In this document: positions 1 to 64,000 of the stretch, piece after piece
Layout: each line of letters begins with the position of its first letter
Numbering within the stretch: position 1 is the first letter of the stretch
Source: Rhizobium sp. BK418
GTDB lineage: Bacteria; Pseudomonadota; Alphaproteobacteria; Rhizobiales; Rhizobiaceae
Assembly (NCBI RefSeq): GCF_004341105.1
Contig: NZ_SLZK01000002.1
Location: 124,001 to 188,000 of the forward strand
DNA: 64,000 nucleotides
Direction of reading: 5' to 3'
The notes under the pieces: model-generated
Database searches by the model: none
What the model was told of the DNA's origin: nothing
What the model saw: only the letters and a program-made list of their open reading frames with translations
Translations under genes and position numbers: made by a program

Positions 1-184
1 TGGCTTCCACGAGCGCCCGCTTGCTCTTGAAGTGCCAGTAGAGCGCTGGCTGGCGCACATTCAGGCGCTCGGCAAGCATGCGGGTCGAGAGGGCATCGAT
101 ACCCACTTCGTTCAAGAGCTTCAGCGCTTCGTCGACGATCTGCGCCCTGTCCACTTTCATCGGCTTCGACTTCCCGGTTGCCAT
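1..184 (-). CDS. tetR: TetR-family tetracycline-type repressor, N-terminal part (cut by window edge)
   Basis: Only the first 61 codons are in the window, reading leftward from an ATG at 184. The translation has the helix-turn-helix of the tetracycline repressor class: an alpha-helical start with LLNEVGIDALSTRMLAERL followed by QPALYWHFKSKRAL, the recognition-helix region that is nearly invariant in TetR proteins regulating tetA. It faces a tetA-like efflux gene 53 bases away, and two 13-bp tet-type operators lie between the starts. The expected role is a cytoplasmic repressor of both genes that is released by the drug. The ligand-binding domain lies outside the window, so its real inducer cannot be judged. 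Confidence 0.85.
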   Translation of the reverse strand, partial: MATGKSKPMKVDRAQIVDEALKLLNEVGIDALSTRMLAERLNVRQPALYWHFKSKRALVEA

Positions 185-190
185 TCCAAT

Positions 191-221
191 TTATCAGCGA
201 TAAGGAACTTATCAGTGATAA
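191..221. promoter_or_regulatory. Two tet-type operators between tetR and tetA
   Basis: TTATCAGCGATAA (191-203) and TTATCAGTGATAA (209-221) are two near-identical 13-bp dyads, TTATC/GATAA, with centres 18 bp apart. They sit between the divergent starts of a TetR gene (184) and a tetA-like gene (238). A double operator between the two genes is the classic tet control arrangement. The inner sequence differs from the Tn10 operator but keeps the TATC/GATA core. Confidence 0.8.
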
Positions 222-237
222 ATTTTCAGTTGATCCC

Positions 238-1416
238 ATGAAAATAGCGCTTGTCGTCGTCTATGCCACCGTGATCCTCGATGCTGCCGGCATCGGGCTG
301 ACCCTGCCGATCTTTCCACGGCTGCTGCAGGACGTCGGCCATACTGACGATCTGGGGTGGCGGTTCGGTGCATTCCTGGCACTTTATGCGCTGATGCAAT
401 TCATCTTCTCGCCGGTGCTCGGTTCGCTTTCAGACAGGTTCGGCCGCAAGCCGGTGCTGATGGTGTCACTTGCCGGTGCTGCCATCGACTATGTATTTAT
501 AGCGGCTGCCCCGTCGCTCTGGCTGCTCTTTATCGGCCGAGCGATTGCCGGCCTCACGGGTGCCAGCAACGCCGTAGCCGCAGCCTGCGTGACCGATATC
601 ACCGAGGATGCCGAGCGCACCCGCCGCTTCGGCCAGCTCAGCGCCTGCTTCGGCATCGGTTTCATTGCCGGTCCAGCGATCGGCGGAGTTCTAGGTGAAT
701 TCTCCGTGAGGTTGCCCTTCGTCATCGCTGCCGCACTCAATGCAGCTAATCTGGTGATGGCGCTCTTCCTGCTGCCGGAGACGCGCATGACCGGTTCGGA
801 AGCCGAGAAACAGGAATTTTCACCGCTTGCACATTTCCGCTGGCTCATGGGCTATCGGCTACTGCTGCCGCTCGCGGGCGCCTATTTCATCCTTGCACTT
901 GTCGGCGAAGTCGGCGGTACGATCTGGGTTCTTTATGGACAGGACAAGTTTTCCTGGTCGCCCATGATGGTTGGCTTCTCGCTTGCCGCTTTCGGCTTCT
1001 TCCATGCGGTCGTGCAGGCTTTCATTGCCGGGCCAATCAGCGAAAGATGGGGGGAGCACCGGACACTTCTGATCGGCATCGTCGCCGACAGCGCGGCCTA
1101 TATCATCATCGCGCTGGTGACGCAGGGCTGGATGGCATTCCTGTTGATGCCGCTCTTCTGCCTCGGCGGGGTTGGCGCTCCTGCCCTGCAATCGCTGGTG
1201 ACGGCGCGTGTCGATAGCGATCATCAGGGACGGGCACAGGGGCTGCTTGCGAGCATGACCAGCCTTGCCTCGATCATCGGACCGCTGGCGATCAGCACTG
1301 TCTACTTCGCCTCGCGCGATGCCTTCCCAGGACTTGTCTGGGTGCTTGGCGCTGCTTTCTACGTACTCTGCCTGCCAGTCGCCTTCACGCGCCGGCCGAA
1401 GGATACAACGGCCTGA
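238..1416 (+). CDS. tetA: TetA-like MFS drug efflux protein
   Basis: A 392-residue, 12-segment major facilitator of the drug:H+ antiporter-1 type in the inner membrane. The loop 2-3 signature GSLSDRFGRKP is at residues 62-72, which puts Ser65-Asp66 at the positions that are essential in TetA/TetB. The motif GRAIAGLTGASNAVAAA follows. The ATG at 238 is chosen because the protein then begins MKIALVVVYATVILDAAGIG, like other TetA proteins; an upstream ATG at 178 would run through both operators and the tetR start. With the divergent tetR and two operators this is a complete regulated tetracycline-type efflux cassette. The substrate is inferred from family and context, and related chromosomal copies may export other compounds. 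Confidence 0.88.
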   Translation: MKIALVVVYATVILDAAGIGLTLPIFPRLLQDVGHTDDLGWRFGAFLALYALMQFIFSPVLGSLSDRFGRKPVLMVSLAGAAIDYVFIAAAPSLWLLFIGRAIAGLTGASNAVAAACVTDITEDAERTRRFGQLSACFGIGFIAGPAIGGVLGEFSVRLPFVIAAALNAANLVMALFLLPETRMTGSEAEKQEFSPLAHFRWLMGYRLLLPLAGAYFILALVGEVGGTIWVLYGQDKFSWSPMMVGFSLAAFGFFHAVVQAFIAGPISERWGEHRTLLIGIVADSAAYIIIALVTQGWMAFLLMPLFCLGGVGAPALQSLVTARVDSDHQGRAQGLLASMTSLASIIGPLAISTVYFASRDAFPGLVWVLGAAFYVLCLPVAFTRRPKDTTA

Positions 1417-1468
1417 ACATCGGCGGCGGCGAGATGGTCTCGCCGCCTGTTCCGATTACTTGACGCTG

Positions 1469-2287
1469 TTATTGGGCGACGCCGATCGAAGCCAGGTATT
1501 CAGCCGAAGCAATGATCTTCGATTTGTCCTTGATCTCGATGATCAGGCGCGGATTGCTTTCGACCTTGGCAAGGGCTGCAAAAATCGCGCGCCAGTTCAC
1601 GGTACCTTCGCCCAGCGCCCAGTGGCGGTCGGCATAACCGTCGGCATCCTGCAGGTGCACGTGGCCGAGGCGGTTGCCAGCGGCATGGACGTAATAATCA
1701 ACCGGTGGCGCACCGGTCGAGCCGTGGGCGTAGTGCGCATGGCCGGTATCGATGGAGACCGCAACGGCCGGCGAATTGAAGCTTTCGGCAAGCGCCACGC
1801 GGATATGCGGATCCTTGTCCTCGATGTTTTCGATGACGAGGGTGCAGCCGATTTCTTCGGCGCGCTTCACGGCTTCCCGCATCGTCTGATGGCAATAGTC
1901 GGTGATGCTTTCGCGCTCGCCTGGATTGTTGTCGAGGTTGTTATAGCCCCAGGTCGTGTAGGGGCTGTGGATGACCATGTGCGTGCCGCCGATTGCGGCG
2001 CAGACATCGAGGCCCTGCAGCATGCGGCGGGAGACGACGGAGCGGATATCCGGATCCTGCGAGGCGATGATGAAGCCCCAGAACGGGCCATGGATGCCGA
2101 CGCGGCCCTTGAAGCCGTCGAGCAGCTTCCTGGCGCGATCGGCGCGCGGCGTCCAGTCGCCGTTCAGAACGTCGGCATTGATGAAGCTCTGCAATTCGAG
2201 ATCGCGGGACTTTTCGAAGAGCCAGTCACGATGGTTTTCGAGTTCGTCGATCGTCATGGCTGCGCCGACGACGGGAAGAGAAGACAT
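1469..2287 (-). CDS. Sugar phosphate isomerase/epimerase-like TIM-barrel protein
   Basis: A 272-residue protein of the xylose isomerase-like TIM barrel (AP endonuclease family 2) superfamily. Metal-binding style segments are visible: HGPFWG, HMVIHSPY, LVIENIEDKDPH, VSIDTGHAHYAHG, LGHVHLQDADG and a final IIEIKD. The start at 2287 (MSSLPVVG) is preceded by a GGAG sequence; a longer reading frame reaches 2398 but has no support. Members act as sugar or inositol epimerases/isomerases or dehydratases, and the actual substrate cannot be named here. It converges on tetA and has no sugar transporter next to it. It is probably cytoplasmic and metal-dependent. Confidence 0.75.
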   Translation of the reverse strand: MSSLPVVGAAMTIDELENHRDWLFEKSRDLELQSFINADVLNGDWTPRADRARKLLDGFKGRVGIHGPFWGFIIASQDPDIRSVVSRRMLQGLDVCAAIGGTHMVIHSPYTTWGYNNLDNNPGERESITDYCHQTMREAVKRAEEIGCTLVIENIEDKDPHIRVALAESFNSPAVAVSIDTGHAHYAHGSTGAPPVDYYVHAAGNRLGHVHLQDADGYADRHWALGEGTVNWRAIFAALAKVESNPRLIIEIKDKSKIIASAEYLASIGVAQ

Positions 2288-2559
2288 GGGGTTGCTCCGC
2301 TGATGGTATGCCGGATTGGCGGGGAAGGATCGGCGCGTTCTATGCGCCTCTTCTGTGTCGGCGATATTACAGAAATAGTGGATGCAAACCTGCCGCACTT
2401 GCAGAACGGAGGACCCATACCGATATGCTGGCGGTGGGTTTCAGGGGCTGAAAGCGTGCAAAAGCCGCGTATTTGTCGCCCTCCCCCGGTTTTGCGGCGG
2501 TTGCCAAAGCGACCGCGAAAGTCTATCGGACCGCCCCGCAAGAACAAGAAAGAGACATC

Positions 2560-3024
2560 ATGTCCAACTCATTTGTGAATACAGATGCCCGGAAGGAGGT
2601 AAAAAGCTTCTTCGTGCTGGGCGACAAGGTCGAGCGACGGGCTCGCCTGACAGGCAACTGGCTCAACGTCTTCGATGTGACCGTCGAGCCCGGCGGCAGG
2701 ACGCCGCGGCACGCGCATGCGAGCCCAGAAGTCTTCCGGATCATCGAGGGTACTCTGACGGTCTGGCGGCTGACCGACACCGGGCCGGAAGAGATCCAGG
2801 CGAGCGCAGGCGACATCGTCAGCATCGCCCCCTTCATGGTGCACGGCTATTCCAACAACGGAACCGTGCCTGCGGTCTTCTCGGCCATCGTTGATCGCGA
2901 CATGGCCGAATTCATCGAGACCGAAGGCGTTACCGAACGACCGCAGGGCAGTCCATCACCGGAGACGGTGGCGCGCATGCGGGCAGCGGCAAACGCGCAT
3001 GGGATCACGATCCTGGCGGCTTGA
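2560..3024 (+). CDS. Small cupin-domain protein
   Basis: A 154-residue single-cupin protein. Cupin motif 1 is visible as HAHASPEVFRIIEG (two His and a Glu), and motif 2 as GDIVSIAPFMVHGYSN (a His). These would bind one metal ion. The C-terminal tail (TERPQGSPSPETVARMRAAANAHG) is helical and outside the barrel. The ATG at 2560 is chosen over one at 2473 because homology-like sequence begins after MSNSFVNTDARKE. Cupins of this size include dioxygenases, isomerases and sensors, and nothing nearby fixes the reaction. It is transcribed divergently from the TIM-barrel gene, with about 270 bases between the starts. Confidence 0.7.
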   Translation: MSNSFVNTDARKEVKSFFVLGDKVERRARLTGNWLNVFDVTVEPGGRTPRHAHASPEVFRIIEGTLTVWRLTDTGPEEIQASAGDIVSIAPFMVHGYSNNGTVPAVFSAIVDRDMAEFIETEGVTERPQGSPSPETVARMRAAANAHGITILAA

Positions 3025-3152
3025 CGAGATCGATCCTTGCGACCGATCTGCTCTTCCGAAAACTGCCACATAAGCTCGCGTTGATGCACGGGCCAACGTT
3101 TACGGGGGATGGCGTCGCTCTGAATTCCCTACTACGACAACCGCGTTTGGCT

Positions 3153-3419
3153 CTAGTCGCAGATGGTCCTGTAGCGTACCACGCGGTGGTGATGCCTGTA
3201 TCCGTAGTATCTCTGTGTCCAGCAGCGGTCGCCATGGCGATACCTCGGGCGGCCATAGTAGTCATCGTAGCCGTAGCGTGGCGGGTAGCGATAGTACCGT
3301 GGTTCTGGGCGATCGTAATAGCGAGGGCCGGTCCCATACTCGAAGTAGATCTGAGAGAATGCGGGCGACGCTGTTAACGCCGTCGCTAAAGCCAATGCTG
3401 CGATAATGAACTTCTTCAT
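3153..3419 (-). CDS. Small secreted Tyr/Arg-rich protein
   Basis: An 88-residue protein with a clear Sec signal peptide (MKKFIIAALALATALTASPAFSQ, cleavage likely after FSQ or just before it). The mature part is extremely rich in Tyr, Arg and Pro, with RYY, PRYGYDDYYGRPRY and RHHHRVVRYRT stretches, and has two Cys. Such small basic Tyr-rich exported proteins are common in rhizobia and have no assigned function. The ATG at 3419 is used because the signal peptide starts there; an upstream extension to 3716 has no export signal at its start and looks non-coding. It is divergent from the penicillin-binding protein gene. Confidence 0.65.
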   Translation of the reverse strand: MKKFIIAALALATALTASPAFSQIYFEYGTGPRYYDRPEPRYYRYPPRYGYDDYYGRPRYRHGDRCWTQRYYGYRHHHRVVRYRTICD

Positions 3420-3670
3420 GTCCTCTTCCGATTCCGATTTACGCGCACTCCATGCAAGGCAATCTTCCCACGCCTTGAATCTTAATATGTCATCGGCACC
3501 GTCTCTGGACACTGGACCTAGGTCCCGCTCGAACAAGGACTTAGGTCCGATGACATAGGGTGGGGGATCCTCGGCGAAGGCGCTAGATAGGCCGTTTTGC
3601 GATGGAACATTTGGCATTGCCGCGGTATAAGCGCGCGCTATTTTCGGGAAGAGCCTTTTAGCGGTAACCG

Positions 3671-6019
3671 ATGCCAAGTCCTCCCAAATCCTCAACGCAA
3701 AGTGCCGGTAGCTCAAGCACGGGTATCAATCACCCGGCAGATTCGAAGCTTCCGACCGACGATGTTGGGGCGCAGGCGCCCGCCGCGGACTCATTGGCTG
3801 AGACCAGCTCATCCCCCCAGGCCGCCTACCCAAAACAGCCTCACAAGTCCTTCGGCCAAAGCAGACAGGCAGCGCACGATTTATTGTGTGCCCTAGCCCA
3901 TGATTTGCGAGTGGGCTTAACCTTGGCCAAGGCCAAAACAGTCGCAGCCGCTTCCCATTTGAGGACGGAGTTCAGAAAAGCAAACCGGTCGGAAACCACA
4001 ACGACGATCGGCCATCTTGGCAAGTGGTTCGCGACTGCTCTGGCTAAAACCGGGCGCGGTATCGGTGATCTGTATGCCATGCCCTTCAAAAATCGCCGAC
4101 GCGGCTCGCTTCATGCGGGACGGTGGAAAGTCGCCCTGGGATCGGCCTTTCTTGTCTTTCTGCTCCTGACGGGAAGTGTCCTGGTGTGGGCACTGAAGGA
4201 CGTTCCCTGGGGCGAGATCCGGGATGGGAGCTTGAAGCCTGTCGTAGTGCTGGAGACCGCTGACGGTGCACCGTTGGTAAGACAGGGGCCGTATCAAGGC
4301 CCCTATGCGCAATACAACCAGTTTCCGCCGCAACTGATCGACGCCGTCCTCTCGATCGAGGATCGGCGGTTCATGCATCACTTTGGCATCGACATCAGAG
4401 GGATCGGAAGAGCGCTCCTGCGGAATTTCGAAGCTGGCTCGGTGGTAGAGGGCGGCAGCACGATCACCCAGCAGCTTATCAAACTGCAATATCTCGACAG
4501 CGATCGGACAATAAAACGAAAGATACAGGAGGTCGTCATCGCCCTCTGGCTGGAGTGGAAACTCGGCAAGCAAGAAATCCTGACGCGCTATCTCAACAGC
4601 GCTTATCTCGGTGCTGGTGCGACCGGCATGCCTGCCGCCGCGCGGATCTACTTCAACAAGGATATCAGCGCCCTCGACCTGCCGGAATCGGCGATGCTGG
4701 CGGGATTGCTGCGGGCGCCGAGCCAGTGGAATCCGATCGATAATTTCGAAGGCGCCCGGCAACGCACCGCCGTTGTTCTTGACGCGATGGTGGCCAATGG
4801 CAAGATCAGCGGACCGGAGGCGGAGGAAGCCAAGGCGAGTTTTGCCAAGCTGCATCCGACGACGCCGACACCGCGCTCCGGAAGCTGGTTTGCTGACTGG
4901 ATTTCGCCGCAGGCGGGCGAGATCGCCGGCTCCTCGCCAGGATCGACCACGGTTCGCACGACCCTTGTGCCGCATCTGCAACAGATCGCTGAGAACGTCG
5001 TAAAGAGAGCCTTGGACAGGGAAGGAAAGGCCGCGGGAGCATCTCAAGCCGCGTTGGTTGCGATGACACCCGACGGCGCGGTCGTTGCCATGGTCGGTGG
5101 CCGCGACTACAAGGCAAGCCAGTTTAACCGCGCCGTCACGGCGATGCGGCAGCCCGGCTCCACCTTCAAGCTGTTCGTCTACTACGCGGCGCTGAAGGCT
5201 GGGCTTACCTTGTCCGATTGGGTTCTCGACGCGCCGATCAATATCGACGGCTGGTCGCCGGAAAATTCCGGCGACCGCTATCACGGCTGGGTAACACTGG
5301 CCGAGGCTTTCGCCCGATCACTCAATGCCGCGACAGTCAGGCTTGCCGATCAGATCGGGCTCGACAATGTGATTGCCGCCGCCCGAGAACTCGGCATCGA
5401 TGCGCCGCTTGCCAATACACCGTCTCTGGCGCTCGGCACATCCGAAGTAAACCTGCTTGACCTGACCAGCGCCTACGCGTCTGTCCATCTCGGCAAGGCA
5501 CCTGTCAGGCCCCGGGGCATCATCGACTTTCAGGCCGCGGGGCAGCCGAAAGCGTTTCGGGTCGGTTTACAAGCTGGGCCGAATGTCGACCTTTCGCCCT
5601 ACCAGTCCGATCTCCTCGGGCTCTTGCAGTTGGTGGTCGAGCGGGGCACTGGACGGGGCGCCGACCCAGGGACGTTCGCAGCCGGCAAGACGGGCACCAG
5701 CCAAAACAATCGCGACGCCTGGTTCATCGGCTTCACGAAACCGCTTGTCGCCGGCGTCTGGGTGGGCAATGACGATGACGCGCCGATGAACGGCGTCACA
5801 GGCGGCGCCTTGCCGGCCCGTATCTGGCGGGACTTCATGCAAGAGGCAATGGCCGAGCCTGCACCGAATGAGGCAAGCTCGACAGGAGCAATGATCGACG
5901 GTCGAGGTGCACCGCAATCCTGCAACATCGCCGCCTGCTCCCGCAGCTATCGTTCCTTCCGGCCGTCGGACTGTACTTACCAACCCTACTCTGGCGAGCG
6001 GCTGCTTTGCGAAAAGTGA
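3671..6019 (+). CDS. Class A penicillin-binding protein (PBP1A family), bifunctional peptidoglycan synthase
   Basis: A 782-residue peptidoglycan glycosyltransferase/transpeptidase. A long cytoplasmic N-terminus (about 150 residues, Ser/Pro/Ala rich, then basic) precedes one membrane anchor at about 153-174. The GT51 domain has catalytic Glu230 in SIEDRRFMHHFG, then GGSTITQQLIK (261-271) and the RKIQE motif. The transpeptidase carries STFK (Ser497/Lys500), SLN (550-552) and KTGT (673-676). The C-terminal tail has four Cys in a pattern (CNIAACSRSYRSF) shared with rhizobial PBP1A-type proteins, probably forming periplasmic disulfides. All catalytic motifs are intact. The very long N-terminal cytoplasmic tail is the unusual part; alternative downstream starts cannot be excluded because the ribosome site at 3671 is weak. 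Confidence 0.9.
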   Translation: MPSPPKSSTQSAGSSSTGINHPADSKLPTDDVGAQAPAADSLAETSSSPQAAYPKQPHKSFGQSRQAAHDLLCALAHDLRVGLTLAKAKTVAAASHLRTEFRKANRSETTTTIGHLGKWFATALAKTGRGIGDLYAMPFKNRRRGSLHAGRWKVALGSAFLVFLLLTGSVLVWALKDVPWGEIRDGSLKPVVVLETADGAPLVRQGPYQGPYAQYNQFPPQLIDAVLSIEDRRFMHHFGIDIRGIGRALLRNFEAGSVVEGGSTITQQLIKLQYLDSDRTIKRKIQEVVIALWLEWKLGKQEILTRYLNSAYLGAGATGMPAAARIYFNKDISALDLPESAMLAGLLRAPSQWNPIDNFEGARQRTAVVLDAMVANGKISGPEAEEAKASFAKLHPTTPTPRSGSWFADWISPQAGEIAGSSPGSTTVRTTLVPHLQQIAENVVKRALDREGKAAGASQAALVAMTPDGAVVAMVGGRDYKASQFNRAVTAMRQPGSTFKLFVYYAALKAGLTLSDWVLDAPINIDGWSPENSGDRYHGWVTLAEAFARSLNAATVRLADQIGLDNVIAAARELGIDAPLANTPSLALGTSEVNLLDLTSAYASVHLGKAPVRPRGIIDFQAAGQPKAFRVGLQAGPNVDLSPYQSDLLGLLQLVVERGTGRGADPGTFAAGKTGTSQNNRDAWFIGFTKPLVAGVWVGNDDDAPMNGVTGGALPARIWRDFMQEAMAEPAPNEASSTGAMIDGRGAPQSCNIAACSRSYRSFRPSDCTYQPYSGERLLCEK

Positions 6020-6116
6020 TCTTCGCCTCTACACAAAGCCCTGCCGGATAGCCGCAGCATAGACGAGGTTCGCATCCGCCACGTCGAGGACGTGGCCTGA
6101 TATCAGGAGAAAAATG

Positions 6117-6887
6117 ATGGCATGGTCAGCCAGCCAATATGTGAAATTCGAGGATGAACGCACCCGCCCGGCGCGCGACCTGCTGGCGCAGGTGCCGCTG
6201 ACGGAACTCCGCCATGCGGTCGATCTCGGCTGTGGGCCGGGCAATTCGACCGAGCTGATCATCGACCGTTATGGCGCGGCCAATGTGTCCGGCCTCGACA
6301 GCGACCTCAACATGCTGGAGGCCGCCCGCAAGCGCCTGCCGGGCACGGCCTTCGTGGAGGCCGATCTTTCCACCTGGCAGCCTTCCGAACCGGCAGACCT
6401 GCTCTTTGCCAATGCCGTGTTCCAGTGGCTTCCCGACCATCTCGACATTTTCGACCGGCTGATGGACGGGCTGGCGCCGGGTGGCGTGCTCGCCGTGCAG
6501 ATGCCCGACAATCTCGGCGAGCCGAGCCATCTGATGATGGAGGAAACGGCACATGCCGGGCCATGGAAGGCCGCGTTTGAAAAGAAGAGCGTACGGCGCA
6601 ACATGCTGCCACCGCCATCGACCTATTACAGCCGGCTGATCGCCAAATCCTCCCGCGTCGATATCTGGCACACGATCTACAATCACCCGATGGACAATGC
6701 GGCGGCGATCGTCGAATGGGTCAAGGGAACGGGGCTGCGCCCCTATCTCGACCATGCCGGCGAAGGGCATCGTGAGGCTTTTCTTGCTGACTATCTGGAA
6801 CGAATCGACCGTGTCTATCCGAAGGCGTCCGACGGCAAAGTTCTGCTCAAGTTTCCGCGGCTCTTCATGGTAGCTGTGAAGGCCTGA
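6117..6887 (+). CDS. tam: Trans-aconitate 2-methyltransferase
   Basis: A 256-residue SAM-dependent methyltransferase. It begins [23 protein letters not shown], typical of Tam, then motif [11 protein letters not shown], and later [11 protein letters not shown] and [14 protein letters not shown], which are characteristic of this family. It monomethylates trans-aconitate, the spontaneous isomer of cis-aconitate that inhibits aconitase. Two adjacent ATGs (6114 and 6117) are possible; AGGAG at 6105 has better spacing to 6117. A strong hairpin 24 bases after the stop is a likely terminator. Confidence 0.88.
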
Positions 6888-6910
6888 TCGGAAACCCCTG
6901 AATTCCCTGA

Positions 6911-6935
6911 CGCCGGCAGCGATCCGCTGCCGGCG
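6911..6935 (+). terminator. Strong GC hairpin after tam
   Basis: An 11-bp perfect stem: CGCCGGCAGCG (6911-6921), loop ATC, CGCTGCCGGCG (6925-6935), starting 24 bases after the tam stop codon. It is followed by AAACTTTGTC rather than a clean T-run, so intrinsic termination is likely but not certain. Confidence 0.5.
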
Positions 6936-7100
6936 AAACTTTGTCGGCTCTCCGCAAGCCACACGCAAAGTTTGAAGTGTAGCGGTTCGCCCTGGGGTTT
7001 CTCAATCCAGACGTGCTTTTGTGACGCTGCCAGCGTCGATCGCTATCCATTCAACGCCTTTGCGCCACCACGTGCGGGGCCTGACAAAGAGATTTTCAAA

Positions 7101-7826
7101 ATGGTTTCTTCTGTATCTAACATACGACTGGAGAGGGCGCAGATCGCGCTGCAGGTGATCAAGGGCAATTCCTCGGAAAGCAGCTCCAGCAGCTCGACCG
7201 GCCACGATTATTCCAGCCTTCCCTCGCAGTCGCGCTCGGCGCTGTCGGTGATGCTCGACAAGATTAATTCCGGCAAGACCGGATCGACGGATGCCTCCGG
7301 CAACACCGTCGCCAGCACCGACATCACCACCGCCTCATTCATGGCGCTGCTGCGCCAGAACATGACGGCCGCGGCTGATGCCAAGGGTGAAAACAGCCAG
7401 GAAGCTGCCATGCTTGCCGCCTTCAAGAAGGGCCAGTTGGCGGTTACCGATCCGATCCAGGGCGTTTCGATCAAGGCATGGGATGTGACCGATCCCAAGG
7501 AAGCCGATGTCGAGCAGAAGAAGGGCACAGCGATCAAGACGGACGACTGGAACGATTTCCTGCGCGACCATTTGCAGCGCGATTCCCACGGGCGCCTCGT
7601 CAGAAGCGAAAACGGCAGCTTCATCGAGAAGGGCACCGGCAACGAGGTCTATTTCGGCCAGGTCGGAACGCAAAATTATTATATCACCTGGCCTGTGAAG
7701 ACCGAGACGAAGCCGGCCACGGATGGCGGCAAGTCGGACAGTACCAAATCCGGCACGGCGGACACATCCGGCACCCAGAAGCCAGCCACCAACAGCACCG
7801 CCGACACGTCAGTCAAGAGCAGCTAA
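7101..7826 (+). CDS. Hypothetical protein, Ser/Thr-rich, rhizobial
   Basis: A 241-residue protein I cannot assign to a named family. The N-terminus (MVSSVSNIRLERAQIALQVIKG) is helical, followed by a poly-Ser stretch at about 27-34, a central segment with DITTASFMALLRQNMTAA, the conserved-looking core KTDDWNDFLRDHLQRDSHGRLVRSENGSFIEKGTGNEVYFGQVG, and a Ser/Thr/Lys-rich low-complexity C-tail. It has no signal peptide or membrane segment. The ATG at 7101 is used; the longer frame from 6972 covers what looks like untranslated leader. The disordered ends and short folded core could suit an adaptor or a secreted flagellar-type substrate, but that is speculation. Confidence 0.6.
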   Translation: MVSSVSNIRLERAQIALQVIKGNSSESSSSSSTGHDYSSLPSQSRSALSVMLDKINSGKTGSTDASGNTVASTDITTASFMALLRQNMTAAADAKGENSQEAAMLAAFKKGQLAVTDPIQGVSIKAWDVTDPKEADVEQKKGTAIKTDDWNDFLRDHLQRDSHGRLVRSENGSFIEKGTGNEVYFGQVGTQNYYITWPVKTETKPATDGGKSDSTKSGTADTSGTQKPATNSTADTSVKSS

Positions 7827-7861
7827 GCTGCTCTTCTCAAACAGATTTTGCCAGTGACATC

Positions 7862-7882
7862 TCCGGGGCTCCGAGCCCCGGA
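7862..7882 (+). terminator. Hairpin after the hypothetical gene
   Basis: TCCGGGGCT (7862-7870), a 3-base loop, AGCCCCGGA (7874-7882) forms a perfect 9-bp stem 35 bases after the stop at 7826 and before zwf. There is no T-run (ACTGCTTTCGGGG follows), so it may be a terminator stem or simply an mRNA 3' end structure. Confidence 0.4.
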
Positions 7883-8014
7883 ACTGCTTTCGGGGTGCGG
7901 CACTGCACCGCGATCGCCCTGTCAAATGCTTGTTCTCATTGGTAGGCAGGTTCTCTTGCGGTAAAGCGGAAGCGCTTTATATTCGGCCGGACAATCCAGC
8001 AGGAGATGACACGC

Positions 8015-9523
8015 ATGGACGCTCACCCTACCCCGCCCGTCACTCTCGTCATCTTCGGCGCCACCGGCGACCTGACACGGCGACTGCTGGTTCCGGCCAT
8101 CATCAATCTCACGCGCAGCCACCTCGTCGGCAGCGATCTGAATATCCTCGGCGTCGGCATCGAGCCCGGTGACGACGAATTCCTGCGCAAGCGGCTAGAT
8201 GACTTCCTCAGCCATATCAGCGGCGAGGAAGAAACAATGAAAGACGAAGCCTGGGGGAGCCTGCGGCCACGCATCTCCTATCTGCAGGGTGACTTCACCA
8301 AGGACGATATCTTCCTCGAAATCGGCAAGCGCCTCGGCACGACCTGCAATGCAGCCTTCTATCTTGCCGTGCCGCCGAGCTTCTTCGGTCCGATCGTCGA
8401 GAAACTTGCCGATCTCGGGCTGATGGATGAAAGCGACGGCTGCTTCCGCCGCGTGGCGATCGAAAAACCCTTCGGCACCGATCTAGCTTCGGCCAAAGCG
8501 CTGAATGCGCGCATTCTTGCCCGTGTGGCGGAAAGCCAAGTCTACCGGCTGGACCATTTCCTCGGCAAGGAAACGGTGCAGAACCTGATGACGGCGCGTT
8601 TCGCCAACATGATGATCGAGTCGCTGTGGAACAGCCGCTATATCGATCACGTGCAGATCACAGCCTCCGAAATCGTCGATGTCGGTACGCGCGGCAAGTT
8701 CTACGATGCGACCGGCGCACTGCGTGACATGATCCCCAACCATCTCTTCCAGCTTCTGGCGATGATTGCCATGGAACCACCGAACAGTTTTGACGCCGAG
8801 GCGATCCGCAACGAGAAGAGCAAGGTTCTGAAGGCGCTGCGCATCTATACGCCTGAGGAAGCCAGGGCCAATGGCGTGCGCGGGGCTTATACCGCCGGTC
8901 CGCTCAACGGCATCGACCTGCCCGCCTATCGCGATACGAAGGATGTTTCGCCCGACAGCAAGACCGAAACCTATGTGGCACTGAAGCTCTATGCCGATAC
9001 CTGGCGCTGGGCCGGCGTTCCCTTCTATCTGCGCACCGGCAAGGCGATGACGGCGCGCGATACGGAAATCGTCATCACCTTCCAGCCTGTGCCCTTCGCG
9101 CAGTTCCGCGAAACGGGGGCCAACCGTCGCCTGCCGCCGAACAAGCTCGTCATTCAGGTGCAGCCCGATGAGGGGATGAGTATGGAAATTTCGATCAAAT
9201 CGCCAGGTCAATCCGTCGATACCGTGCCGGTAGCGCTGGATTTCCGCTATGCCGACAAGTTCGATATCAGCAAGACGACCGGTTACGAATCACTGCTCTA
9301 CGACCTCTTCATCGGCGATCAGACACTCTTCCAGCGCGCAGACGGCATCGAGGCCGGCTGGGCAGCGGTGCAGCCCTTCCTTGACGAGTGGGCAAAGGAT
9401 GACCGCATTCCGGATCCTTATGTTCCGGGCAGCATGGGGCCTGCCTGCGCCGACGAACTGATCCAGCGCGATGGCCGCAAGTGGCATGAACTGGGAGTTC
9501 TCCGGCGCAAGAGCGGCAAATAG
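8015..9523 (+). CDS. zwf: Glucose-6-phosphate 1-dehydrogenase
   Basis: A 502-residue enzyme that oxidises glucose-6-phosphate to 6-phosphogluconolactone with NAD(P)+, the entry to the Entner-Doudoroff and pentose phosphate routes. The dinucleotide fingerprint is FGATGDLTRR near residues 14-23 and the substrate/active-site motif is RLDHFLGKE near 180. EKPFG and the C-terminal QTLFQRADGIEAGW are also typical. Two starts are possible: the ATG at 8006 directly abuts the AGGAG at 8001, while 8015 has proper spacing and is preferred. In many rhizobia zwf heads an operon with pgl and edd; neither follows here, so this may be a second, stand-alone copy. Confidence 0.92.
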   Translation: MDAHPTPPVTLVIFGATGDLTRRLLVPAIINLTRSHLVGSDLNILGVGIEPGDDEFLRKRLDDFLSHISGEEETMKDEAWGSLRPRISYLQGDFTKDDIFLEIGKRLGTTCNAAFYLAVPPSFFGPIVEKLADLGLMDESDGCFRRVAIEKPFGTDLASAKALNARILARVAESQVYRLDHFLGKETVQNLMTARFANMMIESLWNSRYIDHVQITASEIVDVGTRGKFYDATGALRDMIPNHLFQLLAMIAMEPPNSFDAEAIRNEKSKVLKALRIYTPEEARANGVRGAYTAGPLNGIDLPAYRDTKDVSPDSKTETYVALKLYADTWRWAGVPFYLRTGKAMTARDTEIVITFQPVPFAQFRETGANRRLPPNKLVIQVQPDEGMSMEISIKSPGQSVDTVPVALDFRYADKFDISKTTGYESLLYDLFIGDQTLFQRADGIEAGWAAVQPFLDEWAKDDRIPDPYVPGSMGPACADELIQRDGRKWHELGVLRRKSGK

Positions 9524-9556
9524 CCGTTCCTGCTCGCCGGCCCGACGATCGTCCCG

Positions 9557-9847
9557 TCAACGGCAGGCAGCGGGCAGCGTACCGTTACGCACCGCCGCGC
9601 GATAGGCGCGCGTGCCGTGCTTTGGGCACGGCGTCCGTTCGGGCGGAACGACGACGGTGACATTTTCGTTTCCGACTGTATCGAACGGAATGGAGATACC
9701 GCCGCCGCTTGCATTGGCATCCGGCACGGTGCCTGGCGGCATGCCACCGAAGCGGCCGGAATAGTCCATATCACCGAGGGCCTGGGAGAAGGCCGGAGCG
9801 GCGAAACCGAGGAGAATGATCGAGGCTGCTGCAATCAAGTTACGCAT
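9557..9847 (-). CDS. Small secreted protein
   Basis: A 96-residue protein with a Sec signal peptide (MRNLIAAASIILLGFAAPAFSQ). The mature part is Gly/Pro-rich with DMDYSGRFGGMPPG and VPPERTPCPKHGTRAYRAAVRNGTLPAACR, containing two Cys likely to form a disulfide. The ATG at 9847 has an AAGGA site at proper spacing; an ATG at 9853 is too close to that site. No family is recognised. It is convergent with zwf, with the stops 33 bases apart. Confidence 0.6.
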   Translation of the reverse strand: MRNLIAAASIILLGFAAPAFSQALGDMDYSGRFGGMPPGTVPDANASGGGISIPFDTVGNENVTVVVPPERTPCPKHGTRAYRAAVRNGTLPAACR

Positions 9848-10154
9848 GACCATATTCCTTTTATCTGGCCGATATGAAACGAGATTTCGAAGCGCATCGT
9901 TCCAGCCGATCCGGCCGTCGGTGAAAAAATCCGGCACTGGTTAATCTAGGAAAGGTAGCCGCGGATTTCCATCCGGCGACTGGTGTTGCCGGATGGATTC
10001 ATCAACTCTCAAAATGCGATCGATTCGTTGACGAAGAAGGTGCGCTGCTCGCCCATGAACCTGCCGCCATTATTATCTTTCGAGCGGGTAAATAATCGCT
10101 CGGCGAATAGCTTCTTCGCGCCGAAGCAATTGTTGCGCTTTCAAAGATCGGCTT
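9848..10154. other. Intergenic region with weak hairpins
   Basis: This 307-base gap holds the promoter side of the small secreted protein gene and the 3' side of the DUF2267-like gene. The only clear structure is an inverted repeat, TCCATCCGGC (9968-9977) and GCCGGATGGA (9988-9997), with a 10-base loop and no T-run, and a weaker stem CGAGCG/CGCTCG at 10081-10102. I see no convincing gene; the short reading frames in it have no ribosome site. Confidence 0.4.
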
Positions 10155-10550
10155 TCAGACGAACTGGCTGAGGCCGGGAACGGAAGCAACGACCTGATCG
10201 ACCACTTCTTCGCCGGCATGTTCCTTGGCGATGGCGATGGTTTCCTTGGCAAGGGAGGTGATCTCGCTCATGCCAAGGCCTTCGCTCATCAGTTGCTGGC
10301 CGAGACCCATGATGCCGCCGGCGCCGAGCGCACTCATGAGGCCGCCGAGCAGGCCGCCACCACCGCCGGCCCCTTCGCCGTTGAACTGGGCAACGAGTTC
10401 GGTGGCACCGGGGATCTTTTCGATCATCTCGGCGACAGGGCCGTCGGCCGCCTCGCGCTGCAGGAAGCCGAGCATCATGCCGAGCGCCTTTTCGGCCAGC
10501 TCAGGCGAAATGCCCACACGATTGGCAATTTCAGTCACAATCTCATTCAT
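10155..10550 (-). CDS. Small helical Gly-rich protein, DUF2267-like
   Basis: A 131-residue protein. The first 55 residues are amphipathic helix (MNEIVTEIANRVGISPELAEKALG...), followed by a Gly-rich linker with GAGGGGGLLGGLMSALGAGG at about 60-80 and a second helical half ending ASVPGLSQFV. This resembles the DUF2267/DUF2780-type small proteins annotated in rhizobia, with no known function. GGAGGCAG lies in front of the ATG. It is divergent from the HerA-like gene, and a dyad (10567-10586) lies in the shared upstream region. Confidence 0.6.
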   Translation of the reverse strand: MNEIVTEIANRVGISPELAEKALGMMLGFLQREAADGPVAEMIEKIPGATELVAQFNGEGAGGGGGLLGGLMSALGAGGIMGLGQQLMSEGLGMSEITSLAKETIAIAKEHAGEEVVDQVVASVPGLSQFV

Positions 10551-10566
10551 CGTCTGCCTCCTGTTT

Positions 10567-10586
10567 TTACGTTAACGTCAACGTAA
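10567..10586. promoter_or_regulatory. Candidate operator palindrome
   Basis: TTACGTT (10567-10573), six bases, AACGTAA (10580-10586) is a perfect 7-bp-arm dyad, and the overlapping ACGTTAACGT (10569-10578) is itself palindromic. It lies 17 bases upstream of the DUF2267-like start. ACGT-rich dyads of this shape are typical of TetR- or MerR-family operators in alphaproteobacteria; which regulator would bind is unknown. Confidence 0.4.
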
Positions 10587-10771
10587 TCGAATTGACACGA
10601 CTACTCAAGCTGCCCGTTCCGACGTTTCCATTGCCGCTTTGCCTTTTGACGCAAACAGTTGTCCGCATCCTGTCGCCTGCTTATAACAGACAAACGATAA
10701 TTGCATGAATGTGCGGAAAGAGGCGCATATTCGGAACTGAGCGGCGGCATCGACCGAGGAGATATTCTTTC

Positions 10772-12319
10772 ATGCTCGAGGACGGCAAGATTTTCATCGG
10801 CGCAAGCCGCAATCCTGATGACAGCATCAACAAGGGCGAATATCTCGACCTCAGGTTCGGCAACCGCCACGGGCTCGTGACCGGCGCCACCGGTACCGGC
10901 AAGACGGTGACGCTGCAGGTGCTGGCGGAAGGCTTTGCGAAAGCCGGCGTGCCGGTTTTCGCCGCCGACATCAAGGGTGACCTCTCGGGCATCGCCGCCA
11001 AGGGCGAGCCGAAGGATTTTCTCACCAAGCGCGCCCAGCAGATCGGCTTTGACGATTACGAGTTCGAGCAGTTCCCGGTCATCTTCTGGGATCTGTTCGG
11101 CGAAAAGGGTCATCGGGTGCGCACGACTGTCGCCGAGATGGGACCGCTGCTGCTTGCCCGCCTGATGGATGCTTCCGAGCCGCAGGAAGGCGTCATCAAC
11201 ATCGCCTTCAAGATCGCCGACAAAGCCGGCCTGCCGCTGCTCGACCTCAAGGATTTCACCGCGCTGCTCAACTATATGGGCGAGAACGCGTCGGAACTTT
11301 CCAGCCAGTTCGGCCTCATCTCCAAGGCCTCGGTCGGCTCGATCCAGCGCGCGCTGCTGGTGTTGGAACAGCAGGGGGCCGAACATTTCTTCGGCGAACC
11401 GGCGCTGAAGATTTCCGACATCATGCGCACCGCAAACAACGGCTATGGGCAGATCTCCGTTCTTGCCGCCGACAAGCTGATGATGAACCCGCGCCTCTAT
11501 GCCACCTTCCTGCTGTGGCTGCTCTCCGAACTCTTCGAGGAACTGCCGGAGGTGGGCGATCCCGAGAAGCCGAAGCTCGTCTTCTTCTTCGACGAAGCCC
11601 ATCTGCTCTTCAACGATGCGCCAAAGGTGCTGATCGAGCGTGTGGAGCAGGTCGTGCGGCTGATCCGTTCAAAGGGTGTGGGCGTCTATTTCGTCACGCA
11701 GAACCCGCTCGACGTGCCGGAAACTGTGCTCGCCCAACTCGGCAACCGCCTGCAGCACGCGCTGCGCGCCTATTCGCCGCGCGAGCAGAAGGCGGTGAAG
11801 ACGGCAGCCGACACCTTCCGCCCCAACCCGGCCTTCGATTGCGCCACCGTCATCACCAATCTCGGCACCGGCGAGGCACTCGTCTCGACGCTGGAAGCCA
11901 AAGGTGCGCCGTCGATCGTCGAGCGCACGCTGATCCGCCCGCCATCCGCCCGCGTCGGGCCTGTGACGGATGCCGAGCGTCAGCTGGTCATGGACCACAG
12001 CCCCGTGCTCGGCGTCTATGACGAGGACGTGGACCGCGAATCCGCCTTCGAGATGCTCGCTGCCCGTGCCCGGAAGGCGGCCGATTCCGACGCTGCCAAG
12101 CGGGCGCAGGAACAGGCACCGCAGGAGGGCAACACCACGTCAGGCTGGACCCTGCCCGGATTTGGCGGCAACGATGACGACAAGGCTCAGCCGCGCGGCC
12201 GCTCCGGCTATCAGCGCGAAACGGTCATGGAAGCGGCGATGAAGAGTGTCGCACGCACAGTGGCGACACAGGTCGGCCGGGCACTGGTGCGCGGAATCCT
12301 GGGTAGCCTGAAGCGGTAG
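10772..12319 (+). CDS. HerA-like (DUF853/YjgR) ATPase
   Basis: A 515-residue P-loop ATPase of the DUF853 branch of the HerA/FtsK superfamily. Walker A is GATGTGKT (38-45). Walker B is KLVFFFDEAHLLF at about 268-280, followed by the sensor-like YFVTQNPLDVPETVLAQLGNRLQHALRAYSPREQKAV. The last ~90 residues are charged, low-complexity, then a basic helix. The ATG at 10772 follows GAGGAGA; an in-frame extension to 10709 is not needed. HerA proteins pump or process DNA with the NurA nuclease, but no NurA is nearby and the DUF853 branch has no settled role. It appears to be a single-gene unit. Sequence assignment is strong; function is not. Confidence 0.85.
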   Translation: MLEDGKIFIGASRNPDDSINKGEYLDLRFGNRHGLVTGATGTGKTVTLQVLAEGFAKAGVPVFAADIKGDLSGIAAKGEPKDFLTKRAQQIGFDDYEFEQFPVIFWDLFGEKGHRVRTTVAEMGPLLLARLMDASEPQEGVINIAFKIADKAGLPLLDLKDFTALLNYMGENASELSSQFGLISKASVGSIQRALLVLEQQGAEHFFGEPALKISDIMRTANNGYGQISVLAADKLMMNPRLYATFLLWLLSELFEELPEVGDPEKPKLVFFFDEAHLLFNDAPKVLIERVEQVVRLIRSKGVGVYFVTQNPLDVPETVLAQLGNRLQHALRAYSPREQKAVKTAADTFRPNPAFDCATVITNLGTGEALVSTLEAKGAPSIVERTLIRPPSARVGPVTDAERQLVMDHSPVLGVYDEDVDRESAFEMLAARARKAADSDAAKRAQEQAPQEGNTTSGWTLPGFGGNDDDKAQPRGRSGYQRETVMEAAMKSVARTVATQVGRALVRGILGSLKR

Positions 12320-12419
12320 GAAAGCATGGCGCGATCTCTCGGATCCGCCGCCGCTTTAAGTCAGTCGGGCGCGGCCGGCATCGCAGAACGGCTGCGCACT
12401 CTTGTGCAACCAGCTTTGA

Positions 12420-12722
12420 TCAGCGCTTGCGGACAAATTCTGTGCGCAGGACCAGCCCCTTGATCGTGTCGTGGCGGCAGTCGATCTCTTCCGGATTGTC
12501 TGTCAGACGGATCGAGCGGATGACCGTACCCTGCTTCAGGGTCTGATTGGCGCCCTTTACCTTCAGGTCCTTGATGAGCGTAACGGAATCGCCGTCCTTC
12601 AACACGTTTCCGGAGGCGTCGCGAACCTCGGACACGGCCTGCGCAGCTGCGGCCATCTCTGAAGCCGGACGCCATTCGCCCGTCGCCTCGTCATAAACAT
12701 ACTCGTCGTCACCGCCTGCCAT
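12420..12722 (-). CDS. PhnA/YjdM-like protein without the zinc ribbon
   Basis: A 100-residue protein whose C-terminal ~60 residues match the PhnA/YjdM C-terminal domain: LKDGDSVTLIKDLKVKG, then TLKQGTVIRSIRLTDNPEEIDCRHD and GLVLRTEFVRK. Full-length YjdM has an N-terminal four-Cys zinc ribbon; here that part is a short acidic segment (MAGGDDEYVYDEATGEWRPA) with no Cys pairs, so only the SH3-like half remains. The name PhnA comes from a historic link to phosphonate use that is not supported functionally. No phosphonate genes are nearby. Confidence 0.75.
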   Translation of the reverse strand: MAGGDDEYVYDEATGEWRPASEMAAAAQAVSEVRDASGNVLKDGDSVTLIKDLKVKGANQTLKQGTVIRSIRLTDNPEEIDCRHDTIKGLVLRTEFVRKR

Positions 12723-12845
12723 GATACTCGTCCCCGATCAGGAATTGCCTCAGTCTGTCGACGGCCGCTTATACGATCACACATTGCTGTGCAACCGCGG
12801 CGGCAATTGGCGGGCGTGACGCGTCAGGTCGTAATGCAGGCGGGT

Positions 12846-13349
12846 TTAGAGCGGCCGCGACATGAAGACTTCGGTATGGCTGATTTCGGCCGGAACCTCG
12901 TGAAAAGGCGAACAGTGAACGAAGCCGAAGGCTTCGTAGAGGGAGACTGCACTCTTCAAATAGGCGGCGGTATTGACGAGCATGGTGGTGCGTTTGCTCT
13001 CTTTCGCCTCATCGAGCACCCTCTGCATCAGCAGATTGCCGACGCCGCGGCCACGAAAAGCGGGATCAACGTAGAATTTATGGATCTCCATGGCATCCGC
13101 CTCGAACGGCGCGAGCGCGATGCAGCCAGCCGGCGCGCCCTGCCATCTGGCAAGAAACATCATGGCATCATCGGATCCGTATTTCCGGGCGAGGCTTTCA
13201 TGCGTTTCGCCGTGGAAAAGCGTCATGACGATCTCGGCGGGGATACCACGGTCGCGGCCGAGCTCCACATCCAATGCGCCGAGCGCATCGCAGAAGCCGG
13301 CGATGATGATGAAATCCTCTGTACTGCCTGCCCTGGATACGGAAATCAT
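12846..13349 (-). CDS. GNAT-family N-acetyltransferase
   Basis: A 167-residue GNAT fold. The acetyl-CoA binding motif A is clear: KFYVDPAFRGRGVGNLLMQRVLDEA (R-G-x-G-x-G/V pyrophosphate loop RGRGVG), preceded by beta strands GCIALAPFEADAMEIH and followed by VSLYEAFGFVH. This is the size and layout of small-molecule or protein N-acetyltransferases. The substrate cannot be predicted. It is divergent from the ABC-F gene, with 409 bases between. Confidence 0.8.
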   Translation of the reverse strand: MISVSRAGSTEDFIIIAGFCDALGALDVELGRDRGIPAEIVMTLFHGETHESLARKYGSDDAMMFLARWQGAPAGCIALAPFEADAMEIHKFYVDPAFRGRGVGNLLMQRVLDEAKESKRTTMLVNTAAYLKSAVSLYEAFGFVHCSPFHEVPAEISHTEVFMSRPL

Positions 13350-13758
13350 CCCTCGTCCCCCGATCCGGATGATGATGGTCGTTCATAGCATTTGCGCGCG
13401 TCCGGCGCCATGATGATCCCTCGTCCTCAAGCCCTCGTCCGCCATCCCTTGTCTGCAGCCCCAAGCAATGGTATTTCCTCTCCTGCAACCGAGAAAGAAA
13501 GGAGGGCTGCGCGTGAATATATACTTCCGGCATCATCGCCAGCGTGGCCCAGTCAACGCCCTGCAGATGCGTTTGCAGGGCTGACCAGAGACCGTTTCTC
13601 GCAAATCTCTTCCTGGTCCGCCCTTTGTGGCATTGCTGCGCCTGAATTCGACGTCTCAGCCGCATGCATCTCTCAATCCGCAAGGCATGGCGCGCATTTC
13701 CGTCGATGGCTGAAAGCCCCGGATCCGCGTCTTCGCCTGACAAGGCCAGGATCAGATC
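13350..13758. other. Long leader region upstream of the ABC-F gene
   Basis: This 409-base gap separates the GNAT gene from the divergent ABC-F gene. It contains a strong AGGAGG ribosome site at about 13499 and a 23-codon reading frame (13513-13584), whose end overlaps a 7-bp stem (GCCCTGC 13558-13564 with GCAGGGC 13575-13581). Beyond these I see no gene. Confidence 0.4.
13513..13584 (+). CDS. Possible 23-residue leader peptide
   Basis: A GTG start at 13513 sits about 8 bases after the near-perfect AGGAGG ribosome site. It opens a frame of 23 codons (VNIYFRHHRQRGPVNALQMR, then LQG) ending in TGA 174 bases before the ABC-F ATG. A perfect 7-bp hairpin overlaps its last codons. The layout resembles translation-attenuation leaders known for some antibiotic-resistance ABC-F genes, but the peptide could also be chance. 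Confidence 0.3.
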   Translation: MNIYFRHHRQRGPVNALQMRLQG

Positions 13759-15282
13759 ATGACCCTCATCAATATCCGCAATCTCGGCATCGTGCTGTCC
13801 GCGCCGCTGTTTTCGAAGCTCAATCTCGTCGTCAATGCCGGCGACCGGATCGGTCTCGTGGCGGCCAACGGGCGCGGCAAATCCACCCTCCTCAGGCTCA
13901 TGACGGGTGCGCTGGAGGCGACCGAAGGCGACATCACCAGGGCGCGCGGGCTGACGATCGGCCATGTGGAACAAAACGTGCCATCAGCGCTTTTCGATGC
14001 CACCTTCCGCAACGCCATCCTGCACGCCCTTCCGCCTGACCAGGCCGACAGCGAAAGCTGGCGCGCCGATGTCGTGCTGGAATCGCTCGACGTGCCGGAG
14101 GAGCTGCGCGAGCGGCCGCTCCGGCAGCTCAGCGGCGGATGGCAGCGGCTGGCGTTGATCGGCCGCACCTGGGTGAACGAGCCTGATGTGCTGCTGCTCG
14201 ACGAACCAACCAACCATCTCGATCTCGAAAAGATCGCGCAGCTCGAAAACTGGCTGAACATGCTGCCTCGCGATACGCCCGTCATCATTTCCAGCCACGA
14301 CCGCGCCTTCCTCGATGCAACGACCAACCGGACGCTCTTCCTGCGGCCGGAGCAATCGCCCGTCTTTTCCCTGCCTTACAGCCGGGCGCGCGCCGCCCTC
14401 GACGAGGCGGATGCCTCCGACGCGCGGCGCTATGAGAAGGAGATGAAGACGGTCGAGCAGCTTCGAAAACAGGCGGCAAAGCTCAACAATATCGGCATCA
14501 ATTCCGGCAGCGACCTGCTGGTGGTCAAAACGAAGCAGCTGAAGCAGCGCGCCGAGAAGCTTGAAGAGGCTGCCAGGCCCGCTCATCTTGAGCGTTCGGC
14601 CGGCGCGATCCGGCTCTCCAATCGCGGCACGCATGCCAAGGTTCTGGTGACCCTCGAAGATGCCGAAGTCACGACGCCTGACGGCACCCTGCTCTTCCGT
14701 ACGGGAAAGCAGTTCATCTGCCAGGGTGACCGCATCGTGCTGCTCGGCCTCAACGGCGCCGGCAAGTCGCGGCTGGTCTCCATGCTCAGGGCAGCAATCG
14801 CCGAGCCTGAAACGGCAAAAGCCGGCATAAAGGCAACGCCGTCGCTGGTACTCGGCTACGGCGACCAGCTCCTTGCCGATCTCAGCGACGCCGACACGCC
14901 GCTGCAGACGATCATCCGCCGCTTCGATGTCGGCGATCAGCGGGCGCGCGCGCTGCTTGCCGGCGCCGGCATGACGATCGATATGCAGGGCAGGCCGGTA
15001 AAACTGCTTTCAGGCGGTCAGAAGGCGCGGCTCGGCATGCTGGTACTCAGGCTGACTCAACCAAATTTCTACCTGCTCGACGAGCCCACCAACCATCTCG
15101 ACATCGACGGGCAGGAGGCGCTGGAAAGCGAGCTGATGGCGCAGGAGGCAAGCTGCCTGCTCGTCTCGCATGACCGCAGTTTCGTGCGCGCGGTCGGCAA
15201 CCGCTTCTGGCTGATCGAACGGAAGAAGCTGGTGGAAGTGGAGAACCCTGAAGGATTTTTTGCAAGCGTAGGGGCTGGGTAA
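13759..15282 (+). CDS. ABC-F family ATPase (ribosome-associated type)
   Basis: A 507-residue protein with two fused ATPase domains and no membrane segment, the ABC-F layout. Domain 1: Walker A ANGRGKST (36-43), LSGGW signature near 123, Walker B LLLDEPTNHLD. A charged linker (about 210-290; KQAAKLNNIGINSG) separates the domains. Domain 2: Walker A GLNGAGKS near 331, LSGGQ near 416, LLDEPTNHLD. ABC-F proteins bind the ribosomal E site and act in translation or antibiotic protection. The protein is shorter than Uup, EttA or YheS (no long C-terminal extension), so it may be closer to the rhizobial paralogues of unknown specificity. Confidence 0.88.
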   Translation: MTLINIRNLGIVLSAPLFSKLNLVVNAGDRIGLVAANGRGKSTLLRLMTGALEATEGDITRARGLTIGHVEQNVPSALFDATFRNAILHALPPDQADSESWRADVVLESLDVPEELRERPLRQLSGGWQRLALIGRTWVNEPDVLLLDEPTNHLDLEKIAQLENWLNMLPRDTPVIISSHDRAFLDATTNRTLFLRPEQSPVFSLPYSRARAALDEADASDARRYEKEMKTVEQLRKQAAKLNNIGINSGSDLLVVKTKQLKQRAEKLEEAARPAHLERSAGAIRLSNRGTHAKVLVTLEDAEVTTPDGTLLFRTGKQFICQGDRIVLLGLNGAGKSRLVSMLRAAIAEPETAKAGIKATPSLVLGYGDQLLADLSDADTPLQTIIRRFDVGDQRARALLAGAGMTIDMQGRPVKLLSGGQKARLGMLVLRLTQPNFYLLDEPTNHLDIDGQEALESELMAQEASCLLVSHDRSFVRAVGNRFWLIERKKLVEVENPEGFFASVGAG

Positions 15283-15314
15283 CGGGGCTTGGGGACTGCT
15301 TTTCGTCTTCCGGC

Positions 15315-15455
15315 GTGCCGTGCGGCCCCCTCATCCGACCCTTCGGGCCACGTTCTCCCCGCTGGGGAGAAGGCAAGAATGCGCGGGCTCGGCAACGTCC
15401 CTTCTCCCCGGCGGGGAGAAGGTGCCGGCAGGCGGATGAGGGGGCCGCACGGCAC
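15315..15455. repeat. RIME-like rhizobial palindromic repeat
   Basis: A 141-bp element bounded by perfect 22-bp inverted arms (15315-15336 and 15434-15455; the left arm begins GTGCCGTGCGG). Inside are two smaller palindromes, TTCTCCCC-GCT-GGGGAGAA (15353-15371) and CTTCTCCCC-GGC-GGGGAGAAG (15401-15421). This two-palindrome design is that of the Rhizobium-specific intergenic mosaic elements (RIME1 type). It lies between convergent genes, downstream of both ABC-F and the VOC gene, and could act as a bidirectional terminator. Confidence 0.75.
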
Positions 15456-15487
15456 CTCTTACCCGTGTCACTGCTGCATTCGTCGAG

Positions 15488-16264
15488 CTACCGCTTGCCC
15501 GCAGACAGGCAGAAATACGCCCCCTGCGGATCCATTCCCTGGCAGACCCAGCCGCCGGGAACTTCCATGGGACCGTTGACGACTTTGCCGCCGCCGGCAT
15601 TGACGCGCTCGATCGCCGCATCGAGCGCCGGCACGGTGAAATAGTAGGACCAGAAGGCCATCTTGACTTCCGGCGGGCGGGTCATCATGCCGCCTGTCTG
15701 TTTTCCGTGCACGGCAAAGATGTGGTAGACGCCCATAGGCCCCATGTCGAAATCCTGATCCTTCGTCCAGCCGAAGCGCTTGGAATAAAAGTCGAAGGCC
15801 TTGGCGCCATCATTGGCGTAGAGTTCACGCCAGCCGACATGACCGGGCGTGTCGAAAGGAAGCTCCGGCGGCGGATTTTCCATCGGCAGCGGGGTCATGA
15901 TGCAGAGCACAGCTCCATCAGGATCGGCCACGACCGCAAAGCGGCCGATGCCCGGAATATCCGCCGGCTGGCGGCGAACGGTACCGCCATTCGCCGCAAA
16001 GTCGCGCGCCGACTGGTCGACATCGTCGACGGCGACATAACCGGTCCAGTTCGGCGGAATGCCCTGGCCTTCCAGTTCCGCCGGAAATGGCATCATACCG
16101 GCGACCCTGACGCCGTTCGCTTCAAAGATCGTGTATTCAGGCTGGTCTGCTGCCGGCATCTTGCTCGCCGTCCAGCCGACGACCGAACCATAAAATTTCG
16201 CCGCCGCATCTGGGTCCGGCGTCATCAGTTCGCACCATATGAACTTCCCATGCGTATTGGACAT
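15488..16264 (-). CDS. Two-module VOC (glyoxalase/bleomycin-resistance fold) protein
   Basis: A 258-residue protein made of two vicinal-oxygen-chelate modules. Module 1 starts KFIWCELMTPDPDAAAKFYGSVVGW and ends FAVVADPDGAVLCIM. Module 2 starts HVGWRELYANDGAKAFDFYSKRFGW and ends GGWVCQGMDPQGAYFCL. The family includes glyoxalases, dioxygenases and drug-binding proteins; no metal ligand set is complete enough to name a reaction. It is the third gene of a leftward group with the DUF899 and DUF1579 genes (gaps 90 and 116 bases). Confidence 0.8.
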   Translation of the reverse strand: MSNTHGKFIWCELMTPDPDAAAKFYGSVVGWTASKMPAADQPEYTIFEANGVRVAGMMPFPAELEGQGIPPNWTGYVAVDDVDQSARDFAANGGTVRRQPADIPGIGRFAVVADPDGAVLCIMTPLPMENPPPELPFDTPGHVGWRELYANDGAKAFDFYSKRFGWTKDQDFDMGPMGVYHIFAVHGKQTGGMMTRPPEVKMAFWSYYFTVPALDAAIERVNAGGGKVVNGPMEVPGGWVCQGMDPQGAYFCLSAGKR

Positions 16265-16379
16265 CGTGTCCTCCTCGGTCCACGCTTGAGTTCTGTCTCT
16301 CTGCTTTTTTTACGCAATTCCGGTCCCCAAAATTGCTCTCGCACCTTTGCTGGAATTGCTCTTGATGTGCCCGGCGATT

Positions 16380-16844
16380 TCAGCCCTTGCGGGTGTATCT
16401 GGCTTCCATGAACTGTTTCCAGGTTCCATCCGGCTCCCTCGTGCTCGATGTGAAGGTTCTCACATCGTTGTCTAGGAAGGTGATTTGCTCGCGATAGTCA
16501 GCAAGGCCGCTATCATCGAAAGCTGGCCCCCTTGTATAAAGCGACAGGACATTGCCTGACGGCTCAACCTCGCCTTCATAAGTCCACATGTAATCCATCA
16601 TGGAGCCGATCCAGCTGCCGACATACTTGCCCTTGCTTGGGTCGTAGCCGAGGGTGAGCATGGTGGTCGCTTGCTTGCCATCCGCCATCTCGCCGCTGCC
16701 TTCAGCAATGAACCAGATGCCTTGTAGAGAACGCACCTCCTCTTCCCAGGGCTTCTGGCCGGTCATGTCGGACGATGTCACAGTCCATCGGCCGACCATT
16801 TTCTCCAGGAAGGCATGCTCCTTCAGCACTTCCGCAGTCTTCAT
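16380..16844 (-). CDS. DUF1579 family protein
   Basis: A 154-residue protein with the lipocalin-like DUF1579 pattern: FLEKMVGRWTVTSSDM near the N-terminus, GIWFIAEGSGEM, LTLGYDPSKGKYVGSWIGSMMDYMW and EGEVEPSGNVLSL. The function of the family is unknown. The ATG at 16844 has AGGAGAAGG in front; an in-frame extension to 16904 is not supported. It is the middle gene between DUF899 and VOC genes, all leftward from a divergent MarR gene. Confidence 0.78.
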   Translation of the reverse strand: MKTAEVLKEHAFLEKMVGRWTVTSSDMTGQKPWEEEVRSLQGIWFIAEGSGEMADGKQATTMLTLGYDPSKGKYVGSWIGSMMDYMWTYEGEVEPSGNVLSLYTRGPAFDDSGLADYREQITFLDNDVRTFTSSTREPDGTWKQFMEARYTRKG

Positions 16845-16933
16845 CGTCCTTCTCCTCGGGATGATGGGTGGCTGGCTAGATGCTTCATGCAATTCCGAAC
16901 GCAAGACCGCGCAGCGCTTTTGCTGGGCCTGCG

Positions 16934-17674
16934 CTAGTGGCAGGATGAGGCCCGGGGGGCATCCTCATATTCATCGTGGCGCTTCACGAAATCCATGGTC
17001 GAATCTTCGTTGCGACCCTTGGGGGCATGATCCAGGATCATCAGCGTACCGAGGATTTCTTCCGCGCCTCGGGCATAGCTCGAATAGGTATGGAACACTT
17101 CGCCCTTGTCATTTTTATAAAAGGCGGAAAGTCCCGGCAGTTCGTCATTGGCGTCAGAGGGCGCTATCGGAGAGAAATTGTAAAAGACCTTGTCTTTGGC
17201 AAGGTCCTCAGGCGTGAAAGATACGTGATAATCGAAATTGAAATCGCTGCCGAAGGACGAAACCCAGGGGAATTTCCAGCCCATGCGCTTCTTGTAAGCT
17301 TCGATCTTGGCAAGCGGGGCGCGGGCGACCGCAACGAGGGTAACGTCGTGATGGTTGAGGTGGGGTAGCGTGCCGTCCAGATGATCGGCGAGGAACGAGC
17401 AGCCCGGGCAGCCGGCCTCCCATTCGGGACCGAACATGAAGTGATAGACCATCAGCTGGCTGCGGCCGTCGAACAGGTCGGCGAGCGATTTCGGCCCCTG
17501 CGGCGTGTCGAACGTGTAGTCCTTATCCACTTTCACCCATGGCAAAGCCATACGCTCGGCATTCAGCTTGTCTCTCAGATGGGTCGCCTCTTTTTCCTTC
17601 AGCAGCAAAGCTCGGCGGGCTTCGAGCCATTCCTCGCGGGAGACGACGGGATTTTGAGCTACCTTGTTCAGCAT
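16934..17674 (-). CDS. DUF899 family thioredoxin-like protein
   Basis: A 246-residue DUF899 protein, a thioredoxin-fold relative. The redox-like motif is GCPGCSF with Cys89 and Cys92. Conserved family blocks include THLRDKLNAERMALPWVKVDKDY, VYHFMFGPEWEAGCPGC and FPWVSSFGSDFNFDYHVSF. Members are predicted cytosolic thiol-dependent or calmodulin-like redox proteins with no proven activity. It is the first gene of the leftward group and faces a MarR regulator across a perfect 14-bp palindrome. Confidence 0.82.
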   Translation of the reverse strand: MLNKVAQNPVVSREEWLEARRALLLKEKEATHLRDKLNAERMALPWVKVDKDYTFDTPQGPKSLADLFDGRSQLMVYHFMFGPEWEAGCPGCSFLADHLDGTLPHLNHHDVTLVAVARAPLAKIEAYKKRMGWKFPWVSSFGSDFNFDYHVSFTPEDLAKDKVFYNFSPIAPSDANDELPGLSAFYKNDKGEVFHTYSSYARGAEEILGTLMILDHAPKGRNEDSTMDFVKRHDEYEDAPRASSCH

Positions 17675-17739
17675 GATCTGCGCCCTCCTCCGGCGCGCCG
17701 GTATTTTCCGGCAGATAGGCTCCTCTTCTTGACTAAATA

Positions 17740-17753
17740 TATTGATATCAATA
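17740..17753. promoter_or_regulatory. Candidate MarR operator
   Basis: TATTGATATCAATA (17740-17753) is a perfect 14-bp palindrome lying 10 bases upstream of the MarR start and 66 bases upstream of the divergent DUF899 start. Size and position suit autoregulation plus control of the DUF899-DUF1579-VOC group. Confidence 0.6.
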
Positions 17754-17763
17754 GAAATAGATC

Positions 17764-18210
17764 ATGTCAAACGTGATCACGATTCCTTTTTCCACGACGC
17801 TTCTGGTGCGGGATACATGCCTGTGCCTGCACGTACAGCGAGCCGCTCGTGCACTCGCAAGGCTGTTCGACGATGCGCTGCGGCCGGTCGGCCTCACCAA
17901 CGGACAGTTCTCCCTGCTGATGTCCCTGAACCGGCCAGAGCCGCCGCCGATGGGACCCGTCGCAAGCCTGCTCGCCATGGACCAGACGACGCTGACGGCG
18001 GCACTGAAACCCCTGCAGCGAAAGGGGTACGTCGATATCATACCCAACCCGAGAGACCGGCGCGGCCGCCTGCTCCGCCTGACGGAGGACGGGCGGGCCG
18101 TGCTGCAAAAGGCGCTGCCGATATGGGAAAACACACATGCGGCGCTGGAAGCGAAATTGCCTGAGGGCAACGGGGACGAGCTGCGGCGGGACCTGCAGTA
18201 CCTGGCCTGA
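17764..18210 (+). CDS. MarR-family transcriptional regulator
   Basis: A 148-residue winged-helix regulator. The DNA-binding core reads LTNGQFSLLMSLNRPEPPPMGPVASLLAMDQTTLTAALKPLQRKGYVDI, and the wing is RDRRGRLLRLTEDG. Two Cys at 20 and 22 (RDTCLCLHVQRAAR) in the first helix could be redox sensors, as in this MarR branch, but that is inference. It is divergent from the DUF899 group and shares the palindrome 17740-17753, so it is the likely local repressor. Confidence 0.82.
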   Translation: MSNVITIPFSTTLLVRDTCLCLHVQRAARALARLFDDALRPVGLTNGQFSLLMSLNRPEPPPMGPVASLLAMDQTTLTAALKPLQRKGYVDIIPNPRDRRGRLLRLTEDGRAVLQKALPIWENTHAALEAKLPEGNGDELRRDLQYLA

Positions 18211-18261
18211 TCTTGCAAGGCTGGGATTTGACAACTGCAAAATAAGCCACAAAAAAGCCTC

Positions 18262-18292
18262 TTGACTTAGAGTGCGCTCGAAGCCGTAGCTT
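18262..18292 (+). promoter_or_regulatory. MerR-type promoter with 19-bp spacer and internal dyad
   Basis: -35 TTGACT (18262-18267) and -10 TAGCTT (18287-18292) are separated by 19 bp, longer than the usual 17, as in promoters activated by MerR proteins. The spacer carries the 18-bp dyad CTTAGAG-TGCG-CTCGAAG (18266-18283, one mismatch). It sits 30 bases upstream of the merR-like start, so the regulator should control its own operon. Confidence 0.75.
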
Positions 18293-18683
18293 CCTTTGCG
18301 TCGTGACGAGAACAGGTGTCTCATGAAGATCAGTGACCTCGCGAAACGGTGCGGTTTGTCGGCTCATACGCTGCGTTATTACGAGCGTATCGGCCTGCTC
18401 CCCTATGCCGACCGCGATCGATCCGGACAACGTGACTACGACGCTTCAATCCTTTCCTGGATCGAGTTTCTTGGTCGTCTGAAGACGACCGGCATGCCGA
18501 TCCGAGACATGCTGCTTTACGCAAAGCTTGCCGATAGCGGGAAAGTCACTTTCAGCGAGCGTCGCAAGTTGCTCGAAGTGCATCGTGAGCGTGTCCGGGC
18601 CAATCTGGCCGATCTCGAAGCCTGCCTTCGCGTCCTCGACGGCAAAATCGCCTCCTATGCGGAGGCGGAAGAAAGGATGAGAG

Positions 18684-19694
<1,011 letters not shown>

Positions 19695-19713
19695 ACATCC
19701 GAAAAGCACGAAG

Positions 19714-19740
19714 TCTTCTCCCCACCTCTCGGGGAGAAGA
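19714..19740. terminator. Hairpin between convergent genes
   Basis: TCTTCTCCCC (19714-19723), 7-base loop, GGGGAGAAGA (19731-19740): a perfect 10-bp stem between the stops of the reductase (19694) and the leftward phosphoesterase gene (19760). The core CTTCTCCCC/GGGGAGAAG is the same palindrome found in the RIME-like elements at 15.4 and 31.3-31.5 kb, so this is probably a RIME remnant serving as a two-way terminator. Confidence 0.55.
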
Positions 19741-19759
19741 CACAGCGTTGTCGTGACGA

Positions 19760-21304
19760 TCAGCGCGTCAGGTCGAGGGCTGCCGTCAGGTTGCCCATCG
19801 GCGGCTCGTTGTTCAGCGCAAGCGCCTTGTCGCGCGCGAGCAGGCCCGGCAGCACCGGCAGGTCGTAGCGGGCCGTGATCAGCCGCAGGATCGAGGTCGT
19901 GTCATATTGCGTGTGATCGACCATGCCGCCCTTGGCGTAAGGCGAGATGATGAAGGCCGGAATGCGGTTGCCCGGCCCCCAGCGGTCGGCCTTCGGCGGC
20001 GCGACGTGATCCCAGAAGCCGCCGTTTTCGTCATAAGTGACAATCACGAGCATGTGGCCCCATTGCGGGCTGTTTTCGAGATGCGAAACGAGATCGGCGA
20101 GGTGCTGGTCACCGCTCGATACATCGGCATAACCGCCATGTTCGTTGAGATTGCCCTGCGGCTTATAGAAGGAAACGGCCGGGAGTTTGCCGTCGTCGAT
20201 ATCCTTGATGAAGGCTTCGCCGCCGAGACCGCCGTCCTTCAGGTGCTCTGCGCGGGCTGCCGTGCCCGGCGCGAAGTTGGCGAAATAGTTGAAGGGCTGA
20301 TGGTGGAACTGGAAGTTCGGCACCGGCGTAGCGTTCTTGCCGTCAAGCGCTGCCTGCCACGCACCGCTATACCATGCCCATGTGACTCCCTTCAGCGACA
20401 GGAGGTCGCCGATGGTAATCTCGTGCTGCGGCGGCAGGGTGTTCGGCTGCGACGGGTCGGCATAGGCCGCATCGCCATCCTTGGCCGGGGCGTTGACGCT
20501 CGGCTGGTAAGGTGGCTGCATGGTGTTGACGGCATAGAAATCCGGCGTGAGGTTGCCGTCGGAGACGAATTTCGGAGCGCCTTCGAGAGCCGACTTCGGT
20601 CCGTTTTCGGCCGGAATCAGCGAAACGCCGTCGGCATCGACCTTGGCGATCGTCGGCTTGGCCGGACTCTTGTCGGCATCAGCATAATAAGGAGCGCAGG
20701 CGCAGACCAATGCGAAATGGTTGAGGAAGGAGCCCCCGAAGGCGCCCTGGAAGAAGTTGTCGGCGAGGACGTATTTCTTGGCGACCTGCCACATGGGCAA
20801 GATCGAGCCGTCATAATGGCCCATGACGAGGCTGCCGGAATCGGCCCAAGCGACGAACTTGTCGTTCTTGCCGCCATCGATCTGCATCTGCTCCTGGTAG
20901 AAGCGGTGCCAGAGGTCGCGGGTGATGACGTTTGGCGCCTGCGCGAAGCCCTTGGGATCGTCGATCGAGAAGGTGGCATTGGGAAGATGAGCGGACTGTG
21001 CCTCTGTGATGGCGGGCGTCACGCCCTTGGCGGTCAGGCCACCCCAGGCGGGCGGCAGTTCGGCGAGTGGCGTGCCGTCGCGATCGAGCTGGCGGGCCTG
21101 GCTTTCGCTGACGTTGGAAAGACCATTGGCGCCCGGGAAGCTGCCATAGAGGTTATCGAAACTGCGGTTTTCGGCGTAGATGACGACGATATTCTGGATC
21201 TTGTCCATACCGGCGGGTGCGGCATGGGCAGCCGTGGCGAACGCCAGCGGCAGCATGGCCGAACCGGCCAGCGAAAGATTACGGAGGAGCTTCAGTCTGG
21301 TCAT
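19760..21304 (-). CDS. Exported phosphoesterase (acid phosphatase/phospholipase C family)
   Basis: A 514-residue protein with a signal peptide (residues 1-28, ending AAHAAPAG). The N-terminal metal-site motif is VIYAENRSFDNLYG and the C-terminal one YDENGGFWDHVAPP, followed by GPGNRIPAFIISPYAKGG; together these mark the AcpA/phospholipase C phosphoesterase family. It should act in the periplasm or outside on phosphate esters, possibly as part of phosphorus scavenging. No Pho box was identified. It is divergent from a di-haem peroxidase gene. Confidence 0.85.
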   Translation of the reverse strand: MTRLKLLRNLSLAGSAMLPLAFATAAHAAPAGMDKIQNIVVIYAENRSFDNLYGSFPGANGLSNVSESQARQLDRDGTPLAELPPAWGGLTAKGVTPAITEAQSAHLPNATFSIDDPKGFAQAPNVITRDLWHRFYQEQMQIDGGKNDKFVAWADSGSLVMGHYDGSILPMWQVAKKYVLADNFFQGAFGGSFLNHFALVCACAPYYADADKSPAKPTIAKVDADGVSLIPAENGPKSALEGAPKFVSDGNLTPDFYAVNTMQPPYQPSVNAPAKDGDAAYADPSQPNTLPPQHEITIGDLLSLKGVTWAWYSGAWQAALDGKNATPVPNFQFHHQPFNYFANFAPGTAARAEHLKDGGLGGEAFIKDIDDGKLPAVSFYKPQGNLNEHGGYADVSSGDQHLADLVSHLENSPQWGHMLVIVTYDENGGFWDHVAPPKADRWGPGNRIPAFIISPYAKGGMVDHTQYDTTSILRLITARYDLPVLPGLLARDKALALNNEPPMGNLTAALDLTR

Positions 21305-21513
21305 GCGGGAAACCTCATGGCTAAGGGGGCGTGGCTAGAGGAGCACACGGCGGAAATGCAATGGCCGAGCGCAAGCGCGACGCTATTCCCGCCGTCTATC
21401 AATTTGTGACATATGGCAGCTTGCCGCAACGGTTCGGAGGTGCGCGTCATCAATCTGTTGCAGTCAGGTTCGATTATGACAATGGACAATGTTAACCCAT
21501 TGGAATCCCTGAC

Positions 21514-22812
21514 ATGACGGCAAAGAATATCTGGCTCCTGCGATCCGGTCTGGCGCTCGGTTTGGCTGCGTCAGCAATCGGTTTCAGCCTCTTGCCCCTG
21601 CGGCAAAGCAGCGCGGCTACTACCGGGGGCACACACCCCGGTCCCATGTCGCGAGCGGAAGCCTATGCCCGCGCCCAATCCCTTACGGAACTCGGCCGCA
21701 AGATGTTCTTCGATGCCTCGCTATCAGCCTCCGGCAAGCAGGCCTGCGCCTCATGTCACGATCCTCATCACGGTTTCACCCCGGCGACTGCAACGCCGGT
21801 CGAAATGGGCGGACCAGATATGGACCAGCCTGGCCTGCGCGCCGTGCCGACGCTGCGCTATCTGCAGGCGACCCCTTCGTTCACCGAGCATTTCTACGAT
21901 TCCGAGGATGAAGGCGACGAGAGCGTCGACAACGGGCCGACTGGCGGTTTGACCTGGGATGGGCGCGTGGACCATGGCTCCGACCAGGCGAAGATCCCGC
22001 TGCTTTCACCTTTCGAAATGGGCAACAAGAACGAAGCCCAAGTCGTCGCAGCGCTCAGCAAGACAGCCTATGCCAATGATTTCAGGGCAATTTTCGGTCA
22101 GGATATCTTTGGCAATGTCGGGGATGCCTTCCAGGGTGCGGTTGAGGCACTCAGTACTTTCGAGCAGAGCGGCGCGGACTTCTATCCCTATTCCAGCCGC
22201 TATGACGCCTTTCTTGCCGGCAAGGGCACGTTGACGGCACAGGAACTTCATGGGCGCGACCTCTTCGAAGATCCGGCGAAGGGCAACTGTTCGAGCTGCC
22301 ATCTGAGCGAGCCCGCCAACGACGGCGAGCCACCGCAATTTTCCGACTTCGGCTTCCTCGGGCTCGCGGTGCCGCGCAACATGGCAATCCCGGCCAACGC
22401 CGATTCCGATTATCACGATCTCGGCCTTTGCGGCCCGCAGCGGACAGACTTCAAGGACCGGCCGGAATATTGCGGCCTGTTCCGAACGCCGACGCTGCGC
22501 AATGTGGCGCTGAAGAAGAGCTTCTTCCACAATGGCTATTTCCACTCGCTGCGCGATGTCGTTTCCTTCTACGCCACACGCGACAGCGATCCGGGCCGCT
22601 GGTACCCTAGGAATGCCGACGGCACGATCCGCAAATATGATGATGTTCCGCAAGCCTATTGGGCCAATCTCAACCAGGACCCGCCTTTCGGACGTAAGCC
22701 CAGCGACCCGCCGGCGCTGACGGAATCGGAGATCGACGACATCGTCGCCTTCTTGGGCACGCTGACGGATGCGGACCAGCTGCCCGGATCGGAACAGCAA
22801 GCGGCACATTAG
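21514..22812 (+). CDS. Exported di-haem cytochrome c peroxidase-family protein
   Basis: A 432-residue protein of the CCP/MauG family. There is an N-terminal signal or anchor segment (about residues 7-30) and two haem c sites: CASCH (78-82) followed by DPHHGFTPA, and CSSCH near 258-262 followed by LSEPANDGEPPQFSDFG. Family blocks FRTPTLRNVALKKSFFHNGYFHSLRDVVSFY and the C-terminal IDDIVAFLGTLTD are intact. Members reduce H2O2 or modify protein partners in the periplasm; distal-ligand details cannot be decided here. A monocistronic unit, divergent from the phosphoesterase gene. Confidence 0.88.
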   Translation: MTAKNIWLLRSGLALGLAASAIGFSLLPLRQSSAATTGGTHPGPMSRAEAYARAQSLTELGRKMFFDASLSASGKQACASCHDPHHGFTPATATPVEMGGPDMDQPGLRAVPTLRYLQATPSFTEHFYDSEDEGDESVDNGPTGGLTWDGRVDHGSDQAKIPLLSPFEMGNKNEAQVVAALSKTAYANDFRAIFGQDIFGNVGDAFQGAVEALSTFEQSGADFYPYSSRYDAFLAGKGTLTAQELHGRDLFEDPAKGNCSSCHLSEPANDGEPPQFSDFGFLGLAVPRNMAIPANADSDYHDLGLCGPQRTDFKDRPEYCGLFRTPTLRNVALKKSFFHNGYFHSLRDVVSFYATRDSDPGRWYPRNADGTIRKYDDVPQAYWANLNQDPPFGRKPSDPPALTESEIDDIVAFLGTLTDADQLPGSEQQAAH

Positions 22813-22871
22813 AGGCAAACGAAAAAGGCCGAAGCGGAGCCTCGGCCTCTCTCGCCAATGCTGCAAAGTGA

Positions 22872-23294
22872 TCAGGCGACCGTGACCGGAACTTCGGTCG
22901 AGGTGCGCATGGCGTGGCTGTAAGGGCAAACGATGTGGGCTGCGGCTGCAAGCTTTTCGGCGGTTTCGCGGTCGACGCCCGGGATGTTGACGGTCAGCGC
23001 AACTTCGATGCCGAAGCCGCTGCCATCTTCACGCGGGCCGATGCCGACGGTTGCAGAAACCGTGGTTTCCTCGGGAATCTTGACCTTTTCCTTGCCGGCC
23101 ACAAATTTCAGAGCACCGAGGAAGCAGGCCGAATAGCCGGCCGCGAAGAGCTGTTCGGGATTGGTGCCGGTTGCGCCGTCGCCGCCGAGCTCTTTCGGCA
23201 CAGTCAGCGTGACGTCGAGAACGCCGTTTTCAGAGACGGCGCGGCCTGCGCGGCCACCAGTGGCGGAAGCTTTGGTCGTATAGAGAATAGGCAT
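22872..23294 (-). CDS. ohr: Organic hydroperoxide resistance protein
   Basis: A 140-residue Ohr thiol peroxidase. The catalytic cysteines are Cys57 (NPEQLFAAGYSACFLGAL) and Cys123 (HIVCPYSHAMR), both in canonical motifs. Ohr reduces fatty-acid and other organic hydroperoxides in the cytoplasm with lipoylated partners. It begins MPILYTTKASATGGRAG, the usual Ohr start. It faces ohrR, with two AATT-centred palindromes between the starts. Confidence 0.95.
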   Translation of the reverse strand: MPILYTTKASATGGRAGRAVSENGVLDVTLTVPKELGGDGATGTNPEQLFAAGYSACFLGALKFVAGKEKVKIPEETTVSATVGIGPREDGSGFGIEVALTVNIPGVDRETAEKLAAAAHIVCPYSHAMRTSTEVPVTVA

Positions 23295-23347
23295 GACAAT
23301 CTCCTTTGGTTGGCCCCGTTCGTTCGGGCTGGACTTTTAATATCGCG

Positions 23348-23383
23348 CAATTAAATTGTACGCAAGTGAATTTTGCAAATTGC
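23348..23383. promoter_or_regulatory. Candidate OhrR operators
   Basis: Two odd-centred palindromes lie between ohr and ohrR: CAATTAAATTG (23348-23358) and GCAAATTGC (23375-23383). AT-rich CAATT/AATTG dyads are the known kind of site for OhrR repressors. The position allows control of both divergent genes. Confidence 0.65.
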
Positions 23384-23431
23384 ATTCGGAATTTGAAAAG
23401 AGGACAATGAAGACCTCTAGGGAAGGCAGAT

Positions 23432-23899
23432 ATGAGAACGAGAACGGCGAAAGTGATGGAAATACCGGAAGAGGAAAAGCGGCTGGAGAAGCAGCTCTGT
23501 TTCGCAGTCTATGCGACGGCGCATGCCTTCACCCGGGCTTACAAGCCAATACTCGACAGGGTAGGCCTCACTTATCCGCAATATATCGTCATGCTGGTGC
23601 TCTGGGAAAAAGCCGAGCTGCCGGTCAAGACGATCGGCGAGCAGCTCGATCTCGATTCAGGCACGCTCTCCCCTCTCCTCAAGCGGCTGGAGCAGAGTGG
23701 CCTCATCAAGCGCGCCCGCGATTCCCGCGACGAGCGGCAGGTTATCGTGTCGTTGACGCCGAAAGGTCAGGCGATGAAGGGCGAGGTCAATACGATCATG
23801 TCTTCGATCGGCGAAGCAATCGGCTGCACGCTGGAAGAAATGGGCGCCATGCGCGACATGCTGACCCGGCTGCGGGCAAATCTCAATGCCAGCGTATAG
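23432..23899 (+). CDS. ohrR: OhrR, MarR-family organic peroxide sensor
   Basis: A 155-residue MarR-family repressor with the OhrR signature in helix 1, LEKQLCFAVYATAHAFTRAYKPIL. Cys23 is the reactive peroxidatic cysteine (Cys22 in numbered homologues). The winged helix LTYPQYIVMLVLWEKAELPVKTIGEQLDLDSGTLSPLLKRLEQSGLI and wing RDERQVIVSLTPKG are intact. The ATG at 23432 has GGGAAGG in front. Oxidation of the Cys should release the operator and induce ohr. Confidence 0.92.
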   Translation: MRTRTAKVMEIPEEEKRLEKQLCFAVYATAHAFTRAYKPILDRVGLTYPQYIVMLVLWEKAELPVKTIGEQLDLDSGTLSPLLKRLEQSGLIKRARDSRDERQVIVSLTPKGQAMKGEVNTIMSSIGEAIGCTLEEMGAMRDMLTRLRANLNASV

Positions 23900-23965
23900 A
23901 AGGCCACAGGTTCGATTAGAAACCCAAAGAGGATGCCCGCGCCAGGCCGACGCGGGCAATTTGCG

Positions 23966-25366
23966 TTATTCCGCAGCCTGATAGGCCTCGGACCGAAGCG
24001 TTGCGGTCTTCGGGCCAACGGCGGCCAAAAGAGTGATCAGAACGGCCAGCAAGGCCACGAAAACGATGCCGCCAACATAGGGATCCCAGCCGAAATGCGG
24101 GGCTGCGGCGAAGATTGCGGACGCAGCCGCCAGCACGATGCCGCCGCCGATCTGGAAAGCAGCAAAGAGCAGGCCGGAGGCAAGACCGGACTTGTCTTCT
24201 TCGACATCGGAGAGCGCGGCAACCTGAATTGACGGATAGGTCATCGCATAACCGAGACCGAGCGGGATCTGGTTGAGAGCAACCAGAATGGTCGGATCAA
24301 TACGGCCGACCAACGCCACCCAGATGATATAGCTTGCCGCCTGCAGACCGACGCCGACGGCCATCAGCGCCGTAGTGCCGCGGTTCTGGGCCAATGCGGC
24401 AAAGCGCGGCGCGAGGAACATCACCGCCACGCCACCGAAGGCGAAGCAGAAGCCGGTGGCGAAGGGCGACCAGCCGACGACATCCTGATAGTAAAGCGTC
24501 GCGATGAACTGGAAGCCGACATAGGCGCCCTGGAACAGCGCGGCGATGAGATTGGCATGGCTGAGCTTTGCCCTGCGGAAGATGTGCAGGGGCACCATGG
24601 GATCGGCATGGCGCGATTCCACGATCAGGAAGAGCGCAACCAACACTACGGACGCGACGAGCGAACCCCAGGTGAAGAAATCGTTCCAGCCGGCCGCCGC
24701 GGCATTGGTAATGCCGAAGACGAAGAGCAGCAGGCCGGGCGTGATCGTCAGCGCGCCCGCCCAGTCGAAATGCTTGCGCCCCTCGCCGCGGCGTTCATCC
24801 GCGGGCAGAACGAAAGGGGCGATGGCGAGCGTGAGGATCGCGACCGGAGCGCCCATGACGAGCGTCGCGCGCCAACTGAAGACGGTGGCCGCACCACCAA
24901 GCACCATGCCGAGCACGAAGCCGGTGGCACCTGTCGACGCGAAGACGCCGAGTGCCTTTGCCCGCTTCTCGCCTTCTCCGAAGACGGAGAGCAGCAAAGC
25001 GAGCGCGGCTGGCGCCGTGAAAGCTGCGGCGATGCCCTTGACCAGGCGGGCAGCGATCAGCGTCGGGCCGCTGTCGACGAAGCCGCCCGCAATGCTGGCG
25101 GCCGCGAAGATACCAAGCGACCAGAGGAAAACGCGGCGGTGGCCGAAGAGGTCGGCGACACGGCCGCCGAGCAGCAGGAAGCCGCCATAACCCAGAACAT
25201 AGGCGCTGACGGCCCATTGAAGCGAGGTTGCCGGCATACCAAGTTCGGTCTGGATGGCAGGCAGGGCGACACCGATGGTGGAAACATCCATGGCGTCAAG
25301 GAAGTTCGCAGCGCAAAGCAGCAGCAACGCCAGGCCGGCTCCGCGTGGAGATGGGGAATTGGTCAT
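23966..25366 (-). CDS. DHA2-family MFS drug exporter
   Basis: A 466-residue transporter with about 14 hydrophobic segments, typical of the EmrB/QacA (DHA2) group. The start is MTNSPSPRGAGLALLLLCAANFLDAMDVSTIGVALPAI (D in segment 1), the loop motif is GGRVADLFGHRRVFL, and motif C-like sequence is STGATGFVLGMVLGGAATVFSWRATLV. A likely proton-coupled multidrug exporter of the inner membrane; no membrane-fusion partner is adjacent. It is divergent from a LysR regulator with 120 bases between the starts. Confidence 0.87.
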   Translation of the reverse strand: MTNSPSPRGAGLALLLLCAANFLDAMDVSTIGVALPAIQTELGMPATSLQWAVSAYVLGYGGFLLLGGRVADLFGHRRVFLWSLGIFAAASIAGGFVDSGPTLIAARLVKGIAAAFTAPAALALLLSVFGEGEKRAKALGVFASTGATGFVLGMVLGGAATVFSWRATLVMGAPVAILTLAIAPFVLPADERRGEGRKHFDWAGALTITPGLLLFVFGITNAAAAGWNDFFTWGSLVASVVLVALFLIVESRHADPMVPLHIFRRAKLSHANLIAALFQGAYVGFQFIATLYYQDVVGWSPFATGFCFAFGGVAVMFLAPRFAALAQNRGTTALMAVGVGLQAASYIIWVALVGRIDPTILVALNQIPLGLGYAMTYPSIQVAALSDVEEDKSGLASGLLFAAFQIGGGIVLAAASAIFAAAPHFGWDPYVGGIVFVALLAVLITLLAAVGPKTATLRSEAYQAAE

Positions 25367-25486
25367 CGATCTCAGTTCCTTTTTGGCTGCCGCCTTTGGG
25401 AGGCTTGTTGGCGGCAGGGAACGAGAAAATGTACAGCTTCAAACCCCATTGCAAATTGATAGTAACCATGTCAGGTATTACTCATA

Positions 25487-26449
25487 ATGATGAATGATGC
25501 TGTCCTTCGTAAAATCGACCTGAATCTCCTGCTCGCTTTCTCGGTGCTGATGCAGGAGCGCAATGTCAGCCGCGCGGCCGAAAGGCTGCTGCTCGGCCAG
25601 CCCGGGCTATCGGCTGCGCTGAAGCGGCTGCGCGAGGCGCTGGACGACGAACTCTTCGTTCGCGTCGGCCGCGGCCTGCAGCCGACGGCGCGGGCGCTCG
25701 CCATCGCACCGGCGATCGAGGATGCGCTGTCAGGTATCGAACGGGCCATCCGTCCGCCCCTGAGTTTCGATCCGTCGACCTGGCAGGGCGAATTCCGTGT
25801 CGGCATGTGCGACAATCTGGAGACGGCCTTCTTCGGCCCCTTGATCGCACGGCTGCGCCAGCTTGCGCCGGGTGCGCGGCTGGTCGGCGTTGCCGCCGAC
25901 AAGCGCGACGCGGCGCAGATGCTCGATGATGGCGCGTTCGAATTCAGCATCTCCGTTCATGGAGAGCCCGCGTCCTGGCATATCCGTAAGCCGCTTTTCG
26001 AGCAGTGTTCGATTGCCATTTACGATCCGCAGCAATTGAAGCTGAAGCCGCCGCTCAGCATAGAGGATTTCACTGCCGCACCGCACATTGCCATTTCCTT
26101 CGTCGGCAGCGTGACGACGGCGGTCGACGCCGCGCTCAACAAGCTGGGGCTGAGCCGCAATGTAGTGGCGACAGTTCCGCGCTATTCGGCCTTGCCGCCG
26201 GCGCTGAGAGCCATGCCGTCGATCGCCATCGTGCCGGAATCACTTGGCCGCTGCATGGCGAAGCTCCATGATCTCGAGGTGTCGATGCCGCCGATCGATC
26301 TGCCGGCTGACCCGGTGTCGATGCTGTACCGGCGAGTGGATAGGGCGGATGAGCGGGCGTCGTGGTTCCGACGGTTGTTTGTGGAAGTGGCGGATGAGGC
26401 GCTGCTCGCTTCGGGGTGCAAGGCGGGGATTTGCGCTGAGGCGGCTTGA
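25487..26449 (+). CDS. LysR-family regulator, probable control of the adjacent exporter
   Basis: A 320-residue LysR regulator. The helix-turn-helix is in DLNLLLAFSVLMQERNVSRAAERLLLGQPGLSAALKRLREALDDELFVRVGRG, and the effector domain starts at about 90 with FRVGMCDNLETAFFGPLIARLRQLAPG. It resembles the NodD/LinR-like branch that begins KIDLNLL. The layout (divergent regulator/transporter with 120 bp between) is typical of LysR activation of the target. A strong terminator follows at 26469. Confidence 0.85.
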   Translation: MMNDAVLRKIDLNLLLAFSVLMQERNVSRAAERLLLGQPGLSAALKRLREALDDELFVRVGRGLQPTARALAIAPAIEDALSGIERAIRPPLSFDPSTWQGEFRVGMCDNLETAFFGPLIARLRQLAPGARLVGVAADKRDAAQMLDDGAFEFSISVHGEPASWHIRKPLFEQCSIAIYDPQQLKLKPPLSIEDFTAAPHIAISFVGSVTTAVDAALNKLGLSRNVVATVPRYSALPPALRAMPSIAIVPESLGRCMAKLHDLEVSMPPIDLPADPVSMLYRRVDRADERASWFRRLFVEVADEALLASGCKAGICAEAA

Positions 26450-26468
26450 TTTGATCTCGAAGCCAAAC

Positions 26469-26501
26469 AAAAAAGCCGCGCGTTTGACGAGCGGCTTTTT
26501 T
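26469..26501 (+). terminator. Rho-independent terminator after the LysR gene
   Basis: AAAAAAGCCGC (26469-26479), an 11-base loop, then GCGGCTTTTTT (26491-26501), an 11-bp perfect stem ending in a T-run that continues with GTTTTTG. It begins 20 bases after the LysR stop codon. Because it is A-rich on one side and T-rich on the other, it can work in both directions. Confidence 0.88.
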
Positions 26502-26521
26502 GTTTTTGGGTTGGCACCCTT

Positions 26522-26659
26522 CGGCCCTGCGCTTGCGCTTCGGGCGTTCGTCTCTGCAATCGATTCACGGGATCGATTGCTCGGGCTTCGCCCGACCGCT
26601 CCGGCCCTGCGCTTACGCTTCGGGCGTTCGTCGTTACAATCGATTCACTGGATCGATTG
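26522..26659. repeat. Two direct 58-bp repeats, each with an inverted repeat
   Basis: A unit beginning CGGCCCTGCGCTT and ending GATCGATTG occurs at 26522-26579 and again at 26602-26659 (period 80 bp), with about 7 mismatches. Each copy contains the dyad CAATCGAT-N7-ATCGATTG. The segment lies between the LysR terminator and the first L,D-transpeptidase gene. It does not resemble the RIME elements, and I do not recognise a named family. Confidence 0.8.
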
Positions 26660-26682
26660 TTGCCGCTGCGCGGCATCACTCC

Positions 26683-27408
26683 TCACTGCCAAACAACAAT
26701 GGGTGTCTTGTTCGGAACGCGGTCGTAGAGGTCGATAATGTCCTGGTTGAGCAGGCGCACGCAGCCGGACGAGACGGCCTTGCCGATGGAGCGCCATTCC
26801 GGATTCCCATGCAGACGGTAGAGCGTGTCTTCGCCATTCGAGAAGATGTAGAGCGCGCGTGCACCGAGCGGGTTCAGGAGACCGGGCTCCATGCCGCCAC
26901 GATCGATCGAATATTTCGCAAGTTCCGGCTGACGGGCGACCATCTCATTCGGCGGCTTCCAGCGTGGCCATTTCTGCTTCCACTGGATGACGCCGCTGCC
27001 CGACCATGCGAAACCTTCGCGGCCGATGCCGACGCCGTAGCGCATCGCCATGCCGCCGGGCTCGACGAGATAGAGGAAGCGCGAGGGCGTATCGACGACG
27101 ATGGTGCCTGGCGGCTGGCCCGTCGGGTCTACGACCTGCTGGCGATAGTAGCGCGGATCGATCTGCTGGTAGGGAACGGCGGGGATGAGGAAGCCGCCAT
27201 CTTCAATCGGGCCGTACATGACGGCAAGTTCTGCTTCGCTGGGCACGCTCGTCGTCTGGAACGGGCGGAAGGGCGAACGGTAGCTGATCGTCATGCCGCC
27301 ATTTTCGACCGTATTCGAAGTGGAGGCACAGCCTGCCAGCGCAGAAGCCGCTGTCAGAGCCGAAAAGGAAAGAAAGCGACGACGGGAGAGAGGGTTATCG
27401 AGGCTCAT
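26683..27408 (-). CDS. L,D-transpeptidase (YkuD), lipoprotein/Tat type, copy 1
   Basis: A 241-residue YkuD-domain enzyme that forms or trims 3-3 peptidoglycan crosslinks or links lipoproteins to it. The N-terminus has a twin-arginine-like SRRRFL segment and a lipobox LAGC (Cys27). Catalytic residues are His200 and Cys216 in SSGCVRLL, and the domain opens with GTIVVDTPSRFLYLV. The ATG at 27408 is chosen because the signal starts there; the frame extends upstream only as a repeat element. It is a tandem paralogue of the next leftward gene, with shared blocks (IQWKQKWPRW, NPLGARALYIF, GKAVSSGCVR). Confidence 0.9.
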   Translation of the reverse strand: MSLDNPLSRRRFLSFSALTAASALAGCASTSNTVENGGMTISYRSPFRPFQTTSVPSEAELAVMYGPIEDGGFLIPAVPYQQIDPRYYRQQVVDPTGQPPGTIVVDTPSRFLYLVEPGGMAMRYGVGIGREGFAWSGSGVIQWKQKWPRWKPPNEMVARQPELAKYSIDRGGMEPGLLNPLGARALYIFSNGEDTLYRLHGNPEWRSIGKAVSSGCVRLLNQDIIDLYDRVPNKTPIVVWQ

Positions 27409-27498
27409 GACGCGGGACTGATTTCCTTCGTGATGCGGGGTTCGCCATAAACGCAGCTTGCCCCTGATTCGTCCAATGCCGATATCGACTACAGCGGC

Positions 27499-27594
27499 GC
27501 GCGTCTTCAGACGCGCAAAAGGACGCTGCAGCACTTTAAACTGCTGCATAATTTTATCCTTAAAGCGATTCCGGTCTAAGGAATTATGCAGCAG
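27499..27594. repeat. Palindromic intergenic element with two hairpins
   Basis: Between the two transpeptidase genes lie GCGCGTCT-TC-AGACGCGC (27499-27516) and, 24 bases on, the inverted repeat CTGCTGCATAATT (27541-27553)/AATTATGCAGCAG (27582-27594), whose loop holds CCTTA/TAAGG. From memory, near-identical blocks are scattered between genes in Rhizobium and Agrobacterium genomes. It lies upstream of copy 1 and downstream of copy 2, which both read leftward. Confidence 0.7.
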
Positions 27595-27685
27595 TAAAAA
27601 TCTATCGGCTTATGCTGAATAAACCATAGCATCACGCAGACGTGTCCCGCTGCGGGCAGACGATCTCGCCAGTCCTGTTGCAGCT

Positions 27686-28498
27686 CTACATCACAACGAT
27701 CTCGGACTTGGCCGGCACGCGGTCATAGAGGTCGACCACATCCTGATTGAGCATGCGGACGCAGCCGGAGGAGACGGCCTTGCCGACAGACTGCCAATCG
27801 GGCGTGCCATGGATGCGATAGAGCGTGTCCTGGCCGTTCTTGAAAATATACAGGGCGCGGGCGCCGAGCGGATTTGCGAGGCCCGGATTCATGCCGCCGT
27901 TTGCCGCAGAGAAGGGACGGACTTCCGGCTGGCGCGACACCATTTCGACCGGCGGCGTCCAGCGCGGCCACTTCTGCTTCCACTGAATGACGCCACGGCC
28001 CTTCCAGGAATAGCCTTCGCGGCCGAGCCCGACGCCATAGCGCATCGCCTTGCCATTGCCTTCGACGAAATAGAGGAAGCGATCCTTGGTATCGACGACG
28101 ATCGTGCCGGGGCGCTCGTTGGTCTGGTAATCGACCTCCTGACGCAAATATTCCGGCTGGATGCGGCTGGTGGGGATGGCCGGCAGTGTAAAATCGCCGT
28201 CCCTGACCTGACCGTACCGGTCCATATCGAGGTGCAGCGGATTGCTGACCGGCAGACCGTAGGTCTGATGGAACTGCGTCTTGTAGAGTTCGCGCGTCTG
28301 CGGCACCGGCTGATCGGGTATCGGCTTGACGCGGCGCGGATCGACACCCGGCGGCTCGTAGAAGACCGGCGAGATTTCCTGCACGAAGCGCGCCGGGGAA
28401 TCGGCTGCGACATCGGGAACGAGGATGTTGCAGCCGCTGAGCGTCATTGCGGCAGCCGCAAGCCCGGCAAACGGCAAAGCCTGGCGCAGAAAATTCAT
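27686..28498 (-). CDS. L,D-transpeptidase (YkuD) lipoprotein, copy 2
   Basis: A 270-residue paralogue of the preceding enzyme. It has a typical lipoprotein signal with lipobox LSGC (Cys23), then a 110-residue Pro-rich linker containing DPRRVKPIPDQPVPQTRELY. The YkuD domain has GTIVVDTKDRFLYFV and the catalytic pair His230 and Cys246 in SSGCVRML. It differs mainly in the longer linker and the absence of the twin-arginine segment. Rhizobiales carry many such enzymes because their polar growth relies on 3-3 crosslinks. Both copies look intact, so recent duplication followed by divergence is likely. Confidence 0.9.
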   Translation of the reverse strand: MNFLRQALPFAGLAAAAMTLSGCNILVPDVAADSPARFVQEISPVFYEPPGVDPRRVKPIPDQPVPQTRELYKTQFHQTYGLPVSNPLHLDMDRYGQVRDGDFTLPAIPTSRIQPEYLRQEVDYQTNERPGTIVVDTKDRFLYFVEGNGKAMRYGVGLGREGYSWKGRGVIQWKQKWPRWTPPVEMVSRQPEVRPFSAANGGMNPGLANPLGARALYIFKNGQDTLYRIHGTPDWQSVGKAVSSGCVRMLNQDVVDLYDRVPAKSEIVVM

Positions 28499-28640
28499 GA
28501 AACCACCCTCATCAGCAATCGTCGAACAGCATTACCTGTCTACAGAATGGCATTCGCGGCTGGCGCGAGGCTGGTGCAGAGGCCAAAATACCCCCGATAG
28601 CAGCGGATGCAGGCGCTTCCAGACCTGCATCCCGCGACAG

Positions 28641-29564
28641 TCAGGCCGCAATGCTGCGGAAGAAATGCATGCTCTGTTCGATCTCGTCCGGCAGCGCCGA
28701 CGTGTGGTTGCCGTCGACCGTATCGGCTTCGATATGCGTACCGGCCGCACGGGCGCGCGAAACGAGCAGATCGGCCCGGTCGTTCAAATGCGCTTCTTCC
28801 GTGCCGTGCAACACGCGGACGGGGCATTTGAAACTGTGCGCGTAGCAGAGAGCCGTGCGCACCTCGAACTCATGCTCGTTGGAATCGTCGAAGCGAATAT
28901 CTTCGGGGTAGCGGCTGAAAAAGCGAAAGGCATCCGCGTTACCCGATATCGGCACGGCCGCCCGGAACTGACGCGTGCTCATGGCCGTCAACATGGTCAG
29001 CGTGCCGCCGATACTATGGCCGGCGATGAACAGCCGCTCGGGGTCGATACCCGGCAGGTGGCGCAGGCGCTCGGTCGCGGCCAGAACGTCGTCCACCTCG
29101 TCATAGAAGCCGGAAAAATTGCCCATCTGACCATTTTCGCCACGCACAGACGGCATCATCACGACATAACCGGCATCCACGTAGGGCTTCATGAGCTGCC
29201 AATGGCCTTTGCCCATGGCATTGCCGCCGTGGAGGAAGAGTATGCCGGGCTTAGGTCTGCGTTCGCGCTTGTATTTCGAAACCCAGGCGGTCAATTCCAG
29301 CTCGCCGCCATATCCGGACCGGTAGAAGATCCTGTCGGCATCAGCAGGGGCCGTCAGCGGCTCGTATTTGTCCGGGGCAGGCCCCTTCTGAAGCAGCTTG
29401 GTGCGGAAGTGATGACGAACACCGGCATAATCGTGCTTGGCGAGCCTTGGGACGTCGGGAACATCGAAGGCGTTCGCGAGGCGCGGCAACAATAGCGAGC
29501 CGGCAATGCCTGCAAGCAGGCCGCGGCGCTGGCGGAAAAAGGCGTTTCGTTCTTGCGAGCTCAT
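28641..29564 (-). CDS. Tat-exported alpha/beta hydrolase (peptidase S9/dienelactone-like)
   Basis: A 307-residue alpha/beta hydrolase. The N-terminus RQRRGLLAGIAGSLLLPRLANA resembles a twin-arginine signal. The oxyanion region is GILFLHGGNAMG and the nucleophile elbow GHSIGG; acid and base are probably in VRVLHGTEEAHLND and DGNHTSALPDE. The layout is that of secreted prolyl-oligopeptidase-like or acyl esterase proteins. The ATG at 29564 is chosen; a GTG three codons upstream is an alternative. The substrate is unknown. Leftward, standing alone between the transpeptidase and ligase genes. Confidence 0.78.
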   Translation of the reverse strand: MSSQERNAFFRQRRGLLAGIAGSLLLPRLANAFDVPDVPRLAKHDYAGVRHHFRTKLLQKGPAPDKYEPLTAPADADRIFYRSGYGGELELTAWVSKYKRERRPKPGILFLHGGNAMGKGHWQLMKPYVDAGYVVMMPSVRGENGQMGNFSGFYDEVDDVLAATERLRHLPGIDPERLFIAGHSIGGTLTMLTAMSTRQFRAAVPISGNADAFRFFSRYPEDIRFDDSNEHEFEVRTALCYAHSFKCPVRVLHGTEEAHLNDRADLLVSRARAAGTHIEADTVDGNHTSALPDEIEQSMHFFRSIAA

Positions 29565-29678
29565 ATGCGGCACCCATCATTTCCCCGGCGGGAAAAATCT
29601 GCACTGCAAGCGCGTTGTCGCCAATACACATGCTGTTGAAAAGGAGGGGCTGCGTCATTGTTGCGCAGGCAGATGTCA

Positions 29679-31304
29679 TCATTCTGCCTTGGCATCGATC
29701 ATAGCAATGAGCGTGCGCAGCCGATCGGCCTCATAGGAGGGTTTGTCTGGGCGCAATCTCGCGATGCGAGGAAAGCGCATGGCAACGCCTGACTTGTGGC
29801 GAGTCGAACGATTGATTCCCTCGAAGGCGACTTCCACCACGAAGCCGAAATCCTTATCGGCCCGCACTGCTCTCACGGGGCCGAAGCGTTCCGTCGTATT
29901 GTTGCGCACGAACTTGTCCAGCACTTCGAGCTCGGCATCGGTGAAGCCGAAATAGGCCTTACCGACGGGAACGAGCTGTTCGCCGTCCTCCCCTTCCGCC
30001 CAGACGCCGAAGGTAAAATCCGAATAGTAGCTGGAGCGCTTGCCGTGGCCGCGCTGGGCATACATCAGCACGGCGTCGACATTGTAAGGGTTGCGCTTCC
30101 ACTTAAACCACGGGCCCTTCATGCGGCCGGCCTGATAGATACTGTCGCGCCGTTTGATCATCACGCCCTCGATGACAGGATCGGGCGGGGCGGCGCGCAG
30201 ATCATCCAACGCCTTCCAGGTCGAGAAGGGCACCAGCGGCGAGAGATCGAAGCGATCGTGGGGGGCGCGCTCGATAATTTCGGAGAGACGGTCGCGGCGC
30301 TCGATATAGCTCTCGCCGCGTACATCCTGCTCGCCGTCGAAAAGCATGTCATAGGCGCGGATGAAAGCCGGATATTCGTCCAGCATTTTTGCCGTCACGG
30401 TCTTGCGGTTCAGACGCTGCTGCAGATCGGAAAAGGTGCGGGTCGGATTGTTGGAGCGCGCCGTGCCGCCGACCAGAAGTTCGCCATCGATGACACCGGA
30501 AAAGGTGATCGATTCCAGTATATCCGGAAAAGCACCGGAGATATCGTCACCGGAACGGGAATAGATCCTGCGCGTCTCGCCGGAGCGTGACAGCTGAACG
30601 CGAATACCGTCCCATTTCCATTCGGCGGCGTAATCGGCAGGATCGAGCGCTTCAAGATCACCCTCCTCCACCGGATTTGCGAGCATGACGGAATGGAAGA
30701 TGGCGGGCGTAGCAAGCACCGGTTTTTCTTCGCCACCTTCCAACCATTTGAAGAGCGATTCATAGGGCGGCTGCAGGCCATGCCAAAGGGTCTCGATCTC
30801 GGTGACATCCTTGCCGCCGAGATCGGCGAGTGCCTGCTTGGCGAGCCGCGCCGAAACGCCGATGCGCAGCGCCCCGGTCGCGAGCTTGATGAAAGCGAAA
30901 CGGCCGGAGGAATCGAGGCGATCGAGCAGGTCGCGCACGAAGCTGCGTACCTCCGTGCGACCGAGCGAATTCATTTTGACGACCACGTCGCCGAGGCGTG
31001 GCTGGGCGAGCGCGGAGCGGTCGATATCGCGCTCGTTGTCCCAGACCAGCGAGATGGTTTCGGCGAGGTCGCCGACATAATCATAGGAATAGCGGAAGAG
31101 CACCTCGTCCATGCGTTCCAGCACCAGATCGCGCAACATGGCGGGCTTGACGTCGCGTACTTCGAGCGTGCCTGCAATGGCGGCAAGGCCGTATCCCCGG
31201 TCAGGGTCCGGCGTATCGCGGAAATAGTCTGTCAGCAGCTTCAGCTTGCCGTTGCGGCTGGGGGTCAGGACCAGACGGTCGAGCAGGTCGGCGAAGGCTT
31301 TCAT
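29679..31304 (-). CDS. ATP-dependent DNA ligase (ligase-associated operon type)
   Basis: A 541-residue ATP-dependent DNA ligase that seals nicks after forming an enzyme-AMP intermediate. The catalytic lysine is Lys230 in EWKWDGIR (motif I), motif III is DGELLVG, motif IV EGVMIK and motif V WFKWKR. The ~200-residue N-terminal domain is the archaeal/human LigI-like DNA-binding type, not the LigD fusion. This size and type match the bacterial family found beside a metallo-beta-lactamase exonuclease and, in many genomes, an Lhr-type helicase and a phosphoesterase. Here the exonuclease gene lies upstream (31684-32694), separated by a 379-base repeat-filled gap. Confidence 0.92.
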   Translation of the reverse strand: MKAFADLLDRLVLTPSRNGKLKLLTDYFRDTPDPDRGYGLAAIAGTLEVRDVKPAMLRDLVLERMDEVLFRYSYDYVGDLAETISLVWDNERDIDRSALAQPRLGDVVVKMNSLGRTEVRSFVRDLLDRLDSSGRFAFIKLATGALRIGVSARLAKQALADLGGKDVTEIETLWHGLQPPYESLFKWLEGGEEKPVLATPAIFHSVMLANPVEEGDLEALDPADYAAEWKWDGIRVQLSRSGETRRIYSRSGDDISGAFPDILESITFSGVIDGELLVGGTARSNNPTRTFSDLQQRLNRKTVTAKMLDEYPAFIRAYDMLFDGEQDVRGESYIERRDRLSEIIERAPHDRFDLSPLVPFSTWKALDDLRAAPPDPVIEGVMIKRRDSIYQAGRMKGPWFKWKRNPYNVDAVLMYAQRGHGKRSSYYSDFTFGVWAEGEDGEQLVPVGKAYFGFTDAELEVLDKFVRNNTTERFGPVRAVRADKDFGFVVEVAFEGINRSTRHKSGVAMRFPRIARLRPDKPSYEADRLRTLIAMIDAKAE

Positions 31305-31683
31305 GGCGAGCCTCCTGCCCTTCTCCCCGCTGGGGAGAAGATAGCCCGAAGGGTCGGATGAAGGTGCCTCCGGCGCCGGACGTGAATTGCTACTGCAACA
31401 GCTAGCTCTTGCTTTGTAGCCCCCTCATCCGGCTGCCGCCACCTTCTCCCCGCTGGGGAGAAGGGATGTTTGGTCGGCCCTCCAAACTTTTCGCTCGATG
31501 GAAAAGTCCCCTCCCCAACCCCTCCCCACAAGGGGGAGGGGCTACGATGCCGCTCCCTTCTGCCCCTAAACCTCGTTGCTGCTCGCGGGATGGCTGGAAG
31601 TGAAATGCGGAGGGCACGGCACGAAAGCCCCTCCCCCTTGTGGGGAGGGGTTGGGGAGGGGTTTTCAGCCACAAACGCCATCC
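31305..31683. repeat. Cluster of palindromic repeats between ligase and exonuclease genes
   Basis: This gene-free 379-base stretch is almost wholly repeats. Two RIME-type palindromes occur at 31320-31340 (CTTCTCCCC-GCT-GGGGAGAAG) and 31442-31464 (CCTTCTCCCC-GCT-GGGGAGAAGG). Then 36-bp perfect inverted arms occur at 31508-31543 and 31626-31661 (first part CCCCTCCCCAACCCC; right arm ends in TTGGGGAGGGG) flanking an 82-bp centre. The flanks of these arms (AGTCCCCTCCCC) are reused by MITE-like elements in rhizobia. The element splits a gene pair that is normally adjacent. Confidence 0.78.
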
Positions 31684-32694
31684 TCAATCCCCCTCATCCT
31701 CATAGCCGACAAGATGCAGCGGCTTGGCCTTAATGCCCTGCAGTTCGCACCAGCGCACCAGCGCCTCCTCGCGGCCATGGGTGACCCAGACTTCCTGCGG
31801 AGCAAGCTCAGTGATGGTCTCGGTCAGTTCCGGCCAGTCGCAATGGTCAGAGATGACGAGCGGCAGTTCGACGCCGAGCTGTTTGGCGCGCTGGCGCACC
31901 ATCATCCAGCCGGAAGCGAAGGACGGCAACGGATCGTTGAAACGGCGCGCCCAGCGATCGGCGAAAGCCGAGGATGGGCCGACAACCACAGCGCCCTTGA
32001 AGATGGACTTGTCGCGGCTTTCGATGGTAGCGGGCAGGAGTTCGCCGAGATCGACGCCCTCGCTCACATAATAGTCGCAGAGCCTTTCCATCGCACCATG
32101 GATATAGATCGGCTCGCCATAACCGGCATCACGCAGCAGGCGAATGACGCGTTGCGCCTTGCCGAGCGCATAGGCGCCAACGAGATGCGTCCGCTCGGGA
32201 AACTGCCGCAACGAGGCGAGCAGCTTGCCAGTCTCGTCGATCGGGTCGGGATGGTGGAATACCGGCAGGCCGAAGGTCGCCTCCGTGATGAAGACATCGC
32301 AGGGTACCGGCACATAGGCCTCGCAGGTCGGGTCCTGACGGCGCTTGTAGTCACCTGACACGACAATGCGCGTGCCATCCTTCTCTATGGCGATCTGGGC
32401 GGAGCCGAGCACATGGCCGGCGGGGTGAAAGCTCACGTTCACGCCGTTGACTACCAACTCCTCTCCGAAAGTGACCGGCTGCTCGCTGACGCAGAAGCCA
32501 TCACCGTAACGTATGCGCATGATGTCGAGCGTCTGGCGGGTGGCGAGCACGTTCACGTGGCCCGCACGGGCATGGTCGGAATGGCCATGGGTGATCAAGG
32601 CCCGCTCCACCGGTCGCACCGGATCGACATAGAAGCCGCCTTCCGGGCAATAGAGCCCTTCGGGGGTGGGATAGAGCAGGGCGTCAGGTCTCAT
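31684..32694 (-). CDS. Ligase-associated DNA exonuclease, metallo-beta-lactamase fold
   Basis: A 336-residue protein with the metallo-beta-lactamase/beta-CASP core. The zinc motif is HGHSDHARAGH (His36, His38, Asp40, His41), with further ligands in HPAGHVLGSAQ and VVSGDYKRRQDP. It belongs to the family of exonucleases found with ATP-dependent ligases (PP_1105-type operon). It should trim DNA ends before ligation in damage repair. The ATG at 32694 (MRPDALLYPTPEG) is chosen; a longer frame to 32799 has an atypical N-terminus. Ligase-operon helicase and phosphoesterase partners are not seen in the window. Confidence 0.88.
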   Translation of the reverse strand: MRPDALLYPTPEGLYCPEGGFYVDPVRPVERALITHGHSDHARAGHVNVLATRQTLDIMRIRYGDGFCVSEQPVTFGEELVVNGVNVSFHPAGHVLGSAQIAIEKDGTRIVVSGDYKRRQDPTCEAYVPVPCDVFITEATFGLPVFHHPDPIDETGKLLASLRQFPERTHLVGAYALGKAQRVIRLLRDAGYGEPIYIHGAMERLCDYYVSEGVDLGELLPATIESRDKSIFKGAVVVGPSSAFADRWARRFNDPLPSFASGWMMVRQRAKQLGVELPLVISDHCDWPELTETITELAPQEVWVTHGREEALVRWCELQGIKAKPLHLVGYEDEGD

Positions 32695-32845
32695 GGCAGC
32701 AAAGATAGTGGGAATTGCGTTTTGCGCCAGAGGGATACTCGGTGGCAAATTTGCGGGCGAAGCCGTGCCACGCGGCCCGTCCATTGCATCCTTCTGCAAC
32801 GCCGATTAGCTTCGCCCGCGCTGCAGCAAAGCAAATGAGAGACGC

Positions 32846-33442
32846 ATGCGGACTGTCTTCGGATACGGACTACTGGCATTCGGGCTGATGCTGCCCGCCG
32901 CGGCCTCGGCAACCGACTGGCAGCCGAGTGAAGAAGTGAAGGCTTACGCGATCTCCGGCCGCACCGGCATGGAGCTCTATCGATCGATCGGCGAACGCGG
33001 GCCGCAGGTCGGTCTGGGTCGCGTCATCGCGCATACGACCTTCAAGCTGACCTGGACACGCAAATACGAGCAGCAAGGCAGCGCCTGCACACTGACATCA
33101 GCAAAGCCGAAGCTCATTATCATCTACACGCTGCCGCAAGCCCCGAACAATCTGCCGGCAGCCACCAAGACAAGCTGGGAGAGCTTCATTGCAGGCGTGC
33201 GCACGCATGAGCGCTGGCATGGCGAGACGATCATCGAAATGGTCAAGGAGATCGAGACCCTGAGTAACGGCTTCTCCGTGCCTGATGATCCCGGCTGCAA
33301 GAAGATCAGGCCTGCACTGACGGTACGGCTCGGAGAGCTCTCCAACAGGCAGCGCCAGCGCGGCCGGGATTTCGACCGCGTGGAAATGAGCGAGGGCGGC
33401 AATATCCAGCAGCTGATCCTGAAGCTGGTGAACGGCCCCTGA
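32846..33442 (+). CDS. Secreted DUF922 protein (putative zinc protease)
   Basis: A 198-residue protein with a signal peptide (MRTVFGYGLLAFGLMLPAAASA) and the DUF922 domain. The predicted metal site is in GVRTHERWHGETI (HERWH, resembling HExxH) with a preceding SAKPKLIIIYTLP strand. The family is annotated as predicted secreted zinc-dependent protease, but activity has not been shown. An isolated gene, divergent from the exonuclease gene by 151 bases. Confidence 0.8.
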   Translation: MRTVFGYGLLAFGLMLPAAASATDWQPSEEVKAYAISGRTGMELYRSIGERGPQVGLGRVIAHTTFKLTWTRKYEQQGSACTLTSAKPKLIIIYTLPQAPNNLPAATKTSWESFIAGVRTHERWHGETIIEMVKEIETLSNGFSVPDDPGCKKIRPALTVRLGELSNRQRQRGRDFDRVEMSEGGNIQQLILKLVNGP

Positions 33443-33447
33443 CGGGC

Positions 33448-34014
33448 TCAGAGCGCGGCGAGGAAGGCGTCGACGCGGCTCCAGGTGGCCTCGGAAGCCT
33501 TGGCCTCGTAATCGGGCAGCGACGGATCGGTATAGAGATGGCCAACGCCGGGATAGAGGAACATCTCGAGGCCGATGTTGGCTCTTGCGGCATGCGCACG
33601 CCACGGAGTCACCTCGTCCGCCGGCGTGAACTCGTCGGGCTCTGCCAGATGGACCTGAAGGGGAATGCCCTCGCGCGCATTGGTCGGAATTTCTGCGATA
33701 CCATGCAGCAAGAGAATGCCGGCCGCTTGCGGTCGGCCTGGCCAGAGGCTTGCGGCTACGCCTGCGCCCATGGAGAAGCCGCCGAGGACGGCCGATGCCG
33801 GCAAGTCGGCGACCGCCATTTCGGCGCGTCTGCAAAGTTCGGCCCAGCCAATCTCTTTCTTGAGGGCAAAGCCTTCTTCGAGGGTGCGCCCTACCCTGCC
33901 GCCGTAGAGATCGGGCGTTACGACATGATGGCCGGCCGCGCGCAGGCGCGCCGCGGTATCCCGTTCAAGGGACCGCAATCCGTAGACCGAGTGGAAAAGT
34001 GCAATCGCTGCCAT
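33448..34014 (-). CDS. Dienelactone hydrolase-family protein
   Basis: A 188-residue alpha/beta hydrolase. The nucleophile elbow is VLGGFSMGAG, with Ser where classic dienelactone hydrolases have Cys; the acid is in HLAEPDEFTPADE, and the His in PGVGHLYTDPSLPDY. Small proteins like this are common in alphaproteobacteria and hydrolyse lactones or esters of unknown identity. The ATG at 34014 has a GGGAG site; the frame reaching 34044 is not needed. Convergent with the DUF922 gene, 5 bases apart. Confidence 0.8.
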   Translation of the reverse strand: MAAIALFHSVYGLRSLERDTAARLRAAGHHVVTPDLYGGRVGRTLEEGFALKKEIGWAELCRRAEMAVADLPASAVLGGFSMGAGVAASLWPGRPQAAGILLLHGIAEIPTNAREGIPLQVHLAEPDEFTPADEVTPWRAHAARANIGLEMFLYPGVGHLYTDPSLPDYEAKASEATWSRVDAFLAAL

Positions 34015-34150
34015 CGCTAGCTCCCTGCTTTGCGGGACCAACATACGGTTTCTACAACGTGAAGGCGAGCTTTAACCCATAAAAGCCCCAAATGAGCCAA
34101 AAAACCACCGGAATCGCTCTCTAGCCATTGTCGAGGCACGGCCGGAGGGG

Positions 34151-35125
34151 ATGATGGGACGGAAGCTCAAATATGCGGGCGCGGCAATTCTCGCATTTGC
34201 CGCCGCCGTTTATCTCAACAATACCAGTTTTTTAGCCAAACATCGCGAGGGCAAGCCACTGCTTCTGGCCCATCGCGGCATTGCCCAGCGCTTCGACGAG
34301 ACGGACCTCAAGAACGACACCTGCACGGCCGCGCGCATGCTGCCGCCAAAGCACGACTATCTGGAGAATACGATCCGCTCCATGCAGGCGGGTTTCGATG
34401 CGGGTGCCGACATGGTGGAGGTCGATGTGCACCCCACGACGGACGGGCAGTTCGCCGTCTTCCATGACTGGACGCTCGATTGCCGGACCGATGGGCATGG
34501 CGTGACACGGGAGCATTCCATGGCCGAGATGAAGATGCTCGATATCGGCTATGGCTATACCGCCGATGACGGCAAGACATTTCCTTTTCGCGGCAAGGGT
34601 ATCGGCCTGATGCCGACCCTTGAGGAGGTGCTTTCCGCCTTTCCAGATAAACATCTGCTCATCAATGTGAAGAGCCGCGACCCTTCCGAGGGCGAAAAGC
34701 TCGCCGCCGTGCTGAATGGCCTGCCGGCGGAACGGCGCGTCAAGATCATCGTCTATGGCGGCGACGAGCCGATCGACAGAATCAGGCAGCTGGCGCCCGA
34801 TATCCGCACGGCTTCGCGTGCCAGCCTGATGGGCTGCCTCGCCGGCTATATCGGTTATGGCTGGATAGGTCTTCTGCCGGACGACTGCCGAAATGTGATG
34901 ATGCTGGTACCGATCAATTACGCGCCCTGGCTGTGGGGCTGGCCTGACAGGTTCCTTAACCGCATGCGGGATGCGAATAGCCAGGTCTTCGTCATCGGTC
35001 CCTATCATGGCGGCGGGTTTTCGACCGGTATTGACGATGCCGAACGTTTCGAACAACTGCCGAACAATTATTCCGGCGGCATATGGACAAACGAGATCGA
35101 GACGATCGCCGATCTGGTGAACTGA
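34151..35125 (+). CDS. Membrane-anchored glycerophosphodiester phosphodiesterase
   Basis: A 324-residue GDPD enzyme. An N-terminal hydrophobic segment (residues 8-21) either anchors or exports it. Metal- and substrate-site motifs: AHRG (His41, Arg42), LENTIRSM (Glu72, Asn73), EVDVHPTTDG (Glu90, Asp92) and HDWTLD (His105). It releases glycerol-3-phosphate from deacylated phospholipids or similar diesters. The stop TGA (35123-35125) abuts the stop of the convergent GGDEF-EAL gene (TCA on the plus strand), forming the palindrome TGATCA. Confidence 0.88.
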   Translation: MMGRKLKYAGAAILAFAAAVYLNNTSFLAKHREGKPLLLAHRGIAQRFDETDLKNDTCTAARMLPPKHDYLENTIRSMQAGFDAGADMVEVDVHPTTDGQFAVFHDWTLDCRTDGHGVTREHSMAEMKMLDIGYGYTADDGKTFPFRGKGIGLMPTLEEVLSAFPDKHLLINVKSRDPSEGEKLAAVLNGLPAERRVKIIVYGGDEPIDRIRQLAPDIRTASRASLMGCLAGYIGYGWIGLLPDDCRNVMMLVPINYAPWLWGWPDRFLNRMRDANSQVFVIGPYHGGGFSTGIDDAERFEQLPNNYSGGIWTNEIETIADLVN

Positions 35126-37423
35126 TCAGATACCACGCGCCAAAAGCATGACGACGATTTCTTCCGGCGCTACGGGCCTGGAGAAGCGATAGCCCTGCAC
35201 CTCTTCGCATCTGGCCTGACGCAGGAATTCCAGCTGCGCATCGGTTTCCACGCCTTCGGCGAGGACCGAGAGTTTCAGCGTCTGCGCGAGCGAAATGACG
35301 GCCGATGCAATGGCGACGGCGGTCTTATCGGCAGGCAGCGCCTCGACCAGCGAGCGGTCCATCTTCAATCGATCGAATGGGAAGGTCTTCAATGCCGCAA
35401 GCGAGGAATAGCCGGAGCCGAAATCGTCGATGGACAGGCGCACGCCGAGGGCACGCAATGACAGCATGATGGAGAGCGCACGGGCAGCATCCTGCATGAT
35501 GACGCTTTCAGTCACTTCCAGCTCTAACCAGCGCGCATCCAGCCGGTGACGGTCGATTGCTTCGGCGACGTGCGATGCGAAATCCGGATCTGCGAACTGT
35601 TTGGGCGAAACGTTGACGGCAATTGTCAGCGGCGTCAGCCCCATGTCCTGCCAGGCGCGGGCCTGGCGACAGGCTTCGTTCAATACCCAGAGGCCGAGCG
35701 GCACGATGAGACCGGTCTCTTCCGCAAGCGGAATGAAATTGGCGGGCGGCATCACACCCTTCACCGGATGGTTCCAGCGGACCAGAGCTTCGAGGCCGGT
35801 GATGCGGCCGCTCGCGACATCGATCTGTGGCTGGTAGAGCAGGAAGAGCTGGTTGGCGACGATCGCCTGGCGCAGTTCCTCCTCTTCGCTGAGCGGCAGG
35901 TCGACGGCATTGCTGACGACGCCGTCGTGGTATTGCAGCGTATTCCGGCCGAGCTGCTTGGCGCGGTACATGGCACGGTCGGCATTGGTGAGCAATTCGT
36001 CCGGTGTGGCGCCGTCCCATGGGAAGGCGGCAATGCCGATACTGGAGGTAACGACGATCTCGCCGGCCTCGGAACGGATCGGTCGGGCAATCGTCTTCTG
36101 CAATTCCCGAAGGCGTCGCATGATGCCGGCATCGTGGCTGGACTGGTGAACAAGCACGACGAGGAATTCGTCACCGCCGAGCCGCACGACCATATCGGAG
36201 GCGCGCACGCAATTTGCCATGCGGGCGGCCGTCTCCTTGAGCACGTCGTCGCCGGCGGCGTGGCCGCTTGTGTCGTTGATTTCCTTGAAATTGTCGAGAT
36301 CAATATAGGCGACCGTGACCTTGCGGTTGTTACGGCGGGCCTGATCGAGGATCTTCGCCATGCGCTCCTTCAGGAAGGCGCGGTTCGGCAAGCCGGTCAG
36401 GTCGTCGTGATGGGCCATGAAATGAATGCGATCATCGACGCGTTTACGCTCGACGGCGATGCCGGCAATGTGAGTGGCGAGTGCCACCAGCTTCATCTCC
36501 TGCTCTGTCGGGCGTCGCGGCTCTTTCGAATAGAGCGCGAACGTGCCGAGCACATTTTTTTGCGAGGTACAGATCGGCGTCGACCAGCAGGAGCGGAAGC
36601 CGAACTGGCTTACCATCGTCCGGAAATCCTCCCAAAGCGGATCGGTCATGACGTCCTCGACGGTGACCGTTTCGCCGCGCCAGGCTGCCGTGCCGCAGGA
36701 GCCGACCTTCGGACCAATCGCGACGCCATCGATCATCCGGCTGTAGGCGCCGGGCAGATTGGGCGCCGCGCCGTGGTAGAGCCGTGTGCCCTCGCTGTCG
36801 AGCAGCAACACGGAGCCGGAAATGCCGGTCATCTGGCGCTCGATCATCAACACGAGAGCCTCGAGAATCATCGGCAGCGGTTCGTTGCGGGCGATCATTT
36901 CCAGAAGGTTCGCCTGGCCGCGATAGAGCTCTTCCTGTCGCTTGCGCTCGGTTATGTCACGGGACACGCCGATGAGGCCGACCACCTCGCCGCGATCGTT
37001 GCGCAGCGGTATCTTGGAGGTCAGGCGACACATCGTGCCGCCATCCGGCAGCAGCACGAGTTCTTCCATGTCGATGCGGGGCTCACCGCTCGACATGATC
37101 TCCTGCTCGATATCGAAATATCGGCGGGCCGTCTCGAAATCGAACAGATCGAAGTCACGTTTACCCGCGATCTCGGCAGCGTTCTCCAGTCCGTGGCTGC
37201 GCGCCGTCACCGCATTGGCGAAAACGAAGCGGCCGTCTCGATCTTTGACGTAGAGAAAGTCGGGAAGCTCGTGGACGATCGCCTTAAGACGGAGATTCTC
37301 TATACCTTCGGAAAGGTGGTGGGCCGTCGCCGCCATCAGGGCTTCGGTGGCCGCCACGATACGCTGTGTCTCAGCACTGAAAGTATCACCAGATTCCCAA
37401 CGTCCGGCGCCCAATCCATTCAT
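35126..37423 (-). CDS. PAS-GAF-GGDEF-EAL cyclic di-GMP regulatory protein
   Basis: A 765-residue, apparently soluble signalling protein. Order: PAS sensor (about 40-165, ending DITERKRQEELY), GAF domain (185-330, with VGSCGTAAWRGE), diguanylate cyclase (335-495) with intact GGDEF near residue 416, then an EAL phosphodiesterase (510-760) with EALVRW, ELEVTES, IDDFGSGYSS and EGVET. Both catalytic domains keep their signature residues, so it could make or break cyclic di-GMP. The PAS and GAF ends suggest a cytoplasmic ligand or light/redox sensor. The ATG at 37423 follows GGAG; an upstream TTG at 37441 is an alternative. Confidence 0.9.
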   Translation of the reverse strand: MNGLGAGRWESGDTFSAETQRIVAATEALMAATAHHLSEGIENLRLKAIVHELPDFLYVKDRDGRFVFANAVTARSHGLENAAEIAGKRDFDLFDFETARRYFDIEQEIMSSGEPRIDMEELVLLPDGGTMCRLTSKIPLRNDRGEVVGLIGVSRDITERKRQEELYRGQANLLEMIARNEPLPMILEALVLMIERQMTGISGSVLLLDSEGTRLYHGAAPNLPGAYSRMIDGVAIGPKVGSCGTAAWRGETVTVEDVMTDPLWEDFRTMVSQFGFRSCWSTPICTSQKNVLGTFALYSKEPRRPTEQEMKLVALATHIAGIAVERKRVDDRIHFMAHHDDLTGLPNRAFLKERMAKILDQARRNNRKVTVAYIDLDNFKEINDTSGHAAGDDVLKETAARMANCVRASDMVVRLGGDEFLVVLVHQSSHDAGIMRRLRELQKTIARPIRSEAGEIVVTSSIGIAAFPWDGATPDELLTNADRAMYRAKQLGRNTLQYHDGVVSNAVDLPLSEEEELRQAIVANQLFLLYQPQIDVASGRITGLEALVRWNHPVKGVMPPANFIPLAEETGLIVPLGLWVLNEACRQARAWQDMGLTPLTIAVNVSPKQFADPDFASHVAEAIDRHRLDARWLELEVTESVIMQDAARALSIMLSLRALGVRLSIDDFGSGYSSLAALKTFPFDRLKMDRSLVEALPADKTAVAIASAVISLAQTLKLSVLAEGVETDAQLEFLRQARCEEVQGYRFSRPVAPEEIVVMLLARGI

Positions 37424-37632
37424 GACGCTGCTCTCCGGCAATCGCAGGCTCTATCCACAAGTCGTAATTGAAACCGCTTTCCAAGATAGCGGCCATTTCC
37501 TTCGGGTTGCTTAAATGGGAAGGTGAACAAGACGACAATATTCGAAAAGTTGCGTTCGTTATTCGACCGACGATCATTTTTTCGTTGCGCACATGTGCCG
37601 AAAAGAAACACGTCCTCTGGCATAAATCCTGC

Positions 37633-39027
37633 ATGAGATCAGACATGAAGAGGGATTTCAGCAAATTTACCCGTCGAGATATACTTGGTCTGGCCGCGGC
37701 CTCCACCGCGGCCGTGATGGCGCCGCGCGCTTTTGCTGCTCCGCTCACCGTGGAGCAGCCCGACCTGCGCGGCTCGATCGATGCGGTACAGTATCGGGCA
37801 AATCCTCAAAGCGGCGACAGGAAGAACCGCAATCTGCAGCAGATGATCGAAAAAGCGGCGCGCGACAACGTGCCGGTCTTCCTGCCGCCCGGCACCTACC
37901 GCATCTCCAACCTGACGCTGCCGGACAATACGCGCATCACTGGCGTGCCCGGTGCAACGCGGATCATTTATACCGGCGAAGGCCACCTTTTTGCGGCTGA
38001 AAACGCCGGCCGTATCGAGCTTTCCAATCTCGTCATCGACGGATCGAACCGATGGCTAGCCGACTATGCCGGCGGCCTCATCCAGTTCACCGGCGTCGGT
38101 GAGGTGCTCATCGATAACTGTGTGATTGGCGGCAGCCGCAAACATGCGCTGCAACTCGAACGCTGCGGCGGGCGGATCGAACGCAACACGATTTCCGGCG
38201 CCGGACAATCGGCCATCTATGCGGTGGAATCGGCGGGGCTTTCGATATCGGACAATACGGTTTCCGACTGCGGCAATGGCGGCATTCTCGTGCATCGCTG
38301 GAAGAAGGCCGACGACGGCACGATCATTTCCGGCAATCGTGTTTCCAATATCCGCGCCAATGATGGAGGTACCGGCGAAAACGGCAACGGCATCAACGTC
38401 TTCCGCGCCGATGGGGTGACGGTGACGAACAACCAGATTTCCGACTGCGCCTTTACCGCAGTCCGCGCCAATTCCGGCTCCAACATCCTGATCGGCAACA
38501 ACCAATGCCGGCGCTCGGGCGAAACGGCAATCTATGTGGAGTTCGAATTTGTCGGCGCCGTCGTGTCAGGCAACATGATCGACGGCGCGGCAAACGGAAT
38601 CTCCATTGCTAATTTCGACCAGGGCGGCCGACTGGCGAGCGTGACGGGAAATGTCATCCGCAACCTGACGCTGAAAGGGCCTTACAAGCATGAGGTCGGC
38701 TTCGGCATCGGCATTGCGGCGGAGGCCGATACGCTCGTATCGGGCAATGTCATCGAGGACGCGCCGCGCTGGGGGCTGCAGATCGGCTGGGGTCCCTATC
38801 TGCGTAATGTGGTCGTCAATGGCAATGTGGTGCGCAAATCACCCGTCGGCTGCGCGGTCTCCGTTGCCGAAGGTGCGGGTTCGGCCGTCATCACCGACAA
38901 CATCTTCCAGGAGATGGGCAAAGGCGCGGTCATGGGCTTCGAGTGGGACAAGCAGGTTTCCGACGAGCTTGCCAGCAGCAGCTCACGCTACGGACAGCTG
39001 ACCGTCGAGCGAAACCGGATTTCCTGA
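37633..39027 (+). CDS. Tat-exported parallel beta-helix protein (TIGR03808-like)
   Basis: A 464-residue protein with a strong twin-arginine signal: FTRRDILGLAAASTAAVMAPRAFA. The rest is a right-handed beta-helix, seen as many tandem repeats ending in asparagine ladders (NTISGAGQSAIYAVESAGLSISDNTVSDCGNGG; NRVSNIRAN; NQISDCAFTAV; GNMIDGAANGISIAN). It matches the rhizobial twin-arg-translocated repeat family TIGR03808; its substrate is unknown, though the fold is that of pectin and polysaccharide-acting proteins. Two close starts are possible (37633 and 37645). Divergent from the GGDEF-EAL gene, with about 210 bases between. Confidence 0.82.
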   Translation: MRSDMKRDFSKFTRRDILGLAAASTAAVMAPRAFAAPLTVEQPDLRGSIDAVQYRANPQSGDRKNRNLQQMIEKAARDNVPVFLPPGTYRISNLTLPDNTRITGVPGATRIIYTGEGHLFAAENAGRIELSNLVIDGSNRWLADYAGGLIQFTGVGEVLIDNCVIGGSRKHALQLERCGGRIERNTISGAGQSAIYAVESAGLSISDNTVSDCGNGGILVHRWKKADDGTIISGNRVSNIRANDGGTGENGNGINVFRADGVTVTNNQISDCAFTAVRANSGSNILIGNNQCRRSGETAIYVEFEFVGAVVSGNMIDGAANGISIANFDQGGRLASVTGNVIRNLTLKGPYKHEVGFGIGIAAEADTLVSGNVIEDAPRWGLQIGWGPYLRNVVVNGNVVRKSPVGCAVSVAEGAGSAVITDNIFQEMGKGAVMGFEWDKQVSDELASSSSRYGQLTVERNRIS

Positions 39028-39122
39028 GCGCTATCAAAAGCTTTCATCGACATATCATCCGCAGGTGCTTTCCTCACGGCTGCGCCGGCCTTAGGGTCTG
39101 CGCAGAGGAAAGGGACATTGCC

Positions 39123-39788
39123 ATGCTGACAATCTACGGAGTTTACCGCTCGCGTTCCGCACGCGTTTACTGGATGGTCGAGGAACTGGGGATCGAATTC
39201 CAGTCCGTGCCGGTGCTGCAGGCCAAACGGCTTGCCAATCCGCTATCGCCGAATGCGCCGATCAACACGCTCTCGCCGGATTTTCTAGCCATCAATCCTA
39301 TGGCGATGATCCCTGCCATCAAGGATGGCGATCTCGTGATGAACGAGTCGCTGGCGATCAATCTCTATCTGGCGCGCAAATATGGCGGCGATCTCGGTGG
39401 AAAAACCGTCGAAGAAGACGGTTTGATGACGATGTGGACGATCTGGGCCGTTTCCGAGCTCGATTCAAACACCGGCAAAATCGTCTCGACCTATGACGAT
39501 GGCAAGGAAAACACCGAAGCGGGACGCGCCGTGATCGATGTCGCGACCCGCACCATGAAACGGCCGCTTTCGGTTCTCGAAAAGCATCTCGACGGCAAGG
39601 ACTGGATCGTCGGCGGACGTTTCACGGTCGCCGACCTTAACATCGCGGAAGTGCTCCGCTACGCCCAGAGCGAAGCGGCGCTGTTTGCGGCGCATCCGAA
39701 TATCGATGCCTGGATCAAGCGTTGTCAGTCGCGTCCAGCCTATCTGGAAATGCAGCGCAAGCGCTCGCTGGAGCCGATCGAGGTCTGA
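39123..39788 (+). CDS. Glutathione S-transferase
   Basis: A 221-residue GST. The thioredoxin-like N-domain starts MLTIYGVYRSRSARVYWMVEELGIEF, with INPMAMIPAIKDGDLVMNESLAINLYLARKYG (cis-Pro and glutathione-binding ES). The C-domain has VGGRFTVADLNIAEVLRYA. It conjugates or reduces electrophiles with glutathione. It is convergent with a LysR gene, only 5 bases apart, and stands alone otherwise. Confidence 0.88.
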   Translation: MLTIYGVYRSRSARVYWMVEELGIEFQSVPVLQAKRLANPLSPNAPINTLSPDFLAINPMAMIPAIKDGDLVMNESLAINLYLARKYGGDLGGKTVEEDGLMTMWTIWAVSELDSNTGKIVSTYDDGKENTEAGRAVIDVATRTMKRPLSVLEKHLDGKDWIVGGRFTVADLNIAEVLRYAQSEAALFAAHPNIDAWIKRCQSRPAYLEMQRKRSLEPIEV

Positions 39789-39793
39789 CGGCT

Positions 39794-40690
39794 CTAGCCG
39801 AAGATTGCAGCGGTTTCGGCCATTTCCTCGCGGATCCAGGTCTTGAAGTCGCGCACCTTCTTCGGTTCCCGACTGCCTTCAGCGGTCACGAAATAATAGC
39901 CGTCGCCGGTATTGGCGCGGATGCCGAAGGGCGCAACGAGCCTGCCCTCCTGCAGAGAAAAGCCGGCAAGCGTCTGCCAGGCGAGCATGACGCCCTGCCC
40001 AGCGATCGCCGCATCGAGGCAAAGCGAGGCATCGTTGAACACGTGCCGCACGGTGGGTGGCTGGCCTGAGAGGCCGGCTGCCTGGATCCAGACATCCCAT
40101 GTGAACATGGCATGGGCATCGATGACGGCCGGCAGCTTGAGAATATCTGCCGGCTCCTTCAGTTTCGCAGCCATTTCGGGAGAGCAGACGGGAAATACCT
40201 CCTGTTCCAGGAGATGCTCGACTTTGACACCTGGCCACTGGCCCTTGCCGACGCGGATTGCGACATCGATATCGGAGGCGGCCAGATTGACGAGCTTGGT
40301 GGTCGCATCGAGACGCAGGTTGATTTCCGGATGGCGCTCCATGAAACGGTCCAGCCGGCAGACCAGCCAGCGGGCGGCGAGAACAGGCGCCACCGAAATG
40401 GTCAGGATGCATTCATCCTTGCGCTGCGCCATGGCAACGGCTTCCGAAAGGTGGAGGAAACCTTCGTTCAGAGCGGCAAGAACAGGCGCGCCCGCCTCCG
40501 TCACAAGCATGCCCTTCGGCGTGCGCTCGAAGAGCAACCGACCGAGTTGGGCTTCAGCCTTGATGACTTGCTGGCTGACGGCGCCGACGGAAACGCCAAG
40601 CTCATCCGCAGCCGCCTGAAGCGAGCCCAGCCGGCCGACCGCTTCCAGAGCGCGAAGGCCATTGAGATGCACGGAGTTGAGATTTCGCAT
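39794..40690 (-). CDS. LysR-family regulator (GcvA-like)
   Basis: A 298-residue LysR protein. The DNA-binding helix is in LNGLRALEAVGRLGSLQAAADELGVSVGAVSQQVIKAEAQLGRLLFER, the GcvA-like pattern, and the effector domain begins LTISVAPVLAARWLVCRLDRFMERHPEINLRL. The target is unknown; the upstream side faces a small hypothetical gene (40858), and the 3' side the GST gene. GcvA-like proteins in rhizobia control amino acid or detoxification genes. Confidence 0.82.
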   Translation of the reverse strand: MRNLNSVHLNGLRALEAVGRLGSLQAAADELGVSVGAVSQQVIKAEAQLGRLLFERTPKGMLVTEAGAPVLAALNEGFLHLSEAVAMAQRKDECILTISVAPVLAARWLVCRLDRFMERHPEINLRLDATTKLVNLAASDIDVAIRVGKGQWPGVKVEHLLEQEVFPVCSPEMAAKLKEPADILKLPAVIDAHAMFTWDVWIQAAGLSGQPPTVRHVFNDASLCLDAAIAGQGVMLAWQTLAGFSLQEGRLVAPFGIRANTGDGYYFVTAEGSREPKKVRDFKTWIREEMAETAAIFG

Positions 40691-40857
40691 ATAGCTTTCC
40701 TATATCGTGGAACCGGTAATCTCAATTGAAAACCAATCGGTCTCCGCCGATATATTGATATCACAACAAGGCCACCCGCAGCCCAAGAAACCGCGAAAGT
40801 GGCCGACGCAGCTGAATCCCTGCGCTATAAGCCCTGATATCAGAAAGCGAGAGCAAG

Positions 40858-41061
40858 ATGTCATTGCTGAAGTTTTTCTTGAGCCAAGCAACCCCCGGCA
40901 AGGTCGCTCAACGCAAATATGCCGAGGATGAAGATCTCTTCGATCATCCCGATATCGCCACGATGTCGCAGCGGGAGCTCGCGGACCTGCCGTTGCCGAT
41001 ACCTGCGCCAAGACGCTCGCCGCAAACGCAAACAGGCTCAGGATCTATCGGTTTGAATTGA
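40858..41061 (+). CDS. Small hypothetical protein
   Basis: A 67-residue protein starting MSLLKFFLSQATPGKVAQRKYAEDEDLFDHPDIATMSQRELADLPLP. It has a basic/hydrophobic start, an acidic centre and a Pro-rich end, with no signal peptide. Small proteins with this kind of FDHPDI...MSxRELADLPL core are found in rhizobia, but I cannot name a family or function. The ATG follows GCGAGAGCAAG. Divergent from the LysR gene by 167 bases. Confidence 0.5.
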   Translation: MSLLKFFLSQATPGKVAQRKYAEDEDLFDHPDIATMSQRELADLPLPIPAPRRSPQTQTGSGSIGLN

Positions 41062-41137
41062 GCTGTAGTTTTAAGGGCTGACGGCGTAAGGCCGGCATGT
41101 CCGCTCCGAGGTAATGCCGTCATACCCTTCACACAGC

Positions 41138-41758
41138 TTATGGCCCATCCTTCGTTGCCATCTCTTCTGGCGGAAGTCTGATTGCCGCACCCGTCAGGAC
41201 ATTGTTGAGTTCCTGTGCCATCCGCAGGTGTTCCAGTACCTTCGGAAGAAGAGCGGCGGCCAGTCGCTGCATGTCGGCATCCTCGCCCATGGAGATCTCC
41301 CATGAAAGCAGTTGCGCGGTTTTTTGATGGTCGACAATCTGGGATTTGACGTAGGCGGCGTCAAAGTCGTCTCCATTCAGCCTCTGAAGCCGGTCGCGCA
41401 CGATTGAATGCTCCGCGTCGAGCTGGTCGGGGATAGGGATTTTGGCGGCGTCAGCTAAATCCTTCAGCTTCGCGTTGGCATCAGAATGATCCCGGACCAT
41501 CATCTCGGCAAAGCGCCGCACGGCGTCTGCCTTCGCTTTTTCACCGCCCAGCTTTCCAAGTTCGACTTCTGCGAGGCCGCCCGCGGCCGCCAACTGTGCA
41601 AAGAGCCTGTCCTGGTTGTTGGTCTGATGTGGCGCAGGAACCCCTGGCCTCGACATACGGGTGTCGACGCCCATGCCGGCCGGATTGCCCATCTGTGCCG
41701 CCGCGGCGAGCGGAAGGACGCAGAGTGCGACGGATAGAATTGTGGTGCGGATTTTCAT
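41138..41758 (-). CDS. DUF4142 secreted protein
   Basis: A 206-residue protein with a signal peptide (MKIRTTILSVALCVLPLAAAAQ) and the ferritin-like four-helix DUF4142 domain: LFAQLAAAGGLAEVELGKLGGEKAKADAVRRFAEMMVRDHSDANAKLK. The family is periplasmic and linked to stress, but no activity is established. It starts 9 bases after the stop of the di-haem cytochrome gene, so both form one operon. Confidence 0.82.
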   Translation of the reverse strand: MKIRTTILSVALCVLPLAAAAQMGNPAGMGVDTRMSRPGVPAPHQTNNQDRLFAQLAAAGGLAEVELGKLGGEKAKADAVRRFAEMMVRDHSDANAKLKDLADAAKIPIPDQLDAEHSIVRDRLQRLNGDDFDAAYVKSQIVDHQKTAQLLSWEISMGEDADMQRLAAALLPKVLEHLRMAQELNNVLTGAAIRLPPEEMATKDGP

Positions 41759-41767
41759 GGCCGTCTC

Positions 41768-43177
41768 CTATAGCGTCAGCATGTAAGCGACGAGGTCCTT
41801 CTTCTCCTGCTCTTCCAGCTTGGTGCTTAGAACGAGATTGAAGAACTCGACGGTGTCGGCGAGCGTCATCAGACGGCCGTCGTGCAGGTATGGCGGCGAG
41901 TCTTTGATGCCGCGCAGTGTGAAGGTCTTGATAGGGCCATCCGGGAGTGTGACGAAGTCGTTGAAGACCTGGCCGACCTTATAGAAACGCTCGAGCTTCA
42001 GATCGTGCATGTTGTTGTCCATGAACTCCGTCTGCGGCACGTGACATTCGGCACAGCGCCCCTTGCCCATAAAGATCTTTTCGCCTGCCAGCTCCTGCGG
42101 CGTGGCGAGTGAAGGATCAAGCCGATTGAACGGGTCGAGCTTGGGCGCTGGGGGGAAGTCGATAATATTTTGCATCTGCGCCATCATCGCGACCTGGTTC
42201 GTCCGATCCGGCAGGTTCGGGCCTTTGCGGGTGGCGCTGACGTGGTCGCCGTTAAAGTAGGCCGTCCGCTGTTCAAATTCACTGAAGTCTTCAACGGATC
42301 GCAAAGAGCGTTTTGATCCGTGGATCTGCTGGTTGAACAAGCCCCTGATGCTGGTGGTATCGAGACGGAAGCGATCCGCCTGCGGCCTTACATCCGGCGT
42401 CAGATGAAAGGCAGCGTTGGTGTGAAAATTCGAATGACAGTCAAGACAGGCGACACCGGTGCTCTGATCGGCCACCTTCCGGTCTTCGGTCTGGTTGAAC
42501 TCCTCCTGGGGAAACGGCGTCAGTAGAAGGCGAAGCCCTTCCATCTGCACGGGCGTGACGATCCCGTTCATGATCTCGTAGAAATTCTTGATGGTGAGGA
42601 GCTGCCCTCGTGACACGTCACCGAGCTCCGGATGGGTCGTCAGGAAGATCGGCGGGGGGAACTCCGGCGTGAGATTGTCGGGTAGATCGAAATCGACGTC
42701 GAAGCGACGAAGATCTCGCATTTCCTGCGCGTGGATCTCGTCTATCTGTCGGTTTGGAAACACTTGGCCGCCAGTCGCCTGCTTGACGTGAGGCAGGGGC
42801 AGGAAGCCCTCAGGCAGAAGGTTTTTGTCTCTGATCTCGAGCGGCTTCATCGTCGCGAGATCTGCCCAGCTCGTGCCAGGGGCGAGTTTCACGCGGACGC
42901 CGTCCTGAACCGGCTTCATTCCGCCAGACATCATCACGCCTGCCATCGGCCTGTCGGAAAGGTCGTAGCGCCTTTCGAGAAGGTCGCGCTGGCGCTTCAT
43001 GACCTCGGGCTTCTGCGCTTCGTCGATTTGACGAGCCTGCGAGAACGGCATCGTCGGCAACGGCCGATATGTCGTGTCGGGAGGCAGCGGATCGGAAAAC
43101 GCTCCGACCGCAAAAATACAGACCCCTGCAGACAGAGATCCAGCAATGAGCGTCATCAAGATTCGTGAGTCGGACAT
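41768..43177 (-). CDS. Large exported di-haem cytochrome (CCP/MauG-like)
   Basis: A 469-residue protein with an N-terminal hydrophobic anchor/signal (about residues 5-28) and two haem c motifs, CLDCH (VACLDCHSNFHTNAAFH) and CAECH (GRCAECHVPQTEFMD). The end is PPYLHDGRLMTLADTVEFFNLVL, typical of this peroxidase superfamily. It is longer than CcpA-type enzymes owing to an N-terminal ~200-residue extension of unknown fold. The ATG at 43177 has AGGGGGAA. It probably acts in the periplasm with the DUF4142 product, encoded 9 bases downstream. Confidence 0.85.
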   Translation of the reverse strand: MSDSRILMTLIAGSLSAGVCIFAVGAFSDPLPPDTTYRPLPTMPFSQARQIDEAQKPEVMKRQRDLLERRYDLSDRPMAGVMMSGGMKPVQDGVRVKLAPGTSWADLATMKPLEIRDKNLLPEGFLPLPHVKQATGGQVFPNRQIDEIHAQEMRDLRRFDVDFDLPDNLTPEFPPPIFLTTHPELGDVSRGQLLTIKNFYEIMNGIVTPVQMEGLRLLLTPFPQEEFNQTEDRKVADQSTGVACLDCHSNFHTNAAFHLTPDVRPQADRFRLDTTSIRGLFNQQIHGSKRSLRSVEDFSEFEQRTAYFNGDHVSATRKGPNLPDRTNQVAMMAQMQNIIDFPPAPKLDPFNRLDPSLATPQELAGEKIFMGKGRCAECHVPQTEFMDNNMHDLKLERFYKVGQVFNDFVTLPDGPIKTFTLRGIKDSPPYLHDGRLMTLADTVEFFNLVLSTKLEEQEKKDLVAYMLTL

Positions 43178-43400
43178 GATTTCCCCCTGCGTCGAGCGCA
43201 CGTCCAACTCTGAAGAATTCAAAATGTTCCCGTTAAGGTGTCATTGATCCAGTGCTGCAGGTTGAATCGAGCGACCAGAAATGAATTGCTTTGAAATTGT
43301 CTGCTCAAGCAGCCAGTTGGCGAGACAAAAGTCAGTCTGAAGCTGGAGAGTGCAGCTGAAGACGTGATAGATTTTTGGGGGAGACAATCGGGCGGACACC

Positions 43401-43754
43401 ATGACCGAAAGCGTGGAAGGCATTCTGGCGCGACTGAAGCGGCTGGCGAAGGAGGCAGACCTGCCTGGCATCGAAGAAGGCACGTCCTACGGCAACCTTG
43501 CGCTGAAGGTCGGCGGCAAAAGTTTCGTCGCGGTCAAGAACGACGAAATGGTGGTGATCTCAATCCCGATCGATCACAAGGAACACCTGCTTACGATCGC
43601 GCCCGACATTTACTTTCAGACGAACCATTATGTCGGCTGGCCGCACCTGCCGGTTCGCATTGCCGCCATCGGCGACGATGAACTCAAGCAGCGGCTGATC
43701 GACGCCTGGACGTACCGGGCGCCGAAGAAGCTGATTTCCGCCTATCGGAGTTAA
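43401..43754 (+). CDS. MmcQ/YjbR-family protein
   Basis: A 117-residue YjbR/MmcQ DNA-binding-like fold: EGILARLKRLAKEADLPGIEEGTSYGNLALKVGGKSFVAVKNDEMVVISIPIDHKEHL and DELKQRLIDAWTYRAPKKLISAYRS. These small proteins have the fold of CyaY/double-wing-like domains and an unknown role. The last four bases (TTAA, 43751-43754) are shared with the stop of the convergent GST gene. Confidence 0.82.
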   Translation: MTESVEGILARLKRLAKEADLPGIEEGTSYGNLALKVGGKSFVAVKNDEMVVISIPIDHKEHLLTIAPDIYFQTNHYVGWPHLPVRIAAIGDDELKQRLIDAWTYRAPKKLISAYRS

Positions 43755-44371
43755 GCTTTTTCACGTGCCAGCGCGCGCTGAACCGCCGGACGCTCCAGCA
43801 TGCGGGCATAATGTGCGTTCACCTTAGGGAAACGCGCGGGATCGACGCCATCGGATGGCAGCCAGCCGGTCATGACGAAAAGATAGGGATCGGCAACCGT
43901 ATAGGCCTCGCCCATCACCCATGGCCCCTCAAACATCGTCGATTCGATCAGTTCGAAGCTTTCGGTCATGGTCTGCGGCACCTTGGCCTTCATGGATTCG
44001 AGCGCGGCCGCATCATCAGCCCAGCGGGAGCCGCGCGGACGATGCGCATGGTTCACATGCACTGTCGATGTGATGTACCCATTGAAAGCCTGCAAGCGGG
44101 CAAATTCAAAGGGATCGTCGAGCGGGGCGAGCTTTGCGGCTGGCGCTATCTGGGCAATGTAGGCGAGGATTGCCGGCGTCTCGGTCAGCACGCCGCGATC
44201 GGTGACGAGCGCCGGAACGCGGCCTTTCGGATTGATCTTCAGATAGGCTTCCGAGCGCTGCTCGTTCTCCCGCGTATTGACCTTTTTCGTGTCGAAGGAA
44301 AGGCCTGATTCCTCCAGCGTGATCAAGCTGGCTAGCGCGCAGGTCCCGGGTGAGAAATAGAGTGTGAGCAT
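43751..44371 (-). CDS. Glutathione S-transferase, beta class-like
   Basis: A 206-residue GST with the beta-class start MLTLYFSPGTCALASLITLEESGLSF, including a Cys at position 11 as in bacterial GstB-type enzymes. The G-site segment is NPKGRVPALVTDRGVLTETPAILAYIAQ. The C-domain has GEAYTVADPYLFVMTGWL. Detoxification of electrophiles is likely. Its stop overlaps the YjbR stop. Confidence 0.88.
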   Translation of the reverse strand: MLTLYFSPGTCALASLITLEESGLSFDTKKVNTRENEQRSEAYLKINPKGRVPALVTDRGVLTETPAILAYIAQIAPAAKLAPLDDPFEFARLQAFNGYITSTVHVNHAHRPRGSRWADDAAALESMKAKVPQTMTESFELIESTMFEGPWVMGEAYTVADPYLFVMTGWLPSDGVDPARFPKVNAHYARMLERPAVQRALAREKA

Positions 44372-44460
44372 GGTGAGACTCCCCTTTCGGGGAGCCTTAT
44401 AGCGCGAGCTGCATGGCCAACGGAAGACAAGGTCTCGTCATTCGCGTGGCCTTACACCCT

Positions 44461-44817
44461 TCACGCGCAACCCGGCACATCTTTCAGCCGATACCAGACC
44501 GGGATGCCGCGTTCTTTGGCGATGCGTACGTCATTATCGGCGCCCTTGGAGTCGCCCGGCAGGCGCAGCACGCCTTCGCAAAGCTGCAGCAGGCGACCGG
44601 CGACCGGATGGAAGATTTCCTCGTAGAGATCGTCACCGACCGACTTGCCGCCGGCAGAATGCCAGACCGGCAAGGCCACCCATTCGCCAATCATCGGTAC
44701 ATGACCTGCCTTGAAGAGCGCGTGCGACGGCTCCTCGAGACGTTTGAGATTGGCAGCCATCTTCACCGGGTCGTCGCCCGTTCCGGACCGATACGGCCCG
44801 GCAATCAAGATCAACAT
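44461..44817 (-). CDS. DUF4406 protein (nucleoside 2-deoxyribosyltransferase-like)
   Basis: A 118-residue protein with MLILIAGPYRSGTGDDPVKMAANLKRLEEPSHALFKAGHVPMIGEWVALP and LLQLCEGVLRLPGDSKGADNDVRIAKERGIPVWY. This is the DUF4406 pattern, related to nucleoside 2-deoxyribosyltransferases, with the GPY start and a D-x-x-V/I-x-x-A segment. Function is unproven. The ATG at 44817 has GGAG at proper spacing; an upstream ATG at 44829 is too close to its site. It faces a DeoR regulator across a 124-base operator region, which suggests joint control. Confidence 0.75.
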   Translation of the reverse strand: MLILIAGPYRSGTGDDPVKMAANLKRLEEPSHALFKAGHVPMIGEWVALPVWHSAGGKSVGDDLYEEIFHPVAGRLLQLCEGVLRLPGDSKGADNDVRIAKERGIPVWYRLKDVPGCA

Positions 44818-44852
44818 GATCGTCTCCATCAACTCCCGGCCTCATGCACGGG

Positions 44853-44916
44853 ATTTCGTGAAAATGCACGATATTTCTTGAGTGTCGAGTCATTTCGTGC
44901 ATATTCACGATATTTC
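44853..44916. promoter_or_regulatory. Duplicated inverted-repeat operator for DeoR
   Basis: The 25-bp block ATTTCGTG-N6-CACGATATTTC occurs at 44853-44877 and again at 44892-44916, exactly 39 bp apart. ATTTCGTG and CACGATAT form an inverted repeat with one mismatch. The two copies lie between the DUF4406 start (44817) and the DeoR start (44942). Cooperative binding of a DeoR-family protein to both copies, with looping or stacking, is likely. Confidence 0.75.
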
Positions 44917-44941
44917 GTAAATTTTCATGCAGAGATCCATC

Positions 44942-45697
44942 ATGCTCACCAGCCAACGCAAAGCCGTCATCCTCGACATCCTGCGCCGTGACGGGCAGGT
45001 CATCGCCAAGCGGGTGGCTGAAGATTTCGAGCTGTCGGAGGATACGATCCGTCGCGATCTCCGGGAGATGGCGGCGGAAGGCCTGCTGAGGCGCGTCCAT
45101 GGCGGCGCCCTGCCCCTTGTCCCCGACCTGCCTGATTTCACGGCCCGCCGCGATATCGCTTCCGATGTCAAGGCGCGGCTCGGCGCAAAAGCAGCCCAGA
45201 TGGTGAAGGCCGGACAGATGGTATTTCTCGACGGCGGCACGACGACGGCGGAGGTGGCCCGACACCTACCGCGCAACATCCCTTTCACCATCGCCACCCA
45301 CAGCCCGACGATCGCCGCGGAGCTGGAACATCACCCGACTGCCGAGGTGATCCTCTGCGGCGGCAAGCTTTACAAGCATTCCATGGTGGCAACGGGTGCC
45401 GTCGCGATGGCAGCGATTTCTGCGCTGCGGCCGGATATCTTCTTCCTCGGCGTGACGGCCGTCCATCCCATGCACGGATTTTCGACCGGGGATTTCGAGG
45501 AGGCGGCGATCAAGCGGCATATAGCCGGCCGTTCAGCAGAGACGCATGTGCTTTTGACGGCAGAGAAATTCGGCCTCGTTTCACCCTGTCCAGTGCTTGC
45601 GATAAGCGAGGTGGCAGGATTGATCGTGCCCGCGGAAATGCCTAGGGAAAGACTTCAGCCCTATGCCGAACTCAATGTCACAATTGCCGCAGCTTGA
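44942..45697 (+). CDS. DeoR-family transcriptional regulator
   Basis: A 251-residue DeoR/GlpR-type repressor. The N-terminal helix-turn-helix is RKAVILDILRRDGQVIAKRVAEDFELSEDTIRRDLREMAAEGLLRRVHGG. The sugar-phosphate-like effector domain has MVFLDGGTTTAEVARHLP, then ATHSPTIAAELEHHP and FFLGVTAVHPMHGFSTGDFEEAAIKR. It is a single gene facing DUF4406, so a nucleoside or sugar-phosphate signal is possible. The downstream side is convergent with the asparaginase gene. Confidence 0.87.
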   Translation: MLTSQRKAVILDILRRDGQVIAKRVAEDFELSEDTIRRDLREMAAEGLLRRVHGGALPLVPDLPDFTARRDIASDVKARLGAKAAQMVKAGQMVFLDGGTTTAEVARHLPRNIPFTIATHSPTIAAELEHHPTAEVILCGGKLYKHSMVATGAVAMAAISALRPDIFFLGVTAVHPMHGFSTGDFEEAAIKRHIAGRSAETHVLLTAEKFGLVSPCPVLAISEVAGLIVPAEMPRERLQPYAELNVTIAAA

Positions 45698-45772
45698 CCG
45701 CTTCCGGCGCATGAGAGGAAAAGCCTTATTTTATAACTTGCATCCATAACGATGCACCGATCGAGGCAGCGA

Positions 45773-46777
45773 TCAGGCGAAAGCCTCGGTCACCCTGATG
45801 TCGCCGACATGGATGCCGTTCCAGTTGCGCATCGATTTATTCGCCATAGCGGTCAGTGCGGTATGTTCCTCGCCGCCCGTCTCGAAGAAGCGGGCAAGCG
45901 TGGCAGCAACCATGGCTTCGGCCGCACGGGTGGTGCCGTCATCGCATTTCAATGCGATCCCAACGCCCTTTTCCGGAATGACAGCACAAAAAACGCCTTC
46001 CGCGCCGGTCTTGCAGAAGATGCGGCCGGGGGCGATCTGCATCAATGTCGTGCAGGCGCGGCCGGTGCCAGCCACATAGAAGGGTTCCGCCATACAGGCT
46101 TCGATCAGCCGGCGGGAGGCTTTCGCCCGCTCCGGACCGAGGCCGTTGCCGGTCGCCATCTTCGCAAACCCATGCGCGAGCGCTTTCAGCGGCACGGCAT
46201 ACGTCGGAATGGAGCAACCGTCTGTGCCGCAGACGTCGTGTCCAAGCGGAGCGCCCGTCAGGTTCTCCATGACATCGCGGATCTGCTGTTGCAGAGGGTG
46301 GTCGTAGCCGATGTAGCCCTTGCTATCGATACCCTGATGGCGGCAGGCGCAGATGAAGCCGGCATGCTTGCCGGAGCAATTGTTGTGAAGCGCTGTCGGC
46401 TTCTCCAGCGTGCGCGCCTGATGGATCAGCGTCTTCTGGTCCGAAGACCAGTGCGCGCCGCATTCCAGCGCTCCCACATCGTGGCCGGCCCTCGATAGCA
46501 TGGAGGCGGCAAGCGCCACATGCTCGTATTCGCCGCTGTGGGACGAACAGGCAAGCGCCAGTTCCTTGTTGCCGAAGCCATAAGTATCGGCCGCGCCGCT
46601 TTCGACCAGCGGCAGCCCCTGCATCGCCTTGCAGGCCGAGCGCGGGAAGACGCCCGCATCGATATCACCGAGCGAAAAGGCGACACGGCCATCGCCATCC
46701 ACAACCGCAACCGATCCGCGATGACGGCTTTCGATGAGCAAGCCGCGGGTGACTTCAACGAGGACGGGATTGGGCAT
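45773..46777 (-). CDS. L-asparaginase, Rhizobium etli (class 3) type
   Basis: A 334-residue asparaginase of the serine-beta-lactamase-like fold found in R. etli, not the E. coli type. Catalytic Ser47 and Lys50 (RSACK), Ser79 (CSSHS), and zinc-site candidates Cys134, Lys137 (NNCSGKHAG) and Cys188 (GTDGC) are present; these match the known R. etli enzyme (ReAV) residues with an offset of one. It hydrolyses asparagine to aspartate and ammonia. The ATG at 46777 (MPNPVLVEVTRG) is used. It faces a SET-type exporter gene, with 197 bases between the starts. Confidence 0.87.
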   Translation of the reverse strand: MPNPVLVEVTRGLLIESRHRGSVAVVDGDGRVAFSLGDIDAGVFPRSACKAMQGLPLVESGAADTYGFGNKELALACSSHSGEYEHVALAASMLSRAGHDVGALECGAHWSSDQKTLIHQARTLEKPTALHNNCSGKHAGFICACRHQGIDSKGYIGYDHPLQQQIRDVMENLTGAPLGHDVCGTDGCSIPTYAVPLKALAHGFAKMATGNGLGPERAKASRRLIEACMAEPFYVAGTGRACTTLMQIAPGRIFCKTGAEGVFCAVIPEKGVGIALKCDDGTTRAAEAMVAATLARFFETGGEEHTALTAMANKSMRNWNGIHVGDIRVTEAFA

Positions 46778-46974
46778 GAGCAAGAATCCGGACTGTGGGC
46801 AGGAAGATCGAAGGCATAACCCCTCGCTCTTCGAAAGCCAATGGAATTTGCGATGGATGTCAGCTGATCACAGCATCTAAACAAGCATCACACGAAGTGA
46901 CGGCAGGTGCGGCAAACTATCGTTTTCCGTGTGGGCGCGATGCAGCTAAAGGTGGGTTATCAGGACTCATTCTC

Positions 46975-48186
46975 ATGCCATCTTCATTTTCTTCCATCAT
47001 CCGCGATAGCCGTATTCGTATTCCAACCGTCACACTGGTGGCGCTCGCCTTCACCTATGCCTCGACAGTCCCCTACCAGTCGATCATCGGCATCAGCGAA
47101 CTCGGCATGAGCGACGGTGCCTATTCGGCGCTGGTGTTCTTTGCCGCCGTCGTCAATGTCGCGGTCAGTCTGACGCTCGGCATATGGTCGGACAGGCTTA
47201 GGGAAAGGCGGCCTCTGGTGCTTGCGCTTTCGGTTGCCGGCATTTTCGGCTTTGGATCGATCGCCCTTATCCATAGTCCCGCCATCTTCATCTTTTCGGT
47301 GCTTTTCCTCGTGCCGATGAGCAATTCCACCTATTCGTTGCTCTTTGCCAGCGTGCGGGCGCGCACCAACCAGTTGGCCCGCAGTGAAGCGGTCGCCATT
47401 ACCTCGACGGTGCGCGCACTTTATTCCGGCTCCTGGGCCGTGGCCCCTGGCCTGGTCGGGCTTGCGCTGGTGACATCGCCATCAATGACGCCGGCTTACG
47501 GAGTCGCGGCGGTGGCGAGCCTTATCTGCTTCTGCCTCTATTTCTTCTTCGCACCCGGCAACGGCCCGGTACGCGAGACGATCCCCGCCCAAGTGGGCTT
47601 TTTCGCCTCTTTAAAACGTGTCTTTGCGCCCGATGTTTTCATCCGCGTCTTCGTGATGTCGTTGCTGCTCGGCCTGCAGCGGCTGAACGGCATGGTTTCG
47701 CCGCTCATCATCGTGCATTCGATCGGCGGCAGTGTCGTCGATGTCGGCTTCCTGTCGGGCCTGACGGCCTTCCTCGAAATGCCCTTCATGATGATGTGGG
47801 GGCTCGTGCAGCGGCGCTTCCATACCGTACATGTGCTGGCTTTCGGCACTGTTCTCTACTGCCTCTATCTGGTGCTGCTCGGTTTCGCCACCGCACCCTG
47901 GCAGCTCTATGCGCTGCTCGGGCTCAATGCCTGCGGGGCGGCCGCGATCCTCAGCCTGCCAATCACCTACCTGCAAGATCTCATCGCCGACCGGCCTGGC
48001 CTCGGCAGTTCTTTGATCTCGCTCAATACCTTCATCGGCATCGGTGTCGCGGCAGGTTTATTCGCCCTGGGAACGGGATTCACGGATTATTCCGGCACGG
48101 CCTTTGTCGGCGCTGCCGTCGGCATCGTCACGATCGTGGTCCTGCTTTATCTGGAAACCAGCAGTCGGGTGCGTCAACCGGCCTAG
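46975..48186 (+). CDS. MFS sugar efflux transporter (SET/SotA-like)
   Basis: A 403-residue transporter with 12 hydrophobic segments. The start is MPSSFSSIIRDSRIRIPTVTLVALAFTYASTVPYQSIIGISELGMSDGAYSALVFFAAVVNVAVSLTLG, as in SetA/SotB-like exporters, and the motif GIWSDRLRERRPL is loop 2-3. A Set-family transporter would export sugars, glycosides or sugar analogues. The ATG at 46975 is used because transmembrane segment 1 follows properly; a long upstream extension has none. Confidence 0.82.
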   Translation: MPSSFSSIIRDSRIRIPTVTLVALAFTYASTVPYQSIIGISELGMSDGAYSALVFFAAVVNVAVSLTLGIWSDRLRERRPLVLALSVAGIFGFGSIALIHSPAIFIFSVLFLVPMSNSTYSLLFASVRARTNQLARSEAVAITSTVRALYSGSWAVAPGLVGLALVTSPSMTPAYGVAAVASLICFCLYFFFAPGNGPVRETIPAQVGFFASLKRVFAPDVFIRVFVMSLLLGLQRLNGMVSPLIIVHSIGGSVVDVGFLSGLTAFLEMPFMMMWGLVQRRFHTVHVLAFGTVLYCLYLVLLGFATAPWQLYALLGLNACGAAAILSLPITYLQDLIADRPGLGSSLISLNTFIGIGVAAGLFALGTGFTDYSGTAFVGAAVGIVTIVVLLYLETSSRVRQPA

Positions 48187-48237
48187 ATCTTCATTTTTCA
48201 ATTCTGAAAACCGGACGCCGCTTTTCCGCGCGCTGCC

Positions 48238-48861
48238 CTATCTTGGCGTAATCCGATAGGCGCAACGCCGCGCCCCAAGCAGGATGTGTTCGCTGCGCTC
48301 GACATTGGCGACGAGCACTCCGCGAAAAGTTTCAAGCTCCGAACGACAGAAGCCGGCGCAGGCCGTCGCCGCCGCACAGATCGGGCAATGGTTCTCAACC
48401 AGCATCCACGAGCCGTCCTCTTCCTGCCAGCTATCCGCCATGTAGCCCTCACGGCTTCTGATGTCCGCCAATCTCCTGACACGGGCGGCGAGATCCGGCA
48501 TGCCGGCAAGTTCATCGCGATAGCGCTTCAGCGTTTCATTTTCGCGGGCAGAGATCACGGTATCGAGCGCGGCGGGGCCGAGCTGCTCGACAACAGTCGT
48601 CAGCAGGGCCGCCGTCAGCTCCGCATGACCGTCCGGGAAATGGCTGTTTCCCTCGGCCGTCAGACGCCAGAGCTGGCTCGGTCGTCCCCTGCCCTTGGCG
48701 GCAACCGCGATGGCTTCGACCAGCCCCCCCTCCGCCATTTTGGCAAGTTGCTGCCGGGCGGCCTCGCCTGATATGCCGAGTGCATCGCCAACCGCAGCAG
48801 CGAGCTGCGGTCCCTCGGTTTTCAGAAGGATCAGGATGCGGTTGACGGGAGACTGGCGCAT
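48238..48861 (-). CDS. SufR-like winged-helix regulator with Cys cluster
   Basis: A 207-residue regulator. The N-terminal helix-turn-helix is ILILLKTEGPQLAAAVGDALGISGEAARQQLAKMAEGGLVEA with wing KGRGRPSQLWRLTAEG. The C-terminal part has ENHCPICAAATACAGFC and a last Cys, giving Cys159-x12-Cys172-x27-Cys200, which as I recall matches the spacing of cluster-binding cysteines in SufR proteins, plus Cys162 and Cys168. It may bind an Fe-S cluster. It faces an MFS gene over three ATTTTCCAA half-sites. The start at 48861 is used; a TTG at 48870 is an alternative. Confidence 0.78.
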   Translation of the reverse strand: MRQSPVNRILILLKTEGPQLAAAVGDALGISGEAARQQLAKMAEGGLVEAIAVAAKGRGRPSQLWRLTAEGNSHFPDGHAELTAALLTTVVEQLGPAALDTVISARENETLKRYRDELAGMPDLAARVRRLADIRSREGYMADSWQEEDGSWMLVENHCPICAAATACAGFCRSELETFRGVLVANVERSEHILLGARRCAYRITPR

Positions 48862-48928
48862 ATTTTCCAAGCTATCCCTTGTTTTAATCCGAAGCCCGTG
48901 TAATTTTCCAATTCATAACTTGGAAAAT
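48862..48928. promoter_or_regulatory. Candidate SufR-like operator with three half-sites
   Basis: ATTTTCCAA (48903-48911) and its inverse TTGGAAAAT (48920-48928) form a perfect 9-bp-arm dyad with an 8-bp spacer, and a third direct copy ATTTTCCAA sits at 48862-48870, abutting the start codon of the regulator gene. The dyad is 35 bases upstream of the MFS start. The arrangement fits a dimer site plus an auxiliary half-site. Confidence 0.7.
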
Positions 48929-48962
48929 AATCGTGGGTCAGGAAAAACGCAAGGATACCATT

Positions 48963-50387
48963 ATGTCCGAGGCCGCATTGGAGCCACCCGGCTCGTCAAC
49001 ATCCGTGTTTCAGCTGTTTTCTCCCGCACTACTGCCGGCGACTCTGATGCTTGGCGGCGGCATGACGATCGCTGCCGTCGAAAGTTACATTACGGCGACG
49101 ATTGCGCCGAGCATCGTGCGCGACGTCGGCGGGCTGGCGTTGTTTTCGCTGGTCACGACGCTCTACGTTGCCGCCACCATACTGGGTTCGATCTTCATGG
49201 CGATGCGGCCGAGAAGTATTGCGCTACGCAGCGTCTATGTCTTGGCGGCCGTGGTCTTTGGCGTCGGCAGCCTGCTTTGCGCGGCTGCACCGTCGATGCC
49301 AGTCGTGCTGATCGGACGAACGGTGCAAGGGTTCGGCACCGGCGCACTTGCCGCCCTCTGTTACGCCTTCATCCGCTTTGTCTATCCCGAACCGCTCTGG
49401 CCGAAGGCTTCGACCCTCTATGCGGCTATCTGGGGTGTTTCGACCGTGATAGGCCCGACGCTCGGCGGCTTCTTCGCGCATGACAGCGCCTGGCGTTATG
49501 CCTTTGCCGTGCTCGTTCCGCTCGGCGTGCTGATGGCACTGCTGGCGCCGCGGCTTTTGCCTCAGGCTGAGGACGACCGCGAACAGACGAAGATGCCTGT
49601 CGTGCAGATCTGCCTGCTGCTGGCGGCAGTGCTGCTCGTCAGCACGGCGGGCACTGTCGAGGCGATGACGGCGAAAATCGGATTGCTCGCCATCTCGGTC
49701 GTCGCCGTCGGCGCGACGCTCGTCATGGAACGCAAGGGAGATAACCGGCTGCTGCCATCTGGCGCGGTGACGCTCGGTCAGCCGATCTCGCGAGTGTATC
49801 TGACGATGCTCGGCCTGAACTTCGTGCTCGTGAGCGATATTTTCATTCCTTATTTCCTGCAGGTCCTGCATGGGGTGACACCGCTGATCTCAGGCTATCT
49901 GGTGGCACTTGTCGCGCTCGGATGGACGGTGGCGGCCTTCTTCAGCGCTTCCTTTTCCGGCCGGAAAGCCAATGCAGCCATTGTCGCGGGCTGTGTGACA
50001 GAGGCCGTTGCGACAGCTGTTCTCGCCATCTTCCTTGCCCGCGAGAACCCGGAGGCGAATCTTGCCATCCTCGTGCCGGCGGCGATCGCCATGTTCATGA
50101 TGGGCTTTGGCGTCGGCCTTGGCTGGGCTCATCTCGTCGCCAAGGTTCTGAAGCTGGTTGCCGACAACGAGCAGGACAAGGCATCAGCAGCCATCCCTAC
50201 CATAAGTTCGCTCGGAAGTGCTTTTGGCGCCGCCTTTGCCGGTGTCATCGCCAATGGCACCGGCCTGGTGGAACCGGGCGGCATAACCGGCGCGCTGTCG
50301 GCGGCGAGCTGGCTCTATCTGATCATGGCCTTGCCCGGACTGATTGCGACAGGCGCAGCGCTGTCCCTCAGGCGAACTTCAGCATAA
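48963..50387 (+). CDS. MFS exporter, SufR-like regulator-linked
   Basis: A 474-residue transporter with about 14 segments. Early residues are [63 protein letters not shown], with [25 protein letters not shown] (segment 4) and [18 protein letters not shown] (motif C-like). This is DHA2-like drug/metabolite export. AAGGA precedes the ATG. Divergent from the Cys-cluster regulator, hence possibly induced by oxidative or iron-related stress. Its 3' end overlaps the next convergent gene by 20 bases. Confidence 0.83.
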
Positions 50388-51366
50388 TCTTGCCGATGTG
50401 GTTGCTGCTTTCCATCAGGCGGTGGGCGGCGGCCACATCCTCGAAGGCGAAGGTTTCGTAGATGACGGGGGCGACCGTTCCGGCCTCCAGAAGCGGCCAG
50501 ACCTCGGAGAGAAGATCGTCACGGATCGCCCGCTTCTCCTCCGCGGTGCGCGGCCGCATGGTGGAACCTGTCACGGTCAGGCGCTTGACCATGATCGGCG
50601 CTAGGTTGACCTTCTCGGCAACCGCGCCCTGCAGGAATGCGATGATCGAGAGGCAGCCATCCTTCGCCAGCGAGGCGATGTTCTTTTCGAAATAAGCTGC
50701 GCCGATCATGTCGAGAATGATATCGACACCCTGGCCGGTCTCTTCCTTGATGACCGCAGCGAAATCTTCTTCTCGGTAATTGATGGCGCGCTTGGCGCCG
50801 AGCTTCTCACAGGCCTCGCATTTCTCCTTCGAGCCGGCGGTCGCATAGACCTCGGCGCCGAAAGCTCGGGCAAGCTGGATGGCAGTCGTGCCGATGCCGC
50901 TAGAGCCGCCGTGGATCAGCACTTTCTCGCCTTCCGTCAGGCCTGCCATCTGAAAGAGATTCGCCCAGACGGTGAAGAAGGTTTCGGGAAGAGCCGCCGC
51001 CCTCACCGCATCGTAACCGCTTGGAAATGGCAGCGCCTGGCCGGCCGGCAGGAGGCAATATTCGGCATAGGCACCGCCATTGGCGAGGCCGCAGACCTTG
51101 TCGCCGATCGAATAGCCGATCACGCCGGGGCCGATCGCGACGACTTCACCGGCGAGCTCGAGGCCGAGAATGGGGCTCGCATCCTTCGGCGGCGGATAGC
51201 TACCCTGACGCTGGGAAATGTCGGGACGGTTGACGCCGACAGCTTCGGTGCGAACGAGAATCTGGCCTTCACCAAGAACCGGCAGCGGCCCGTTGGCAAC
51301 GACCATGGCCTCCGGTCCGCCGAAAGATGGCAGATCGACAAAACGCATATGCGACGGCAACGACAT
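50368..51366 (-). CDS. Quinone oxidoreductase (PIG3-like, zinc-independent MDR)
   Basis: A 332-residue medium-chain dehydrogenase. Cofactor motif [31 protein letters not shown] binds NADPH. The start is [23 protein letters not shown], and the catalytic region lacks the zinc Cys set, as in TP53I3-type NADPH:quinone oxidoreductases. It would reduce quinones by one or two electrons. GGAGAG is in front of the ATG at 51366. Its last 20 bases overlap the end of the MFS gene antisense. Confidence 0.88.
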
Positions 51367-51444
51367 GACCCGGCTCTCCCTATTCCGAAACTTTGGAGAT
51401 AAATCAGGGTCCGGGGCTTGGGAAGGCCGGAAGTAACAGAGGCG

Positions 51445-53250
51445 TCAATTCGCCTCGCCTAACGCATGAAAAACGAGACCTTCCTCGTTTTCCTTCGCGG
51501 CAGACTTCACGTGCGCTATCTCGGCGCTGACGCGATTGATATCGTCGATAACGAGACCCTCGGGCAGTTCGAGAACGCCTATCGAACAGCGCATAAGCGG
51601 GAAAAAGGCCTCAGCGCCCGAACGATCGTGACCGCGGATACGGCCGGCAGCGCGGTCCTCGTCCGTATAGAGATCGACCACGTCATCATGGAAATCGCTG
51701 ATGAGGCGATCGAGGATTTCCGTCAGTTCCTCCTTCGTCCAGCCGACGACACCGACAAAGAAATCGTCGCCGCCGACATGGCCGAGGAAGTGGCGCTCGG
51801 CGAAGAAGTAGCGGCGCATCAGCGCGGCGAAGAGCGAGATCGCATGGTCGCCGAGATGGAAGCCGTAAGCATCGTTGAAGGGCTTGAAGTTGTCGAAGTC
51901 GCAATAGCAGAAATGACGCACTTCATCGCCATCGCGGCCGGAGTGGCGCATGAAATCTCTGATAGCACGATTGCCCGGCAGACCAGTCAGCGGGTTCTGA
52001 TCCTGCGCCGTCTTCAACTGCTTCTCGTTGATGACCTTGATGAGCGAAGCAGCGGAAACAACACCGGCATAACGCATGTTGTCGGTTAGGATCAGGCAGT
52101 TGCTGCCTTCCATATTGGCGAAGATCGCCATGAGCTGATCGGCATCGCTGTCAAGGCCGACGATCGGCGCCCGCTCGACGAAATGCGAAATGGTGCGTTC
52201 GTAGACCTTGTTCTTCAGAAGGTCGCGGCCGAAAGGCTGATAGATATATTCCTTGAGGTGGTGCTCGTGGATAATGCCGCGCGGCTCACCGTTGGCGTTC
52301 AGAACCGGGAAATAGGCCTGGCGCGGGTTGCGGCGGAAGAGCTCGAAGACCGTATCGATGCCGTCGCTTTCATAGACGGTCGGCAGCATTTCGATCTGCT
52401 TGCGGATCAGGATTTCGTCGAGCGACTGATTGTTGCCCTTGTTCTTGCCGAGTTCCTGCAGATGCGGGAAAGACGGTACAAGTTCCGAAAGGTGCGTCGA
52501 CGGGCGGGAGATGAACCAGCCCTGCACGAGATCGACGCCATAATCGCGGCAGACGATGAATTCGGCTTCGGTCTCGATACCCTCGGCAATGACACGAGTG
52601 CCGAGAACGTGAGCCATATTGACGATGCTCTTCAGCAGGTGGCGCTTACGCGGGCTGCGATCGATGGCGGCGACGAAGTGACGGTCGATCTTCAGGTAGT
52701 CGACGGAGTAATCGCAGAGCAGCTTCATCTCGCCGTGACCGACGCCGAAATCGTCGATCGCCAGCTTGAAGCCGGCCTTGCGCAGACGCAGGACGAGTTC
52801 GGCAAACTCTGGCACGCTGGTGTTGTCGAAGCGTTCGGAGAATTCGAAGCAGACTGAGGACGGCGGGATATTCGCGGTCTTCAGCTGCAGCAGCAGGTTC
52901 TCGACAAGGCGATTGCCATACGGGATGAGACGGACGTCGAGATTGAGGAACAGCGTCGCAGTCGCGAAATTCGAGAGCGTGGCGAATTTGGCGAGCGCGC
53001 GGTTGGCGACCATCTGCTCGAGCTGCAGAAGCTGCCCGTGCTCATAGGCTTCGTCTAGGATTTCGACCGGCGTTTCGAAACCGATGCGATCCTGCCCGCG
53101 CATGAGAGATTCATAACCGAAAACCGTGCCGGTCCCGGCTTCTACGATCGGCTGAAATGCATTTTCGATGACCAGTTTGGCAAGGGTGACGATCTGATCG
53201 CTGGCATAACGACGCACGACACCCGGTTCGACGCTGGCAGCCAAAGACAT
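51445..53250 (-). CDS. EAL-CBS-GGDEF protein (cyclic di-GMP)
   Basis: A 601-residue soluble protein. The N-terminal EAL domain (about 35-265) has a variant opening ESLMR instead of EAL, but keeps FLNLDVR, FEFSER, IDDFGVGHGEMK, LKIDRHFV and EGIETEAE, so all metal and substrate residues seem present. A CBS pair follows (about 290-420, with VYESDGIDTVFELF and ANMEGSNCLILTDN). The GGDEF domain at the end has GGDDF in place of GGDEF. The EAL-CBS-GGDEF order is the reverse of the usual GGDEF-EAL order. The ATG at 53250 follows GGAG. Confidence 0.87.
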   Translation of the reverse strand: MSLAASVEPGVVRRYASDQIVTLAKLVIENAFQPIVEAGTGTVFGYESLMRGQDRIGFETPVEILDEAYEHGQLLQLEQMVANRALAKFATLSNFATATLFLNLDVRLIPYGNRLVENLLLQLKTANIPPSSVCFEFSERFDNTSVPEFAELVLRLRKAGFKLAIDDFGVGHGEMKLLCDYSVDYLKIDRHFVAAIDRSPRKRHLLKSIVNMAHVLGTRVIAEGIETEAEFIVCRDYGVDLVQGWFISRPSTHLSELVPSFPHLQELGKNKGNNQSLDEILIRKQIEMLPTVYESDGIDTVFELFRRNPRQAYFPVLNANGEPRGIIHEHHLKEYIYQPFGRDLLKNKVYERTISHFVERAPIVGLDSDADQLMAIFANMEGSNCLILTDNMRYAGVVSAASLIKVINEKQLKTAQDQNPLTGLPGNRAIRDFMRHSGRDGDEVRHFCYCDFDNFKPFNDAYGFHLGDHAISLFAALMRRYFFAERHFLGHVGGDDFFVGVVGWTKEELTEILDRLISDFHDDVVDLYTDEDRAAGRIRGHDRSGAEAFFPLMRCSIGVLELPEGLVIDDINRVSAEIAHVKSAAKENEEGLVFHALGEAN

Positions 53251-53402
53251 GCCAATCTCCACTGTGACCTTTTCTTTTTCGGCCGGACAATGGAGTAGAA
53301 GGGTCAACGAACCCTTTCGTCAGTGTGAAACTTTTGTGAAAGGCGCAAGCCGTCATACGCGCTTGGCGATCATTAGATTTTCATTTGCAATCAAAGGCTT
53401 AC

Positions 53403-53645
53403 TCAGGCGGAGCGGCGGTGTTCCGCTTCATGATCGGCGAACATATCGGCCACGCATCTGCTGCCGCGCGGAGCACTTTCCTCGACTAAAAGGTCGTGGC
53501 GGCATTCGCCCGATTTCCGGGCGGCATCCCAAAGGCGCAGTGCCTCGCGCACGACCTCGCTGCTCGATGCATATCCGCCTTGATCGACAGCATCGCGGAT
53601 GCCTGCTGCCTGGAGCGGTGAGATGGAAACGGTGACCATCGGCAT
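53403..53645 (-). CDS. ParD/CC2985-type antitoxin, orphan
   Basis: An 80-residue ribbon-helix-helix protein: MVTVSISPLQAAGIRDAVDQGGYASSSEVVREALRLWDAAR, with the typical SSSEVVREALRL core. ParD antitoxins neutralise ParE by wrapping it with their C-terminal tail; the tail here (RKSGECRHDLLVEESAPRGSR) is unusual, and there is no ParE/RelE toxin gene downstream. Likely a solitary DNA-binding regulator or a decayed pair. GGAGGAG precedes the ATG. Confidence 0.75.
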   Translation of the reverse strand: MPMVTVSISPLQAAGIRDAVDQGGYASSSEVVREALRLWDAARKSGECRHDLLVEESAPRGSRCVADMFADHEAEHRRSA

Positions 53646-53666
53646 GGAATTCTCCTCCCATTCTAT

Positions 53667-53766
53667 TTCGGCAGAGACTGCCTACGGGGGTCGATTTTCG
53701 GCTTTCTTGGACGACGTGCGCCCCTGCCGAAGTGCCTCAGCACAGGAGGCAGCCCTTCTTCGGGGC
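53667..53766. ncRNA. Possible structured leader or small RNA
   Basis: Between the ParD-like and HdeD-like genes lie three nested or successive stems: TTCGGCAG (53667-53674) with CTGCCGAA (53724-53731); TGCCT (53733-53737) with AGGCA (53747-53751); GCCC (53752-53755) with GGGC (53763-53766). Together they look like a folded RNA in the upstream region of the leftward ParD-like gene. No known riboswitch class is recognised. Confidence 0.25.
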
Positions 53767-53846
53767 CGGCCTTCGATGGCGGAATTTTAGTACCCCGTCA
53801 CTCTCTTGTCAAAGAAACGACCAACCGGCCGCCGCGCTCCACGGTC

Positions 53847-54398
53847 TCAAGACCGGATACCCAGGCCGAAGGCAAGCATTGTCCAGCCCTGAACGATGAG
53901 GTCGATCGCCAGGAAAAGGCCGAGGATCCACAGGCTGTTGACCGGCCAACCGAGCGCAATCACGAAGCCTGCGAGAGTGGTGATGACGCCGCTTGTGACG
54001 ATCCAGCCCCAGCCCTTGAGCGGCCGCGTGCGCATACCGACGAAGAGACGGAAAATGCCAGCCACGAGCAGGGCGATCGCCAAAAGCAGCGTCAGCAGGG
54101 CCGAGGTGAGGATGGGGTTGATGAAGGCGCAGATGCCGGCAAGCACATAGAGCACGCCGCTCAACGCCCAGAAGAGCACATGATCCCAGCTGCGTACCTG
54201 GAAGGCGTGGATGAGATAGATGACACCGCCTGCCAGCATCAGCATGCCGACGTAAAAGACCGAAGCGACGGTCGCGACCAGCAGATTGCCGAGAGCAATG
54301 AGGCCACAGATCAGAAGCAGCAGGCCGAGACCGACGAACCACAGCCATTTCGACCGCAGCGACGAGGATGTGGGCATTTCGTTAAATATGCTAGCCAT
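53847..54398 (-). CDS. HdeD-family membrane protein
   Basis: A 183-residue protein with six hydrophobic segments (WLWFVGLGLLLLICGLIALGNLL; VATVASVFYVGMLMLAGGVIYLIHA; LFWALSGVLYVLAGICAFINP; LTLLLAIALLVAGIFRL; GWIVTSGVITTLAGFVIALG; WILGLFLAIDLIVQGWTML). This is the HdeD acid-resistance membrane protein family. Function outside E. coli is uncertain. GGAGGTGCG precedes the ATG. Divergent from betI. Confidence 0.85.
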   Translation of the reverse strand: MASIFNEMPTSSSLRSKWLWFVGLGLLLLICGLIALGNLLVATVASVFYVGMLMLAGGVIYLIHAFQVRSWDHVLFWALSGVLYVLAGICAFINPILTSALLTLLLAIALLVAGIFRLFVGMRTRPLKGWGWIVTSGVITTLAGFVIALGWPVNSLWILGLFLAIDLIVQGWTMLAFGLGIRS

Positions 54399-54483
54399 CG
54401 GCGCACCTCCTGATGTTGGAGATATGCTGCAACAATTTTGCATGGAAAGAGGTGATTCAAGTCAACCGGACGAAAGATTTTTA

Positions 54484-54503
54484 TTGATTGATCAGTCAAT
54501 CAA
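54484..54503. promoter_or_regulatory. Candidate BetI operator
   Basis: TTGATTGA-TCAG-TCAATCAA (54484-54503) is a perfect 8-bp-arm dyad 33 bases upstream of betI. It is the size and kind of site expected for the TetR-family repressor BetI, which controls the bet operon in response to choline. Confidence 0.75.
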
Positions 54504-54536
54504 AAATACGCTTCCGATGTTCTCGGAGGACAGAAT

Positions 54537-55124
54537 ATGCCGAAGGTCGGGATGGAACCGGTGCGTCGCAAGGCGCTTGTGGATGCGGCACTACGTGTAA
54601 TCGGCGATCACGGTTCGCTGACCGTTACCATGTCCGACATCGCCCGACAGGCCGGAGTGTCGCCTGCTCTCGCGCATCATTATTTCGGCAGCAAGGAACA
54701 GCTGCTGATCGAAACCATCCGCTTCCTTCTAAGACAATTGCGCAACGACGCGGTGACGGCGCTGAAGCTGGCGGCAACGCCGCGCGAACGGATTTCCGCT
54801 ATCATCCGTGTCAGCTTCCATGCCGATCAATTCGCGCCGCAGACGATTGCCGCATGGCTCGCCTTTTATGCCGAAGCGCAGCGATCCGAAGAGACGCGCC
54901 GCTTTCTCCTCATCTATGCACGACGCCTGCGCTCCAACCTGCTTGCGTCCCTCAAGGCGCTCTGCCCTTCCGATGCCGCAGAACGCATCGCCGAGGGCGC
55001 AGCCGCGATGATCGACGGGCTCTATATCCGCCAAAGTCTGAAATCGGCGCCGATCGGCATTATGGCCTCGATTGCGCTGACTGAGGACTATGTAGCGACA
55101 CAGCTTGCCCGCATCGGGGCATGA
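54537..55124 (+). CDS. betI: BetI, TetR-family repressor of choline-glycine betaine genes
   Basis: A 195-residue TetR-family protein with the BetI start [69 protein letters not shown]. The C-terminal choline-sensing domain ([12 protein letters not shown] and [11 protein letters not shown]) is also typical. Represses the bet genes until choline is available. It heads the operon; its stop overlaps the next in-frame ATG (55121) at ATGA, though BetB probably starts later. Confidence 0.92.
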
Positions 55125-55156
55125 ACCACCATGACATCAAGCCAGGGACCAGCGAC

Positions 55157-56620
55157 ATGAAAGCCCAGCCGAAAGCATCGCACTTCATCGACGGGGAATA
55201 TGTCGAGGATGAAGGCGGCACCGTCATCGAAAGCATTTATCCGGCAACCGGCGAAGTGATCGCCCGGCTCCATGCCGCAACGCCCGCCATCATTGAGAAG
55301 GCGATTGCCGCAGCCAAGCGCGCGCAGCCGGAATGGGCAGCGATGAGCCCGATGGCGCGCGGGCGCATCCTGAAGCGCGCGGCCGAGATCATGCGCGAGC
55401 GCAACCGCGAGCTTTCGGAGCTGGAAACGCTCGACACCGGCAAGCCGATCCAGGAAACGATCGTGGCCGACCCGACCTCGGGCGCCGACGCCTTCGAATT
55501 CTTCGGCGGTGTCGCCCCGGCCGGACTGAACGGCTCGCATATTCCGCTCGGCCAGGATTTTGCCTATACGAAGCGCGTACCGCTCGGTGTCTGCGTCGGC
55601 ATCGGCGCCTGGAACTACCCGCAGCAGATCGCCTGCTGGAAGGGCGCGCCGGCGCTGGTCGCCGGCAATGCCATGGTCTTCAAGCCCTCGGAAACCACGC
55701 CGCTCGGCGCGTTGAAGATTGCCGAGATCCTGCATGAGGCCGGCCTGCCGAAGGGGCTTTACAATGTCATCCAGGGTGACCGGGACACCGGGCCACTGCT
55801 TGTCAACCATCCTGACGTCGCCAAGGTGTCGCTGACAGGCTCGGTTCCAACCGGCCGCAAGGTGGCTGCCGCAGCAGCAGGACAGCTGAAGCATGTGACG
55901 ATGGAACTCGGCGGCAAGTCGCCGCTGATCGTCTTCAACGATGCCGATCTCGACAGTGCTGTCGGCGGCGCCATGCTCGGCAATTTCTATTCGACCGGCC
56001 AGGTCTGCTCCAATGGCACGCGTGTCTTCGTGCAGAAGACGATCAAGAGCGAATTCCTGAAGCGACTGAAGGCGCGCACCGAGGCCATCGTTATCGGCGA
56101 TCCGATGGACGAAGCAAGCCAGCTCGGGCCGATGGTCTCCTGGGTGCAGCGCGAGAAGGTGCTCGCCTATATCGAGAAGGGCAAGGCCGAAGGCGCAACG
56201 CTGGTAACAGGCGGCGGCATCCCAAACCACGTGACGGGAGAAGGCTATTACGTGCAACCGACCGTCTTTGCCGACGTGACCGACAACATGACGATTGCCC
56301 GGGAGGAGATCTTCGGACCGGTCATGTGCGTGCTCGATTTCGATGACGAAGCCGAAGTCGTCAAACGCGCCAATACGACGGAATTCGGCCTTTCGGGCGG
56401 CGTCTTCACCGCCGATCTCACTCGCGCGCATCGCGTCGTCGACCAGCTCGACGCCGGCACGCTCTGGATCAATACATACAACCTTTGCCCGGTAGAGATC
56501 CCGTTCGGCGGTTCCAAGCAATCCGGTTTCGGGCGGGAGAATTCGCTGGCAGCGCTCGAACACTATAGCGAGCTGAAGACGGTCTATGTCGGCATGGGAC
56601 CGGTTGTGGCGCCTTACTGA
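55157..56620 (+). CDS. betB: Betaine aldehyde dehydrogenase
   Basis: A 487-residue NAD(P)+-dependent aldehyde dehydrogenase that converts betaine aldehyde to glycine betaine, the osmoprotectant. Motifs: [36 protein letters not shown], catalytic Glu in [13 protein letters not shown], catalytic Cys in [12 protein letters not shown], and the end [10 protein letters not shown]. The start at 55157 ([18 protein letters not shown]) gives exactly the length of known rhizobial BetB; the earlier ATG at 55121 overlaps the betI stop. Middle gene of betIBA. Confidence 0.95.
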
Positions 56621-56671
56621 CCTCATCAAAACCAACGCATCCGTTGCACACGACAATCCAAAGGGAACAGC

Positions 56672-58324
56672 ATGCAACAGGCAGATTTCGTCATCGTCGG
56701 CTCCGGCTCGGCAGGCTCGGCGTTGGCCTACCGGCTTTCGGAAGACGGCAAGAACACAGTCATCGTCATCGAGGCAGGCGGCTCCGATTTCGGGCCATTC
56801 ATTCAGATGCCGGCGGCGCTCGCCTGGCCGATGAGCATGAAGCGCTACAACTGGGGTTATCTTTCCGAGCCGGAACCGAACCTCAACAACCGGCGCATCA
56901 CTGCACCCCGCGGCAAAGTTATCGGCGGCTCCTCCTCCATCAACGGCATGGTCTACGTGCGCGGCCATGCCGAAGACTTTAACCGATGGGAAGAGCTTGG
57001 CGCGCGTGGCTGGGCCTATGCTGATGTGCTGCCCTATTTCAAGCGCATGGAGAATTCCAAGGGCGGCGAGGAAGGGTGGCGCGGAACGGACGGGCCGCTG
57101 CATGTGCAGCGTGGCGTGGTAAAGAACCCACTCTTCCGTGCCTTCATAGAGGCCGGGAAGGAGGCGGGTTTCGAGACGACAGAGGATTATAACGGCTCGA
57201 AGCAGGAAGGCTTCGGTCTAATGGAACAGACCATCCATCATGGCCGGCGTTGGTCGGCGGCAAATGCCTATCTGAAGCCGGCGTTGAAGCGTCCCAACGT
57301 TGAACTCATCCGTGGTTTTGCCCGCAGGATCGTCATCGAGAACGGGCGCGCGACGGGCGTTGAAATCGAGCGCGGTGGTACAACGGAGATCGTCAAAGCC
57401 AACCGCGAGGTGATCGTCTCGGCCTCCGCCTTCAACTCGCCGAAGCTTTTGATGCTATCAGGCATCGGCCGCGGTCAGCATCTGCAGGATATGGGCATCG
57501 CGGTGATGGTCGACCGGCCCGGCGTCGGCGCCAATCTTCAGGACCATATGGAGTTCTATTTCCAACAGGTTTCGACAAAGCCGGTATCGCTTTATTCCTG
57601 GCTGCCCTGGTTCTGGCAGGGTGTCGCCGGCGCTCAGTGGCTGCTCTCCAAGGGTGGGCTTGGCGCCTCCAACCAGTTCGAAGCCTGCGCCTTTTTGCGT
57701 TCCGCCCCGGGGCTCAAGCAGCCGGATATTCAATATCACTTCCTGCCGGTGGCCATCAGCTATGACGGCAAGGCGGCAGCCAATACACACGGCTTTCAGG
57801 TGCATGTCGGCTACAATCTTTCGAAATCGCGTGGAAACGTGACGCTGCGCTCGGCCGATCCGAAGGCCGACCCGGTACTGCGCTTCAACTATATGAACCA
57901 TGCCGAAGACTGGGAGAAGTTCCGTCATTGCGTGCGTCTGACCCGCGAGATCTTCGGCCAGAGGGCCTTCGACCATTATCGCGGCCCGGAAATCCAGCCG
58001 GGCGAGAAGGTCCAGACAGACGATCAGATCGACGCCTTCCTGCGCGAGCATCTGGAGAGCGCCTATCACCCCTGCGGCACCTGCCGGATGGGCGCCAAGG
58101 ACGATCCGATGGCTGTCGTCGATCCCGATACGCGCGTGATCGGCGTCGATGGCCTGCGTGTGGCCGACAGCTCCATCTTCCCGCACGTCACCTACGGCAA
58201 CCTCAACGGCCCGTCGATCATGACGGGCGAGAAGGCCGCAGATCATATTCTCGGCAAGCAGCTGTTGGCGCGCTCCAATCAGGAACCCTGGAGCAATCCG
58301 CGGGCTGCAGTGAGCGACCGGTAG
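56672..58324 (+). CDS. betA: Choline dehydrogenase (GMC oxidoreductase)
   Basis: A 550-residue FAD enzyme that oxidises choline to betaine aldehyde at the membrane. FAD-binding start [21 protein letters not shown] signatures [16 protein letters not shown] and [17 protein letters not shown], and the C-terminal catalytic His segment [10 protein letters not shown] and [22 protein letters not shown]. Third gene of betIBA, 51 bases after betB. The betC choline-sulfatase gene seen inside this operon in Sinorhizobium meliloti is not present. Confidence 0.95.
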
Positions 58325-58348
58325 GGCCGCACAAAAAACTGGACAGCG

Positions 58349-58375
58349 TGTCACAAATGGCCACCTCATCTCGTC
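58349..58375 (+). promoter_or_regulatory. ECF41-type autoregulated promoter
   Basis: TGTCACA (58349-58355), exactly 16 bases, then CGTC (58372-58375). TGTCACA-N16/17-CGTC is the promoter known for ECF41 sigma factors (recalled from the published ECF41 work). It lies 25 bases after the betA stop and about 68 bases upstream of a sigma-factor start codon with matching ECF41 features. Confidence 0.85.
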
Positions 58376-58405
58376 CAGCCTTCTCGAACAGACAAGGTGA
58401 AGGAG

Positions 58406-58447
58406 ATGGCAATGGCGAAGCTGAACAAGAGCGAGGCTGAGCGATGA
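58406..58447 (+). CDS. Possible 13-residue leader peptide overlapping the sigma gene
   Basis: ATG at 58406 follows AAGGAG and opens 13 codons (MAMAKLNKSEAER) ending in TGA (58445-58447), which overlaps the ATG of the sigma gene (58444) as ATGA. It would couple translation of the sigma factor. The second ATG (58412) is also in frame. Too short for homology, so its reality rests on the ribosome site and overlap. Confidence 0.4.
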   Translation: MAMAKLNKSEAER

Positions 58448-59322
58448 CGGCGGCAGAGGGAGCGGATGCCATTGCCGCCTTCAATCCACTGCGCCCGCGG
58501 CTGACGCGGGTTGCCTATCGCATGCTGGGCTCGGTGGCAGAGGCTGAAGATATCGTCCAGGAGGCATTTCTGCGCTGGCTCGACGCCGATCGCGATGCGG
58601 TTCGCGAACCCGCTGCCTTTCTGCACCGGATCGTGACACGACTTTGCCTCGACCAGCTGAAATCGGCCAGGCGTCGGCGCGAGACCTATATAGGTCCATG
58701 GTTGCCGGAGCCGCTTGTCGTTATGCCGGAAGAGGGCATCGACGACGTCACCCTGCCGCTGATGATGGCGCTGGAACGGCTCTCGCCGCTCGAACGGGCA
58801 GTTTTCGTGCTGCACGACGTGTTCGGCATCGGCTTCGAAGAGATTGCCGCTACGATCGGGCGCAAGCCGGCAACCTGCCGCCAGCTTGCCAGCCGGGCGC
58901 GGGCCAATGTGCGAAGCGCACGGCCGCGTCATGCCCTACCGCCCGAGCACGGGATGCAGATCGCGTCGGCCTTTTTTGCGGCATCGCGAAGCGGCGATAT
59001 CGAGGCGTTGCGGGCGCTGCTTACGGAAGATGCAGCCGTCTACACGGACGGTGGCGGCAAGGCAGTAGCCCCACGACGGCCGGTTATCGGCAGCGACAAG
59101 GTGACGAAACTCTTTGCGGCCCTGGCGCCGATCTTCCGCGCACACATGTCCCGGCTGCTGCACTACGGCCTCGTCAACGGACTACCTGGATTTGTCAGCA
59201 TCGAGGAAGATCGCTGGCTGCAGACCACGGCCCTTCAGATCGACGGTGGCAGGATCACGGCGATCTATGTGACCCGCAATCCCGAGAAGCTCGCGCACCT
59301 GAAGCAGAACGCCCTGCATTAG
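58444..59322 (+). CDS. sigJ: ECF41-type RNA polymerase sigma factor with SnoaL-like C-terminal domain
   Basis: A 292-residue ECF sigma factor. Region 2: LRPRLTRVAYRMLGSVAEAEDIVQEAFLRWLDAD. Region 4: LPLMMALERLSPLERAVFVLHDVFGIGFEEIAATIGRKPATCRQLASRAR. The C-terminal ~115 residues form the NTF2/SnoaL-like extension with the ECF41 hallmarks DGGGK (about 202-206) and NPEK near 280-283. In ECF41 factors this extension, not an anti-sigma factor, controls activity. The gene sits after a matching promoter, and the next gene is a flavodoxin-fold oxidoreductase, a usual type of ECF41 neighbour. Confidence 0.9.
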   Translation: MTAAEGADAIAAFNPLRPRLTRVAYRMLGSVAEAEDIVQEAFLRWLDADRDAVREPAAFLHRIVTRLCLDQLKSARRRRETYIGPWLPEPLVVMPEEGIDDVTLPLMMALERLSPLERAVFVLHDVFGIGFEEIAATIGRKPATCRQLASRARANVRSARPRHALPPEHGMQIASAFFAASRSGDIEALRALLTEDAAVYTDGGGKAVAPRRPVIGSDKVTKLFAALAPIFRAHMSRLLHYGLVNGLPGFVSIEEDRWLQTTALQIDGGRITAIYVTRNPEKLAHLKQNALH

Positions 59323-59415
59323 GCCGCATCACCCACTTCACAGCCTTTCCTTTCAGCATCCGCAGCCACTGGCGGGGGCAGGCATCTGTTTTTCTCAAAT
59401 CACAGGAGATTACCC

Positions 59416-59997
59416 ATGACAAACATCGCCATCGTCTATCACAGCGGTTACGGCCATACGGCGCGGCAGGCGCAGGCGGTGAAAGCCGGTATCGAGCGGG
59501 TCGCCGCCACGAGGGGGGTGCTACTGACAACAGAAGAAGCGCAGGACCGCTGGGATGATCTGGCGGCGGCGGAGGCGATTATCTTCGGTGCACCAACCTA
59601 TGTCGCCGGGCCTTCCGCCGCTTTCAAGGCGTTTCAGGAGGCAAGCTCGCACGCGGTCATGGCGCGGGGTTATCGCTGGAGGAACAAGATCGCCGCAGGC
59701 TTCACCAATTCGGGCGCCCAAGCGGGCGACAAGCTCGCCACACTGATGCAGATCGCTCTCTTTGCCGCCCAGCACGGCATGCACTGGATCAATCTCGACC
59801 TGCCTCCGGCAAACAATTCCTCCCTTGGCTCGAAGGAGGACCTGAACCGGCTGGGTTTCTGGCTTGGTGCTGCGGCGCAATCGAATGTCGATGAAGGTCC
59901 GGAAAGCGCACCGCCCGAAGCGGACCTGGCAACTGCCCGCCATCTCGGCCAGCGGGTCGCCGAGGCGACACTGCAATTCATGCGTGGGCGCAACTGA
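59416..59997 (+). CDS. Flavodoxin-fold NAD(P)H:quinone oxidoreductase-like (WrbA/NQO-like)
   Basis: A 193-residue flavodoxin-like protein. FMN-binding start IAIVYHSGYGHTARQAQAVKAGIE, then WDDLAAAEAIIFGAPTYVAGPSAAFKAFQEAS and KIAAGFTNSGAQAGDKLATLMQIALFAAQHGMHWINL. WrbA-type family of quinone reductases. It follows the ECF41 gene by 93 bases with no terminator between, so probably co-transcribed and the target of the sigma factor. ACAGGAGATTACCC precedes the ATG. Confidence 0.85.
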   Translation: MTNIAIVYHSGYGHTARQAQAVKAGIERVAATRGVLLTTEEAQDRWDDLAAAEAIIFGAPTYVAGPSAAFKAFQEASSHAVMARGYRWRNKIAAGFTNSGAQAGDKLATLMQIALFAAQHGMHWINLDLPPANNSSLGSKEDLNRLGFWLGAAAQSNVDEGPESAPPEADLATARHLGQRVAEATLQFMRGRN

Positions 59998-60015
59998 GTG
60001 CTCAGAGCAATCGCG

Positions 60016-60483
60016 TCAGAGAAAACCGATCCACCGTCCGGCGACCAGAGCGACCCAGATCATCGCTGAAAGGGCTGCCGAGACCCGCACGATGGGACGG
60101 ATGATGCCGATCGCGATTGCGGTTCGCCACCCCTCGCCTATGTGAAGCATGAACACGTTCAGGAGACCAAGGGCGATCAGGCCGAGTTTGGCAAGGAAGG
60201 CGGGATTTCCGGCATATTCGGCCGGGCGCACACTGAAGAGGCAGAAGCCGGTGACAAGGGCCAAGGCAAGGCCGCTGCCGGCCGAGCGGGACAGGAATGG
60301 CGCAACGATCTCCACGGGCAGCTTGCGGAAGAAGCCGGCAAGTCTGAGATCGAGGGGCAGAATGGCGCCGATCAGAAGGCCGATCGCCAGGATGTGGGCC
60401 GCATTGACGAACATGTAGAGCACCGCGGAGCGCCGGAGCTCGACCGCCAACGTGGTGGCCGACAGCCATTCGAGAAACTCCAT
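60016..60483 (-). CDS. DUF6644-like membrane protein
   Basis: A 155-residue protein with about four hydrophobic segments: YMFVNAAHILAIGLLIGAILPLDLRL, GLALALVTGFCLFSV, FLAKLGLIALGLLNVFML and VRVSAALSAMIWVALVAG. The start MEFLEWLSATTLAVELRRSAVLYMF matches the DUF6644 pattern. Two His (HILAIG; LHIGEGW) could bind haem, as in related small membrane proteins, but this is not shown. Second gene of a leftward pair, 9 bases after the DUF6152 gene. Confidence 0.72.
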   Translation of the reverse strand: MEFLEWLSATTLAVELRRSAVLYMFVNAAHILAIGLLIGAILPLDLRLAGFFRKLPVEIVAPFLSRSAGSGLALALVTGFCLFSVRPAEYAGNPAFLAKLGLIALGLLNVFMLHIGEGWRTAIAIGIIRPIVRVSAALSAMIWVALVAGRWIGFL

Positions 60484-60492
60484 AACGGGGCG

Positions 60493-60879
60493 TCAGTTCA
60501 TCTGGATGCGTTCCGGATAAATGTCGTAACGCTTTTCACCGATGGTGATGCGTACGGCCTTCAGCCGCTTCTCGTTGCGATCCTGCGAACGGTTTCCGAG
60601 TGCCACGACCTGATCGCCGGGTTTTGCGACACCCTCCACGAAGCCGGAGCGCTCTGTCTGACGCGGATTGCCGAGTTCGACGCGCCAGAGACCGTCGTCG
60701 ACGGTTACAACGTCGAGCGTCGGATGCGGCCCGCCCATGGATATCTGCTGTATGGCGCCACGAAGCTCGATCTGATCGGCTTCCGCCCATGACCAGCCAT
60801 GATGCGCCGCCGCACCCGTTGCGAATGCAGCCGAGAGCATGGCAGCCGCCAGCACTCGCTTTCCCGAAAGTATAGACAT
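60493..60879 (-). CDS. DUF6152-like secreted protein
   Basis: A 128-residue protein with signal peptide (MSILSGKRVLAAAMLSAAFATGAAAHH) and a small beta-rich domain: HHGWSWAEADQIELRGAIQQISMGGPHPTLDVVTVDDGLWRVELGNPRQTERSG, then KPGDQVVALGNRSQDRNEKRLKAVRITI. This is the DUF6152 pattern. The mature protein begins with HHGW, a possible copper-binding amino-terminal His pair. Starts the leftward pair with DUF6644; the role is unknown. Confidence 0.75.
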   Translation of the reverse strand: MSILSGKRVLAAAMLSAAFATGAAAHHGWSWAEADQIELRGAIQQISMGGPHPTLDVVTVDDGLWRVELGNPRQTERSGFVEGVAKPGDQVVALGNRSQDRNEKRLKAVRITIGEKRYDIYPERIQMN

Positions 60880-60981
60880 GATGTTCTCCCTACCCGCATG
60901 CACGGGCAGGTGGAGCATCGATGATAGATAAAAAGAGCACTCACCGATTGTTGAAGATCGGTGAGTGGGAGGAGAAACGGA

Positions 60982-61428
60982 TCAGGCGAGCAGACGTGTG
61001 ACTTCGGCACCCTGCTTGGTGCCGACGGCATCGGCGATGGTCGTGGAAAAGAGCACCTTACGGGTGGCGTCTGCCACCTTGGCGAAGACATGACGGATTT
61101 CGCAATTCTGCTCGCCATCGCAATCATCGCACTTGCGGTAAGCGGTGATCGACAGGCACGGCAAAGGTGCAATGGGACCGTCGATAATACGCAGGATTTC
61201 GCCAAAGGTAATGTTGTGGGCCGGCTTCAGCAGCAGATAACCGCCCTGCTTGCCGCGACGGCTGACGACGATGCCGTGATGCTTCAGGTCGAGCAGGATC
61301 TGTTCCAGAAACTTCTTCGGAATCTTCTGCTGCACGGCGATGTCGGAAATCATGACGGGTTCATCGGCCTCGGCTTCCGCCAAAACCGTTAGCGCCCGCA
61401 GCGCATATTTTGCCTTTTGCGTAATCAT
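60982..61428 (-). CDS. Rrf2-family regulator with Cys cluster
   Basis: A 148-residue Rrf2 regulator: MITQKAKYALRALTVLAEAEADEPVMISDIAVQQKIPKKFLEQILLDLKHHGIVVSRRGKQGGYLL. Cys91, Cys100, Cys103 and Cys109 (PCLSITAYRKCDDCDGEQNC) could bind an Fe-S cluster as in IscR/RirA/NsrR. It is divergent from cysH-cysD-cysN, so control of sulphate assimilation, as in CymR, is the likely role. An ATG at 61428 has no strong ribosome site. Confidence 0.87.
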   Translation of the reverse strand: MITQKAKYALRALTVLAEAEADEPVMISDIAVQQKIPKKFLEQILLDLKHHGIVVSRRGKQGGYLLLKPAHNITFGEILRIIDGPIAPLPCLSITAYRKCDDCDGEQNCEIRHVFAKVADATRKVLFSTTIADAVGTKQGAEVTRLLA

Positions 61429-61847
61429 CTCGGACCGTCGACACACACAGAGCGGTGTCGAATCCCGACATCGCTGCGAAAGCTAATCGCCTCTATTGCA
61501 CAGCCAGCATGAACGGAATTTGAACGCGCCGGAAAAAGCCTTGAGAGACAAGTATTTTGGCCCTGTTTTTCACCCTCGGCCAATAGCTGATAACTTACTT
61601 CAAAAAACGGCAATTTTCATCATTATCGCCATCACTTCCGATTTCCAATTGACAGGCGGCGTGTAACACTACTATTTCTATAGACATTAAGTCGAGGCGA
61701 CTTTTCGGCGCCGGCGGCTGCTTTTCTGCATTGCGGCAGGATGGGAGAGATATTTGCTCCGCTAAGCAGTCCTTTCGAAATCCCTTTTTCTGTCCGACCT
61801 GTCGTTGAGCTGCGATACTCCGGCCAACATCAAGGACAGGATTCCCC
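61429..61847. other. Intergenic region between Rrf2 gene and cysH
   Basis: A 419-base divergent promoter region. It contains the TTGACA-like hexamer at 61649 (see separate entry), ATAGCTGATAACTTACTT around 61583-61600 (AT-rich, possible regulator site), and a G/C-rich stretch at 61706-61740. I see no gene in it; the short frames lack ribosome sites. Confidence 0.4.
61649..61678 (+). promoter_or_regulatory. Candidate cysHDN promoter
   Basis: TTGACA (61649-61654), 18 bases, then TATTTC (61673-61678), a sigma-70-like pair about 170 bases upstream of cysH. The spacing is one longer than ideal. Only a candidate, with no comparison available. Confidence 0.35.
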
Positions 61848-62591
61848 ATGACTGTTATCAATCCGATCCAAGAAGCTGAGGCCTTGGCTGCAAAGCTGGA
61901 ACGCCTTGACCTCGCAGGCCGGCTTTCGCTCGTTGCCGGCCTTGGCGGACGCGTCGTCTTCACCACCTCCCTCGGAATCGAAGACCAGGTCATCACTGCA
62001 GAAATCGGCACGCATCGCCTGCCGATCGACGTCGTGACGCTGCAGACGGGCCGGCTTTTCAAGGAAACGCTTGATCTGATCGGCGAGACCGAGAGCCAGT
62101 ACGACATCCATATAACGCGCTATGAACCGGAGCAGGCCGATATCGACGCCTACGCAGCGAAGTACGGCATGAACGGTTTCTACGAGAGCGTCGAAGCCAG
62201 GCATGCCTGTTGTAGCGTGCGCAAGCTGAAGCCGCTTGCACGAGCACTTGAAGGCGCAACGATCTGGATCACCGGCCTGCGCCGCGGCCAGTCGGCCAAC
62301 CGCGCCGAGACCCCTTTTGCGGAATATGACGCCGAGCGTCACCTCTTGAAGGTCAATCCGCTTGCTGATTGGGATATCGACGCAATCAAGGTCTTCGTCG
62401 CCGACAATGGCGTGCCGATAAATCCGTTGCATGCCCGCGGTTATCCCTCAATCGGTTGCGAGCCCTGCACCCGTGCCATCAAGCCCGGTGAGCCTGAGCG
62501 CGCAGGCCGCTGGTGGTGGGAGCAGGATGAGAAGCGCGAATGCGGTCTGCATGTCGCCGAAGAGACGGCTTCGATCGTCGCGCAGCAATAA
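61848..62591 (+). CDS. cysH: Adenylylsulfate (APS)/phosphoadenylylsulfate reductase
   Basis: A 247-residue reductase of the assimilatory APS type. Cys121-Cys122 ([11 protein letters not shown]) and Cys204/Cys207 (GCEPCTRAI) are the [4Fe-4S] ligands that distinguish APS reductases from PAPS reductases, and Cys232 (ECGLH) is the catalytic cysteine. [12 protein letters not shown] binds substrate. It reduces APS to sulphite with thioredoxin. First gene of cysHDN, with a Rrf2 regulator divergent. Confidence 0.94.
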
Positions 62592-62608
62592 GAAATCTGG
62601 AGTACGAA

Positions 62609-63562
62609 ATGCCCGATACCCGTCAGGATACGGAATTGACCAATCCGCAGAGCGCCAAGCCGCCACTCGACCCCCATCTGAAGGCACTGGAAAACGAAGC
62701 AATTCATATCTTCCGCGAAGTTGCCGCCGAATTCGAGCGTCCGGTGATGCTCTATTCGATCGGCAAAGATTCCTCCGTGCTGCTGCATCTTGCCCGCAAG
62801 GCCTTCTATCCCGGCCGCGTACCTTTCCCGCTGCTGCACGTCAACACGGGCTGGAAGTTTGCAGAGATGATCACCTTCCGCGACGAGATCGTGAAGAAGT
62901 ACGATCTCGACTTGATCGAGCACATCAATCCGCGCGGCAAAGCTGAAAATATCACGCCTTTCACCTATGGCTCGGCGCGCTATACCGACATCATGAAGAC
63001 GGAAGCATTGCGCAACGCGCTGGACGCCGGCCAGTACGACGCGGCCTTCGGCGGCGCGCGGCGCGATGAGGAAGCCTCTCGCGCCAAGGAACGCATCTAT
63101 TCGTTCCGCACGCCCGATCATCGCTGGGATCCGCGCAACCAGCGCCCGGAACTCTGGAACATCTATAACGGTCAGATCCGCAAAGGCGAGAGCGTTCGCG
63201 TCTTCCCGCTGTCGAACTGGACCGAGGTTGATATCTGGCGCTACATTCAGGCCGAGGAAATCCCGATCGTGCCGCTCTATTTCGCGGCCAAGCGCCCCTA
63301 TGTTGAGCGTGACGGCATGATGATCGCTGCCTCCGATCCGCGTTTGGAACTGCTGCCCGGCGAAACCAAGCAGGAAGACTTCATCCGCTTCCGCACACTC
63401 GGCTGCTTCCCGCTGACGGGCGCAATCCGCTCGACCGCCACTACCCTGGAAGACATCATCGCGGAACTGGAGATCGCCACGGTTTCCGAGCGCCAGGGCC
63501 GCGCCATCGACCGTGATCAATCCGGTTCCATGGAAAAGAAGAAGCGTGAAGGATATTTCTGA
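62609..63562 (+). CDS. cysD: Sulfate adenylyltransferase small subunit
   Basis: A 317-residue ATP sulfurylase small subunit. The N-type ATP-pyrophosphatase motif is [36 protein letters not shown], followed by [21 protein letters not shown] and [13 protein letters not shown]. Forms APS from sulphate and ATP with CysN. GGAG in front of ATG 62609. One base separates its stop from the cysN start. Confidence 0.95.
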
Positions 63563-63563
63563 G

Positions 63564-64000
63564 ATGACTGCAGCAGTTCCCGCAAACGCCGTCGCCGTGC
63601 CCGCCGCCGAGCCTCTGAAGGCCGTGCGCGACTCGCGCCCGTTGCGCCTCATCACCTGCGGCAGCGTCGATGATGGCAAGTCCACCCTGATCGGCCGCCT
63701 GCTCTGGGATACCAAGGCAGTGAAGGAAGACCAGGCGGCGACGCTTCGCCGTGATTCCACCGGCAAGCAGAACGATCTCGGCCTCCCCGATTTCGCGCTG
63801 CTTCTCGATGGCCTGCAGGCCGAGCGCGAACAGGGCATCACCATCGATGTCGCCTATCGCTATTTCTCAACCGATAAACGCTCCTTCATCGTCGCCGACA
63901 CGCCTGGCCACGAGCAATATACCCGCAACATGGCGACCGGCGCATCCACCGCCGATCTCGCCGTCCTGCTGGTGGATGCCCGCGCCGGCATCCTCGAACA
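63564..64000 (+). CDS. cysN: Sulfate adenylyltransferase large subunit (CysN or CysNC), cut by window end
   Basis: The first 145 codons of an EF-Tu-like GTPase. G1 motif [18 protein letters not shown]2 region [15 protein letters not shown]3 motif [15 protein letters not shown] hydrolysis by CysN drives APS synthesis by CysD. In many rhizobia the protein is fused to APS kinase (CysC); the C-terminus lies outside the window, so this cannot be decided here. Confidence 0.93.

Follow-up and report, generated by a model that had tools for sequence, protein, structure and literature searches.

ECF41 sigma factors are known from loci with a common layout and a promoter of the form TGTCACA-n16-CGTC, described in 2012 (PMC3426412). 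According to the accessible text of that paper, their COE partners are carboxymuconolactone decarboxylases (CMD), oxidoreductases or epimerases, with FMN_red and Flavodoxin_2 oxidoreductases included; the C-terminal extension of the sigma factor is needed for activity, there is no obvious anti-sigma factor, and no inducer is known. In Sinorhizobium meliloti, the accessible part of another study places a mapped CGTC promoter ahead of CMD-rpoE9, its single target (PMC6180224). Here we analysed a window of 64,000 nucleotides from Rhizobium sp. BK418 that holds an ECF41-type locus with a flavodoxin gene. Since the layout and the promoter are already published (PMC3426412, accessible text), the core of this locus is of a known kind and not surprising. 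We consider it likely that the promoter, a short leader ORF, the sigma gene and the flavodoxin gene (Table 1) form an autoregulated ECF41-type operon, whose promoter and transcript start would have been inherited from a CMD-sigma operon.

Table 1. Features of the ECF41-type locus, in window coordinates.
Feature	Coordinates	Strand	Remarks
Whole module, between convergent betA and DUF6644	58325..60015	+	
-35 element TGTCACA of the ECF41-type promoter	58349..58355	+	From sequence, orthologues and the consensus in the accessible text of PMC3426412
-10 element CGTC	58372..58375	+	First base C covaries with sigma residue 70
Shine-Dalgarno of the leader, AAGGAG	58400..58405	+	
Leader ORF MAKLNKSEAER-stop, 11 codons	58412..58447	+	In-frame ATG also at 58406
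ECF41/SigJ-type sigma, 292 aa	58444..59322	+	sigma2, WLPEP linker, sigma4, SnoaL-like C-terminal extension
Asp70 codon	58651..58653	+	C-terminal end of sigma2, region 2.4 by position; covaries with first -10 base
WLPEP linker motif of ECF41	58699..58713	+	From sequence and the accessible text of PMC3426412
DGGGK motif, C-terminal extension	59047..59061	+	From sequence
NPEK motif, C-terminal extension	59278..59289	+	From sequence
Sigma-flavodoxin intergenic stretch	59323..59415	+	93 nt; no TGTCACA promoter and no terminator found
Flavodoxin-fold/FMN_red protein, 193 aa	59416..59997	+	WrbA-like, outside the WrbA equivalogs

The sigma protein scored 381.9 bits against the full-length NCBIfam SigJ model NF007214 (cut-off 271), and its domains matched PF04542 (59.6 bits, cut-off 24) and PF08281 (47.3 bits, cut-off 25.7). 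It stayed slightly under the cut-off of TIGR02957 SigX4 (317.4 against 323.25 bits), and Pfam SnoaL_2 alone gave 21.9 bits, under its cut-off of 27; the SnoaL-like C-terminal extension expected of ECF41, about 100 residues long, was recognised through the full-length SigJ model. The remaining ECF41 features are present as well: sigma2 and sigma4, WLPEP, the promoter of the locus and a neighbouring COE gene. The nearest solved structure by sequence is SigJ 5xe7 (E 1.4e-47). Among 129 relatives, the window included, WLPEP occurs in 102, DGGGK in 104 and NPxK in 127. DGGGK and NPEK are hallmarks of ECF41. A sequence-only reading of the window had assigned the sigma factor to this class on the two motifs; the class and both motifs hold, and a text search of the accessible part of PMC3426412 found neither motif.

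An exact TGTCACA-N16-CGTC match lies at 58349-58375 on the + strand, where that reading had placed it. The betA stop is at 58324, which leaves 24 nt in front of the motif and puts its first letter at the 25th base; from the motif to the sigma ATG at 58444 there are 68 nt. The promoter form given in that reading agrees with the published TGTCACA-n16-CGTC (PMC3426412, accessible text). The search for TGTCACA-N14..18-CGTC on both strands gave this one match in the whole 64 kb, while shuffled windows held a mean of 0.08 matches (at least one in 8 of 100 shuffles). Upstream of orthologues the motif is conserved, standing ahead of the sigma gene in all six window-type loci, that is, the window locus and five orthologues of 88-92% identity. 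Among the 13 sigma-first loci, nine carry an exact TGTCACA-N15/16-CGTC, the window-type L087 having the N15 spacer; the variants are TGTCACG in L130, TGTC replacing CGTC in L133 and L165, and AGTCACA-N17-CGTC in L166. These comparisons support a conserved promoter belonging to the sigma gene itself.

Between this promoter and the sigma gene lies a leader ORF whose TGA stop overlaps the sigma start as ATGA. Counted from the -10, an AGGA occurs at +25 in 11 of the 13 sigma-first loci, at +23 in L087 and at +26 in L166; the leader ORF overlaps the sigma start in ten, is fused to it in frame in two and is absent from L166. Within the window type, the stop overlap is found in L001, L086, L087 and L088, and the upstream ATGs of L089 and L090, at +30 or +42, run in frame into sigma; the leader start also varies, lying at +34 in L087 and being GTG in L086. 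In the sister genus the leader has 37 codons in all six loci and overlaps the sigma start. By one fixed criterion, an ORF upstream of sigma overlaps its start in 36 of the 39 flavodoxin-first loci and in 40 of the 56 COE-first ones; among the 3 and 16 that the criterion missed, some overlap by more than it allowed. ATGA and TGATG junctions are reportedly associated with coupled translation (PMC6728339). A functional leader peptide was considered and rejected, as amino-acid constraint was not evident (pN/pS 0.73 for the leader frame, against 0.86 and 0.74 for the two alternative frames); therefore only the frame and the ends of the leader could matter, and its present role, if any, would be coupling. 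Ribosomes that translate the leader ORF probably keep sigma translation coupled to it. Folding of the leader RNA gave nothing firm (z -2.05; 8 of 200 shuffles equally stable).

Where the leader begins, a CMD usually begins. The CMD gene usually lies between promoter and sigma, and for 25 of the 35 CMDs used the first start codon falls 32-37 nt beyond the -10. All six sister-genus leaders start at +36 (one reads, for example, MTAKLDPLIATAAAMPSWL), and the window leader has its ATG at +36 too (MAKLN...), to be set beside CMD N-termini in CMD-first loci such as MTAKLNPFAAAPALMKxW. An HMM was built from 35 CMD N-termini, 35 of 45 CMD-like proteins being trimmable to a common start; against it, all six sister-genus leaders outscored all 1,000 of their own shuffles, with modest scores of 11.8 to 18.8 bits for leaders that are related to one another. 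The 11-codon window leader is too short for a CMD match by itself. The CMD is intact in L006, which the tree places among the two closest COE-first loci, and has a GTG at the same +36. No CMD likeness was seen by eye at the 3' end of the long leader, and none of the 15 sigma-first records listed (the window locus, its five orthologues, six sister-genus loci and L202 among them) matched CMD in a tblastn search; the window has no CMD gene between promoter and sigma. An intermediate with CMD, sigma and flavodoxin was likewise sought, and CMD was not matched in any of the 25 flavodoxin-bearing records listed (the 15 sigma-first, seven flavodoxin-first, and L167-L169, with flavodoxin and no sigma within 1.5 kb). 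The leader ORF is probably a relic of a CMD gene; for the short window leader, its position and its homology to the long leader point to the same origin. This suggests that the promoter first belonged to a CMD gene and was inherited by the sigma-first locus.

Could the leader ORF be there by chance? The locus would then be a plain ECF41-COE operon with an untranslated leader, its promoter having arisen with sigma as the first gene. When no Shine-Dalgarno sequence was required, 24% of the shuffled window leaders contained an overlapping ORF, which favours such a reading together with the lack of peptide-level constraint and of an overlapping ORF in L166 and, by the fixed criterion, in 6 of 11 other own-motif loci. 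With a Shine-Dalgarno sequence required the figure fell to 3.1%, and shuffles of L131 gave an overlapping ORF of at least 30 codons with a Shine-Dalgarno sequence in 1.1%; a stricter test, set after seeing the data, was passed by 57 of 20,000 shuffles, and by 3 of 20,000 with the peptide pattern. Since the equal leader length in the six sister-genus loci, the constant AGGA position, the CMD-like N-terminus in all six and the CMD-like start point all speak against it, we regard a chance ORF as unlikely and keep to a CMD relic.

Window-type loci share the order betI-betB-betA-sigma-flavodoxin-DUF6644-DUF6152-Rrf2-cysH-cysD, except that L159 lacks DUF6644 and DUF6152. We compared this order with 14 genomes chosen for absence of the module at this site, ten of the genus and four of the sister genus. 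In six of them (L179, L183, L184, L185, L187 and L188) betA abuts DUF6644; in the remaining eight the betA-DUF6644 gap is longer or DUF6644 is missing within 1.5 kb. This comparison supports a module that is present or absent as a unit between betA and DUF6644. The site also allows the sigma and flavodoxin genes to be read as the tail of the betIBA operon, transcribed by read-through when BetI repression is lifted under choline or osmotic stress, with the TGTCACA promoter secondary. They follow betA on the same strand after 24 nt, and a terminator was not seen in the window; the nearest bet gene upstream, in the same orientation, is betA in all six window-type loci and likewise in all six sister-genus loci (in L163 by a 95-nt DNA match only, in L130 via the longer stretch L200). 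We find this rather improbable, given that about 660 nt are inserted behind betA in L158, L159 and L160 with the promoter intact, that betA does without the module in the six genomes above, and that none of the seven flavodoxin-first stretches of 14-15 kb has bet genes. The insertions and the empty sites therefore favour an independent promoter over read-through from betA.

The inserted stretches (L158:9863-10533, L159:8566-9240 and L160:8276-8934) each carry a pair of small ORFs on the opposite strand. In L158, the one scanned, a toxin-like ORF matches ParE (PF05016, 59.1 bits) and its partner has no Pfam match. The differing upstream DNA in three of the six window-type loci had raised the idea of a mobile module that formed a new junction in every orthologue; it was abandoned, the bet-sigma-flavodoxin order being the same throughout and the difference an insertion in three of six.

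The 193-aa protein encoded behind sigma matches FMN_red/flavodoxin with 36.8 bits (gathering 24), and its nearest solved structure is 3d7n, a WrbA-like flavodoxin (E 2.6e-40). It had been called a flavodoxin-fold quinone oxidoreductase. The fold was recovered; quinone oxidoreductase can be read at the level of the fold only, because the scores against the NQO and WrbA equivalog models are far under the cut-offs (56.9 versus 141 and 50.4 versus 132.5 bits). No terminator-like site was found on the + strand between 59322 and 59416, and RNA folding of 59300-59440 was no better than in shuffles (z +1.2), in agreement with the earlier statement that none separates the two genes. An AGGAGAT ahead of the flavodoxin start is kept in all six window-type loci. 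That the flavodoxin gene is a mere neighbour with a promoter of its own is very improbable, despite gaps of 93 nt in the window and 174-298 nt in the sister genus, for the TGTCACA motif was not found in the gap, the single sigma70-like site in 58300-60100 is on the - strand, and flavodoxin and sigma are linked in 36 of 36 cases in two gene orders.

This linkage comes from 148 genomes of the genus, where a sigma match at E 1e-60 occurs in 38 and the flavodoxin in 36 at 65% identity or more (in 50 at E 1e-40). All 36 of these flavodoxin genes adjoin a sigma gene, six sigma-first as in the window and 30 flavodoxin-first, the coordinates of both searches having been compared by eye. By contrast, none of 16 family-sample flavodoxin loci below 58% identity had such a sigma in flanks of at most 1.5 kb. 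The sister genus has the flavodoxin in 6 of 16 genomes, always sigma-first, and an order sample of 397 genomes gave a match at E 1e-70 in six, of which one is sigma-first (L166) and three have no sigma within 1.5 kb. Of 39 flavodoxin-first loci, 35 carry TGTCAC-N-TGTC upstream of the flavodoxin gene (L105, L107, L114 and L136 do not); the 39 include one pair, L045 and L138, with identical sigmas. The sigma tree was built quickly and leaves 48 of its 107 inner branches open; it places 12 sigma-first loci in a single group (SH-aLRT 91), with two COE-first loci next to them (SH-aLRT 87).

A tRNA-Ser gene (TGA anticodon) was found directly ahead of the flavodoxin promoter region in all seven flavodoxin-first loci tested (L096, L100, L102, L104, L106, L111 and L114), which were picked for a shared upstream stretch. 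tRNA genes are a common kind of integration spot. On the cyanobacterial plasmids L265, L269 and L272, typed as conjugative, an NAD(P)H-dependent oxidoreductase gene is directly followed by an ECF41-type sigma gene; TGTCACA-N-CGTC lies upstream at -670 in L269, -681 in L272 and -1416 in L265.

One residue of the sigma factor covaries with the promoter. Of 112 sigma/promoter pairs, the 74 with Asp where the window sigma has D70 all carry CGTC and the 38 with Asn there all carry TGTC, and the split recurs inside the sister genus (L133 and L165 versus the other four). The column was picked because it separated the groups best, and the prediction was therefore noted before further data were added. 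The later set consisted of L064, of loci from 385 genomes of the class (30 of 53 places) and from 15 further genomes (30 of 38 places), and of 19 loci on plasmids of several phyla (19 of the 60 listed among 275 records). From the 209 loci of both sets, 17 identical copies were removed, and motif-less loci (12 in training, 14 in test) were set aside. The later set then gave 44 Asp-C and three Asn-T loci (L064, L234 and L257) and none of the opposite kind; L064 has Asn with the motif TTGTC. Some loci have Thr, Ser, Ala or Glu at this position, two of them, in the later set, with motifs, both of the C type. With a laxer motif and wider placement the first set gave 78 Asp-C and 38 Asn-T loci; the single exception is L081, which has Asp and a TGT-type motif 821 nt upstream. 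On a tree built without the residue-70 column, the residue changes three times and the base four times; in three independent pairs the base follows the residue (all three in nearly every one of 200 pairings), too few pairs for a sign test to reach significance. RpoE9 of S. meliloti, with its mapped CGTC promoter, has Asp. The -10 of Bacillus licheniformis is TGTT (PMC3426412, accessible text), and Asn is predicted at position 70 of its sigma factor.

Residue 70 may decide which first -10 base the sigma factor reads. Asp could accept the amino group of cytosine, and Asn could donate to the carbonyl of thymine. With such a switch, D70N would shift the window sigma from CGTC to TGTC. Todor 2020 is reportedly a source on determinants of ECF -10 specificity. 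That such specificity is set by loop L3 of sigma2 is already known from a review (PMC8103513, accessible text). For the leader and residue 70, we lean slightly towards a CMD target cut down to a coupling leader that sets the sigma dose, combined with a D/N switch at residue 70 for C or T that would hold throughout ECF41.

The sequence-only reading had also called the locus self-contained and a compact autoregulated stress module. Autoregulation and a stress role are putative, and 'self-contained' needs to be softened, since transcripts may run on from betA, behind which a terminator was not seen, and since a second, divergent ECF41-like sigma gene lies in the same genome (L177:3990-4865, contig C6). 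Its product is 38-39% identical to the window sigma and scores 245.8 with SigJ, under the cut-off of 271; an exact TGTCACA-N16-CGTC lies 56 nt upstream of the position that aligns with residue 1. Because the two share the motif, cross-talk is possible. The second sigma has neither DGGGK nor NPEK and adjoins a 1597-aa autotransporter-like ORF (named by eye). As a predictor of a regulon the motif gained little: the genome-wide search gave 14 matches against six for a reversed-pattern control, and nine of the 14 (L115-L119 and L122-L125) have TGTCACAGG in common, followed by AGCC or a close variant. These nine look repeat-like and do not resemble an ECF41 promoter.

Promoter conservation, synteny, the empty site, the overlapping leader ORF and the CMD likeness of the long leader, all brought out by comparison of sequences, would fit the following scheme, in which we infer transcription from the promoter, autoregulation, co-transcription, translational coupling, a signal and an enzyme reaction. 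RNA polymerase with the window sigma would read TGTCACA-N16-CGTC, and one transcript through the sigma and flavodoxin genes would yield more sigma and more enzyme, so the sigma factor probably turns on its own promoter and the neighbouring flavoprotein gene. The SnoaL-like C-terminal domain, the presumed sensor, would return sigma to low activity. With the promoter and the transcript start taken over from a CMD-sigma operon, the CMD gene would have shrunk to the leader ORF, whose ribosomes would end on the sigma start codon and keep sigma translation coupled, as appears to be the case in CMD-first and flavodoxin-first relatives; the flavoprotein would take the place of the enzyme target. An ECF41 switch may, in other words, change its enzyme partner and keep its promoter and start signals. 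If CMD was replaced by a flavoprotein, guesses at the inducer would narrow to a substrate of both kinds of redox enzyme. The pair of one residue and one base is testable and phylogenetically replicated, and would be useful for the design of orthogonal sigma-promoter pairs.

The betA-DUF6644 site, the leader ORF with its likely CMD origin and the covariation of residue 70 with the -10 appear not to have been noticed before; in titles and the beginnings of abstracts we found no report of ECF41 loci with a leader ORF or a CMD relic, nor of the residue-70/-10 pair. The ECF41 loci of Rhodobacter sphaeroides and B. licheniformis share with the window locus the C-terminal extension, WLPEP, the lack of an anti-sigma factor, TGTCACA-n16-CGTC and a COE partner; in them the enzyme gene carries the promoter (PMC3426412, accessible text), whereas in the window locus sigma comes first, behind a leader ORF resembling a CMD remnant. 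RpoE9/SMb20029 (locus L263) is like the window locus in its CGTC promoter, ECF41 sigma and Asp70, and unlike it in having the CMD intact and first (PMC6180224, accessible text). SigJ of Mycobacterium tuberculosis (5xe7) is the closest structure to the window sigma, distant in sequence, and the WrbA/NQO type IV flavoproteins and 3d7n share the flavodoxin fold of the window protein, which misses the WrbA equivalog cut-offs. The cyanobacterial plasmids show the same oxidoreductase-sigma pairing in another phylum. In L007, L032, L042, L064 and L280 the ECF41 partner resembles a small protein of the antibiotic-biosynthesis-monooxygenase type (by annotation in L280, elsewhere by eye); this class is outside the three named for ECF41 in the accessible text of PMC3426412. 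As with the loop L3 determinants, where short sigma2 stretches set -10 specificity (PMC8103513, accessible text), the ECF41 position is in sigma2; unlike loop L3, it lies at the end of sigma2 and is paired, as D or N, with the first base of the -10.
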